A DNA stretch of 64,000 nucleotides from Schistocephalus solidus (taxonomy: Eukaryota; Platyhelminthes; Cestoda; Diphyllobothriidea; Diphyllobothriidae). The notes beneath the pieces were generated by a model. That model was not told the origin of the DNA and ran no database searches. It saw nothing but the letters and a program-made list of their open reading frames with translations. The translations under genes and the position numbers were made by a program. The stretch spans positions 372,001-436,000 of the forward strand of contig WEDG01001459.1 of NCBI GenBank assembly GCA_017591395.1, read 5' to 3'. How positions within the stretch are numbered: position 1 is the first letter of the stretch; the number at the start of each line of letters is the position of its first letter. This document shows positions 1-64,000 of the stretch, in pieces.

Positions 1-3000
1 AGATTGATGATAACAAGAAAATGGTACAGCATCGAACATAACAGTTTCTGCTTAGCACGTAGTAGCAGAAACGAAACTTTATTTTTACGAGCTTTCAAAT
101 TCATGCGGTAGACCCACGTCGAAAATGAAAGCAGCAACGAACCAGGTGGCATAGTTTGCATATTTTCACCAATATTGCCGTTTCAGCAATAAAAGTTTAG
201 CAGCTAAAACAGTGGGCACGGCTTAAGTGCCACACCTATCAGGGGAAGATGGAAGACATCAAATGGAGGGATTCGTTCCGTGCAATGGTCGCTAGCGAGA
301 CCAGTGCGTGTGCTGACGGGGCTGCGTCTTGCCTTCGAGAGTGTCGGTGGTTTTGAGTACTTTACTGGGTTTGCGAGAATATATTCAGGAGGTTTCGTGC
401 GCAAACCAAATGATGCTTTACCCAAGACAAGGATGACTAGGCTTTTTCCCCGGACGCGCGCGTCTGTTGGTGTTGTAGTAGATCAGAGTGAAAGGTCAGA
501 GCGTGGGGAAGAGTTTGCACTATGGGTGGTTCAACTTGACGTGGCAGAGAGAGAGAGAGAGAGTTGAGCGAATACGGTGGGCAGGGTTATGACGATGGTC
601 GGCCCCTATTGCACAGAGCTGGGTGAAAGGGCGCGGCATTATGGCTCAGTAGAATTGTGCGAGCTGTGGTTATTAAGAACTGGGATGCCACGACATTAAC
701 GAAACGAGCTTGTAGAAAAGTCGAGGGTGCGTGCACGGTGCGAGCTTTATCAACAATCGCAGGGGAAAGAATAATGCTAATTTTATAGCGTAGAGTTGTG
801 GCAGAAACCAGGTCAGGAACGGCTAGATTCCTCACAGGTATAACTTGCGGCCGCATGAATAGGCAAAATCGTGTCTGGAATTTTAGATATCACCTGCGTT
901 GGGAGTGTGATGAACTTATCGGTATATTTATTAAAATTACTTATTACATGTTTCATACAAACAGGCATTGCATAGGTCTTTGACTTAACAGGATATATAC
1001 AAATTAGATATCTATAGAAACGTTGAAAGTAGTTTAAAGCAGGTCCGATTATGAAACTAAATCGTTGTCCCAGAGAAAACTCAATTAACCGTTATGCTGA
1101 CCTTTTTCCCGCATAGATTCTTACAGTGCTAGATTTTTGTCATTTAAATTTCTCTTCGGTTTCGTTTATAGTCACTGTTATTGCCAATGATTATTACCCA
1201 AATTGCTATGGAGGATCAGATAAATAAAAATATTTTTGCAGTATTCCACACAAGTGTATTAATTTAGCCCAAACCATGCATGCTAAACGAGGCTAAATTG
1301 AAGGCCAATTTAAAAAATTACCAAACCACTGAAAATGCATAATTAAAAAATCGCATAAATTTCACTCAATCTCCGTTTACAAGCAGAAAAAAATTGAGAA
1401 AAAAATTTAGCTTCAAACACTTAAAACAGCAGAATTTAATCTTTTATTTTCACTATTTTTGACCAATACCATTTCATATCTGTTATCTACAGATCGCATT
1501 AATTTACCGATGAAATTAGTTTTCTATGCTCATGTACAGTAGATTCTTTATGTCAACAGAAATTCTGAAATGTGTTTCTATTCAAACAAATTACTCAATT
1601 AGGCTTGTCCTATTAATGCTCGTGCAGCCTAGTCCCAAGAAATGTCAGCCACGGTAGGGTGCCGCATTTTGAGCGAGCTCCTTCCGGCCGCTGGCAGGAA
1701 GGACACAGTAAAAAATGACTACATAAGAAGTATGTAATTTTCTCATTAATTTGCAATGCTCCTATTAACTAAAATTTCTTTTAATAGAAAACATGTATAC
1801 AAATACTCTTTCTTTTGCTCATTTGATAACTGAATAATTGTTAAATTCATTGGCCATTACTCTTGAATTCATGGTTTCCAAACTACATGCCGGATGCATT
1901 TTATGCAAAGAAAAATTAGAAATTTCTCTACGGTATGATTAAGAGGTCATCTAGTTTTCAAAAAATATTGCAATGGAATTGGATCATGCTGTATGCATTA
2001 TAGGCAACCTTAATAAACTGACAAATGCGATGTGTTATGGATGGAAATTTCAAAGTTTTAAAATTCTGATTATTAGAAACTTTTTAAAACCCTAAAATAC
2101 CCTTTCTTTAAGTATAAAATTTGATGAAAACGTAATTTTCTATCAAAACAGTACGAGAAATAATATTTTGTATATGTATTTGTAAATATATTAAAATAAT
2201 TTATAGCATCGAAAATCAATGAAAACATTGCATGCTACTTAAGTAGCCATTTTTTAGAGTGTAATGTTTGCAGTCGGTTAAAAAGCAGCTCTTTAAAAAC
2301 TGGCATCCTACCAAGGCTGAGATAGCTTAGGATTAGGCTTTCTGATAATCAATGCGACAACCCTAATTAAGGAATGTTTTTACATCGAAAACACATTTCA
2401 GAATTTTGGTTGAAATTTAATGAAATAGAAAATCTACTGTATTATCACATATAAGCGAAAACGTAGGCAGGAAGAAAGCAACAGGAAAGAAACGTTAGTT
2501 GTACAATAATATATACGCCTAGAAAATGGGCACCGTAGTGGAAACAGCCTTTTTAGTAAACGCTACATGTCATCAGTTTAGAATTCTAGGTGAAGGCTTG
2601 CAATGGTGCTTCGGCTGTATGCGCGGCCAGTTTGCCCACAATAGAAAAATTCTAATGAATGGTGAAAAATACTTTGAACATATCGCAACATGGTGAGTTG
2701 CATCTCAGAAAAGCATGAACAGACGCATGGTAGCTCAACCGTTGTGCAGAACCACAATCGCCATCCTCTGCTATGTGCGTGAATCGCGCCCTCAAGTTCA
2801 GTCGATCTTTCCAGGCTCCAAGTTCTCCGGTTTCAGGACAAGTGGAAATACGTTAGTGCAATGACCAACTATGACGTTCCTCTAATTAATGGCATCACAC
2901 AAATGAGGCTCCACTCAAAGATGCATCCGAATTTGCCAATCACTTTTTCGATTCCAAAAGTAGTTAGCATTCAAGCAAGACGCAAAAATCCGTTTATGCT

Positions 3001-3694
3001 TGCTCAGGAGATAAGACTGCTAATTGTGGACATGTTCTAAATGTTTGGTGGCGTTCGTCCGGCTCTTTCTTTGCTGGGTTCTTTCCATTCAATAATTTCT
3101 GGTTGTCAATTTTTCCCAGAAGAGTCGGAGTCGCAAAGGCAATTCACCTTCCTCTCCTTTCTGCTAGTGACGTTAATTAAAAGTGAAAAACTCACATCTA
3201 CTTACGCCTGACTATATGAGTACAAAAATGTTTGGTTTTGTTGAACCAAGGATAAAATTGGACACAAAAGCTACTCTTGTTAGTGAAACACGCTTGTATT
3301 AGAAGTTGAATAACGCTGAGGCAACTCCTCCCCAAGTGGCTTTACTCAAGATTATGACAAACGAACTATTATCTGTTCCGAAAAGAAAGTGTCTTAGAAT
3401 GATCAACATCCTTCTAACACTTTCATCGGTCTTCCAATTTGATTATTTGCACTTCTGTAGCTGAAACCATTTACAACTAAACGCCCTGCAAGGACAACTG
3501 TCACCGGTGAATAGTCGGTTGATGACTTTAGAAAGCGTCTTAAATACTTTTTGTTTTCTTCGTTGCATCGCTTCATTTACTCTACAAAGGTGTTCTGGAA
3601 AGCTTTCATTTATGGGTATAGAAGTGAAAGGTATTACGTAAACAATAAGAAGGATAGATTTGAGGGACAAATCTGCTCAAATGAGTAGACCTAC
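1..3694. other. Left edge: presumed intron 13, no supported exon
   Basis: I looked here on the minus strand for the missing M13 C-terminus (the GENIAD-type zinc ligand, the VWC block, the terminal Cys-x-x-Trp) and saw none. The sequence is mostly AT-rich. A short (GA)n run lies at 546-563. The stretch 2600-2990 has higher GC and may be an old repeat, but I could not assign it. Confidence 0.5.
546..563. repeat. (GA)n microsatellite
   Basis: Nine uninterrupted GA dinucleotides in otherwise unannotated sequence. Confidence 0.85.
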
Positions 3695-3873
3695 CTTGCC
3701 TATCGAAGGCATGCACGATTTCATGACCAACAACCACACCGATGCCTCCATAGTTCAATGCCAGCGGATAGAATGTGTCGTAGAAGGGTTTTTGAAGAAT
3801 GCCGGCCGGAAAGTAGATGTGATTCTCTCGTGGATTGTAGAAAGCGTTTACAACGTGCGGAGCCATTTCCCAC
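3695..3873 (-). CDS. M13 peptidase exon 13: catalytic core with HExxH
   Basis: Codons 672-731, between CGGTCAG and GTAGGT. It carries [19 protein letters not shown] (substrate-binding NAFY and the FPAGIL block), [13 protein letters not shown], and HEIVHAFD, in which the two His bind zinc and Glu723 is the general base. Neprilysin has HEITHGFD at this place. The exon ends in phase 1, so at least one more exon must follow further left. Confidence 0.96.
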
Positions 3874-6800
3874 CTGACCGAGAAAAAACAAGTGGCTGGT
3901 AAGTTCTCTAGTGTTTTTCGTTCTTAATTACGGGGCTTACCGTAACGTTAATAAGGTCTGAAAAATTATCCCCTGATATAACGGCTGAGACCCTCCGACG
4001 CCTTAATTTGCGTTGCCTTTTATAGGTCAATGAGAGGAAATAAAAGACAACAAACCACCAGAATCTTATGGGTTCATGTACTACAAAGAAGATGCTGGGA
4101 ATGCTAAGGCAAGATATTTTAAATTTGAACACAAACTATGTGTCACTGGGACTATTTGTTGCTGCTAATCTGCACGTCTTCCGCGGGTACGAAGGTCATT
4201 ATTAATAGTATAGATAAGTCGAGTTCGGCAGAAGTACGTTCTCAATTAGTTGCCAGGCCTTACAGTAACGTAAGTCCGGGGGGAGGTGGTTTAAGAAAAG
4301 TTTAAGCAGCCAATAAACAATAACTATGGCGCAGATGGCTGAGGACGTTCAAAATTCGGGGGTTATAGTCTAGTTCGGATAGAGCTTAAGAAGGGGGCGA
4401 GGCGTGAAGAGGGGTCTCATAATTAGCTCTCTGTGTTTTGGCGTTGTCACGTGACGTGGCAGGAGGTGTGAGCAAACATGCTGGGTTCATCTTGGGCCAG
4501 AGGAGCTTTGGGACCTGTGTGAACGTTTGGTAAGGATGTCTTGTATGGCCGCCTAAATAGGATACGGGAATAGAAACGCCCTGCTCACTTAACATAGGTG
4601 GCCCTGCGATAAATTTCCTGAAGGGTAAATATTCCCCTGTCTTAACCCTAGCACTAACGCTGGCATAAAACTTAAATTTAACCCTAATATTATGCATAGC
4701 CCTACCCTAAACATAAACCCCACGTTAAAATGAACCCAAACCTCAGCCCTTAACGTACCCCTGACCCTAACCCTCATCTTAATCCTAAACCTTTTTTTTT
4801 CGGGATTGGGCCTAAAGCCGCACGCATTGCAGCTGGTCCTGTTCTCATGAGCAGCCATACAAGTCATCCTTACCAAACTTTTTATGCGAAAACCGTATTG
4901 TGATAGCTAACCGTACGGTCACTGCATCTGCTGGTCAAATAAAGCTATAGAACTGGCTGCCGAAAACTTCGGTCACAAAGAGCCTTTTGGATAATAACTG
5001 AAGAGTGGTGTTAAAGGACCCTTTTCTCGTGGACAGTTCATATGCTGGGCTATGTGAAGCTCACTTTATTGCGAAAGGAGCGCAAAGGACTTATTCATGG
5101 ACTTAATATTTATCATCCAGGATGATAATTTGCTATTTAATTATTCTCAATCAGTTCAGTTCAATCTGCATTAGTAGGTGCACTGACTGTCCGAATGCAT
5201 TTGGCTTCCTCAACAGTTTAGGCGTGTATGATATTCACATGGAAGAAGGATGTGTTGACATGCAATTAGAGTACGGCTTATAGGGACGCCAATTCAATTG
5301 GTTTGCCACATATCCGAATCAAGTATTTAGCAGTAAAACTTGATTACGCGTAGTATCACGAACTTTCTACGCTTATGATGGTTACCACGCCCTATTAATT
5401 GGGAAAATTATAACTTCATTTCAAAATTACAAATGAAAAAAAACAGAAATGAAAAATCTTCCTTTTGAACAGATGATACTACTATATGGGTGGACTTTAT
5501 TTCAAGTAGGATACTATTGCCTCCGTGGCAGGGTACAGCACTGAGCAAGTGCGCCAGTAAACGGCTGGTAATTGTGCTGAAATAGCACCTGGAAAGACTA
5601 CCTATGGTTTGAGGGTGCCCAAAGCAGGAACTGATGGATTGGTAGAGGGCTCCTGGGAAAGGCAATAACTGCAGCTTTTGTACTAACCTATATTTAAGCG
5701 TCCGTTGATTGGATAAAATCAAGTTGATTGGTTTCGTCGCGTACTTATGTCATCTGCTAATATACGGTCGAGGTTTCATGGAAGAAGTGAGCACTAGGTG
5801 ATTTGCAGGCACCGTAAACTGGCAGTCACACCAGGTGCGCCAGACTGTGCAATTTCAAGTTTTATAACACCAATGCAAATTGCAGGCGTTTGCTTTGCTC
5901 AAAGGACCCCGAATTTGTAGAAGCATTTTGCTAATGCGTTCCAATGATAGATTCCGATTACAGTAACAGGATCAGTTTTCATCCATATTACTTTCGTCAA
6001 TAGGCATGTCTGACACGGTCTTCTAATTTGAGAGTATTTTTTCTTTCGTGCGGCTTCAAAAGGCCCAGCAAGCGCGTTTACAACTTCGGTTATAAACCAA
6101 AATTCCATACAACTGCCCCGCAACGTTCATTTAGAATGGACAATATTAATTTTTTTCAATAAAGCCCTAGAAGAATATCATAAAAAAGTACTAATTAATT
6201 TTTAGTCACACACAGAAAACATCTCTTACGTCTTTAGGCTGTCATTGAAAAGCTTTTGCAGAAGCATGAGGGTCTTCGAACGCGCTAAGGTGAGGCTGTT
6301 CTCCAAAAATGTATCTGGGCTCAGTGAAGGCTACAATGGAGATGAAATTCAGTGCTGATTATGTGCAAAGAGTCTTTAAAAATTGTTCAGTAAAGCATTA
6401 AGGATGTTTTGTTGATTTCATAAGCGTTTCTTGTTATCGAGGTTTTCAGAAGATGCGCTACGTATTAACTAGACAAATAAGAGCGACTCTGAACTGGTGA
6501 CTCTCTGGCGACTATCTGACTCTCTGAACTGGCAACTCTCTGGACTTCAACACCCACGTTCCTCGGTAGAGTGGCCGATAACAGAAACCTGTACAGAAAA
6601 CGTTTATTCAGTACGTATGACGTATTGTCCGTAAAATCTATCTGTCACTCAGCAAACAATCATACGTACGGTCCCACGCATTCTTAAGGAGTAAACGACA
6701 GTTGTTGAACCTGTTTTTACTTTTCTCCGACCAAACGGACGTGCTCGGCCCTGGGAAATTTGAAGACAGACATATTGTAGGTTTTAACACATTTATGGAT

Positions 6801-9800
6801 GCTCTGATAATCAGCAAAAAAGCACGTCAAATGGCTCGGCGAATTAGTGCAGCATCCGAGAACGTCAGCTAATTAGTCAACCCACTGGCATCCTGTCTCG
6901 GCCTCTGTCGGAGATATTGAGTCCCATTTAACCATGTGGAGCCATTTCTATCTGTTGATTAAATGAGGGAAATAGTCGGTGATGAAAATCGGAAAATGTG
7001 ACGAAATCGTGCACCATCTCACACTGGTCATCTGCTGAAGATCTACCCTTATGCCTATGAAAACCCATGGTTAGCTGGTATGCTAGTCCTCAGGTGCTTT
7101 TGGTAAAAAAAAGATAAACAGAAATCTTTATTTGTTAGCAGTTTGTAGAAGGTTCTTTGGCATGCAAATTGATGCTCAACAAAAATAACTGTTCATCTAC
7201 TCCTTGTTTGGAAACTAATTGGAGTTGGTTTAAATGAGCGGAATGACATCTACACGTGGGTTTCTTGATCTTATTTACACAGGAATTCGCACGGCCTGTA
7301 TATAGAGTAGGTAAAATTAGGAAGGTCCAGCTACGGTTAGTAAAATGAAATATGAAATAGCATTCAGAACTGCAAAAAGTATAGTTCTGCAAGCATAGGA
7401 GCGTTTTAGACGCATATCTTGCTGCGACAGTCAAACCATTTAAAAATAGACAAAACCTTACATGAAACGTATTCCTGCAACTCAGTTCCATTTAAGACTG
7501 CTAGCTATTGAAATACTTGAAAGAGAAGAGTTAACAATAGACAGACACTAAGTCCTTTTCAGTCAAAATTTACCAGCTGTCTAAAAAATATTTGCAATTG
7601 AAGGCTTCCCTAGTGCAGTTTACTTGGTAGCTAGAGACCAATTTACAACTATTATTATAGCAATGCCGGCAACAGATGAATTTCAATTTTAAATGAATTT
7701 GACCGTTCCGGTGATTGTGTAAATGCCTACTTGCATAGCGTGCTAGGTGTGCATGGTTTCAATTTTGTTTAATTGCGGAAGTCTGCTTGTTGCTGTTAAT
7801 CTTCAGCCCTCAAATACAATTATGAATTTCAGCTGCTCATTATTATACAATTAGTACCATGCACAAAAATAATACACGTAAAATTAGGAAAAAAGTATGT
7901 AACTAGCTAGTACCCAAAGGTGTTAATACATCAGCTTACCCAGGCTCTCACATCAGGGAGTAGAAATGACCAAAACGTATTTTAGTGCAGCAAAAGTCTC
8001 ATGAGGGACTGTGTTAAAAGTTCCAAATAATATAAACGTGATAGGAATATAGTCATGGAAGTCATACTGTAAAGTTTTTTTGAAAAATCTATAATAAACT
8101 TCTCTAAATATTTCTTTTATCAATTATGCCTGCTGGATTAGAATTGTTTTACGCAAATGAGTGCATCTATGGAACTTAACAGAGCGTTCTTACCTTGCAT
8201 TACAGTCTATGCTTCCATAAGATAATTATATAAAAACACGCTAATAATCAAGACAATAGTGCTACGTAAGGATACCCCGACCTGTAGCGTAAACTATTTC
8301 CGATTTGCGCCATTCTTTTATCTCAAAGGTCATCAATACTTGCTGTGGTCAACCAGTTTCGGCCGCAAATTATTTTCGATTAAAAATTGCCTGATTCCGG
8401 GTCTCAGCCTTATGTTAGTTCAGTACATTCGCTGGCATTAGGCTGTTTAAATGAAATCTATGATCCGCGGGCCTACTTGAGTTATGTCCACATCCTAAAA
8501 TAGTTGTTTTATTTGTTTCAGAATGCAAAGAGTAGGTGTGCTTCAGCCTGTTCTGCATCCCCGGCGTGAGGAATTAAACAAACCACCAAGAGTGTATTTT
8601 GGGTGAAGTAACAAATGGGCATACTTGTAACATATTGACAACCTGTTAAATCCATTAAAGGCCTTGACCACTAACAAAATTTTCCTAGCAGATTTAAAGT
8701 CTAAGGAACTTCAATGAAAAGAATATAAATACTAAAATATGAGACCAGGAAAATACAAGTTTTGTCTTTAGAAATGTTGCAGTTGCCAAGGGTGTTCTGG
8801 TGGAAGATGGCTCCGAGCTAAATGAAATCGCACCTGTGCTGCTATCTCCCATTTAGTTATCGTAATCATACGAAAACCTGTGCGCAAAATTTAAATTTAA
8901 AATTCAATATAGTGTAAAAGTCATCAGATCCTTTTGCTTAACATTTGTACCGTTTTCCTGGGAAGGTGTAAAGCACCTTATTTAATCCGTTTGAATACAT
9001 TTAAGGTGTGCGTCGTTATAAGTAGGGTGTCGAAATTTTTATGAGCAAAGCTTTTAGTTGGGCTCAGTATGATCGAGCTAGAAAAAACATTATTTAGAAT
9101 AACATGAACGACAAAGTCAAGTAAGACTGAAATGGCCATTTCTGGCTAATTAGCCTTCATCAACCAGCCGTACACAATCCCAGGCATTGCGGTGCCCGAG
9201 GCTCGAACTTGCGATCTGTTGGTTAGATGTGCAACGCTCTAGCCACTGCGCTACGAGCTCAGCGTCTTGTCGGTTTCGAGTGGGAATAATAACAATGATA
9301 GATGGGTGCTCACCGATCGGTTACAGGACCCACTCGTCCTCTCTACCGCTCGCCCATCTACCATTGTTAATATTCCCACTCCAAACCGACAAAACCACGA
9401 GTTCATGGCGAAGTGGCAGCCGTTGCACTTCTAACCAATAGGTAATGAATTCGAGCCTTTGGTACCGCAGTGCCTGAGGTTGGGTTGGGTGACTGATGAC
9501 GGCTAATAAGCCAGAAATGGCCCTTCCAGCCTCCCTTGTCTTTGTCAGTCATGTTATTCTGCCTATATGATTAGCTGACATGCGGCTGCTGCCGGGTCTC
9601 AAGCGTGAGCTCCAAGGAAAAATGGGACGAATGAGTTCTGTAACCGATCGGTTAGTGCCCCTCTACCATTGAAAATCATTCAATGCGGAACCAAGTTGTC
9701 ATCAAAGTCTCTGATCTCAATCCCATAGTATATATAAATTATATATATAATATTATATATTATATATTATAACACACGAAATGAGGCTTAAGGACATACA

Positions 9801-12800
9801 TATCAGTACATAGAGTTATAAATGTTCAAATATCACTCATTAGGCTTATTTATTGTGTTTAAATTGTGTTCTTTCCTGAACTTATCCTTGTAACACTTAA
9901 AGAGCTTTTTGTGAGACCGAGGAAAATCAAGAGAGACATACGAGTGTGTGCCATAACCTTAGACTCTTAGATGCTAGGATGCCAACTTTGCTCGTAATTT
10001 AAAGAAAGCTTGAAGTAGGAAACGGACAGCACAATTTACCACTGCCAAAAACGGACGGTTTTCCTTTTCGATGTCTGTGATATCTTCGGGGTAGCCGATC
10101 GAGTCGCCCATCATGTCAACCTGCAACAGAAGGGCCGGTCGTGATAAACTGGTGATTTACCTTTATCTCAGCTCCCTTCTTTGCTTCTGCATCCATCCAC
10201 TCCACCTGATAAAAGGAACTCTTAAAGGCCATTTTGATGCGCATTATCATTTCCGTTGCCTAAAAATGACAAGAAGAAAACAGTGAAAAAGATTATTCAG
10301 TGTCACTTTCTAGCAGGTTCCTGCAAATGTCACATGCAATCAGAAGGGTCTAAAGACTCTACACATGCATCAAAAGTGTCGTCGGTGACCAAACATTGAG
10401 GCAGCACTTCGAGGCCATTGCGTTAGTGTGGTGAGACAGTATGAACCATACTATCGACATATTCCTCTCCATACATGCTTATGTGTTATATGGAATGGGC
10501 AATAAGAAATTCCTTCGGAGGCGTTTATTTCTTCACAAGCCTCGTGGTAGTAATTATAAGAATTGTACTACAGACTGGGTATTGAAAGCAGTGGTTCTTT
10601 CAACCAATGAAAATAGGCTATAGAAAGAGGTAAATTTTGCACTATGATAAACATTTTGGATACCTTTACTTTGCTGGTCACGTCAAAGTGCTCTGCCACA
10701 AATTTTCGAGCAATCGTCATCCCAAAGAATTCCTCCGTGTTGCGCACACAGCTCAGCCACCTCTGTGGCTGTTCCCGAACGCCTACAAATGAAATGGGAT
10801 CTTGAAGGCCTTGAAACTTAGGCAGGAACCGTTAAATGTGTGCATATTTAGGGCGTAACTACTATGTCTGAGTTCTGCACATCGAGATATAATTGAGGCA
10901 CAGGCGTGCATTCTTTACATATTTCTTTGAATCTTTTATAATTGCAGAATTATACTAAATTCCGGTAGATGCTTCGAGTTTTTTGGTTGACGACGGCTCG
11001 AAATTCTTTTACTTATTTTTAGCGAATTGGTTCCTGTCAATTTCAAGTGTCGATTTTGAATAAATACAGATCACTACAGCTCTACGAGAAACAATCTGCC
11101 TGCGCATTACGCAATCGTATTTAGAGTACGCCCATCTTTCGTGAAAACTGTCTACCAGACCTAAAAAAAGCATTTTGTATTTCAGCTATAACACCTGAAT
11201 GACTCATAACGGGAATTTTGGAGCCAAAATCCTCGTTATAAAGGATATTAATTTGGGTCTGCTTTTGGGTCCGAATTTTGGAGCCAAAATTCTAGTTATA
11301 AAATCTTTCAAGGATATTAATTAGGGTCTGCTTTTATCTTGTTTCTGACAATAATTATTTCAAAGGAACAACCAAAGGTATTAGAGAGAACAGTTCATGT
11401 TCTCTTATGCTTTATCTTAAAGTGAACTGCCTAACAAGTAGTCAATTTTAAACGTCATGAAACATCGGGAACTGTTTTAAGGACAGTTCAATCTCATGCT
11501 CAATATAAAAGCAGAAGTTTTAATTGCCGTTTTCAAAATTTTAACTGATTTCACTACTTTCTTTTTATGTCCGTTCCTGCTAGTAATTTCTTGATGCATC
11601 TATTTTAAAGCAAACCAAACACCTTAAGATGCATTGCTTAACAATTTCGGCTAAAAAATAAGGATTATTTAAACCAAACCGTTTGCAGCTGAATAATGTT
11701 ATGATGAAAGAAAATAATAAACAATCCAGTCTCACCCGTGTTAGCTTGTTCATAGATCTCAAATTTCTTGCGAACATTAGTTGGCATGTAAGGGCTAGTT
11801 GACCACAGTATACGCCAGACCGCCGCGTCGTGGAGTATTCTGACAAATAAGAATATTATAAAGGAGCACTTTAGGAATTATTTGGGATGAAAGTTTTGCA
11901 TTTCATAAAAGAGAGCAATAAAGGAAGATTGGAAAGTTTAAAAGATCTTACTTCTAAGACTGATGGTAATGTTTTTTATGAGTTAGAATAAAAACCTTAA
12001 AAACCAAAATAAGCCACTTATTAATAACAATTTTATTTATAGCCACTTGGCAGTAGGTTAGTGTGCCCACTTTAACAAAAGATAAACGATCTATCTGGTA
12101 AACCATTTTTAAAGCACAATATCGAACCAAGAAAATCAAACAGTCGGTTAGTACTTGCAAATAGAGCGAGACCAAGCGACAATCACGAATTAGCCATGGC
12201 TTTACTTATTCCAACCTATCAAGGATGAGCCAATCGGCTAAGAAACCAATGAATTTTTTCTTTCATGGTCGTTTGTGCATTTTTATTTGTCATGATACGC
12301 TATCAGAAATGTATATTTGTGAAAACTGCAAACAAAATTTAGCGTCATTTGCAAAAACGAAGTGTCTCGAATCAGAACTAACAGTCAGTACAATTTAATT
12401 TTAAGCAAACCTACTCTTTCGTATTGTTTTAATAACGTCAGTGGTGTGGAAAATATAGACAGCTGAATCGCCTATATAATGCATATAATAAGTGAGGAAA
12501 TTCGCTATTTTCTGTTGAGTTTGCAGTAAAAGTTAGTGCACTGCTAACTTTGCTGAAGTAATTTTCAGTATTTGATTTTACAACGGACAAAAGCATGCAT
12601 TTTCTATTCCAATCAAAGATTGTGCTCTTGCGTGAACCCATTTTTGACTTAAACCCTTCTTAACTAATAGCAAAGTCTACAATCATGAAGAGTGCATGGG
12701 TCGTAAAAACCCGATCATATTTAAAATGTACAGATTGCTATTGAAAAATAACCATATAAAAATGCAAAATATAAAAGCCAACTGCCATGTGAGGACAAAA

Positions 12801-15800
12801 GACGCTATTACAAAAAACTATGCAAATTAAAACATTTAACTGCGCAGATTTAAACTCACTTTATTGTATCTGCTGACTTCAGGTAATCCTCATAAATCTT
12901 GCAGCGTTTCTCAAAAAATGAACGATCTCCAATAATGACCGTTTCTGTTTGATGGATAGTGTAATTGACAGGTTTAAACAGGTTGGTTAATAACCTTTCC
13001 CATTTTATCTAAAAGGGAAATAAATATGCTTTAAAGCATGGGAACTCATTTGTAAAACATTTTTTTATTTTTTCTAGGGTTAATTAGGTCGCTGGATTTA
13101 GGTTTATGTCAGCGTCCTCCAATTTCCTAAAAATGTCTACAAACTACGTCGACACTGAATATTTTTTTATTTTAATGAAAATATCTGTAAAATTTCTGCC
13201 TCTTCAAAGTTTATAATTAACCCTATAAGGCAGCAAATTTAAATTCCTTTTCAAGCAGTTAGGTGGTAACTAGCTATACTCCAAAGAAGGTAATTCACAA
13301 ATGAAAGCATACTTTAAATGTTGGAGAAAAGAAATGAAATTTTACTAAAGTTAATGTTTATTTTTGTAATCAAAATTTCTGTACTTACCACAGGACAAAG
13401 TTCAGCAAGTTCGAGGAGATTCAATTGTACGTAATTTGTTTCTATACTCTGCCGTGCGCGGGGTTCCATACTCTAGTAAATGGGAAATTGGTCAGTTCAC
13501 ACTATAGTCAATGTCAAGTACAATTTTCGTAGGACATTTCTTCAGCAATTAGGATTTACAAATATAACGTCAGATCAAGTAACTTTCTATTGGTAAATTA
13601 TTAAAAACTTATATTAATTGTTCAAATTTTAGAAAACACTAAACGAAAAACAATGTGAAACCTTGGCATTATTGACTGAACAATGTGTGAGCCGTAGGTC
13701 TGGTATACGAAATGGGCGTTATTTCATATGCAAATCCAACCATAAAAAGACGTTTTCACGGCCAGTTCACGCACCCTGATCTTTGAATCACTAGTTCAAT
13801 GATAATTTTGCCATTAAGGACATAAATGACATCTTTTTTCTTAGCTTTAAACTGCACTTTACTGACAGATCAAAAATGCTGTATTTTGGATTGCATATGC
13901 ACCCAGTTATCTCAGCAAAAGCGGAAAGAATTCTGTTGAATTGCGTTAGCATGCCTTAATTGTGGGGATGATGATTTGGAAAAGAAATTAGTTCAAGTGC
14001 GTGTTTAGTTACCGAAAGCATTCTGCTGCCTTAAATATATACAAATTTAGAAAATATCCACTTGCGCATGTGGGGACAGACGCTGGAAACCTGAGTCAGT
14101 ACAGCGAAATGATATCATCTACAATCGCTACATCCAGACAAACGAGCCTGCCTGACTGCTCATAGGCTATTCCAGTCAATACGGGTCCGTTTTATCAAAG
14201 TAAACTCCTTGATTAAGCATTAAATTAAGCTACACCTGTTAAGTACAGCATATCCATGACCGATGCTATGCAATTTAAAGTAGAATTTTAAGACAGTAAT
14301 TGTGGAGCGGGTGAATCGAGTAGCTACACTATGCTAATCACAACCATACAAGTTTCCTGTTTAAAGAGTTTTTGACATTAAAAAACAACATTTAACACTT
14401 CGCGTGGCCTCACGTAGGCGGAGATTATTTCCCCAGAACAAATGTGATTAATGGCTTCTTAAATATTGTCATAAGCGAGTACCATAGAGACAGCCAAGTG
14501 TGAGTGATTAAAATGCAAACCTTGAACACATTTTGCGGCATAAAACTAGGAAAGATTTACTCCTCAAGATTGCATTGAAATAAATGCTTATAAAAAGACA
14601 AAGTCATGAAAAGTGGAATCAGTTTCACCCTACGTAAAGGAAAGATGTGAGTCCTGTAGGATATACTTAGATCGATGTCATGAACTTGTGAGTTATCGAT
14701 TAAAAAATTGAGTACTTATTGAAAAACGTTAAGCACACCGGGTTTGAGAACAAATTAAAAGTAATGGAAAACTGGTGTTAAAGATCTGTCATTAAATTTG
14801 TAAATTAAAACCACATTCAAACACATATTATGTAAAATGAAAGGAAGATACTCGCATCGAAATCTCGGTAACTGCATATCGAGACCGTTTACCAGTGAAA
14901 AGTCATCACGGTTTACGAAATATAAAAAAGCACGAACCGATAAACTTTGAATTACTACTTGATTGGTGATTTTCACAACAAGATATCCTTTGCGTCAATA
15001 AAAAGGCACAAATATTGTGGGCTTGCATTTGTATGTGCAGCTTAACAGTCTATTCAGAGATATATAAATATTACGTTGCGTTAAACCAAAAACAGTCCTG
15101 CTGAAGTGTATGACAATGACATTTAACTTGTCATCTGCATTTTTGAAGTAAGTAGAAATGTGCTCATAACAAGCTCAGTCGTTCAGTTTTATTTGCAACG
15201 AGAAAAGACACGAAATGGAATTTTGTTTTTCATACCTTGGCAATCTGTGTCTCCAGTTCAAAAACCTTCTCCAACGCCCCCAACTGGGACTCTTCGACCC
15301 CAAGCATTATTGAGTAATTTCTCATAAAATCCTTGAAGTACTGCACAATCTAAAATAAAGATTATAAGATGATGTGTAGATTTTCATGCACCATGTAACT
15401 ATTTTGGAATATGTCACAGTTGTGTTCTTTCATAGAGTAACCTTTATGATATTTATCTGAAACTGTGAAAAACCTTTTCGAAGAGTAAACTGTACTGCTG
15501 CGTACTGTTCGATAAAAGTACATAATCAGGAAGATACAATTATCATTGTTTATAAGCACACGAATATGCAATAAATATAATTATGGCGTAGAATAAATCA
15601 CACTGTAGAAGATAAGGCGCAGTTCCTGAGGTTATTTAAAAGCTTTATAAGTACATATTGTGGCAAAATTTGACATGTGAATTCACAGCAAAGCTGTTTC
15701 TTATAACAACTGTGTGCAAGAAAAGTTTATGTGAAAACAAAGTGGCCATCAAAGTTCAGAACTAAACATGGAAGAAGCAGCGCACCTTATTGTGAGACTA

Positions 15801-18800
15801 GCAGCGTTTTAGTTTGATGATGATTTCGCCTTTTGCAAAATGAGGGTTCATGATGTTTACGTAAATATGCATTTCAGTTATTAGTCTTTCGATGTCAAAA
15901 CACGTACACTAGATTTGAAGAAACGTTCTTACATTTCTCAGACAATAAGTGAGCACGACTAAAAAGCCTCCAGTCACGTCTTGGCATTGAATTAAGTCCA
16001 AGCCTGATCCTGCCTAAGAGGCTAAGAAAAGTAGTCTTGCAAAGCACGTTACTGCATTTCTGACTGGATTTCGTGTGTGTGATCTTAAGCGCGCTTAGAC
16101 ATTTGGAGTGAAGGACTAGTATGAAGATGTTTTTGACACTTATGAAGTGTTAGATTTTTGAAAGACTGTTACTTTCCTTAATAGTTTATTAGATACAATT
16201 GGATAAACTTTATATTTTTGCGAACGTCGCAATTTAGAGACAGTAATTTCAATGAGAGTTAAAAACATGCATGAGACTTCCGAGAAAGGATTATATTAAG
16301 GCGCATACTATTCAAGTGTTTTGATGAAGAAACCCTGAAGGATCAATAATATTTAATTATAGGTTACTGGTCATATTTTTCTAAGTTTGTGTAAAGTCAA
16401 AACTGTCCTAACCACTTAATGAAATTCATCAAATATTGATGTTACTATAAAATGCAATATAAGGAAGCAGGCCGACAATCTTATCTTTTTATCTCTACTG
16501 TAGTCTGCGTGGTTCTTTGGATATCGGCCATTACTACCGGCAAAGACTTATGTCTCGATAGTTTATGTCTCATCGAAACCTTTTCTTGTGCATTTTTAAG
16601 GTGACTATATCATTCCTTGTTATCAGTGAAACTTTGCCAGCACCGATTCAAATAGTTTTAAATCATAATTATATCGAAAACTCCCATCGTTCGATTTATA
16701 TGTTAATCCCAACGAGTGAAAAAGATAGATATAACTGCATATACGAACCGCGAAGGAATAGAGCCATTGTGACTGCACATTTTTTCTTAATCCCGGTAGA
16801 CTGAAGTAAAGCAGTCGGAGGTTTAGCAAAACCACATCTTTTAATGCTAGAATATAAACGGCCTTACTAAGATGTACGCTCTGTAGGTTGGTAAATGCTT
16901 CGTCTGTTAAAAAGAGGCTCATTTTTGGAATTCTGAAGAATTGAGCATTGGTTTAGCATCACGGTGTTCATAGACTTTACGTCAGTCTAATTCTCACAGT
17001 AAACTGTGGTTCCGCGAAAAAGAAAATTAACATCTGCAGGGGTATCTAAGTTGATTGGCTTCGTGTCTGTAACGTATCTTGCATCTTTTCTGGTTCAGAA
17101 AAATTCTTGTAACAGTAGCATTGATTTGACCGCGTGGTAAATAAGCACTTATTGAGGTTTTCTCAGACATTGTAAGAATTTACAGTAAGCCTATCTCTGG
17201 CTGGCATCAATCTCAATATTTTTCAATGCTATGCTTTCCTGTAGTGCTGGCAGTGGCGTTAAACCCAGAAGGGAGTTTACGTAAATTGGTGCATTAAGGC
17301 TGAGAAGCTGATATAATTAGTTCGGCCTTCGAGTTGTATCCTTCCCAAATGTTTTTTTGTCGGACGCCGAAGATGTAGCCGGCCTCTCCTGGACGAGATA
17401 TGGTTTGAGCACGTCGCAAGCCGGTTTTATAGGAAGAGGGTGTAAAGTTTTCGTTCAATTTCTCTCAAATGATCGACTTCAAATATGACTGCCGAAGTCA
17501 CAAGAACCAACAAGCATTTAAGATGAATTAACGACAAAGACTTAGACAGCGTTTACAAAGATCAGCACAAACTGCTTGTACTAGGAGATCTAAATAGCAA
17601 TCTCCTATATCAAAAGGGTTATATGCTATTTTTGCTAACTACATCCGCCAGTTTGCACGTGAGACAAGGCTATAAGCAGCTCATCATTTTCGCAGAGGGT
17701 TGTGGTGTGTAGTTTTGACAAAATTTACTTAATTCAATATATCAGCTCGAAATCCTTCTAAAATTTTATAAAATATTTCTAAAAGCAAAAATTATATAGC
17801 ATATCAACAAGTAGACTTACTCGAGTGATCTTTAGGTCGGATGTCTCGAGGTAGTACTCCGGTTGCATACTAACAACCCCAGGAGCAAGCTAATTTCAAA
17901 AGTTTAAATAAAAAAATGTTTATTTAACCGTTCATTGACGAATTTTCACATTTATAAATAGATATTTAATGTTTTCGTTATGAATAACACTTAGGTAGAC
18001 AACAAATATGCTTTTTCGAAGGGGAGAGCAATAAAATGTGAAATGGTTCTGAATGCTAGAATTTAGTGGTGTGAACGTCTTATTTTTAAGCGAATTTCCT
18101 AACGCGAAAGCAATTTAGTTTTAAATTTTAACAAACAGTTTCTTATTTAAATTTTACCTTGTTAAAAGATTTTATTTCAAATTTTCATTATGAAATTTCA
18201 CAACAAAATTATGGAGAGAATATTGAACACTAAATTAGATGAGATGGAAGTATACTGCAACTGGCCATGGAATTTAGGTTGAAAGTAGGTTCCTTTTGTA
18301 GAATTATCTCATAACCTGGAGTAGGAACCTTTCTATGACTTCTAGCTTCTCTGCGGATAAATATAAATTTTAAATATGTTCTTAGTTTTGGTGAAAACGG
18401 CCCATATTTTTACCGAACCTGGGCATTTACGTACTTCAACTTTGTGCAAATGCAGAAATTCGCAAAGGTTAAAGCATTTTACTTATTAATTTGTCAGTTG
18501 AGTGAAATACGTTTATTCCGAACGATTTTAATTATTCCAACGCTGGTCCCGGCAGATCTCGGGGATTTTATTTGTTAAGCAGAATAGTCTGGTGATCGGA
18601 TAGAAGAGCTACTGAGACAACATCGTTATGCGAAGGGGCACAGAAAGGCTAATTGAAACAAATTTCTCAAATTACAACTAAAACAAAGTAAGACTTTATT
18701 ATACCGATATTATAGCATATTAATAACAAATGAGATGACAACTTACCGAAACAGAGATAATTTATTCTTAAAATAATGCAAGCTGATAATCCATAGATAT

Positions 18801-21800
18801 CTTATCAAATTCAAAATTCAAAGTCACAGAAGGCACTGCAAGCTGATAATCCATAGATATCTTATCAAATTCAAAATTCAAAGTCACAGAAGGCAATATT
18901 TTGTTTACAACATCGAACAAATCTAAAGAGCTTCCCACGCTCCAATATTTTTCGGTATCATGAAGTCATTTTTAGTGTTCCCGACTCTAACGCTTCAAGA
19001 ATATGCATGGTTGAGTCAACAGAGAGGTTATATAGTGACATAATTAGTGCATGTTCAAATAAAATGAGTTAATAAGTTCAGTGTTAACCTGAAATTCTAC
19101 ATATGATATTGCTTGTGAAAAAAGAACTTGTCATCTTTGAAGATTTTGTCACAAGATGTTAGAAGATGATATGAGAACTTTAGCCGCATAAATCTTCCAT
19201 CAGAATTTTTTTATATTTTCAATATAGAAATACACACTGCGCCTGTTATCACAATGTATAAAATTTCGAAGCAGTTTTCAGAATAATATGTATAGATATA
19301 ATATAGCAATTTTTAATAACAGCGATACCGTTCAACTTTATTCATTTAAATCATCTTGCGTTAAGAAAAATTACCCTATTTTCGGGTTAAGATAACTTGT
19401 TTTCACATTTTGGGTAGATTAGGCTTTCTCAGTTACTATACTTGGAAATTAAAACGTCAGAACGAGTGAAATATTTAGGATTTCAAAGAGCAAAATGCTG
19501 TACTTTTATGATAGAGAATTCTAGAGGCTTATTTATTAGCTGCAACTCCGATGTAACGCACCACAAAAAAGGATTAAATTAAATCCCATGTTTGAAAGCA
19601 AACAGGCGTACTTATTGAAGAATATCGAAAACCTTGATCAGTTGGTAACCATGTTATCAAAACAGCTGAAACGTGACCAAACAATACAGCCGCTTAGTAT
19701 TTTGATACTATTGTTATTTATCGTTAAGGGCATATTATCCATGGCTAAGTTCGGTTCCATTTAAATATCCTTTTTGTGTGCATCTTCAGTTTGAAAAAAG
19801 TACTATGGTAAATAAACACACAGTTTGCGAATGAAATCGATACTGCACCTACTTACCGTGATAGAAAAGCGACTGGAATTCTTCGGGTCCCTTTCAACAA
19901 GTAACTGGAATATATCGATTCCATGTCCAAATTGCAGAAACCGACCTATCAAATCTGTGAGGTCAAATTTCTGCGGCGTAAAGGGATCCTCCAGGTCAGA
20001 TCTGGAGCCCGGGGTACCGGGTGGCAACAATCTCCAGCCTTCAAACATTCGGATCAGAACATCCTGAAGTGGCTTCAATGCGAGTTTATCAATTTCATGT
20101 TCGTTGGTGCAAGAGGCATAGTAGACTTGAGCCAGTTCCAGTCCTCGGCTGTCCGGTGATGTTGAGGTGTCCTCTAAATGTACAATGTACATTGGTAATT
20201 TTGGTAGAACGCTTAGGCTGCTGTCTCTACCGACTGGGTACAATGGGTATCGGTTGTGCCTGAAATTAGTTAGCAGTTATGTTTGCTTACGTGCTGGCAG
20301 TATACCAGTGTTAAAGGACAGTTGATTGCCTATTCACAGTAGGCGAAGTGGAAAGAAAGAGGCTTATTTGTATTTTCCTTGCTATCGAGCGCCAAAATGT
20401 GTCGCTACCCAGAACATAAAATAATTTTTAGACAGACTTCTAAACTCATCCGGGTTGGTTGCTTGCATTTTCCGGGGTAGTTTATTATGGAAAATAGAAA
20501 GAAAAGATACTCGATGCTTGATATGAGCACCTATTTCTAATTTTATCCGTGAAGGCCCGGTTCCAAAATAATCCAGCATGGCTGACCAGACAGTCATTAC
20601 GACAGTCGGTGAAAAAACTCGGAAGTTTATGTTTCCTTAACTCTATTAGTATTGATTCAATTCAACAAAAGAAATTAGACGCACATATTTTGATATCACT
20701 GTTTCACACGTTAAAAACACCTGTAATTATGAGAGCACAGTTGTGGACCTTCTCACCCCTATGATTGTAATGTGTTAAGAGACAAACACATTTTTAAACT
20801 TAAGGTCAGTCTGCGGTATGCTTCAGAGCAAATGTGCTTGATCATGGGTGACAAAGAATTAGCTTTTACTAAGCGATAAATTGTCGTCCCTCGACATCAA
20901 AGCAATTATCGCAAATTTTGACCTCAAATTATGTCTGTCGTGATTATTTATGGAGACCTGATGACCATATAATAGACTTTTTCTTACCAAAAAAACTCAT
21001 TTAAAGTTCAAATAAATAAATAAAAAAGGAGGGAAGTTTCTAGCACACGTCGAATGCAGGTTTTTACTTCAACCACGGCATCCTCCTCCTCAACGTGGTC
21101 ATGGCAACTACCACGAGAAGAATACCCATTAAAATAATTTCTTAATTCATTTTAATTACTTTAGAAGACAAACCAACATACACGTATATATGTTTTAAAG
21201 TACGTCCAGCTAATTCCTACCCAAAATGAGCTGAAATTATCAGAGTAGAATTTAAAAATGTGGGTTTTTTCAGTTTGAGCAGGTTGCAAAACTGTTAGAC
21301 TGCAGTTAAATTTGACGAAGACGAAGAAATTAGGAAGAATTTAATGATGCCATAAAAGTAAATGACCTTCTATTTAATTATATGCCATCCTGGCATAGTA
21401 ATGGGATTACCTGTTTGCCAAGAAATGACTCAAATATGTCAAAATCAGGTACTGCTGAACTGGTTTTTGAAAGAACCTAATGTTAGGTTGAAGGGATGAT
21501 TATGGAAGAGGTCCCATGCCATCGTTTTTGATTCCTATAGGTCGTTTCATGATGGACAGGAACAGTGGGTAGATAAATTAGAGATCATTTAAGTGTATGC
21601 TAGTTTTCATATAACATTCCCTTTGTCTTCATCAAATTTATTTAGGAAAAAAATGTTTTAACTCTCTAATGTAGTTACATCTAGGAAATACAAGCAAGCG
21701 ACACAAATTTCAGAGCACCCGTAAAAAACGATAAAATTATGACTTTTCTGATGGAATAAATCAGCACTTTTTTCCAGCTCATATCCAGATAAAAATTATT

Positions 21801-24800
21801 TCTTCTTTTAATTTTTAAAGAATTAGCATACTGCGTTGCAGGTCTCTGGGTCAACCAACGCATTTGATCCTCTCCACTTACTGAGGGATAAAGTTTAACT
21901 GAGATTTTCCTTTTTAAATCTAACTGATTCATAGGACGTGAATTCACATTGGCTCCTACAGGATGTTTTTTACTGTTCAACCAAAGCTTTCCAAATATTA
22001 AAACCAGTTGCTTCGATAATGTCGCAGTCAGAATCTTCGAAGATGTTTATAAATGCTTATTTTCCATAATCGTTTACAGCAGAATGTGTTTATTTGTGTC
22101 CTGTGTTAACTTAGCACTCCATCCTGGGGAACTGACACTCAGACAACAGCAAGCGCTTGATTTTCCAGGATCCACTTTCGTCAGCACCTCTATCCCTCTT
22201 CATGTTTGAAGGCCTGTATTTCTGCACCCCCATACTCACTGGTTGGTAACATAGGTCGGCAACATTCTGCGGGTAAATCTCATAACCTCAAAAATTGCAC
22301 ATTGTGCATTGCCAAAAATGGACATTCACTAGAGGACGTCCCCAATTGTTCCGTGAGTTAAATAATTCCGTTGGCCCATAAGGTCAAATGTTAGCTGGAT
22401 AATCTATGCGCCTTTTCAGTCAATCTATGCCACACAACCGCCCTTTTCTTTCAGGCTTTCGTGGGTTTGTGTGCTTCCTCCACCTGTGTCCTCGTGTTTC
22501 AACAGTTTGGGCCTGCACTTGTCTACCTCAGAAAAGAGTCGCCTGTAAGAACAAACCGTCGCTATGTCTAGCGATCTCTCACTAAACCATTGGGTTTGCT
22601 CTGTTTTGTTCTAGTGTTGTGCCAATGGGGCAGGGTATCAATGGATCCTAAAGTAAGAAGATCAAACAATCAGCGAACGATGGAATTTAGGGGGGAATTG
22701 AAGTTTGGTCGTAGCAAGCATTTAGGTTCATCACTGACTTTCAAATTGAGCTCATTGATCATTGACGAGGAAATATGCTAACCTGAGAGAAACTTGGGAC
22801 ATATCTGCCTGAGTCTGCGCACCCTGCGTCAGTGGTTCCTTAATAACAAATTAAACAAAATCTTCACCACGTGAAATAGGAAGCTTTGTCCTTAATGGAA
22901 AACAGCCAGGCGCTAATGAAAAGTCACAGTTTCCAAAAGAGTGAGGGCAGCCAGAACGGGCACACTGATAATAAGCTCCACCAGATCGACTCTTTTCGCA
23001 AAGAAGGACCGAGTTTTACCGTCTAAACGCAACCTTTCAATCCATGCTTGTTTCAAGCCCGTCGGCTTTATTTTGGTAAGGAGCATGCTGATTTGCATTG
23101 AGTACTTCAGTTTCAGAGTCATCTTGCCTCTTCACTCCTTGGTGCGCCAGCGGTTTCCCTAAATTCGTCGACCAACTACGGGGGTGGTTTTGCCTGTAAT
23201 ATGTTGGGGAGTGAGTGCCTGGCTCACGCAGGTTACCTGTATGCACGAAAATAGTGATGCATTATAAAATACTCAGCATAACTTGATAAATATGTGATAT
23301 GTGCCAGTGTAACCCCAATTTTACTTCAAGGCCGCGGCGATGCAGCCTATTTGGGAGTAGAGAAACCACGTTCCAGCCAAAGGACCAAGAATCTGCCTTA
23401 AATATTGATGAATGTTTGTGTGCTGACGGACCCACGGACATTTGAAATTTTCTGGGAGGGTCCCTTCAAGCCTGCAAGCCTTCAAACACTGTAAAAACCA
23501 TTGAAATAATAATGTGACCTCCTACGTGCCCACTATATCCATCTTCTGTTTTTGATTCATAGGTACGGGTTTCGGGTAACTAACTACTTTGACATCATTG
23601 GCATAAAAAGGCGTAGAAGTAAAAGAATAAGGCCCTTTCATCTTTATTGGGGTTGTCTGCAGGTACATTAGGCAGAACGTACTTTTTCAGGTTACCAAGA
23701 AGCACCCGTCCTTCCTAGATAAGAACATACCCAGCAAAATAAAACTTCTCGCCTACTCTTATAGCATATAGCTAAAAAAAATTATCCTTCACGAAGAATT
23801 TATTCTTCTTCCCTATCAAAATTTGAAAAAAATTATCATCCTTATTGAGACGTTTTGGAGACTATTAGTCAAAATATTCTGTGGGAGCTATAAGGCCTAC
23901 GATAACAGGGAAATTGCCAGTTCCTTTACGGTGAAGAGAGTAGTCTGCATATTATTGCCTATGGGGCTCCAGATCAAGTCTCTAACACGATAGTTCGACC
24001 GTCGTAGTCCGAGGATGTCCACCGTATGCTCCATGGGAAAGTTGAGCAGGGACGGTGACTTGCGCGTGATTTAGTTTAAAGTGATAGTAGACTTGCGCTG
24101 CATCTACCGCACTCTCTCCTCCCCCACCTGAGCCCGGTGTCAAGACAGAGTCAAGAAGACCGGAGGCGAGAGAGGACGCAGGTGGCTGGCACGGCTGGGT
24201 CCCCTAAATCCTAGCCGCCCCCTAGGCGTGCCACCACACCTCCATGTTCGGCATTTGTTATGGGAACGCAACCCGAATAACGCCTGCCGTGCCCTAATGT
24301 GGCCCCCGTGTTGGTCCAACGCATCTACCACGTGGCCCGTTTATGGGGGCAATCAAGTCTCTAAACACAACGGATGAATACATCTCGTAACGCGATCGGA
24401 GAGTGCACTCTATCACATTGCATCTACAGATCACGTCCATGTATTTATGGCGAACAAACAAATTAACACGTTCGCATAAAGTAGGCTAGAAGAAATATAT
24501 AGCGACCTTGAATTGTAATGGAGCCCACGTATTTCTAGAACGTATTTTGTCTTGTAACACCAGATAACTTGATGCAAATGGGAAAATAGGCGTATGCTTA
24601 GTTAGGTCATCGTGCAAGTTTCCGCTCTTTTGGGCACCAGTTTTTACGTCGAAATCCGTCTTTTTGTCTGAGCATTGTGTGGAATGTTATATTCTGATAT
24701 CTTTACCACAATCTAATGTCAAGTACCGTAAAGCGTGCAAAAGTAGGACTACTTTCTAAGAAAAGCAAAAAAAGGATGGTCAGTTCTAGCTCATTAGTCG

Positions 24801-25135
24801 TCGTCTTCAGCCAAATCTTACCCAACCTCAAGTTTGCATGCCTTGTGATTTGAGTTTGACCCTAACATAATTCATAAACGCTCCTCCATCATAGTTAATA
24901 TTTTCAATCATAACTGACCACAAACATTGACCCATGTCTCAATAGTAAAGCGTTGTGCTTAAAAATGATTAGTTACCCAAGAAACCGGGGTTGAATTCCA
25001 AGTCATGTGAACCCGATGTTGGATAAGGCTGTCTGACGAGGGCTAATAAGCCGTAAATGTCCATGCCAAGCTCCCTCGTCTTTGTCCGTTCATCGGATGA
25101 ACACTGACCTAGCCTGATCAGTGAACGCACTTCTA

Positions 25136-25187
<52 letters not shown>

Positions 25188-28100
25188 CCATATAGAGAAA
25201 GGTGATCAACCTCTGGTAATTTATGAATTCAAGTTGGTTTTGTGTATCAGCGACAAATTAAAATACAACTGTTTCTTTAACTCATGAAATCTCGTGAATT
25301 TTACAAAAAACCTTGGTTATTAAATTATACTTGGAAAGTCCTAAGGCAGTAAAAGAATAGCTATTTTTAAATAGAAGGCGCATTGTGTTTAAGAAATAAA
25401 TACTACCAGACATACCAGACTTATAAGAAAAGCGGAAAATTTCGAAAGCGTTGAAAATCACCATAACTGGACATCACGTATTTTTATCGATACGGTGACT
25501 AAAGAAAAAATACTACAAGTATGGTTTACGAAGTTCATTTCTGGATACATGACACTCGAATTCATCTAACGCAGCAGGTGATTGGCGAATTATATAACTG
25601 AAGTTATCAAAGTATTTATTAGAAGCTGATCCACAACGCAACTGTTTATCTTTGATGGAATAGCCATTCGCTTAATAAAATGCCATGTAACGTCACTAAG
25701 TCGCGCTGAAGAGAAGTAAAAAGCTAAGTCTGTGGTTATCAAGCGTCTCAATTAAGCTTTGCCTAAAAACACTGAGGTGTGCTCTTCCTTTCAACATAAA
25801 ATTAAGAGCGCTTAGAATCAGATGAATTATTTTGTCTACCATCAAAAATGCCTTTTTGCGATAGTACGTTATTTAAGTATAATTAATAAGAATTAATCTC
25901 TTCTTCCCACGCAAAAAGCTGCCAACCCCGTCAAGATAACTGTCGCTGTTTATTGTTCCTTTACGAGGTAAACCCGCCGCTGATTGTAACTTTTCAAAAA
26001 GTAATCTGGAGCTACGGTTGACAAAAAATAATAAAAAGTCGATCAGTTCTGCCCAGATGTATTCGCCCGTCTAGGCAAGATAGCATGCAGATGACAATTT
26101 TCAGGATGACCTACTATTTTAACGAAATATCTTTGGGGGACGCTATCTTCTGCCATCACGAATATTTCAGTTATTTGGTCTAGGATTCGATGTTCCAAGC
26201 CAAAGGGCCTCTATCGCTATTTATGGGCTGTCAAATACTGAGAACAATTTATAAATTAAGTGTCCAAACGAATGCACTTACTGGTAAGCACAAGCTGAAA
26301 ACAAACAGAGCAAACTTTGTCCTTTTTGTTATTCATAGAAGTTAGAAATCAAGCTTCAAGCAAGGATGATCTAGGATCTTAATCTGATTTTGTTATTTTA
26401 AGGCAAAATCGGGGTGATCACCGTAACTGCGAGACTGCAGCTGCATGTTCTACAAGATGTGGTTAGAGAATTTCTAGCTTAAATGAGACTGGTGTCTGCT
26501 GATCAAATCTGATTGCAATATCAGTTTCCATGTCGCATGCGACGACGCAGGACGGTGACCTACACGTGCATTAGTTTATAGTGATATTAAACATACGAAG
26601 CACCTAACGCACTCTCTCCTTCCTCACCCACCAGGGTCCGGCTGAAAGACTGAACCAGGATGATTGGAGGTTGGATAAGGTGCAGAGTGCTCAATAGCTA
26701 GCCTACGGATGCCACTGACGACCTTGTCCCACACCAGGTTTCACGTAAAGGCCCGACTCTGATCCCACCCGAGTCAGGGTGCCGACAGGGGTCAGCTGCA
26801 ATACGTCCCGAGAGGACTGAGTTATACCGACCGTTTGCAGCCTTCCAAACCTCGGTGTTTTTACACGTCGTGATAGTCTAAAAACGCGCTTTATGGACTA
26901 AAGCGCGTTTATTTTACTATAATGAGCAATGTGCTGAAGTTCACTGAGGACAGAGTTCCTAGCGTCGATCTTACGCACTACTTCCTCGCTCATGAAGCAG
27001 TCTTTTGTCACAGGCAGTCAGTCCTCTGATGTCAGGGTTAGACGCCAGTGGCTGGCAAACCTCTGTAGCTCATCTGTGTATGTCTCCCAAAGCCTGGTTC
27101 ACGCAAAACGTACCAAGTTCCCATCCGAAGGATATCATAATTAGATTGGATCATGGAGGATATTCACTGCTGAGTGACAGGTTCAAGGCAAAAAGTACGG
27201 ATATCCCCAGCAACGGGGTGAACTGTGGGATCAGATAATCAAAGAGAAGCCTGCTTTGCAGATATTTGCCTCATTTCTTTAAATGTCTGACTGTTTGATC
27301 TATGGGACTTCAGTGTGAGTTTCCATTTGGCGCTTTATTTCGAAAAAGGAGGCATGCAGGTTGCACTTTAGGAAAGAGTCCATAGAACTATTTGCAGATC
27401 AAGTCCGTCGAACAAGCCATTTCCTAGTTACTCACGCACGTTCGTTGGGAATGAATGTACACGAAGCTGCATACAACGGTCTATCAGTCAACAGTCAACC
27501 AATGAAATCAATCATGGTAATTTTTCGACTTAGCTGCAATATATTAACCGCGCTAAATGCTTTCTTTGCTGAATAGACAGAGGCCGAAGGACATCCATAA
27601 CCGTGAAAGTTACCTTGGAAAATCTTACTCCGATGGCTCTTTGGACAGATTTGCAGTGTCAGTCCTTTAGGTTTTGAAGCTAGATCTGCCAGCCGTGAAT
27701 TGACATTTAACGAGCTGGAAAATTTCCTAACCTCCTGATCTACTATACCTAACTTACTTAGTCAGCACCTCCTTTTAGTAAAATAATGCACCACGCAAAT
27801 AAGCCGTGAACGTGCTATGGTTTTGATGGCTCTATTTCAAATAAGTACGCTGGTAGAGTTTGATTGAGTTCGAGCACATCCAGCTCGTCTAATGTGACCT
27901 AACCGAACAACTTTGCATATGGTTATTGTGACTCTATTGTTTTCTCATTAAATTTTTAGTCTTTGGAGGAATTAAAACTAATGACCGAAACTGAAAGTCT
28001 CGAATTCGCTGAGTTCCAAAGAGAATGATTTCAACGATGGAAACCTCGGTTTGGAAACCATATCATCTATAATGGTGATGAGGAGGAGGATTAAAACGCT

Positions 28101-31100
28101 CCCTGTACACTCCTTAGTACTCACAGAATCAGTCTTTAAAAGTTCAGTTAGGGTGTTGTTACCTATATGTGGTTGAAGGCATTGCAATCACTATTATGAG
28201 GAAAGTGGTCCTCAACTCTCACGTGTACCTGAACTACAGACTTATTTTCCGTCTAGTAGGTGCTCAAGTCCGTTCATAAAAGGTAACTAGGACGGGCGAT
28301 CAAAGCTACACGCGACTGACGCACCGAACTTAAGTCACGTGACCGGCGTGGAAAGTCGGTACGAGTAAAATTTGGTCTAAGAAATCGCCTTTTCTGCTTC
28401 TTCTTCTTCTTCTTCTTCTTCTTCTTCTTCTTTGGGGTATAATAAACATGTCCGATGATAGCAAAATGCAAACATGTGCGATACTGAACACACGGGACTT
28501 CACAATTACAATACAATGCACTTATTAATAGGCTCATTTTGCTTGCCGTAAGAGCCTCGCTGTAAGGCGAACGTTTATTGCAGCTTTCAGAGGGGATATA
28601 TAAAAGAGAGATTTTCACAAACAATGTTACCCAAGAGTTCTTTTGCAAATAATTCTGCCGTTTGCGCGAGTTCAGAGAAGACTGTCCAACTGTTCGTCCC
28701 CGGGGGAATGTGGTGGTTCTCAATCCAGTTGCCGCATGCGTAGCTGTAAAAGTCGCTGCAGGGATCTACGCTGAAGTTCATACCACTTAGTATCTTCTGA
28801 GATGTTGCTACGCACTCCACCGTCTGACAAACTTCCACTTAAATAGAAAATACGACGATGAATTTAGAAAAATTATTCTCATTTAACAGAACAGTAGGAT
28901 CAATTTGGGAGATGTGACTTAATTAACCCTAGTTAATTTATGAGTGGCAACTGCAGTTCTTGAGACATATTGCTTACTCAATGGAGGTTGTTAGCAGATT
29001 TGAATAATTCATTTGACCCAGTTTTGGCAAACTTGGCGGTCTCGGTGGAATTCAAATCCACGAAAGCGAGGCAAAGGCTTTAGAACTGCCAAAACTCTAG
29101 CTTCGCCGGTCTTTTGAATGAGACTCTGTTTCAATCCATGTTATGAGGTTGTCGAGAGAATAAGCTATTTGAATGCATTGCTTTGGTATAAAAGAATAAT
29201 TTTTTGAATTAAGGGATTAGAATGGCGATTTTTAGTACGAAATAAAATTGCCCCAGCACCATGGTCCATATTACCTAACCTATTTTCACCCATATTGGGT
29301 CAGTTTATAAGTCCCTCTGTGAAGGTTTAATAAAGAAATTTATACGCACGCTTCGAGCAAAGCGTAATTTATCCTTCTGCAGACTCCCTATTGCCTGTCT
29401 CCAGCACTAGGCAATAGCATGCACTTTCATGAATTACGCCATAAGGTCTCGTTCGATTTTTCCTTTGTGTACTTCATCGATCAACCTCAACTTCCATATG
29501 GTGATCCAAAATTGTAATTTTATGACTTCTTGCGTATTTACTTTTCTAAAATTCGAACTATTCAGGGGTCTTTTAAATTAATTCAATGACCATAATTTTG
29601 CATTCTCCTCATTGAAGTCGTGAATAAAACTTCAGCTACCTTCTTGCGTCAGAGAAGCTTATAAATATTGATTTTTATTTGAAGATAAGTGCGCAGAAAG
29701 GACAGAATGCTGAAAACTTTTTGTTCCATGAATGCCGGTTGCCAACACTTGACGCTGGACATTTTTTAGGACTGCAGCTTGACAGTTTAATGTCATGGAC
29801 CCCCAAAATAAACAGAAACCTGGCATGACTTATTTCAATGAATATATTTTTACTAATATACTAAGGTACGCGTCATTCCATGTACAGTATAAAGAAGGCA
29901 TCCCGAATCAAGCTGAATTAAAGCTTCTTAATTTAAGCAATGAGAGCTGTGAATGTTAATTTTCTTTATAAGCCCCTTTCTGAAAGATAAAAACGATGCA
30001 GTGAGTGGCTTTTTATTAATTCATCATGAACTTGTGCCCACAACACACGTTGAAGGGATGTTTTCCACAGGTAAGCAAGGTGAGTTTTACAAAGACTGTA
30101 TAACTCCCCGGCGGATGACAGATTAATACAAATTCTGCTGGATGATTTTTTTATGTTGAAAACTTTAATTTCGGATCAAGAGGTTTTCCGGATCTTTATT
30201 ACAACTAAGCTGATGCAATAAAGTGGGTAACGACTTAGAGCAAGATGCACCATGACGAATATCTACAAAAAGTTCACAGGCGTCAACACTAACAACAATG
30301 AGCCATAGTAATAACAGTGAGTCCAAAAACTCCTTTTGGGCAAGTGGTCCCAGCTGGCGAAAATGCCTCTCTCTCAACCTCGTGAATGTGTAACCATCCG
30401 ATAGATAATTCGATGTCTTGGGACCTTAGTGAACACAGGTTACAGACCTCAACGATCGTAAACTGACAGGTAAGAGGCAAAACCAGCTGTCTAAAATGGC
30501 AAGCCTACCCTAGATAGTGGGTATAACTTCGTCTGAGACAGAACGCGCATCGAATGTGTCTGCCCTTCGAAAAAAGGTTCCGATTTTATTGGAGCCATGC
30601 ACTCAGGCGAGTCATTCATCAAGTTGCATCTTGAAATAGATGTCATTTACAAACTCTCAGGGAATAATGAACAAAATTTGAACCAGAATGACGCACACAG
30701 TGTTCGCTTACGGGCACGAACTCCGGACCTGTTGCTATTTTAACCCTCTCTGAAAATGTAACCCTCTGTTTAGCAAATTTATCCAACGTCTGACGACGAC
30801 TTCCTGAGAAATCCGCTAAGAAAGTTCCTCAAAAAGTTTTCAACCTTTTCCCAGCGAATGCAATTGAATTTACATTATATCTCAGAAAATGTTTGTCTTC
30901 TTATGCACAGTGTATTATAAATATAATGGTTTTGATAATGAGATCGTTTTTGGTAATTACTTATTCAGTGATCGGTAATGCATGCTGCTTGTGTGTAAAT
31001 AGAAATTTTCTTGCTTGAATTCGTTGATGAACGCTCACCGATCGCTAACGGAACTCTTTCGTTCCACTCCCCCGCCCTTGTCGTTGTCGGCAATATTCAT

Positions 31101-33701
31101 CTACCCAGTTTCTTGAATCTCAGATTCCCTTCGTTATCGAAACTGGGGTGATCATTTGACATTTGCCTGTTTGCACTGAGCTAGACAGAATACAGAGAAG
31201 AGCTTGCAATACAAAAAGCAAATTCGTTCAGCCAAATTCCTTTTCGTATGCACTAATTCGATCATTTTAAATTCAAATATAAGACATGAAAACAATTTGC
31301 TCCTTCAATTGTCTGGAGCTCAGAATTATTCCGAAGACTGCCTTTCCGGAGGTTTCAAAGGACGTATACACTCGGCTTCATTAAATCTGTTGAAAGCAAT
31401 TTTCCTGTGGGCAGATGTCTTCTGCAATTAGAGTCGGAGGCTACTTTTGAGTTTTTAAATACCTTATGCTCGAAAATATCGTAGCATTTTAGGTGCCAGA
31501 GATTAAACTGATAATATCCTTGGACTAAATTAGGTTGCACTATTTTTTTAATCGTGCAAATAGTTGTAAATATGGGTTAATTGCCGGATTACTATTCACT
31601 TCCTCACTGATAAGGTTCACCATATACGTACAAAATGATTTCTGGCGTGCATCTAAGGTAATGGTTGAGGCTACATTGAGTTGGACCTTAGGTTAAGCAA
31701 ATACAGAAGTAGAGACATTTGACGACATCGAAAGCAGCATTCGGGTAGCACAGGTGGCGCAAAACCTATCTAGAATGCAAGAGGTCAATGTTTCGATTCC
31801 TCCGTTGGCAAAGTTTACTGACTTTTGAATGAGTATTTCCAGTGCCTTACTTGACTCCCGAAATACTCAGAAAAGAGAATGCTTGCTTGCATTCACTCGG
31901 TCTTTTTCACTTCTTGGTATGGTTTTTGCTGTTGCAATCCTGAGATCCTACGGTGTAAAGTCTTAAAGATGTTTAACTAAACTCTCAACGCAAAATAAGT
32001 TATACTAGCGGATAATAAGCAAAGCAGCTTATAGAAAAACATAAATTTTAACAGCATAATTGTTAATAATTAGTCTTAACGGATTGCAGTCATAGACAAG
32101 CTTTTTTCAAACACTTTTTCGTTTAAGGTAGCTTGGTATCCGACGCCTACAGGCTTATTTGACAAAATCGCAAATATTCAGTAAGGAGTTCGGAGAAAAC
32201 CTGGAACCATACCTGTAAATTATTCACCATTTTCAGGTGTTTCCAGATTATTCTGGTAAATGCGCGGGTAGCATACATGCCACATTTTGCATTTTAATCA
32301 GTTTGCGCAGTTGCCCTTTGGGCTGCTTAAAAGCAAACATCAATCTTGAGGGTGGCGTTACATTACTGGTCACACTTACCAATTTAACTTGGACTAAAAC
32401 TAGTCAAGAAAACCATGACATCAAATGCAGTAAAGGACAGCAGGGATTACATTTATTGTAATGCTTTTCAAGAAGCTAGTGTGAATTTGGGATGGAATAC
32501 GAGTTTTCTTAACGGCCTCCCAGCTCGATTATGAGGCTCTCGGTAGATAATGTGTAAATGACCAATATTAGAAGGCACACACATGACAGCTTACAAAGAC
32601 CTGTCCCGGCTTCTTCGTTATACCCTGTACGCCATTTTAGTTCCAACCCCTAGTCTGGAAGATCTGAGATGTAAATCCCTACGAATTTGGTCCCTGTGCT
32701 TCTCGCCGCATTGGTTGAGCTCTGGTTTCTCCGATTTGCACTATTCCTACCCATCTTCGAATGTGACTCGCTGATCCGGGGAGAAGGATGATGCATCTAC
32801 CGCCAAATTGCTACAACGTTTACCTGCACGTTCCTTCTTCATCGAGTTCAAATATCAGGTATCCACACTCCGCATTTGGCTTATTGGTAATGGCAGTGCA
32901 CCATACGTCCTACGTATTCGACCCTGTTTCAGCTGCCTTTTCCGAGAAGATCTGATGACTACTGGTTGATAAAAAGTATCACAAATACTTGGATATCTGT
33001 ACTGGTTGATATACCCAATTGAAAAAAAGGCAAAAAGTCATCCTGAGAAAGCTCCAGCCATTTGAGGTAGTTTCATTAATTTAGCAAGCATCCAACAGGG
33101 AACACTGGGGAACACGTTGATGAGCCGAACTCTCGCAACAAAATTATACAGCGGTGGAATATCGGCAAAGCACACGTCTGGGCTTTTAGGTAATATCTGT
33201 GCCGTGGGTATGGTTAACCGTGCAATCACCGAATTGCTATATGATGAATGACAGAGCAAATTATTTATTCAAAGATCTTAACTCTCCACATGCGTTGATT
33301 TTGCCATCAAACCCTTTTGTAACATGCTCTGAACGAGTGCTTCCATCCTCTGATAGGGCCATTTGTAGCCCGCTATTCGGAGAACCTGATGTCCTCGCGA
33401 CATGGCAATAAGCCTAAGTTAAATAAAATTATCGTAAGAGATTATTTTTAGAAATTTACCTCCTTTATTGGCAACGTGCTTGTTTATTCGCTAGTATGGC
33501 TGTGTGGTATGGGCGTGTAGGATATGGGATACCTATTACCCTGCCCTACAATACCATGATTTAGCGGCGAATGCCTTTTAAATGCCTATTAATTTCCAAA
33601 TCTCTTTTTGCTGAGCGGGTTCACGTCTAATTGGGTCGATGTAAAATAACTATAATCGGTCTTCTTGACACACTCTCGGAGGCTATTTAGCAGCTGACTG
33701 C

Positions 33702-33786
<85 letters not shown>

Positions 33787-34089
33787 ATGTGGAACCGACA
33801 AAGATAAAGGAGACCGGAATGGCCATTTCTGGTTTATAAGCCGTCATAAGCCAGTCATACCCAATCCAAAGTGTGGAACACCTGGGATTCGAACCCACGA
33901 CCTTTGGTAATTGAGTCGAACGCTCTACCGTTGAGCCACGGGCTCATTGCTTTGTCGGTTGCGATCGGAAATATGATGATAGTGTGCGGCTCACCGATCT
34001 GCTTCAGGAACATTTTATGTTCCGTTGTGCCCTGGAACTCAGACTAGAGCACTCACAGGCAGTCGCATAGCGACGTGTAGCATATGTTG

Positions 34090-34134
<45 letters not shown>

Positions 34135-37100
34135 GTTAACATGTACTAATGTTAGATTTTTAAAAATGTTGACCAGGACCTTACCTGCTTAGGTAAATTC
34201 TCGGGGACCAACATGAATAAGTATATAGACTATAAAGCGAGAAAAATATAATTTTCAAAAGGCATAATCTATGAGGTGCTACTGCATAGCATTCACTACC
34301 GCAGTAACATGAACCTCATAATTATTATAATCACTTCTAAAAATTAGCTTGTTCCCTTTGACCACTCTGCTTTGATGTTCAGTTTAGAGCAGATATAGGC
34401 AAACGCGAAAAAAACATATCGGCAGATTTTTCAGACAGCTCTTTCGGACTTATTCAGGTTCACTTAAGCCGCGTATACATCTGGCCAAACACTTTGCTAT
34501 ATGTATTTCAAGGCTGTGCACAATTTACTTCGCCTACAAAAGTATTCTTACAAGTCACGGAAAGGTAGCCCATCACGGCAGGAATGCTCCAAGCAAAAAT
34601 AAAGGACTGAAGCGAGAGGGTGTAGGCCTGACTTATTAACGTGCGCACAACACCCTGTGTTTTAACTGAAACTGGGAAGAATTAAGGACTTGTCAGAATT
34701 TAAGTCCCCTTCTTCCCAGTAGACGTGTCATGCGACCGTGGGTGTGACTTTTAAGCGCAAAATTGAGCAAATTAGGGGCTAAAAATGATTCCGTCTTTGT
34801 TAGAGAATTGAAAAGGGCACGCCAAACGTGCACCCCCAATTTGGCGAGGCAAACTACAATGATTTCTTGAGAGTGTTATAGCAATGTTAGCAGATCATAT
34901 GGCAAGGAAAAATGCCACCCTGAAGGTCTTCATCTTAATTGTGATTTGCACGCGAAAACCTTGGCACCGGAAATACTCCAAATTACATTTTGTTGAGATC
35001 TCTTATACGCTCCGTCAGGCAACGCATTTAATTAGCTATATCAGCACATGCGTGATTTTTTAAATGTGGATGGGGTTGGAAGTAAGCCAAATGGCAGACG
35101 TGTTGAATAATTGCACAAAACTCTCTCGGTTTTTTCATCACAAATTTTCTTCAGAAAATGCGCTTCAGCGGTGCTGAATATTTTTTTGACCATGGAAGTA
35201 TGAATGAAGACATCAAATGACTAGAGCAGATACAAGACAGTTGCATATGCTATTTGCTAAAGTAATTTTGCGGATGATCACGGCAGAAGCAAGGAAGTGA
35301 ACTATAATTTATACGGCTATAAGCGAAGTTGCAATGGTTAGAGTTTGGTCTTGGCGCCGACGTACTAAGCCAACTGACCAGCGTTAAGATGGCAGACTAA
35401 GACCTATTTCATAGGCGAAAATATCACTGGGCTACGACTTTTCATAAGTAAGCTACGAAAACGATGTGAGTAACCAGTCAGTCAGATGGGGCAAACATGT
35501 TTTCTTTGATAGGAGATTGAGAAATGAGGCATTTTTCAAGGCCTTAATTGACCTATCGTTAACAAATATGCAGATGTTCACATATAAGCTGTTGGTGGAG
35601 ATTTGCATTCAGTAAAACAATAAAAACAACTTGTTGTTATGCCTACATGCTTAAACATTCGGAAGTTAATTCTGTTCTATTGAATAATTAAAATGACAAA
35701 TTGCTCAAACTTTTCTTAAGCCTAACACAGTTGACATTACAGAGATGACATTATGTTTTTTATTATAGAAGTCTGTCTATGTGTCAAAGAGACTTAAGTT
35801 TAAATTGAACTCCAAACGTTTTAGTTTATTAATTTTTTTCTGAAACCAATAAAGTTGCATCAAAATTTTCGTTTACCTTAAATGAGCTTTAATGAAAGAT
35901 TCGTTACGATTTGTAAACAGGACTGCGTGAATAACATTTTTCGAAATACAGTCTGCGGGACTCGTTGTTGAGGTACTGACTTTCCTGCATCTAACTTTAT
36001 CATACAAAAACTCCTTAAAAATTAGCTGCACATACTCAAATAATTAAATAAGTTTAAAATGCTGTGCGAAGAAAGACTGTTAATTTATTTGTCACCTTTT
36101 CGGTCAAAGCACAATATGGTGGCTACTTACAGTCCATTTTTATAGCCTCCAAAATTGGTCTACAGGATTAAAATCGCTGTTTTGAGGGTGAAACGTGAAA
36201 CAATAGGTTACATCCTTTCGACAGGAATTCATACGACATTGAGGTCTCTGTTCACATGTAGGAATTCTTTCGTGATTCACTATAATACTGACAAAGATAT
36301 TGCATCTTAACGGAAATACAGTATTAAATTCATTTGTTATTCCTGAAATGGTTTTCCTAGAAAGGCGGATTAGCCACGTCTCAAATGACTAAGGTTTCTT
36401 CATAACGCCAGTTGCGCAGGATAATTGAGAGGTAAAAGAACGACGGAACAGCTTTACTAACAAAAAACGATGTTCCACCGACTTAAATCTTGAGATATTT
36501 ATAAAACTTATAACAAAATTTCGATGTTTCATAAATGACAGTTCGTTACATACCAAAATTTAATGATCAAGCCCGTCTAAAAGTTATGCAGTTAGATCCT
36601 AGATTCGAACACACTGGAAATATCATCAGAGCACAAATCGTCAAACATGATAGTGTTAATTTTTCGATTTTTTAACATTTTAAAACATTTTTACTCTTTT
36701 CCCCCGTGGTAAATTTTGGCCCGAAAAAAACATTTACTTGTCATAAAAATCACACATAAACTTACAGAAGTTAACGTGGTAAACAGTATTCAGTAATTTC
36801 TGAACATATTTTAGCTTGGTAATTTTTTATAAAAAAACGCAAAACCCACACAGATGACACATAATGGAATCACACTAAACCATCAATTTGAAACTGTTGG
36901 TTTAAAAGCAAATAAAAAAGTTTTAGAAAATTCAATTAGCAATAGTGTCAATGGTGAACTCACTTGCTGATGGCCTGCTCAAGGCCAAAGAGAGTAAAAG
37001 TATCAGAAGGGCGATGAGGAAGCCCATAATAACCAGGAGGACACCTTCACAACCTTTTGGTCTCCAAAGCCTCCGCGGCCTACGGACCCGAATGCCAGTT

Positions 37101-37534
37101 GCCTCACCCATGTCGCTGTCTACTGTGTTAAAAAGAACTGAGTCGTGTTCTCTTGAAAGCAGTGGCTTCGGTTCGCCCGCTGCACCATCTGTAAAAGCGT
37201 GCTGCCGCCTTTGTTCGGTCGGCGTCTTCTCCCCCTTCGCGCTTATCTCAGCCACACCCATTGCAACCTTGCCAACGTCCCCAGGGTCATCGGGCGCTGA
37301 CGTCACCTGATTGGTCCGGGAGGAGTGATTGTGCATTGAGACGGTTGCAGTTGTGGGTGTGACTGAATATAAACTGTCGGACTGGTTTGCCGGTTCAACA
37401 AGAGACTGTTTTTCATCAGAATCGGTAGTTCCGCCCTTCATCCCGACATCCCGCAAATAAATTGGATTTCCAGGGTCGGACAAATGCTGAGACGACTTCG
37501 GTTGATCATTACTGGAATCAAGGGCAGTGTACAT
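3695..37534 (-). CDS. M13 zinc metallopeptidase (neprilysin/ECE-like), 13 coding exons, 3' end missing
   Basis: This gene encodes a type II membrane endopeptidase of family M13, whose members cut small extracellular peptides at the cell surface. Coding exons on the minus strand are 37534-36964, 28837-28631, 20173-19857, 17889-17821, 15349-15236, 13472-13389, 13008-12860, 11839-11736, 10782-10664, 10259-10161, 10120-10040, 6330-6230 and 3873-3695. All introns are GT-AG and all phases agree, giving 2194 nt or 731 codons plus one base. In order the protein shows a long hydrophilic tail (1-163), a membrane helix (about 164-187), the Cys-rich signature with [10 protein letters not shown], the AQVYYASC region, a helical ectodomain, NAFY at 681-684 and the zinc site HEIVH at 722-726. 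The third zinc ligand (ENxxD type) and the C-terminal Cys-x-x-Trp are not in the window. With about 165 residues still expected, the whole protein would be near 890 residues, longer than typical M13 members because of the cytosolic tail. The substrate is unknown. Confidence 0.95.
3874..6229 (-). other. M13 intron 12 (2.36 kb)
   Basis: GT-AG intron between exons 12 and 13. It contains one recognisable insertion, the telomere-core inverted-repeat element at 4529-4874. I see no other structure. Confidence 0.8.
4529..4874. mobile_element. Short inverted-repeat element with telomere-like core, copy 1
   Basis: The left end reads GGTAAGGATGTCTTGTATGG and the right end, on the other strand, GGTAAGGATGACTTGTATGG: 19 of 20 bases match. 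The similarity continues more loosely inward. The middle (about 4640-4795) is a degenerate array of CCCTAA-type units. The flanking octamers GAACGTTT and AAACTTTT match at six of eight places and could be an old target duplication. No coding capacity is seen, so this looks like a non-autonomous DNA transposon. Confidence 0.75.
6230..6330 (-). CDS. M13 peptidase exon 12
   Basis: Codons 639-671 plus two bases, between ATTGTAG and GTAAGA. It encodes [14 protein letters not shown], matching the family stretch (Y/F)-(F/L)-x-N-x-x-x-x-x-x-x-(S/A). The joined codon at the next junction gives Thr, then Trp-Glu-Met. Confidence 0.87.
9095..9333 (-). mobile_element. tRNA-derived SINE, copy S1
   Basis: On the minus strand the copy shows an A-box-like TAGCGCAGTGGCTAGAGC and a B-box-like AGTTCGAGCC about 45 bases apart, so the head derives from a tRNA. 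A conserved body follows with GATGAAGGCTAATTAGCC, then GAAATGG and TTTGTCGTTCATG. A segment with CCGATCGGTGAGC precedes the tRNA-like part. It lacks the acceptor stem of a real tRNA. Confidence 0.75.
9340..9675 (+). mobile_element. tRNA-derived SINE, copy S2 (more than one unit)
   Basis: This copy is the longest. It runs from a head segment (CATCTACCATTGTTAATATT) through a decayed tRNA-like part, a hammerhead-like body (9482-9552), a tail with GCGGCTGCTGCCGGG and CCGATCGGTTAGTGCCC, and then the start of the head again (CTCTACCATTG). It is head-to-head with S1. Confidence 0.75.
9482..9552 (+). ncRNA. Hammerhead-like core in SINE S2
   Basis: CTGATGA is followed by a hairpin (GGCT-AATA-AGCC) and GAAA, the order of the hammerhead core. 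The flanks TGACTGA and TCAGTCA are complementary and could make stem I. The fit is not canonical: a C-A mismatch closes stem II, stem III is unclear, and the expected cleavage C would lie inside the flanking helix. It is best read as a relic or a related fold. Confidence 0.35.
9728..9770. repeat. AT-rich palindromic tract
   Basis: Interrupted TATA/ATAT runs next to the SINE pair; probably a decayed (TA)n tract. Confidence 0.7.
10040..10120 (-). CDS. M13 peptidase exon 11
   Basis: Codons 612-638, phase 0, between TTGCAG and GTAAAT. It encodes [10 protein letters not shown], the IGYPD block that follows WMD in M13 enzymes. Only 40 bases of intron separate it from exon 10. Confidence 0.92.
10121..10160 (-). 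other. M13 intron 10, only 40 bp
   Basis: A complete intron of 40 bases, starting GTAAATCACC and ending CTGTTGCAG. It lies in the same gene as two introns over 8 kb long. Confidence 0.92.
10161..10259 (-). CDS. M13 peptidase exon 10
   Basis: Codons 579-611, phase 0, between TTTTTAG and GTAAAT. It encodes [10 protein letters not shown] and [15 protein letters not shown], the very conserved W-M-D-x-x-(T/A)-(K/R)-x-x-A block. Confidence 0.93.
10260..10663 (-). other. M13 intron 9 (404 bp)
   Basis: GT-AG intron with no recognisable internal feature. Confidence 0.85.
10664..10782 (-). CDS. M13 peptidase exon 9
   Basis: Codons 539-578, between TTTGTAG and GTATCC. It encodes [16 protein letters not shown] and ARKFVAEHF, the family W-x-x-C-x-x-x-x-x-x-x-x-x-G block. 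An in-frame alternative donor (GTAAAG) six bases earlier would drop two residues; the longer form matches neprilysin spacing exactly. Confidence 0.9.
10783..11735 (-). other. M13 intron 8 (953 bp)
   Basis: GT-AG intron. It holds a local duplication at 11212-11336; nothing else is seen. Confidence 0.85.
11212..11336. repeat. Imperfect tandem duplication, period about 60 bp
   Basis: Two units share GAATTTTGGAGCCAAAAT, then GTTATAAA, GGATATTAATT and GGGTCTGCTTTT. They differ by substitutions and by a small insertion in the second unit. Confidence 0.85.
11736..11839 (-). CDS. M13 peptidase exon 8
   Basis: A 104-nt exon, codons 504-538 plus one base, between TTGTCAG and GTGAGA. It encodes [14 protein letters not shown] and [13 protein letters not shown], the conserved Trp-Arg and R-x-x-F-x-x-x-x-x-G positions of M13. 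Confidence 0.88.
11840..12859 (-). other. M13 intron 7 (1.02 kb)
   Basis: GT-AG intron, AT-rich, with no recognisable feature. Confidence 0.8.
12860..13008 (-). CDS. M13 peptidase exon 7
   Basis: Codons 455-503 plus two bases, between CTTTTAG and GTGAGT. It encodes [11 protein letters not shown] followed by [14 protein letters not shown], matching the family segment W-x-x-(F/L)-x-N and the V-x-(V/I)-x-x-x-x-(Y/F) strand and helix. Confidence 0.88.
13009..13388 (-). other. M13 intron 6 (380 bp)
   Basis: GT-AG intron with no recognisable feature. Confidence 0.85.
13389..13472 (-). CDS. M13 peptidase exon 6
   Basis: An 84-nt exon, codons 427-454, phase 0, between TACTAG and GTAAGT. It encodes [18 protein letters not shown], matching the family region with Y-x-x-(M/L)-x-L-x-x-L. 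Confidence 0.87.
13473..15235 (-). other. M13 intron 5 (1.76 kb)
   Basis: GT-AG intron, AT-rich, with no recognisable feature. Confidence 0.8.
15236..15349 (-). CDS. M13 peptidase exon 5
   Basis: Codons 389-426, phase 0 on both sides, between TTTTAG and GTATG. It encodes YFKDFMRNY and ELETQIAK, matching the family helix that in neprilysin ends in LEKEIAN. Confidence 0.9.
15350..17820 (-). other. M13 intron 4 (2.47 kb)
   Basis: GT-AG intron, AT-rich. Short open frames exist on both strands but none resembles a protein. Confidence 0.8.
17821..17889 (-). CDS. M13 peptidase exon 4
   Basis: A 69-nt exon, codons 366-388, phase 0 on both sides, flanked by ATTAG and GTAAGT. It encodes SMQPEYYLE, matching the family segment that in neprilysin reads around GLPSRDYYE. 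Confidence 0.88.
17890..19856 (-). other. M13 intron 3 (1.97 kb)
   Basis: GT-AG intron. It contains the perfect 60-bp-period duplication at 18777-18895; otherwise AT-rich and featureless. Confidence 0.8.
18777..18895. repeat. Perfect tandem duplication, period 60 bp
   Basis: The block starting TGCAAGCTGATAATCC and ending CACAGAAGGCA occurs twice without a mismatch (18777-18835 and 18837-18895). Lack of divergence means it is recent or an assembly artefact. Confidence 0.95.
19857..20173 (-). CDS. M13 peptidase exon 3
   Basis: Codons 260-365. The acceptor is ATTTAG at 20175-20174. I chose it over a stronger-looking TTTCAG at 20261-20260 because only this site restores the frame with exon 2 and gives the family spacing before AQVYYASC. 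It encodes the segment that follows the conserved YxxC and ends at [11 protein letters not shown]. Donor is GTAAGT, phase 0. Confidence 0.9.
24045..24350 (+). repeat. Dispersed repeat family R1, copy a
   Basis: Shares GACGGTGACTTGCG, TAGTTTAAAGTGATA, CGCACTCTCTCCT and a CACC-AGGGTCCGG-like block with 26545-26690 and, more loosely, 59420-59540, in the same order and orientation. No coding sense is seen. Confidence 0.65.
24935..25137 (+). mobile_element. tRNA-derived SINE, copy S4
   Basis: An A-box-like TCTCAATAGTAAAGCG and a B-box-like GGTTGAATTCC (CG decayed to TG) precede a hammerhead-like body: CTGACGA, hairpin GGCT-AATA-AGCC, then TAAA where GAAA is expected. A (TA)n tract begins right at its 3' end. 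Confidence 0.65.
25138..25185. repeat. (TA)n microsatellite
   Basis: About 24 uninterrupted TA units directly after SINE copy S4. Confidence 0.97.
26545..26690 (+). repeat. Dispersed repeat family R1, copy b
   Basis: Shares GACGGTGACC, TTAGTTTATAGTGATA, AACGCACTCTCTCCTTCC and GGGTCCGG in order with copy a. Similarity may continue weakly to about 26830. Confidence 0.65.
28397..28432. repeat. (CTT)n microsatellite
   Basis: Twelve CTT units inside intron 2, about 200 bp beyond the exon 2 donor. Its translation gives an Arg/Lys run that should not be taken as a gene. Confidence 0.95.
28631..28837 (-). CDS. M13 peptidase exon 2: N-terminal Cys signature
   Basis: Codons 191-259. The acceptor is TTTAAG at 28839-28838 and the split codon at the junction reads Met. 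It encodes the M13 N-terminal signature with four cysteines (VCQTVEC, then [14 protein letters not shown], then IPPGTNSW). The donor is GTAACA, a weak one, leaving phase 1. The family position normally reads Met-Asp before the PC motif; here it is Met-Asn. Confidence 0.93.
31022..31066 (-). mobile_element. SINE tail fragment, copy S6
   Basis: On the minus strand it reads GAGTGGAACGAAAGAGTTCC then GATCGGTGAGCG, matching the tail segment of copies S1, S2 and S5. The tRNA-like and hammerhead-like parts are absent. Confidence 0.55.
33702..33782. repeat. (TA)n microsatellite, left of SINE S3
   Basis: About 40 TA units with a single C at 33715. It touches the 3' end of the minus-strand SINE S3. 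Confidence 0.97.
33783..34092 (-). mobile_element. tRNA-derived SINE, copy S3 (best preserved tRNA-like part)
   Basis: On the minus strand the order is tail segment (GAGTTCCAGGGCACAACGG, GATCGGTGAGCC), head segment with ACCGACAAAG, then a tRNA-like region with A box TGGCTCAACGGTAGAGC and a perfect B box GGTTCGAATCC, then the body with GGCTTATGACGGCTTATAAACC and GAAATGG. The D-arm and T-arm can fold but the acceptor stem cannot, so it is not a functional tRNA. (TA)n tracts lie on both sides. Confidence 0.8.
34093..34131. repeat. (TA)n microsatellite, right of SINE S3
   Basis: About 19 TA units directly upstream of the minus-strand SINE S3. Confidence 0.95.
36964..37534 (-). CDS. M13 peptidase exon 1: cytosolic tail and membrane anchor
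   Basis: Codons 1-190 begin at an ATG at 37534. The first 163 residues are hydrophilic and rich in Ser, Thr, Pro and Asp. A basic stretch ([12 protein letters not shown], 149-160) sits just before one hydrophobic helix (about 164-187), the usual type II topology. The exon ends in phase 1 at a GTGAGT donor. A CTACAG acceptor-like sequence abuts the ATG, so the ATG could open a spliced exon. The tail is much longer than the roughly 30 residues of vertebrate neprilysin. Confidence 0.9.
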
Positions 37535-37540
37535 CTGTAG
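37520..37540 (-). promoter_or_regulatory. Possible 3' splice acceptor at the M13 start codon
   Basis: On the minus strand CTTAATCTACAG runs straight into the ATG at 37534. This could be the acceptor of an upstream 5' UTR exon or a spliced-leader trans-splice site, a mechanism known in flatworms. It could also be chance. Confidence 0.3.
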
Positions 37541-38984
37541 ATTAAGCTGATGGCAACTGGGGTGATCAGCTTATACTAACTGATTTATCGTTGGAATCTT
37601 TGAAACAGGTTGTCATAGCGACCAACCGGCCGGTTTTTGCACTCAGTTGGAGTGGGACGAAAACAGGGTTCAGAAAGTAGGAACAGTGGACACAGTGATT
37701 CTCTTACAATTCTTAGCACGGCTTAGTCCGGAAGACTCGTAAATGGCTACGTGAAGTGAGATGCTAATATATGAAGGAAAGCGAGCAAGGCAGAGAAGAG
37801 CGTTCGAGAGGCTTGCTTACGCAATCGAACTGCCGAACCTGATTGGAAGATTAATATCCACTGGCGCGGATAAGTTGGAAGCGAGCAATCTTATTGGCGG
37901 GGGTTTAAACTTCCTAAATTTTTCTGATTGGATGCCTAAGTTGCCAGCACAGAGGTGAACAGTGTGTGACGCGTGCGCATGCGCTTGCATCGGCTGTTGA
38001 GACACCTGCAACCATAAAATGCGTCCATAGCCGGAATTAACTTTTTATAAACACTGCTTTTTAAAATATAGTAGCGTAATTTACTTTAAGTTTACAGACC
38101 ACCAGGTATTTGCCTTTCCGGTGGATCATTTTACCTGGAACCAACCAGGGTGTTGTGCGCAAATGCAGGTACCACATCCAAAATGACTTTGATTACACAC
38201 TGACAATTGTGTCCTGAGGAGTCCGGCTGATTTACCACACATCCCTGGCAGCCTGTAGTTCCAGTTACTATTGCACGTACATCAATTGTGCAATTCCTGG
38301 ACAGTCCTGGATCCCATTGTTGTTAGACTATAGAATAACAGAGGCTGTGTTTCTTACTAGTAGCTGTAGTTTTAAATGGTGCTGGCCGTCCAAATCTGCA
38401 AAAGGTTCATCGAGTGACCAACAATAAGTGCACAACGTGTCTCTGTGCCCTCCGAATTTGCATGAAATTGAAAGGGTAGGTACTGCCACCGTAGTAAGTG
38501 ACACGCCAGTGCTAATCATGTGAGACGAACCTGATTGTTAGTAGTGAGCATTAAGACTTCGGTCTTTATCACTCTAGGATGAAGTCCACATTCGAGACGG
38601 TCACGTGCATTTGATATTCCTCTCCCATTCAGTTGTTCGGGCTGAGCAAAGGATGATCAGGTTGGAGTGCGCCGAATTATGAAATCCAAACAGCCCACCT
38701 TACTTGAAATATATGGGGAGCAAGGACACATCCAGTCATTAGTTTGGCCTAAAAAGTAATTTGGGGGGCTCAGCGTCTGCAAATTGAATTGGCTCGAATT
38801 CTCGCTGTAAGTTTTGATTACACGAACTACCCTAAAGAGATGCAGAACATAAACGTTGAGTTCAATACTGGACATGTTATTGGAACTCTTCCTTTCGCAA
38901 CGGACGGACCCTAGACTTTCTGTTACTGAGAGGATTTATGATTCAGATAAGTGTCAATTATTCACCATAATAGGCTTGCATTGT

Positions 38985-39035
38985 CACTGACGTTTCGGAA
39001 AGCTTGACCGGCTTTCCATTTTAAAAGCTATCAGG
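38985..39035 (-). ncRNA. Hammerhead-like relic near Penelope-like fragment
   Basis: On the minus strand a perfect 7-bp hairpin (GGAAAGC, loop CGGTCAA, GCTTTCC) is followed directly by GAAACGTC and AGTGAC. Hairpin plus GAAACGTC is the second half of a hammerhead as found in Penelope-like elements. The CTGANGA half is not intact; TTTTAAAATG stands where it should be. Confidence 0.4.
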
Positions 39036-39339
39036 GTTTTGAATGGCAGACTGAACTTGTCGGCCTTGGATTGATAGCTTTTTTCGTTCGCTGCCTCAGC
39101 CTCTGTGTGGATGTTTGTGCAGTTTTACAGCCACTGGTGTTGGGCAATCCCACATCGGTCTAGGGTGCTTGTAAGCCTGATTCCTCTTTCGATGGGTTTG
39201 GCCGTGGCCAATTTCGCTTATTTGCCTTCGTTACGACGTAGCCATCTTGTCCTGGTCTTTGCACATACAACGACTCAAGACTATAGGCAGTTGGAAGGTC
39301 TAGATGTCTTCATGACCTCTTCCGAACTAATGGATATCT

Positions 39340-39720
39340 AAGCTCTTTTATCAAGCAACGCAAGCACAGTGAACAGACAATGACCAAAAGAACGACAAAG
39401 TGAAGTCTGGAGGGATATTCCCTACAAAAAAGGAATCTCCGAAGCAGTCTCTTGACTGTTACATCCCGCCGGAGTTGGTGTAGCCTATCAAACTCAGGCG
39501 ACAATTCGTTGCGGTATTATGCAACCCAAGGACAGACTGCCCCCTACCGATTCCTCAGCAGTTGTCTACCGAATATGTTGCAAAGATGGGGACTGCAACT
39601 ACGTCCTAGGTTTGCGTACAATTTCAAAGTGCGAACAAATTGAAGCCCAGAGCTGGTTAGAACACTGGGCCACTGAGGAACAACACATTTATTCATCATA
39701 GCAAGGATATACCATCATAA
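39340..39720 (+). pseudogene. Penelope-like element, 3' GIY-YIG endonuclease fragment
   Basis: The frame starting near 39417 reads IPYKKGISEAVS, a stop, then LLHPAGVGVAYQTQATIR, MQPKDRLPPTDSSAVVYRIC and CNYV. This matches the linker and the start of the GIY-YIG domain at the C-terminus of Penelope-like retroelement proteins: VVYRI, a cysteine cluster, then a (Y/N)YVGE-type motif, here decayed to NYVLGL. The in-frame stop and loss of the rest make it a pseudogene. Confidence 0.75.
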
Positions 39721-40015
39721 AGGGTGAGAAGGATGGTAGGCGATGAAGCAAAGCCTTTTTTAAACTAAGCCGGTAAATTTATGGTTATCGTTCAGCGAAA
39801 TCTGATCTGAGACAAAAAGGAAAAAAATAATCAGAAGTACTGCGACATCGACTATTCAAGAAATCAAATTTTGTTACGCTGATGCTCTCTGAAAGTAGAT
39901 TTAACTGAAGACCACTCCTAACGCATGAGCAAACAAAGCGAAATATTTGGGATGCCTTTAGATTTCAAGAAAACCTTGATCGCAATGGTTTATATGCCTT
40001 TCCCTCCTCCTCCCT

Positions 40016-40165
40016 TGCAGCAAAGTACCGGAAGAGTAAATATTTCCGTGTCCTAACTCTAAACATATCTTAACCCTAATTTATCTGAAAATTAGCGCAA
40101 GATCACCGGAGTAACGAGCGGTTCCCGTTCCCGCGTCCTGTTGGGAGAGCCGCATAAGCAACCCC
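40016..40165. mobile_element. Inverted-repeat element with telomere-like core, copy 3 (truncated)
   Basis: GGAAGAGTAAATATTTCC, a short CCCTAA-type stretch (TCTTAACCCTAAT) and the right end GGTTCCCGTTCCCGCGTCCTG match copies 1 and 2 in the same order. The left inverted repeat is missing. Confidence 0.6.
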
Positions 40166-41169
40166 ATGCCATCATCTGAACCCAAAGGAAAGAATATACT
40201 GGCACGACGGAGGCACAGACTGGCTTGCAGCTCGGAGACGGTGTTCAAGCACATGTGAGATCTTGCCTAAGGTTCTTTGTGACGTTTGCAGTGGGACGTC
40301 CTATATGAAGTCTTTCAAGGGAGCCTCACAGTCTGAGAAACAAAACGACAAGCCGATTTGTCTTTTTCAATTGCCTGAAAGGCTGGGATCACATGGAAAC
40401 TAGACGAATACGGTGCCTAGCAAGACAGTGCCAATATAAGCGAAAAAGCATCCAGATGCAGTTGAGGTGTCATTAATCGCTGCAATTTCATCGCCCCAGT
40501 TGGATGCTGGCATGATGATTACTCGACCATCTGTATCACAAACACTGGCGTTTTAAAGTGTTAGAAGGCGCACCTCCCGTGTAGCTAATTATACTTCCCA
40601 GCACTGAATATGGAGAAGGGTATTTCACGTGTCAATAGGCTAGAGGCCAGCAAATCACGATTTAAGAACCTTGCGGCTAAACCGATTGTAGTCCCTCACG
40701 ATAATTTCGGCCTCGGTGGACTTGAATATGTGTTTGGGTCTCCATCGAATGAACCACAACTTTGGAGTCATTTCCGCGGATTACCGCTGCGTGCATGGCT
40801 ATTCACGTCCTGAACCGTACTTCACTTTCGTCGACGTATTTGCTTCGCCCACAACTGCACCAGATTCTAAAAATAACTTCACGTGTTTCTCGCCATGAGA
40901 GTGGCATGTTTGGTTTCGTTACCGACACTTGATAGCTGCCGCCGGTCGGAGTGCAACTCTAAATCCAACTGGTGCGAGGTGACTGAAGGCCTCCCAGAGG
41001 CTGTCGGTGTACAGTAGCGCTCGACAAAATCTGGTGTCTGTACGATTGGGCCTCACGTTTCCTTTGCGTATACACCTGTTGAGAAAATTGCACGGGAGCG
41101 CATGGTTACAACGCCCGTGTCGGTGAGCCCGATTGCTGAGTAATCGTCACGTCAGCATCCCGAGGAAGA

Positions 41170-41455
41170 CATAGCATCGACGCTATGGGAGTCGAATCAC
41201 GCACGATCAGAAACAGGGGTGAGACACCACGGCAGTCTTGGCTTGACAACAACAAAGAGTTACGAAACAGTCAATTCTAAACAATCGTTGCTTGTATGTG
41301 CACAGTCTCAACAAAAGCTACAAATTGGGTTCGAGGAAGAAGCCCTTGATGGCTCAATGAAGACCTAACATCGACGCTATGGGAGTCGAATCACATATTA
41401 TCAGGAACAGGGGCGAGACACCGTGACCGTCTTGGCTTAACAACAACGAAGATGA
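41170..41455. repeat. Direct repeat of about 80 bp, spaced 198 bp
   Basis: CATCGACGCTATGGGAGTCG, then AATCAC, ATCAG(A/G)AACAGGGG and GTCTTGGCTT-ACAACAAC occur at about 41172 and 41370. The copies differ at several places, so the duplication is old. Confidence 0.85.
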
Positions 41456-41816
41456 CGATATTGGTGTCTGCTATAATTGTGGCGCACTTTCACAGCACTG
41501 TGAAAATATTACGCACCGGAGGAAAATTTAGAGTTCATTTTCACAAATCAACCAAGTACAAGGTTAAAGATAAGAAGAGAAGAAGGAGGAGAAAGCGATC
41601 AAAAACGGGACAACCTATTTTACAAAACGAATGGAGTGACCAAGCAAACACCTGCGAGCGATACACCATTCCTAGAGTACATATGTAGTCTTGGGAGCCA
41701 TTCCATCCCCGCGAGGCAGCAACCTGGTAGAGCGTAAAAAGATGTCAACAGAGAGGGGAGCACTGGAATGTGAAACGCTGTTAATGAGCTGATGTTTGCA
41801 CTGATGTATGTACGAT

Positions 41817-41895
41817 TGAGGGAAGCAGCGGATGTTTGATGGGATCAACCACATAAGGATGACTGAGGGAAACAGGGGATGGTTGATGGGATCAA
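41817..41895. repeat. Imperfect tandem duplication, period 47 bp
   Basis: Two units share TGAGGGAA(G/A)CAG, GATG(T/G)TTGATGGGATCAAC and CATAA. Confidence 0.8.
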
Positions 41896-42298
41896 CGGCA
41901 TAACAGTAAAAAAGGCCAATGACAGCAGAAGGTTTGTGTCTGTGGCAGTGTTGATGATCAGGCAGGGACGAGACACAGGTGAGTCTAAGAACGCTTTGAT
42001 AACTCCCGGGAGAGCCAATCCAGGCCATCGTATAACCCAGTTCCCTCAGTTGCGCACGAACCCTGGACATACCACTAAAAATTAGAAGCAGCATTGAAAA
42101 CTGATGACGGCACTGTTCCACTTTTGAGGAGGTAAAGAGAGGAAGGCAAAAGATCCTTAACAGCCTGTCGAACAGAAGTTAAGTGGTAAGTTTAGGATAC
42201 ATACTGGAGTCGATGAACTGACTGAAAAAAAGCGAAATCTTGTATCCGCAAAATAAATAGAACTGCACAAAGAAAAGGACCTTTAGTGGCAGCAGCCG

Positions 42299-42345
42299 CT
42301 GCTGACGTTTCAAGACTAGACAAACTTGTGGTCACATTAACATAG
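42299..42345 (-). ncRNA. Weak hammerhead-like relic
   Basis: On the minus strand GTGACCACAAG, a short hairpin closed by CAAG and CTTG, then AAACGTCAGCAG resemble the hammerhead order, but neither CTGANGA nor GAAA is complete. Kept because the pattern parallels the relic at 38985-39035. Confidence 0.2.
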
Positions 42346-44839
42346 TGGCGGGTATACTTCAGGAGGAAATAGAGTGGAAAAGCATTTTATCGTCGCGAAT
42401 CTAGAATGAAAGATTAAAGGCACTAACCATTTGTATATTTCACATTTGTGGTTAGACAGGATTCCGGGAAGATGTACCGTCTGCTGACCTAGCTGGTGAG
42501 CTACTGAGTGCGACCACCAGCCACCGATAGGGGAACGGTTTACAGGTAAAAAAAGGTTGCGAAATAAGCAAGTAAGCAGGTGTGATAAATACGCAGTCGC
42601 GTCAAACCTATATTGCATGCCAGTCTGGCAGTCGCGAATCTCGACTCGGGCTACGATGTCCGCGGCAGCCAGCGCGCATATCTCTCAGGACAAAATAATT
42701 GCGCATTGCATACTGCAACATAAAAATTCTTTTCACACACGCATTGAAATGCCCAACCATGTGAGCTTTGGCACAATACAATGAGGACGTTGTCTATCTC
42801 AGAGCTCAGCTGGCAGGATAAATGAGCCAGACATTTTGAAATCCGTCCACTTTTACTTCGGTGGTGTCACTGACATCTACAAACAATATATTGAAAGCGC
42901 TTTCGGTGCCTCAATTAGGTGCCCCTTGCTAATTGCTAGAACCGCTACGTTGTAATAATCAAAAGCAAAATCCCAGCAGATACGCAATTCTAAAATAAAA
43001 ATTACCCTGCTCCTACAGCTTAACTTAATGGTCCCGTTCCTTAAAGTGACCCTTCATTTTGGAATGTAAATACAACCTACTTTTTAGACTGTTCAACGCA
43101 ATTACTTACTTTTGGTTTTCATTTCCTTCAACCGATATTTTTAGAGCCAACTCTACATAAAAAACGCCAAAAATGGTACATACCAATTTCTCGTCGACAC
43201 CACTTTGTTACTTCGTTTGAACTTTTTTCTTTTTATAATTGCCGTCATTTTTTCCTGCTTCGATAATGTAGGCCTTATGGAGCAGCAATAACGTCGAGAA
43301 CCACTATTTCTTAGTATTTAGCCACATCTAAACCACCGTTTGAAATTTTTCTGGGCTGCTACCGCACTTCATTCGTTCTGCTAGCTAGTGTTACTCTAAA
43401 GAGTAATTGGTTGCGTCAGGAATCACTATAAGGCCAACATAACCACGCAATAGACTGAAGTGCTCCAAATATAAACAGGTCAATTAAATAAATGGTCGTT
43501 GAATGATGTAATTAGTAGGCCGTTGATTAGTACTGCACAGAATACGGCGTAAAATCGTATCAAGAATTACCAGGGCTCGACACGATACTGCGCTCCCGGC
43601 CTAACCATAAACAGAGAAAGTTATTTGGTGACAAATATCATCCCACTCGACGCGTTGGTCACCGACTGCATTTCACAATGTCCTTAGTTGAGGATTACTA
43701 ATCAGTCGGAAGTATTTTACTCAACCATTTACTTCAAAGGACTTTCTTGCTAACTGATTCAGTTGGCTCTATACAACATATCCAACACCTGATGAATGAA
43801 CGCCACGACCGCACGTCCGGAGAGGCGTTATCAAAGCCTCATATATAAGCTATGCGAGACTTATGTATAGAATCCTTAAGATAGTTGTCAAATATTTGCC
43901 AGTAAGTTAATCAACTAAAGGAAGAAGTTAAAATCACGAGGTTTATCCGCAGAACCCTCGTTTCCGAACGTCAACCGACGGAAACAATGCAAGGGATAAC
44001 ATGCAGAAGAGCAGGAGGTATCCTGAATATTGAATACCCAGAGAGGAGGCATTAGGTGTGTGAGACACCTGTTAACAGTACTCAGGTAGAGCATCTTGAT
44101 GACAACAGAACAAGAAAAAGGCCTCCCGAAAGATCACTAGGAAAGGTCACCATGAACGGCAGAGGACTCACCGGAAAAACAATCGTAAGTCGTATGTGAA
44201 GTTGCTAAAAACGTGCTAACAAAAAGTAAAAGGAATGCGGCAGTTAACGCTTCACGATCACAGTCCTCAGCCAGTAGGCGCAGGTTCTGAGTCTGACGTA
44301 GGGGACATATTGCCCAACGCAAAGTCATAACAGTGGATCCAGGGTGGAAGAAGCTGCCATTACGAATTCGCTTATCAACAGTTGGTGAAGCCTCTAATTC
44401 GGAAAGGTCAACTACTCCACAGAGCCCTCTGCGTGGAGGCACTGAATATCGATCCCGATGCGTAATCATTAATGGTGTCTCGGCAAGAAGCATAGACGAA
44501 CTACACAGGTACAAATGTACCAACACCTGAGTCACTCAACACACCGGGTTACATCTCATCACTAAAGATTGGCGTCTCCGAAGTCAAGCAGATGAACAGT
44601 ACCATATTCAATCTCACAGTCCTCTACAGCCATATAAGACAGATTAGGTGGAATAAGAATCCTATCACACGGGCGCAAACTACTGAACGTTGGAAAATCT
44701 CAATGGCCAAAGATAAGGCTGTACATGTGTCTGATCACTTCTAGTCCATGGTTACAAGAGAACCCAAGTTTTCCCACACGATTATGACAACCAGTAATTA
44801 TCTACCATCAAAACTGTCCTCGGGACCGAATAATTAATA

Positions 44840-45870
44840 CATGAAGAGTTAATAAAGTTGAAAGCGTCGACTTCCCCGGATGCCAATGAAATTCTCGCCA
44901 AGATTTTCAAGGCATTACTTCTGAAATTCCCAAGTATCTAGCCCTGCTCTTATAGGTGTCTTTCGCTACTGTGTGCCTATCTTCTGATTGGAAGTTTACA
45001 ACCATCACCCCGCTATCTAGGGCTTGAAGTCGAGCATCGGCGAAGGATTACAGGCAGGTGGTTTTTACCTCCATTTGTTGCAAAATCGTACAGAAAACTA
45101 GTAGCAAAGTGTTCGTGCAATTTCTCGAGCAGAATCACCTCTGTAATGCCTAACATTACTTTCTCAGTGGTAGGTTTTGTCTTATAAATCTGCAATTTCC
45201 TCATGAGCGCTGGACCAAAGCACACGATGCAGGCGAGGTGGTGCACGCCATCGCCATCGACTTAAAAAAGGCGTTCGACAGTGTTCCTCTCAATGCCTCA
45301 TGCACAAACTGCCCAGCCTAGGAGTTCCCGGAAGCCTCCTTATATGAACCGAGAACTTTTTGACTGGAAAGTTCCAAAGAGCGTGTTGTGGAGCACGAGT
45401 CCTCTAGGGTAACCGTGGTGAGCGACGTCCAACAGAACTCGGTTTTAGGCCCCATGTTATTCCTGGTTTTCATCAATAACTGCGTCCGGGACCTAGAGTG
45501 CGATATCATACTGTTCACTGGACGGCGTAAAATGGTATAAAGTTGTTCGCAATGAAGTGAACGAAGGCCACCTACGAACAAACTTGAACCGGCTCAAAAA
45601 CTGGATGAAGCCCTGGCTTATGGACCTTCAAAGTAAATGCAACTTTGTTCAAATCGGTAGCGGCAGTCTCTAGCCCGAGAGTTTACCTTCTACGTGGTAC
45701 ACCATTGCATCCAGTTGACATTCAGAAGGAATTGCGTTAGTGGATACCATCTTTACGCAAACCAGCACTAAACAGCCAAGGCAACTAAGCCGGTCATGTC
45801 TATGTTGCAACTCAGCAAATTCGACACACATCAAGCTTCCAACTTACCAGCCGCATACGCAACCATCTAA
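44840..45870 (+). pseudogene. CR1-like LINE reverse transcriptase, decayed
   Basis: Conserved pieces appear in order across several frames: SPDANEILAKIFKALL (about 44870), AIDLKKAFDSVP (about 45251), NSVLGPMLFLVFINNCVRDL (about 45439, the GSVLGPLLF-IND motif), and LRTNLNRLKNWMKPWL (about 45575). These are the standard blocks of a CR1/Jockey-type reverse transcriptase. Many stops and frame changes make it inactive. The YADD catalytic box is lost between the third and fourth pieces. Confidence 0.85.
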
Positions 45871-46559
45871 TCCAACGACGTCATATTGCAATCACATATG
45901 AACATACTGCTTGCAATAAGTAAGTACAAGTTGATGTTTATTCTTTTACGTCTGCGGACAGCTACTTGCTTGTCGCACGCATTTCTATAAATAATCAACT
46001 TCCCAATGTTCTTCATGCATTGGTGCATTGTATTGAACCTTTTGTAACAAACAGGGGGTTTAAAGGCGTTAGCTTAACCATCCCTTAATCAAACTGACCC
46101 GAACTGACAAATACGGACGGCAAGAAACGAGTCAATAAGAGGTGAGTAGATGATGACAGAAAGACGAAGGCATTTAATTTTCATTTCTTTGTTTATTTTA
46201 TTTCTTTAATTCTTCTTTATGTTATATCCAATCGAATTCAACAAAAGCGCAGACTGTCCCTCTCCACGCGCGGCAATCTGCGGTAGCAGAGCTGGAGAGC
46301 TCAATCCTTTCTCTTTTAAAACGGTAGAGGCCGAATGACCAAAAAACCTCAAAAACCACCCTCACGTCTTTAGAAGTGTTGAGCTAGGTTCTGAAGTGTA
46401 CCTCGACGAAACCACAGGGGGCGGATGACGAAGTAATTGTCCAAACCACGTCCGTCTTCCTTCTTTGCTGGGCTGAAATACGTTCGCAACGTTGTCACAG
46501 CGTGGTCAGACTGTTTCAGTTTACCTTACGCGAAGGATGGTTTTTCAGTCAACGGTGAA

Positions 46560-47380
46560 CCAATAGTTTTTATCTTCGTTTGTCTTCCACGCACGTAGCC
46601 CAGGATTCACAGCCACAAAGGAGAACTGACTGGATAGATGTTGAGTACATAAGGATGATTTTGCTGAGGGGGATAACGCGTCGAGTACGCACACATTTTA
46701 TGTGAATTGCAAAAACCCTGCGGATAGCATCGAGTAGGTAGCAGAGATCAGCCCCACCTTCTGCTTCGCAATAAATTCGAAGGATTTGAAACTGGTCACT
46801 TCTCAAAGAGAACAGGCGTCAATCATCGGGCGAGTCTTCTCCTGGTCAACAATACAACTCGAATATCCTTTGGTATACCCAGCATTTAGGGACGAACCCA
46901 CTGATTAAGAGACCTCATTCATCCCGATACCACATTTTTTTGGTCATTATAGTCTGACATTAACAAAGCGATATCGTCAGCTATTACCTTATGCTTCAAC
47001 GTAGGTCGTAAAGTAGTGCGAATTTCTGTGCTCAGAGCCCCGTTGTGCTGGGTTGTAGTTTATGAGCACAAACGCGTCCTGCGTATGGTAATCTACGCGC
47101 GAAGACAAAGTTACTTTTAGAACACGAAGGAATGAGAATATGATCTGGTCTACGGACGTAGATAGTATTAACACCACGCAAGGATGTGGTAGCATGAAGC
47201 TGATTAGAATTTGATCCACTTGACTGGCCGAATGCCCATCGTTTGAATACGAGGTTAGTCAGTTCTGCTCGGCCCAGCTTCACTGTCGCATCGAGAACAA
47301 AACTCAAACCGGCCAATAAGGTGACTCGAAGAGCTGTTTGGCCCAGTTCGATCATTCTGGTTGCCGGTAACAATTAACGA
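46560..47380 (-). pseudogene. RTE/CR1-type LINE reverse transcriptase fragment
   Basis: The catalytic box reads ADDIALLMSDYNDQ near 46985-46950, and further on SIQSVLLCGCESWATCVEDK (about 46635-46575) matches the (V/I)LLYGCE(T/S)W motif after the catalytic domain. Several stops and frame changes are present. The part above 47030 is assigned only by position. Confidence 0.75.
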
Positions 47381-47924
47381 ATCAGGGAGTCTTTCAACTA
47401 ATCCTTTCAGCTGCAGGTAGAAAGGCTCTTTAGTGCGCTGGTCAGAGACGTCAGAGATGTCGGGGAAAGTGCCTCTTCAACCGTACGGAAGCTGGTCAGT
47501 CACTGATTGGTTCTAACGCAATCACTGTATGGTTCACCTGTTTTGAAAGGGCAAACGACACAGTCTACCAGAGCAGAAACGTGAGTCATTATGGTGGAGG
47601 ACAAGGAAAGCGTTTATTCCCGGGCTCCGAGAGCTAAAGTCGGGAGGAGGTGGAGGGGGGTTGGACTTCAGGTGGGCAACAGACACTCACGCCGCAAGTA
47701 ATATGACCAAAGATGGCTGTTATATGATCACATAATAGCCAGCACAATGTGTGAGCTTGCCTGACTGCAAAAAGCTACACTTGTGCATCTGCAAATGTTC
47801 AAGTTATCCTTTTGGTTAAGTAATATGCCACGAACTACAAAGATATAGAGCTACAAGAGTTTTCAAAGTCAATCATAGACAAATATAGGTTGGACAACAC
47901 ATGTTATGTAGTAGAGAAAATTCA

Positions 47925-49577
<1,653 letters not shown>

Positions 49578-50904
49578 AATTTATCGATATTCTTGTTGTG
49601 CTACGTTGTAGTACTTCAAAATATCCCGCCACGTCAGGGCTGCCAACAGTAGCTGAGATCGCACGATTTTTAAAAACTGTGGGTAAATATCGAAGGCAGA
49701 AAAAGATGTTCATGTTTCTATGGGTTCTTATGGATTCAGTAAATGCATGGATATCATCTGTAAATATTCCTGTTTATAAACAAACTGATTAATTTCTACA
49801 ACATCCAAAACGTTTGTGAAACGCAAACGAGCCCTTAATTGTTTAGCGAGTATCGCAAAAAAATGGTTGTATGGACGGTGGCTACTTCATTTAACCAATT
49901 TGTATGTGGGGAAGTATGACAAATATAACAGTTGAGAGCGTTTTCCATCATGAACCGTTCGCTGGTGCGTTAAGTTTTTGAACGTTTTTGAATAACAGAA
50001 GTTCGTTCTGTTCAGATTTTACATTAGGTTTACTTCACTGCCTTCTACGTGCTACACTAACGTAAACTCCGTTGTCCAACGGTTGGCCCAATCATTTCTT
50101 TAGCCAGCTGTCTTGTCTATGCTGTTACCAAACAATACCACATATGTGCAACGACCGCTATCGGTAAACGTAGTTTATTTCATTTTATTCAGGGAAATAG
50201 GCGTAAACTTTGAGTACCTTATTTGCAGTGTAAATGTGGATCTGGCTTGCAGAGAACCGATATTGGGTCAGAATAGCTCAAAGAGGACCATTAAAGAGGA
50301 TAATATGGTCGTTAGTCACAAGGATTACTTTTAAATACTTATTGTTTCGGCTCATTTCGGAACGTGAAACTCTCAGGCTTCATTTTAAAGCTTTCCATAG
50401 ATGGTAACACAACAGCATTGGCTTGAGAGTATTTCATTGCTTGACCACTGTGACAGAAAAGTATAAACTGGAGCTATTCAGCCTTGCCTGTTGAACGCGC
50501 CGTTTTAATGGGTGCTGTAACGGACCACAGTTCCGATAGAATTGTTTGAATGGACAGGGAGCACTTTTTCACGCGGATCCGGATATGAATGGTGTAATCG
50601 ATAATCTGTACAGATGATCGGCGTTCCTTACCTCCCTACTGCTGACATCTCCCCTCGTTACCAGTATCGTACCGTCTCGCAGGCTCCTGACCGTCAGCAT
50701 CTCCACGACGCTCACCCGCATTTGCCGACAGCGCGGCACTCCCCACCGGTATCTAACTTATCATTTGTGGCCACCCACTCCAAACGGATCAATTGTACAT
50801 TTCCACAGTATTCGCTTGTATCTTTATACTTCTCTTTTATTTTCTACCATTTGTTACTGTTGGCATAGATCCCTTGCTTTATAAACTTATTCTCTCCTTC
50901 TATT

Positions 50905-52260
50905 TACACGGGTGTGCCTGATGAAGTGCTTAACGACATTAGCCGACATTATATGGCTAAAGCTGGTCCTATTGATAAACTCCACAGTGTGTTCTATCCT
51001 TGACATCCTCAGACGCTACAGTGCCTCGCAGATTGGTCACGGTGGCAAATTCAAAAAATTCCCCAAAAGGCAGACAAAAATCCAATCCTTTCCCATCGTG
51101 GAATGCTTGTTAGAGATCCCGCGAATCGACTGGGCCTCAAAGGGAACGGAGTAAGGTTTGTAAGGCAGGTTGAGTATGTCAAGGAGATTTGAACTTTAAA
51201 CGCTGTTTGATGCTATTTTGAATTCTATCGATGCTTGTCTAATCCTTAATTGTCTATGATCTTCATCTTTTTGTAGCGTACACCAAATTCGGTGTCGCAA
51301 ATGTTCCAAAAATTTTGAATAAGAGGTCTTCACCAAAATCTATAAAGGCTCTGCTGATGGCACGCAACACCAAAATTGTCCTTGTTACCACTGTCGACTA
51401 AAGAACAGTTGGCTTGGTGGAGTCCATCGTTAGCCCAACGAGATCTTTTTGGATGCCCTCATGCTTATCTATCTGGGAAGCCAAAACGAAGTATTATACA
51501 CTTAACGACGTTAAAGCATAGTATTTGCTCCGCGATCACACCTCATTGGCCGAGCTCCAGATTACACTCCATATCTTCATGCCGTCAGCAAACATTGCCC
51601 ATTCACAGTCCAAAACCTCTTGCGCAAAGGTCCACGTGTATTATTAATAAAATAGAACTGGGGACTGGGCCCATGGTAACAACACTTACTTGATTATTCT
51701 TGACCGGTGCACACAAACTGGCGCCGAACTCAGAGATAACTTTTCAATCCATTTAAGGAAGTTACCTTAAATTCGTATTATTTCTAACTTTAACAGTCCT
51801 CTCAGGTGTAACAGAGCTTCAGTGGCCTTTTGATAGCCCATGAAAGCTTTTTAAAACGTGTGCCTATCCTTGATTGCTCGTGTGCAGCACTGGGGAGATT
51901 CGGGCAAATTTTTTATGTGGTATCTCTCTTTTCAGAACCCGTGTTGGCAACGTTCGTAAATAGGTTGTGAAACCCCAGTAATTGCACCCATTCGCTGTTC
52001 ATGACACTGTCCTTGACTTCGCCGAGACTGCATGTTAAGATTTTATGCTTGTAATTTACATCGATGCCTGTTCACATCTTCTCTATAAGGTAGTTATATG
52101 GGTCAGGTCCCAGTCAGCAAGAAATATTATGGTACCAAACGAACTTTGAAAGAACATTGACGGTGGTACCGAAGGTTCACTAGCGAGTACTTTGAGCAGC
52201 TTAGGTGGAATCTCGTTTGTTTCCGGAGATTTCGATACTTTTAATCCCCTTCAGATAATA
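50905..52260 (-). pseudogene. CR1-like LINE reverse transcriptase, decayed
   Basis: On the minus strand, in several frames, I read IPPKLLKVLASE (about 52220), PVLFY and LDCEWAMFADGMKIW (about 51660-51560, with FADG where FADD is expected), KDLVGLTMDSTKP, AISRAFIDFGEDLLFKIFGT and FEFATVTNLRG. This is the same block order as CR1-type elements, reaching the C-terminal domain. Many stops show it is dead. The 3' part down to about 50600 may be its 3' UTR. Confidence 0.85.
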
Positions 52261-52989
52261 TCTCGGAAAACAGAATATTCCTTACCTTTGGAGACGGCAG
52301 ATCCGCTGCGAGGGTGAAAGAACATTGCATCGTTTGTGCAGACCAATTTGGAAGATTGTGAAAAATACGTCACCTTGTCCGTCTTTTCAGTAATTTGAAC
52401 GCCCTCGGTAGCATTAATTAAGAGGATTTTATGTCCTTTCCTTGTACTTCTTCAGAGTGACTACTTCGTAGTCGCAGTTTTTTGTAGACAGAGTTTTGTC
52501 AGTACAACATCCCAAATAAATCTGGCTAAAAATGTGCTCATTTCCTTGGTTAGTCATTGTTCGTTGGGCAACTGGGATGATAATTTGGAGAGATAACACA
52601 ACACATAAGCTGCCGTTTAGTTTTGCAAATTTCATAGCAAAAATAGTTGATGTGGGAGCTGGTAAGTGCAACGCAAGAAGAAATTTTTCCACCCTTGTGG
52701 TCGTTATCACTATCAGAGGATTTGACCTACGAGTGAACAAAGTAATTCTCTGTGGAGTTGAATAAATAATTAAATAATTTTATTGAATGCCATTTTACAG
52801 TCGATGTCAAAAGAAAATATACAGTGTTATACAGAGTTAACCGCTACCTAAGGCCCACATATCGTCAAATTCAGCAACGCGTAGATCGCCCATATCATAA
52901 CCGTGAACACGCGAACCCTTGTGTTCTGCCGAAGATGGCACTAAGAAGACAGACAATTATCAATTAGAAAGGACACGTTGTATGTGTAT

Positions 52990-53007
52990 TTTATTTCGTG
53001 TTTTATT
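52990..53007 (-). terminator. Candidate poly(A) signals
   Basis: Two AATAAA hexamers on the minus strand, 148 and 160 bases after the TAG of the exon at 53155-53409. Confidence 0.4.
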
Positions 53008-53154
53008 TCTCCCGCAAAATATATGCAAATATTTTTATGGTAAATGCCCAGAGCGCACTGTCGAAACAAACTTGGCGCTGAGGTAAAATAAATATAAGGT
53101 AGAATATGGTGGTCAATGTAAGTACTATAATCTGCCGTTTTGGCTTCTCTCCAG

Positions 53155-53409
53155 CTAGGAAGACATTTGGGGTGTGACGTAATCGAGCAGCTTTCTATTT
53201 AATATGGCTTTCACCTTCGGGCCATATTCGTAAGACACGAGGATAATTTGGCCACTAGCATGTCGAGCCAACTTTAACCGAATTACGAGTTTGTCACCAT
53301 GCTCAATATAGTCTGGGACCGGGACGAGAAGACGTTGCTCAATAAGGACGTAATTGAAGTCACGAATAGCCGTGGGCTGGATTTGAGTTTTTCTCATTAC
53401 TAATAAAGA
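53155..53409 (-). CDS. Terminal exon of an unrecognised gene
   Basis: A TTTCTCCAG acceptor at 53411-53410 opens an 85-codon phase 0 frame ending in TAG at 53157-53155. The sequence looks like real protein, with alternating hydrophobic strands (VLIEQRLLVPVPDYIEHGDK, LVIRLKLARH, GQIILVSYEYG) and a basic end (KVKAILNRKLLDY). I do not recognise the family; a beta-sandwich C-terminal domain would fit. Two AATAAA signals on the minus strand (53007-53002 and 52995-52990) lie about 150 bases past the stop. Upstream exons were not found. Confidence 0.55.
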   Translation of the reverse strand, partial: SLLVMRKTQIQPTAIRDFNYVLIEQRLLVPVPDYIEHGDKLVIRLKLARHASGQIILVSYEYGPKVKAILNRKLLDYVTPQMSS

Positions 53410-53927
53410 CTGGAGAAAGAATGTCGTCCGACCAGTCGCCAACTTTAAGAACCAAGTGCTAATTATCTTCACAATGAACTTAACATCCTATTGTACTATG
53501 CTGATGATATATCCAGTTTAATTTTTTACACTCAGAAATACGCAATTTGCGTCTGGGATTTTTCGAGTAAGTTTGTTTACCTGAACTGGAAATTACGAGG
53601 GACAAGGTACCACTGGCTGGTAAGGCCCTGAACTCACGCCCGAGCGTGCCGCCACATCTCCTGGATTACGCACAAAGAACGAGTACTGTGTGGGCTGTGA
53701 CCTGCCTCCTGGCATAGCGGCAGGCCTAATAACTTCCCCCTCCATACTCAGCCCTCAGAATTTGCCTAAGCAAAATAATTACTGGGGCATAGAGTGTGTG
53801 AACGAACGTTGTTTTAGTGACAGTATCGGGAAACCAAATGTTGGAGTACCTATCACGTCAATAACAGACACTCTTGGTTAAATAGCGGGTACTAACGAAC
53901 AGTGTGCGGGTGAGAAAGTGACTACAG

Positions 53928-54329
53928 GGTAAGGCTGACCTATGTGGCCGCCTAAAGAGGACACAAGAACCGGAAGCGCCCATGTGGCTATGCGCCCGTT
54001 TCAGGCGAAATTTGGTTTAGGGTTAAGATGTGGGTCAGAGTTACGTTTAGGGTTATGTTTAAGTTTAGGGTTAAGGTCAGAGTTGGGGTTAGGGGGGGAT
54101 TACATTAAGAGTTAAAGTTCAGGTTCTTGATAACTGTAGGGTTGTTCATTTAGGGCAGGGCAGGGTCAAAATTAAGGTTAGAGATCAATGTAGTATCAGG
54201 GTTATTGTTGGGGTTTGGCCTCGGCAATATTTACCTTTTAGGCAATTTATCGCAAGGCTGCCTATTTGAAGTGGATGGGGCGTTCCTATTCCCGTGTCCT
54301 GTTTAGACGGCCATACATGTCATTTTTCC
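53928..54329. mobile_element. Inverted-repeat element with telomere-like core, copy 2, with 9-bp target duplication
   Basis: The element starts GGTAAGGCTGACCTATGTGG and its other end reads GGAAAAATGACATGTATGG on the minus strand; both then continue into GCCG(C/T)CTAAA-AGGACAC. The core (about 54010-54215) is a degenerate TTAGGG-type array, in the opposite orientation to copy 1. TGACTACAG stands immediately on each side (53919-53927 and 54330-54338), a perfect 9-bp target duplication. No coding frame is present. Confidence 0.85.
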
Positions 54330-54443
54330 TGACTACAGCACGAAGAGCAAATGGCTACCATTAAGGTGAGCATGCCTTTCATTTTGATATGTATGTGCGG
54401 GAGTAGAAAACGCCCTCCTTGTGAGCCCACTAACGTTATATAA

Positions 54444-54500
54444 TGTTGTCTCTGAGGATGGGATTGGGGGTGAAATGTAAATATCAGGCTCTGTCGCTCT
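54444..54500 (+). ncRNA. Hammerhead-like repeat H, copy 1 (decayed)
   Basis: TGTCTCTGAGGATGGG, GAAATGT, AAATA and GGCTCTG line up with the copy at 55925-55980. CTGAGGA still fits CTGANGA; GAAACGT has become GAAATGT. Confidence 0.3.
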
Positions 54501-55470
54501 TCTCAGTCATGGCTGTCCTGTAATTTTATTCATATCTTGACGCATATTCATTTGTTATATATGGAATTGGTTTAGCTCTAAGCATAGTTCCAACAGAGCG
54601 TGTACTTAAACAATAAACGACGTCAGTCACCTCTCTTTCTCCTGCCATTTCGTATATTAACCTCCCACCTCTCTCTCCCTTCTCCTCTCCTTCTTCATTA
54701 GTTTTCTGCCCTCTTTTAATTACGCGTACTCTCACACTCACTTCCTTCGAAGCCTCTCCACTTCTCCTTGAAGGATAAAATGCGGAAAAAGACGGTTGCA
54801 TTTTGAATGCTTTTCACCACCCATCTGTCAGGCTGGTTGACTGCCGCTGACTCTGAGAAGAGACAGTGGGCGTCGACAGAGCTCTGGCTTTGCTCCACTA
54901 TAATTCTGCAATAGACATCAGGAAAAATTTGTTTTATCGACGACATCAGCAATCATAAGAAAAACACATACAAATTATGTACTAATCAAATCCGAGTACA
55001 CATGATGCCAGCAATTAATCATTGAAAACGGATGCGGACGTCCTGTGCCACGGTAAAGAGGCATTTTCACTTTTAATTCAGTGATACGCGCATCGCAGCT
55101 GTCCTTTTCATTTCGAATAAATTTTATGAACCACCCGTCCATCACAGTCGCAAAGCAAATGCGTCGTCTGGCGTGTGTCCGTCGATCCGAAACTGCAGAG
55201 TGCTTACATACGTTTTTCTTTAGGAGAAAATTTGCTTTACTCAGTGACTCTGGCCATGCCTCCAAGATTGCCAGGGCCAAAATCTGGCCGAGTAATTAGG
55301 ACGCCAATAGCTAACACTTGGGGGTGAGCATGCGGCAGTTACCGAGCGAACTATTGTCGTACCGATCAGGAGAGCCTGCAATGGATGCAAAGCTGTCAAT
55401 GTTGATATGTACGTACGTGCTGAAATAGCAACTGCAACCGCTTGGGGCCAACCACCCCTATATGTTGGTG

Positions 55471-55615
55471 CCTCCGATGATAGGTTCGAGGGGTGGGGGG
55501 GGGACGAAAAATCCAAAATATCAAACAAATAAAATTCTTGTTCAGGTACTTGACGCTGCTTCTTTCAACGGCACCCTGGAACTCGCATTTTTGCTTGAAT
55601 TGACATCGATGGTCT
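55471..55615 (+). ncRNA. Hammerhead-like repeat H, copy 2 (decayed)
   Basis: CCGATGATAGGTTCGAG followed by a G-rich insertion and ACGAAAAATCC, then CTGGAACTCGCATTTTTGCTTG and ATCGA. The downstream block matches the copy starting at 55929, about 458 bp away. Confidence 0.4.
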
Positions 55616-55928
55616 TAACATATACCACCGGAATCACAAAACATTTAAGCTCGGCTGCACTGGAATGTACTTTGAATAACCGTAATAATTCGAAATTCGC
55701 ATGGTTCTTGGAGAGCTATCATATTAATGCTGGCTGCAGGTGGGCGAGAAAATTAATGCTAGCTTATTTAATTGCAGACGCAACCAACTTCAAATATCAT
55801 CTTACGTTTATAAGTCTCTTCGTCGATGGAGGGGGAGCCGTTAAATGCCGTAGGCATGCAGTAGCATAGCGACGGCATCCTGTACATACTGCAACTCTCT
55901 GTGTATTAATTACCCGTATCTGATACTG

Positions 55929-56055
55929 TCTCTGATGATGGGTTCAAGTTAAAATCCGAAACGTCCGGCGAATAAAGCTCTGCTCACAGCGATCGCATCA
56001 CTTCTTCTCAATTACTTCCTGGGACTCGCATTTTCGCTTGTATCGACAGGATAAA
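55929..56055 (+). ncRNA. Hammerhead-like repeat H, copy 3 (best core)
   Basis: CTGATGA (55932-55938), a stem GGGTT/AATCC (55940-55944 with 55953-55957), then GAAACGTC (55958-55965) with GTC as the usual cleavage triplet. Stem III would be only two base pairs with no loop, so cleavage would need a dimeric fold, as discussed for minimal type I hammerheads in Penelope-like elements. The stem I partner is not clear. Confidence 0.45.
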
Positions 56056-57789
56056 CTGTCCAATTAAAAATTGACCTAGAGGAGTGAAACATGAAAGGTA
56101 AATAAAGCAATGAACTGTTAGTCTGATATGCGGCTGCGCATGATGAGGGAGAAAAAATAAGGTACTCAAACGAGTTTAATTACGAAGCACCTGGTGGACA
56201 CCGGCCATAAGGTGTCCCAGTGACTGCATTTACGGTCGTACTTCGGGCGACGACTGGGCGTCGCCTGCGCTTCATAGAAGCCGCTGCAATACGGCGAAGA
56301 AAACCAGAACTCTGCACGCAGCTGCATCATGTGATCAATCTCGCATTGCCGTGGTAAGGATCGATAATGCACGTAACCCCATGTCCCATGCCGTCCCCTC
56401 ACTCCCCTCCGCGCCTGACTAGCTGCTGTCCAGCGCGCTTCCTTTTCTATCCCGCTTGATAGGTTTTAACTGTAATCTGAACTGATTGCTTGATTAACTG
56501 CCCCCTTCCCGCTCATCAGACCAACAGTCCATTGTACCTATCACATTTCACCTCGCTAGGTCGATGGTTAATTGGACAGTTTATCTCGCCCAGGATAGTA
56601 TGCAATTGAATAAGAGGTTGCAAAATTGTATAATGCCATTAAATTCTGCATATTTTTCGCCTTCGACTTAGTCCAATTTATTCCGGGAAAACAGAGGTAA
56701 GCGAGCGCACTGTCTTAGCAGTACTCATTAAATTGGGTACAGAGTGTCCGTCAAGACGGCTCAGTGTCATCTTCGGGAGAGGCCACTTACTGCACATGTA
56801 GCAAGTATAGAGCGTTGTAACACGCCTGAACGTCATATGGGGACATTAGGCCAGCATAGGAACTAAATCACCGGAGACAGACTGGCAAATTATTTTGATG
56901 GCAAGCCGGATGTCCACTGAATTACGAATTAGAAGGTCACAAGTGGTCTTAATTTGGCTGACAGGTCATCCGAAGTGGCTTACAGAAACTTCAAAGAAAG
57001 GCATAAACAAATCAAAAGACTTCCGACGAAGCAGAGGGCCAATGGTAATGCCTCCGCACATCAAAGAATTTGGTCGTAAACGGAAGAAACCAGGCAAAAT
57101 TCTGCATAGTGCGGAAGAAATATGATAGGCAGTTCTTTGAAGTGGCTGCAAAAAACTCAAAACACGTTTACTTGCATCAGCAACGGGCTAAAGAGTCAGT
57201 ACGTCATAACAGTCTTGAGTGGTTGTCGAAAAAGAGGATGTGGTGGAAACTGAGCCTAAACCGGAAAATCTACTCCGCAATCTACTTCCGTTTCGCCAAT
57301 GAAACAAATGTTACCCAACACTGCTAGAAATAAGTACAGTTGAAAAAAAAAGAAACAGAAAGAGGCGATTGCGGGTGCTTAATGAATTTAAGTTTCATGC
57401 TGTGGATAAATACCCGCCAAAGTACTAAGACCTCTGATGGTGATTTTGTAACTTTTCTTAAGATCACGAAAACACGACTATATAGCTGATTCGTGGAGAA
57501 GGACACTATCTAGATCGAACCATCCATGCTAGTGAACCTAAGATCTTTTTATTGAAACACTATTCACAGAATTAAAACATAAGAATTTTAGCCTTACTTA
57601 GGAAATGAAATTCTGACCCCCAAATTTGCTTTTTTAGTATCAGCTTCTGCAAAATGCACCAGTAATAGGTCGCTAGCATACTTGCTAAATAACCCTCAAT
57701 TATACCGCAGTTTGCCCCCGAGTGTAAATATAAGTCCCACAAAATGATGCGTACCCAGAGTTTTACATGTAAGCCTTCGAGTTATACAT

Positions 57790-57930
57790 ACGCAAGTTTA
57801 AACCTTCAAAATTTTGTTCGTGCCACTTTTAGATTACTCGTCTACGTCGAAATCAAGCCAAGTGTCGTAGAAAGGCTTCAAAAGGTTCAGAAACACCTTG
57901 CGAGGTTATTATACGGGACCGAAATCTTTA
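57790..57930 (+). pseudogene. Possible LINE C-terminal fragment
   Basis: FVRATFRLLVYV then KPSVVERLQKVQKHLARLLYG resembles the block after the reverse transcriptase of CR1-type elements (FVRP-LEY, E-VQRR-T). Confidence 0.4.
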
Positions 57931-59419
57931 ACATAAAATACGCTGAAAAAATACAAGGAAGTACATTTTCAACCCCCTATGGATGCGGAGCTTCTAGACC
58001 AGACAGTTGTTTAAAAGTAAATTGTGCTTAATTTTTAATTCTGATGCTTCAACACACTCCTCGTAGCACTAGAAACACACAACCTCACAGCACACGGACA
58101 GTGTCGTGGGTGCCATCACCTACCACTACCAAAGCCTTTAACAGGTCGCCTACGACCATACCAGACCAGCCCATTATAATGCCACCCACATCGTCCGACC
58201 CATCAGCACTTTATCAGCCAAAGATTCCCGCCAAAGTAATTGTCCGATTTGGACGGAATCAAAAAATACCAATGTTAGGGCATGCAAAGTACGCCTATGC
58301 CGATGAAGTACAAGTATGTCAGAAAGGTTCGTTAAATTTTGCACCTTCGAAACGAATACGATAGGGTTTTTCTGTATTGTACACTTCCCCGCATCTTTAA
58401 GTAGGATGTTTATCGAAGGAAATTTTCACCGGATCCAGGTGCAGAAATAATCACAGTCTTAGCGCGAAATATGGGTTGGGGAGGTCATTGCACTTTTAAT
58501 AGCAAGGCAGCTCGCGACTCACGTGATGTTCACCCTTCGCGAGTGTTTCGGCCGCATCGAACTTAAATGTGTGGACGAGTCTTGTTGAATTAATCGCTGC
58601 GTAAGAGTTGGTGTAATTTCTACGCACTGATGCCGCGTGATCGGTTGTTTGCATCCGGAGTAGTCTTCTGGTTTCTCCGACCTACTTGAGTTACCCTCAA
58701 TTGCGCCCTCCCATAAAGAACTCCAGACAATTTTAACCGTGGGAGTCGGTCATTTGGTTTAATTACCGGATGCCCAATCGATGCCTCAGCGGTTCGGGCA
58801 TGAATCCGAAACTTCAGTTAAATAAAGTTCTTGTCCCAGTCATCGCGTCGACCCCATCTCAGTAACATCGTGGTTATCCCATTTTCGATTGTGTCGGCAA
58901 GCATTTCCTGTATTATACTCTTGCCAGCGTCTTTTCAGTAGGCTCTTAGTTCGAGTGAATTTTTCGCAGGAATTAGTTGCTGAACTAGTCACAGTCAACA
59001 AGCACCTGGGAAAAACCTGGCCATTGGTCAAACCTATTGATAAATCTTGTATAATATTTCACCTGAGCTCAGTATGCAACCAGATTCTAAATTTTTTAGC
59101 ATCGTGAAACCTTCTGCCAGAAGAAGTTTAGCATCAGTTAAGAATTAGTAGTTTTACTGAGATACTGTCGGACTAATGTCAGTGTAACAATAGATTGTAG
59201 TGGCCCTCACCCCTGGGCGCTACTACTGACTGCCATCATCGCACTACCTTTACCTGAATTCAGCTAAACATACGTGCATCAAGACGGTCCTGCCGTACAT
59301 ATCTTATATGAGCAGCCCCATCCCTCTTCGGCTAGCGCAGCACGCCAATTCGACTGTCGCGAACGAAGATGTTCGCCGTGTCCCCCACAAAATGGTGGAC
59401 GCAGAGTCGATGATCTGGG

Positions 59420-59450
59420 TATGAAGTAGTAGTAGACCCTCGCAGCATCT

Positions 59451-59491
<41 letters not shown>

Positions 59492-59540
59492 TTCACTCAC
59501 CTGGGTCCGGTGGCTAGAGAGAATCGGGCCAACTTGAGTT
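59420..59540 (+). repeat. Dispersed repeat family R1, copy c
   Basis: TAGTAGACC, CGCAGCATCT, CACTCTCTC, CACCTGGGTCCGGT in the same order as copies a and b, interrupted by a (CT)n expansion. A further piece resembling the right half of copy a may lie at about 59975-60030. Confidence 0.5.
59455..59488. repeat. (CT)n microsatellite
   Basis: About 17 CT units inside R1 copy c. Confidence 0.95.
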
Positions 59541-62439
59541 AGACAAGGGCACAGACGCCGACAAGTCTTAACAACCAGTCTATGAGTGCAACACATGACT
59601 TAGTCTGCGCAGACATGTAAGAAATGTTTAAGCTAAAACTTGAGGAGCTAGGACCTAATCTGAGTGCGGGTGCTATAGATGCCGTACTTAGAAGGCGCCA
59701 TTGAGCACAATTCTCTGTGTCCTTCGAAGACCGAGCTACATTGACTGCAGTCGTTCATTCATGTCTTTTAGCAAACAGTAAAAGATTCAAACGCAGAATA
59801 TATTTTGCGGTAAGAGAGGCACTGAACTGCCGTGGGGATGGTAACCCCAAAGTAGACCACACTCTCGCCCCCCCCTCCCCTCCTTTCTCATGCATCAGTC
59901 CAATTTTCGAACCCATTAGGCATCTGGTGCTGTGATCGGGCGCAGTGACTGGTTTTTCGGGGAGCGCACGTTTATGCGTGACACCGCACCCTCTATGTGT
60001 AGCCTTTGTTAGGGGATGCGGCGATTCGACACAGCCCGGCCAATGAATGCCGTGCTCCATTTTTGCTCCAGCATTGTTAGAGCCAGAGCTGGTTTGTCGG
60101 TCACAATGCAACACACGCGAATAAACACCATCTTTCTCAACCTCGCTTTCACTCACATCACTTAGCAGCTGAGAACAGTCTTACGCCCTTTCAGGCCCTT
60201 TGAGTTAGTACGCTCAGCACATGACCTGGCATTCCAAGTGTTTATCGCTGTCCGTGAGAATGACTCATGGTACGACAAATCACTCATTCTGGCGTCTTCC
60301 ACAAGACCCTGCTAACCAAAACTTCGACTGAAGACCATTGTGTTGAAAACCACGCACGCTATTTAAATTGTCAAAAAGCAGTATTTTTAACAATGAATAT
60401 CCCTTTACCTACCTTTACCTTTACCTACTTACGTTTTCCAAATATGAGATAGCAGTTGAGAACTCCTTTTGCGGGCATGCATGTATCGTTTAGACAGCAG
60501 GAGATAAAACATGTGTGTGTAGAATGCAAAATACGCGAAGGCAGTGTTTATTTACAGGAGACAAAGCTATTCCCAAAAAGAAGAGAGTAGGGGATACGCT
60601 AGCCTAGAATGCCTTGCTGTAATGTGTGTATTGTTATCCAAAAGTATCTTCAGGAAGCAGGAAAATAGTATACTGGAGAGGAGACAAAGCCAAAACCTAA
60701 AAGTTGGCAAGGAGAAAATAATCTTACACACTCTAGCAACATCAGAATACAAGTGTGACGACTTTATGACCATTATTGTTGGCATTTGGTAACAGGCATA
60801 TGTAGGGCTGAGGTGTTTACAACACTATCACTTAAATCCCCGTCAGTGCCATCGCTATGCGAGAGCAATTTATCAAATATGGCAGTTATTTTCAACTAAG
60901 AACCACAAACAAGGTAAGCTAAGATGCATTTTCACTCCGAAAGGCTTTGACTAAAGGAGCAATTTGCCTTGCAGCCGACAAGACTACGTTGCTCCCTGCA
61001 GCCGCTTTCTCAATAAAGGCAGGGCAGGCGGCAGTAAAAATGTTTTGGAAACCTTTTTGTCAAAATAACGCAATGTCCAGGAAACAATTCAACCATTTAA
61101 ATACACGTACACTTTGAATCGCGAAAATGTTTCCAAAGCTACTTCATTACTCAGGCTTCAAGGGAACCTCTCGGGGTAGTGGAAACTGATTTTTACCGAA
61201 TAAAGCCCATTTTTACTTTATTTCAAAAATTTAAATTGCAAAGTTGTCTGTAAAAATACAACACGCCAACAAAAACAATGCAACAACAATACAAGAGAAA
61301 CCGTTGTTGGGGCTTGTTTATTAATTGGGAAATTTGTGTAATTATGCATGAACGTTAGACAGATAATTAGATAGTTATCAGATAACCTCTGAGCACTGTG
61401 GTCTCTCATATAAGTATACAAGCTCAGAACTTGCAGTCGGCTTAGATAAATTATCGAAAACATATTTTTTGAGTCGACTTTTCGGTTTAGCTTTGTTGGA
61501 CACAATGTTCATCACTGTTCTTTGCTCCTGCAGTCACTCAGGAAGGATTGTCGAAAGAAACTGGTAGATTTTTGTGTTCATATATTATGTAGACTTGCGG
61601 TTTGTTTCTTAAGACGGAGGAATGAAACTTGATTGCTGAAACAATAAACGCGATTGCCTGGCCTTTCAAGATCACTGGCGAGAGAACAGAGGGTGTAGAT
61701 TCCGAAATAAATCCTATAATTTTTAAATACCTATTTTTGTCTTTTTACAAATTTCCACATTCTTTGAAAAACCATTTTTTGATTTGATGCGTATGTTAAC
61801 TACTTTCATGCGAAAATGGTTGGGATTTCGGGTACATAAATCAGCAGACAGAGTTGCCTTCGAAAAGCTATCCACCTAATCCTAGTAAACGTGCTCTCCT
61901 GGACTTCTATTGCAAGGATAAGAACGTAAATAATCCGCTGCTGATTATATTCGTTTGTCACAGCCCAGACATCGTCGGTTTGCAGCCATTCGGATGCGAT
62001 ATTGACTGAGCAATCGAAATTCTCCCTGTTATATGGCCAACATTCTTCCATTGTTAAATTCATATCCATCAAGCAAGAAAATTACTCAAAACAGATCACG
62101 GAAATTGTGTTTATTTTTCCGGGAGAACAAAACTTTTTTCGGATTTATTGCACATGACAGTAGTTGAGAACGTGTGAAAAGTGCTGTTACTCCCCTCTTA
62201 ACAGTGGGTTTATGGATATCCTTTCCGATGTTTGCCCTCTAAGGCCTCTGGAATGTTACAAACCTAACAGGCGAATAGTCTGCCTGTGAAAAGTGTGGCC
62301 TTCCATCTACAAGATGTAGACAAGGACCCGGCATCAACCAGTAGGGGCATTAATTAAAGGTACTTGTTACGTTGCCGCTTCGATTATTTCCCGATACTTT
62401 AATAAAAGTGAATGATTCCTGTCCATGGATAACTAGGTA

Positions 62440-62655
62440 AATCAGGTATTGTAACACCTGGGGGTGGGTATGACTGACTGCTGACAGCCGATAAGTCAGA
62501 AATGGCAATTCGATTCTCCTTTGTCTTTCTCAATGAGGTTGTTCGCCCTATACTACTAGCCACTGTGCGGCTGCTGGTGGGGCTCGATAGTGAGCCCCAA
62601 GGCAGAACGGGACGAGTGACTGCCGTAACCGATGGGTGAGTGCCAATCCAACATT
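62440..62655 (+). mobile_element. tRNA-derived SINE family, copy S5 (body and tail)
   Basis: GGGTATGACTGACTGCTGAC, AGAAATGG and CTCCTTTGTCTTT, then GTGCGGCTGCTGGTGGGGC, GACGAGTGACTGCCGTAACC and GATGGGTGAGTGCC match the body and tail of S2. The tRNA-like part is not recognisable here. Confidence 0.7.
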
Positions 62656-64000
62656 TAGGAAATATTTTATTTTAGGTGTTCCTGTGGTACATGTCGATTG
62701 TTTTTCGCTATGCGATCGCTTGTATAAGCAATAAACCTCCTGTGGCTTGGTTAAGGGGAAGAATCCTGTGCATTTAATTTACTCTCTCAAAGCCTGTGGC
62801 TCTAAAAATCGCGAACCCCGACCTGGCTAAAGTCTATATAACCCAATAGGCCTGATGGTGAAAAATGAGGTGGTCAGCAAGTTATAGAACCGAACAGACA
62901 TAGCATACATACACGTAGCTTTTAAGTAAGAACAACTTGCAGTTATTGGATGCATTTTTTCGTGGCAGATCGTGATCTCATTCTCTACCGTGTTGGGGTT
63001 TGGAACAACAGTTGTGCAAGCAAAAGCTCCGTGTGGATTCTAAATACCTGGCCGGGCTATAACAGGTAGGTTACTGGCAGGCCAAGTACCATTTAGTGAT
63101 CAAAGAGCAAAGGAAATCGCGGTGGATTTAGAGGCTAGGCGTTCGGTGTAGCAGGATAAAAATGTGGTTCGATAGTTTGCATGCTGAGTCTGCACAAAAT
63201 TGAGTTTCAAGAAAGAGATCAGTCTTTCCGATCATGTGCATTTCCTCGTCTACTGGTAGCTCCTAGATATTTGAAATGAATCCATCGGGATATCATGATC
63301 GCTGAGAAAGTTTCTCACAAATCAAAGCATACTTTAATATCTACGACAACGTTGTGGTACTTTACTCAAAAATATAAGCCTGAAGGTAAGGAGGAGGTTG
63401 AAAAGGTTAATACATATGCAGAAAAATGCAGTTTTTTAATCATTAACATATAACGTTCATCCAGTACATGTTGACACAAGCATCATGTTTTTGCAGTGGA
63501 TGAACTACATTAACGAGAATTTTAGGTTTTAAACTGGTTTAGGACAGATTTTGTTCTCATGAGCATATCCCCAGAGAATTCTCTTTTAAAATCCTCTATA
63601 TTTCGGGGATAAGGGTTCATTTTTAGTTAATCCAATAAACGGAGCGCCTTTTTTTATCAGTGAAAGAAAAGGTTCTTCAATGACTGTCCACATTCGATAG
63701 CTGTGATTTTCATTAAATACGGGGGGAGGCATTCATCCAACGATCAACAGAGTAAAATGATAAGCTCCAGATATCTAGATGAATTTTGTGATGCGCTGGA
63801 CTCGAAGGCCTCCAACACCTACGGAAATAAGACAGCAATTCATCCCAATAACCCATCTGTCCACCATCCGACAGAGAGGCATTTGTATTTCCTTTATTTT
63901 TCCGCGTTCAATTTACAAGATAACCCCCTTCTTCGCACAGACTCTTGCATTTGTTGGTAGTTCTCTGAATTTACCGTAAAATAAGCCTTAGAACCAAATT

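Follow-up and report, generated by a model that had tools for sequence, protein, structure and literature searches.

A short inverted-repeat element with a degenerate telomere-like array in the genome of the tapeworm Schistocephalus solidus

Interstitial telomere-like DNA is often taken for the scar of a chromosome fusion or of repair by telomerase. A stretch of 64,000 nucleotides from Schistocephalus solidus (contig positions 372001-436000; hereafter the window, whose own numbering is used below) holds two dense clusters of TTAGGG-like motifs, and the question raised by this locus is whether such events or a transposon placed them there. The two clusters contain 12 and 13 near-matches to TTAGGG per 200 bp, the next highest value in the window being 5 and the averages over the window 0.79 for one strand and 0.71 for the other. 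These two strongest spots are the cores of two copies of an inverted-repeat element, copy 1 and copy 2. Exons of an M13 peptidase and of ARF in the window indicate that it is animal DNA. The genome searched comprised 603.7 Mb in 8,019 contigs.

Copies in the window and across the genome

Copy 2 is full length (53928..54330, forward strand) and 80.5% identical to the family consensus described below. Its terminal inverted repeats, 54 bp in the consensus, lie at 53928..53981 (forward) and 54277..54330 (reverse), and the degenerate TTAGGG-type core between them at 54015..54219 (forward; limits set by eye against the consensus). The 8-bp target duplication GACTACAG is found at 53920..53927 and again at 54331..54338, both read on the forward strand. 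Copy 1 (4529..4874, reverse strand) is 84.4% identical to the consensus but lacks part of the core, of which 164 of 207 positions are covered (4640..4792, reverse strand, limits by eye); its flanks, GAACGTTT at 4521-4528 and AAACTTTT at 4875-4882, match at 6 of 8 bases. Copies 1 and 2 run in opposite directions, and their homology (72% over 262 bp) has an E value of 2e-33 to 4e-31. The inverted ends scored 40 in copy 2 and 38 in copy 1, values reached by none of 2000 shuffles in either case, which bears out the terminal inverted repeats claimed for copy 2. A weaker control, random 60-mer pairs of the same geometry within the window, reached a score of at least 40 in 15 of 5000 draws. Thus the inverted ends alone are no proof of a transposon, and it is the further copies that prove this status.

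Copy 3 (40013..40161, reverse strand) is decayed and has lost most of the core, consensus position ~103 being joined to ~289. It matches the family with 36.6 bits (E 8.8e-11), the best of 20 shuffled windows giving 6.2 bits, and is a true but decayed relative. The original prediction that segments at 4529-4874 and 40016-40165 share both ends and core with copy 2 was therefore right for copy 1 but, as regards the core, barely so for copy 3, which belongs to the family but retains only about 22 of the 207 core positions.

A whole-genome search with copy 2 as query gave 2,190 first-look candidates. The best 40 were scored and all matched, so that the element occurs in at least 40 places (51 matches including partial ones). 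The best 30 loci were read, one of them (L009) being copy 2 itself, and the element was present in all 30, although only partially in L023. A consensus was built from 26 of 33 extracted elements scoring at least 100 bits; the elements omitted were L010, which has flanks in common with copy 2, L013, L018 and L023, together with the second copies in L011, L012 and L027, which were too short. The consensus is 412 bp long, and its ends are identical 54-bp inverted repeats (GGTAAGGATGCCTTGTATGGCCGCCTAAACAGGACACGGGAATAGGAACCGCCC), both of which start GGTAAGGATGCC... and so open with GG. Copies are on average 85.3% identical to it (range 80.5-91.0, 26 copies), indicating that the family is old. Most copies were found by their likeness to copy 2 and the sample is therefore biased towards it.

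The copy in L010 lies on the same contig (463223-463621), 37 kb from copy 2. Among the matches listed, its flanks and those of copy 2 (region of 53928-54330) agree at 87% over 1,130 bp in inverted orientation, so L010 reflects a local duplication and no separate insertion.

With its 412-bp consensus, inverted repeats, lack of a transposase gene, for which it is too short, and many copies of uniform structure, the stretch is a MITE, and the dispersed high-copy inverted-repeat element is real. Three copies in the 64-kb window and ten further pieces in ~90 kb of locus flanks would put the total of copies and fragments in the genome at ten thousand or more, a figure extrapolated from few, perhaps unrepresentative stretches and not a count. 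Rfam at its gathering threshold gave no match, and neither did a phage collection.

The target duplication and the telomere-like core

Flanks of 30 copies, with ends fixed by a profile model, were compared at lengths of 5 to 12 bases. The mean match was 0.68 at length 8 and 0.27-0.33 at lengths 5-7 and 9-12; at length 9 it was 0.32 and none of the 30 copies reached 75%. Eight-base flanks matched at six or more positions in 18 of the 30 copies, perfectly in six, and at five or fewer in the remaining 12 (five at 5/8, seven at 4/8 or fewer). Copy 2 is counted twice here, from the window and as L009, and L010 has the flanks of copy 2; among independent insertions 16 of 28 match at six or more of eight, five of them perfectly. 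Three full-length copies found by a search with an end alone (L077, L082 and L078, see below) match at 2, 4 and 1 of 8 bases, and adding them gives 16 of 31 insertions. Decay or recombination in an old family would explain the poor matches. The target duplication of the family is 8 bp.

The perfect 9-bp duplication originally predicted for copy 2 needs revision in this light. Nine identical bases, TGACTACAG, do stand on both sides of copy 2. However, the consensus sequence CATCCTTACC is represented by CATTTTTCCT at the 3' end of copy 2, and this alignment places that end at 54330 with the final T inside the element. The ninth matching base, this T, is taken as a coincidence, eight bases plus one by chance, and the nine-base duplication looked for at other insertions is absent by the counts given above (0/30 for nine bases, 18/30 for eight).

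The core of the consensus is ~207 bp long and was resolved by TRF as a period-6 TTAGGG repeat of 33.5 units with 67% match, in agreement with the predicted degenerate array of about 200 bp. The order of its variant units is common to the four copies compared, copy 1 (83 bits), copy 2 (139 bits) and the second copies in L012 (87 bits) and L027 (35 bits), and none of 100 unit shuffles reached the score in any of the four cases. Copy 2 is in the training set of the model as L009; the other three copies are outside it. Since copies share the order of their core units, the array was already degenerate in the founder, before the family spread.

A second genome search used as query an 89-base end free of core. 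The best 40 of 1,561 candidates were scored, giving at least 40 places. From these, the six best-ranked places not in the earlier set were read, one of which (C3722) is also in the copy-2 match list. Core sequence was present in all six (42-112 bits); three copies are full length and three match in separate pieces, as after deletion or rearrangement. The telomeric motif thus travels inside the element, as had been proposed.

Core-less copies had been named as evidence against this proposal, and core-poor pieces do exist. The flanks of L009-L038 happened to contain ten further pieces of the element. Three of these retain 172-207 of the 207 core positions, and the other seven retain 10-73. The seven are read as products of decay or deletion because other parts are also missing or the pieces are short. 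One piece, L033:2994-3157, and copy 3 lack nearly the same stretch of core. The core shows an identity of 0.842; the two inverted repeats have values of 0.835 and 0.855, and the two unique parts 0.801 and 0.862. The core is therefore conserved no better than the rest, which rules out special conservation and gives no sign of selection on it.

A scan of the genome for perfect (TTAGGG)6 gave 84 overlapping positions in forward and 55 in reverse orientation, those listed lying on five contigs, with none for a reversed-motif control. Tapeworm telomeres are of the TTAGGG type in the passages of PMC7653826 and PMC6458723 concerned with them; PMC7653826 prints the hexamer as GGGATT there, the probe used being TTAGGG. 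The motif is likely to be the telomere repeat of the host.

Merlin transposases and the arrays beside them

According to the passage of PMC8101967 that defines it, the Merlin superfamily has GG termini, inverted repeats of 24-462 bp, duplications of 8 or 9 bp and an IS1595-type transposase. Both consensus ends of the MITE open with GG, its inverted repeats are 54 bp long and identical in the consensus, and its duplication is 8 bp, with three further full-length copies lacking a clear one. The ends, said in the original prediction to match no nameable family, therefore fit the Merlin definition. The genome itself is rich in such transposases. The profile PF12762 (DDE_Tnp_IS1595) gave at least 150 matches (150 scored of 316 candidates, best E 5.3e-19), and four Merlin transposase open frames were confirmed. 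The transposase of locus L003 is 93-94% identical to named Schistocephalus solidus proteins over 66-82% of the query and 50-67% identical to Spirometra or Sparganum proteins. Merlin is mentioned for cestode genomes in part of PMC6880638.

A full-length relative with the same ends and a transposase, as the original prediction envisaged, was absent from the 42 PF12762 loci read (L001-L008, L039-L058 and L063-L076, from the 316 candidates in the genome): none has a transposase bounded by the element's own ends, although many were covered on one side only. With the ends of two Merlin groups found here, Merlin A and Merlin B, the MITE ends share the initial GGT but diverge after it, the best local scores being 14 and 10. 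Membership of Merlin, judged on sequence features, is consequently likely rather than proven. Given the age of the family, an autonomous partner may be extinct. Merlin fragments in L071-L073, group D, were considered as the partner and rejected. The end-like match in L071 reaches only 5 bits and is no boundary, since the similarity of L071 and L072 continues upstream of it; L071 also holds a separate MITE copy. Another separate Merlin group, C, is formed by L058, L063 and L067. Its identity to the L003 protein is 50-52%, the long open frames of L058 and L063 span 350 and 355 aa, respectively, and no element ends were located in this group.

Twenty Merlin loci were read with long flanks (L039-L058). 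Downstream of the transposase, seven of them (L041, L042, L048, L050, L052, L053 and L057, labelled Merlin B) have TTAGGG-like arrays of ~0.1-1.1 kb, that of L057 barely reaching threshold. Applied to masked background sequence totalling 148,861 bp, this threshold yielded no array. None passed in L001-L008, and among L063-L072, which have little downstream reach, only L071 did, with a MITE copy nearby. Compared with the L003 protein, Merlin B transposases show 59-79% identity, a range into which some loci without arrays also fall. The left end was recognised in six of the seven loci, five of them of the type TAGGAGCA. When L053 was extended by L059, both ends were found ~5.3 kb apart with the array between them, the ends being GGTAGGAGCACAATAGGCG... 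and an inverted match to it, and the flanks CAACAGTT and TAACAGTT (7/8 by eye). No right end was found in the other three extended loci.

In Merlin A, a degenerate (ACT)n array lies downstream of the transposase in five of the seven loci counted (L003, L004, L005, L006 and L008; for example L003, reverse complement, 2830-3402), roughly where Merlin B holds its TTAGGG-like arrays. In-phase AC amounts to 58-69 per 100 triplets in these five loci and to 14 and 17 in L001 and L002. Right ends were not found in the Merlin A loci counted.

The motif and, partly, the period are common to the MITE core and the Merlin B arrays, and TRF reports the repeat unit TTAGGG for the MITE core, L041 and L052. 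However, between 7 and 53 of 100 unit shuffles reach the observed score when the unit order of the MITE core is compared with those arrays, and the spectra of unit variants are uncorrelated (rho 0.24, p 0.33). These results give no support for direct derivation of the core from the Merlin B arrays sampled, nor for a common origin of the two. The MITE consensus and L048 both show an 18-bp higher unit, but this is suggestive only, because the commonest single-base variant in background sequence is likewise TTAAGG.

What moves the element and where its core came from

The element is an old, high-copy, cut-and-paste MITE whose founder already carried the degenerate TTAGGG array, and it was probably mobilised in trans by a Merlin-type transposase. 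A Merlin-type (IS1595) transposase would recognise the 54-bp GG-initial inverted repeats of the ~412-bp MITE in trans, and insertion by it would give the 8-bp target duplication; the founder array would be copied passively with each transposition and decay together with the rest of the element. The original suggestion of a Mutator-like (MULE) family was drawn from the nine-base duplication. MULE ends can be long, and short MULE members share the inverted repeats and the lack of coding capacity seen here; the nine matching bases at copy 2 alone speak for a non-autonomous MULE. MULE duplications are ~9 bp, whereas that of this family as a whole is 8 bp, and the GG ends and the wealth of Merlin transposases point elsewhere, making a MULE very unlikely. 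Elements of hAT and P, too, typically make duplications of 8 bp. A MITE of one of these, or of an undescribed superfamily, would be compatible with the duplication and with the failure to find a partner transposase in 42 Merlin loci, and the three end-only copies without a clear duplication lowered our confidence in Merlin and raised it here. But hAT and P ends usually start with CA, and those of the element open with GG, as in the Merlin description of PMC8101967 cited above; such a mover is unlikely, though less so than a MULE. Compared with the Merlin superfamily, the element has the same GG termini, long inverted repeats and 8-bp duplications, with TTAGGG-like arrays in some Merlin loci here, and differs in being a MITE without transposase and with no autonomous same-ended copy among the 42 loci. 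In the passages of PMC8101967 concerned, Merlin copies of Symbiodinium have 163-bp and 12-bp tandem repeats, and telomere-like arrays go unmentioned.

The source of the core is a separate matter. Interstitial telomeric sequences include telomerase-mediated insertions at breaks, and the core resembles them in being TTAGGG-type DNA away from chromosome ends. Fusion or telomerase healing, acting site by site, would accord with a TTAGGG motif at period 6, the type of tapeworm telomeres (PMC7653826 and PMC6458723, in the passages noted above), and with the perfect (TTAGGG)6 in the genome. It would leave unique junctions and no common flanking element; instead, one array in one unit order in the tested copies lies between common ends at many sites, most of them with target duplications. 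Site-by-site healing is thereby refuted, as the original prediction held, and a fusion or healing reading, which can hold for the founder only, is scarcely tenable for the family. The core differs from such sequences in having been spread by transposition. A more serious alternative, compatible with mobilisation by Merlin, is that the core was never telomere-derived and that Merlin-type elements in this genome grow degenerate simple-repeat arrays, TTAGGG being one motif among others. The (ACT)n arrays in five of seven Merlin A loci favour it, as do known MITEs with hitchhiking microsatellites, for which part of PMC6947457 gives references. Against it, TTAGGG is the TRF unit of the MITE core, L041 and L052 and the likely telomere repeat of the host, and we place it somewhat below an even chance. 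The founder may thus have gained its array as a captured telomeric repeat, perhaps added by telomerase or captured during repair, or by expansion of a short internal repeat, a route suggested by the ACT arrays in Merlin A.

Further, the degenerate simple-repeat array downstream of the transposase could be a working part of Merlin in this tapeworm lineage, with the telomere motif in one group of Merlin loci and in the MITE, seeding thousands (an extrapolated number) of telomere-type tracts. We regard this as a long shot; if it were true, the seeded tracts might be bound by telomere proteins or appear as interstitial signals of telomere type.

The element is a telomere-motif version of known repeat-carrying MITEs and requires no new mechanism. 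Coates in 2011 reportedly described (GTCY)n MITEs of insects, and Hikosaka in 2004 Xstir repeats said to ride on a Xenopus MITE. These too are short non-autonomous inverted-repeat elements that spread a simple or tandem repeat; in the present family the repeat is a telomere motif that had degenerated before the family dispersed. An incomplete search of the open-licence literature turned up no inverted-repeat transposon reported to contain a telomere motif. A sugar-beet paper (PMC2820488) was set aside as a precedent, telomere-like motifs and MITEs appearing separately in the part concerned, as was a Pipa paper (PMC6803351) as a source on Merlin, 'merlin' being the name of a frog there. The main text of the Spirometra genome paper (PMC4265353) contains neither 'Merlin' nor 'transpos' nor 'telomer'.

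Because ends, core and target duplications are common to many sites, a transposon has spread telomere-like DNA in this genome. Unless the family is masked, fusion points in these worms should not be inferred from counts of interstitial telomere motifs or from FISH signals. The long degenerate arrays in the Merlin loci of one genome, TTAGGG in some and ACT in others, make the role of arrays in DNA transposons a testable question.

Other repeats were seen in the window. A large imperfect palindrome at 9096-9560 (75.6% over 476 bp) has relatives at 9473-9670 / 62457-62655, 33794-34009 and 25012-25089 and is probably another inverted-repeat element family. An inverted pair at 1550-1760 and 2205-2416 (71% over 213 bp) has ACAGTAGATT close to its outer ends and possibly represents the ends of another transposon. 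A perfect 60-bp tandem duplication lies at 18777-18895.
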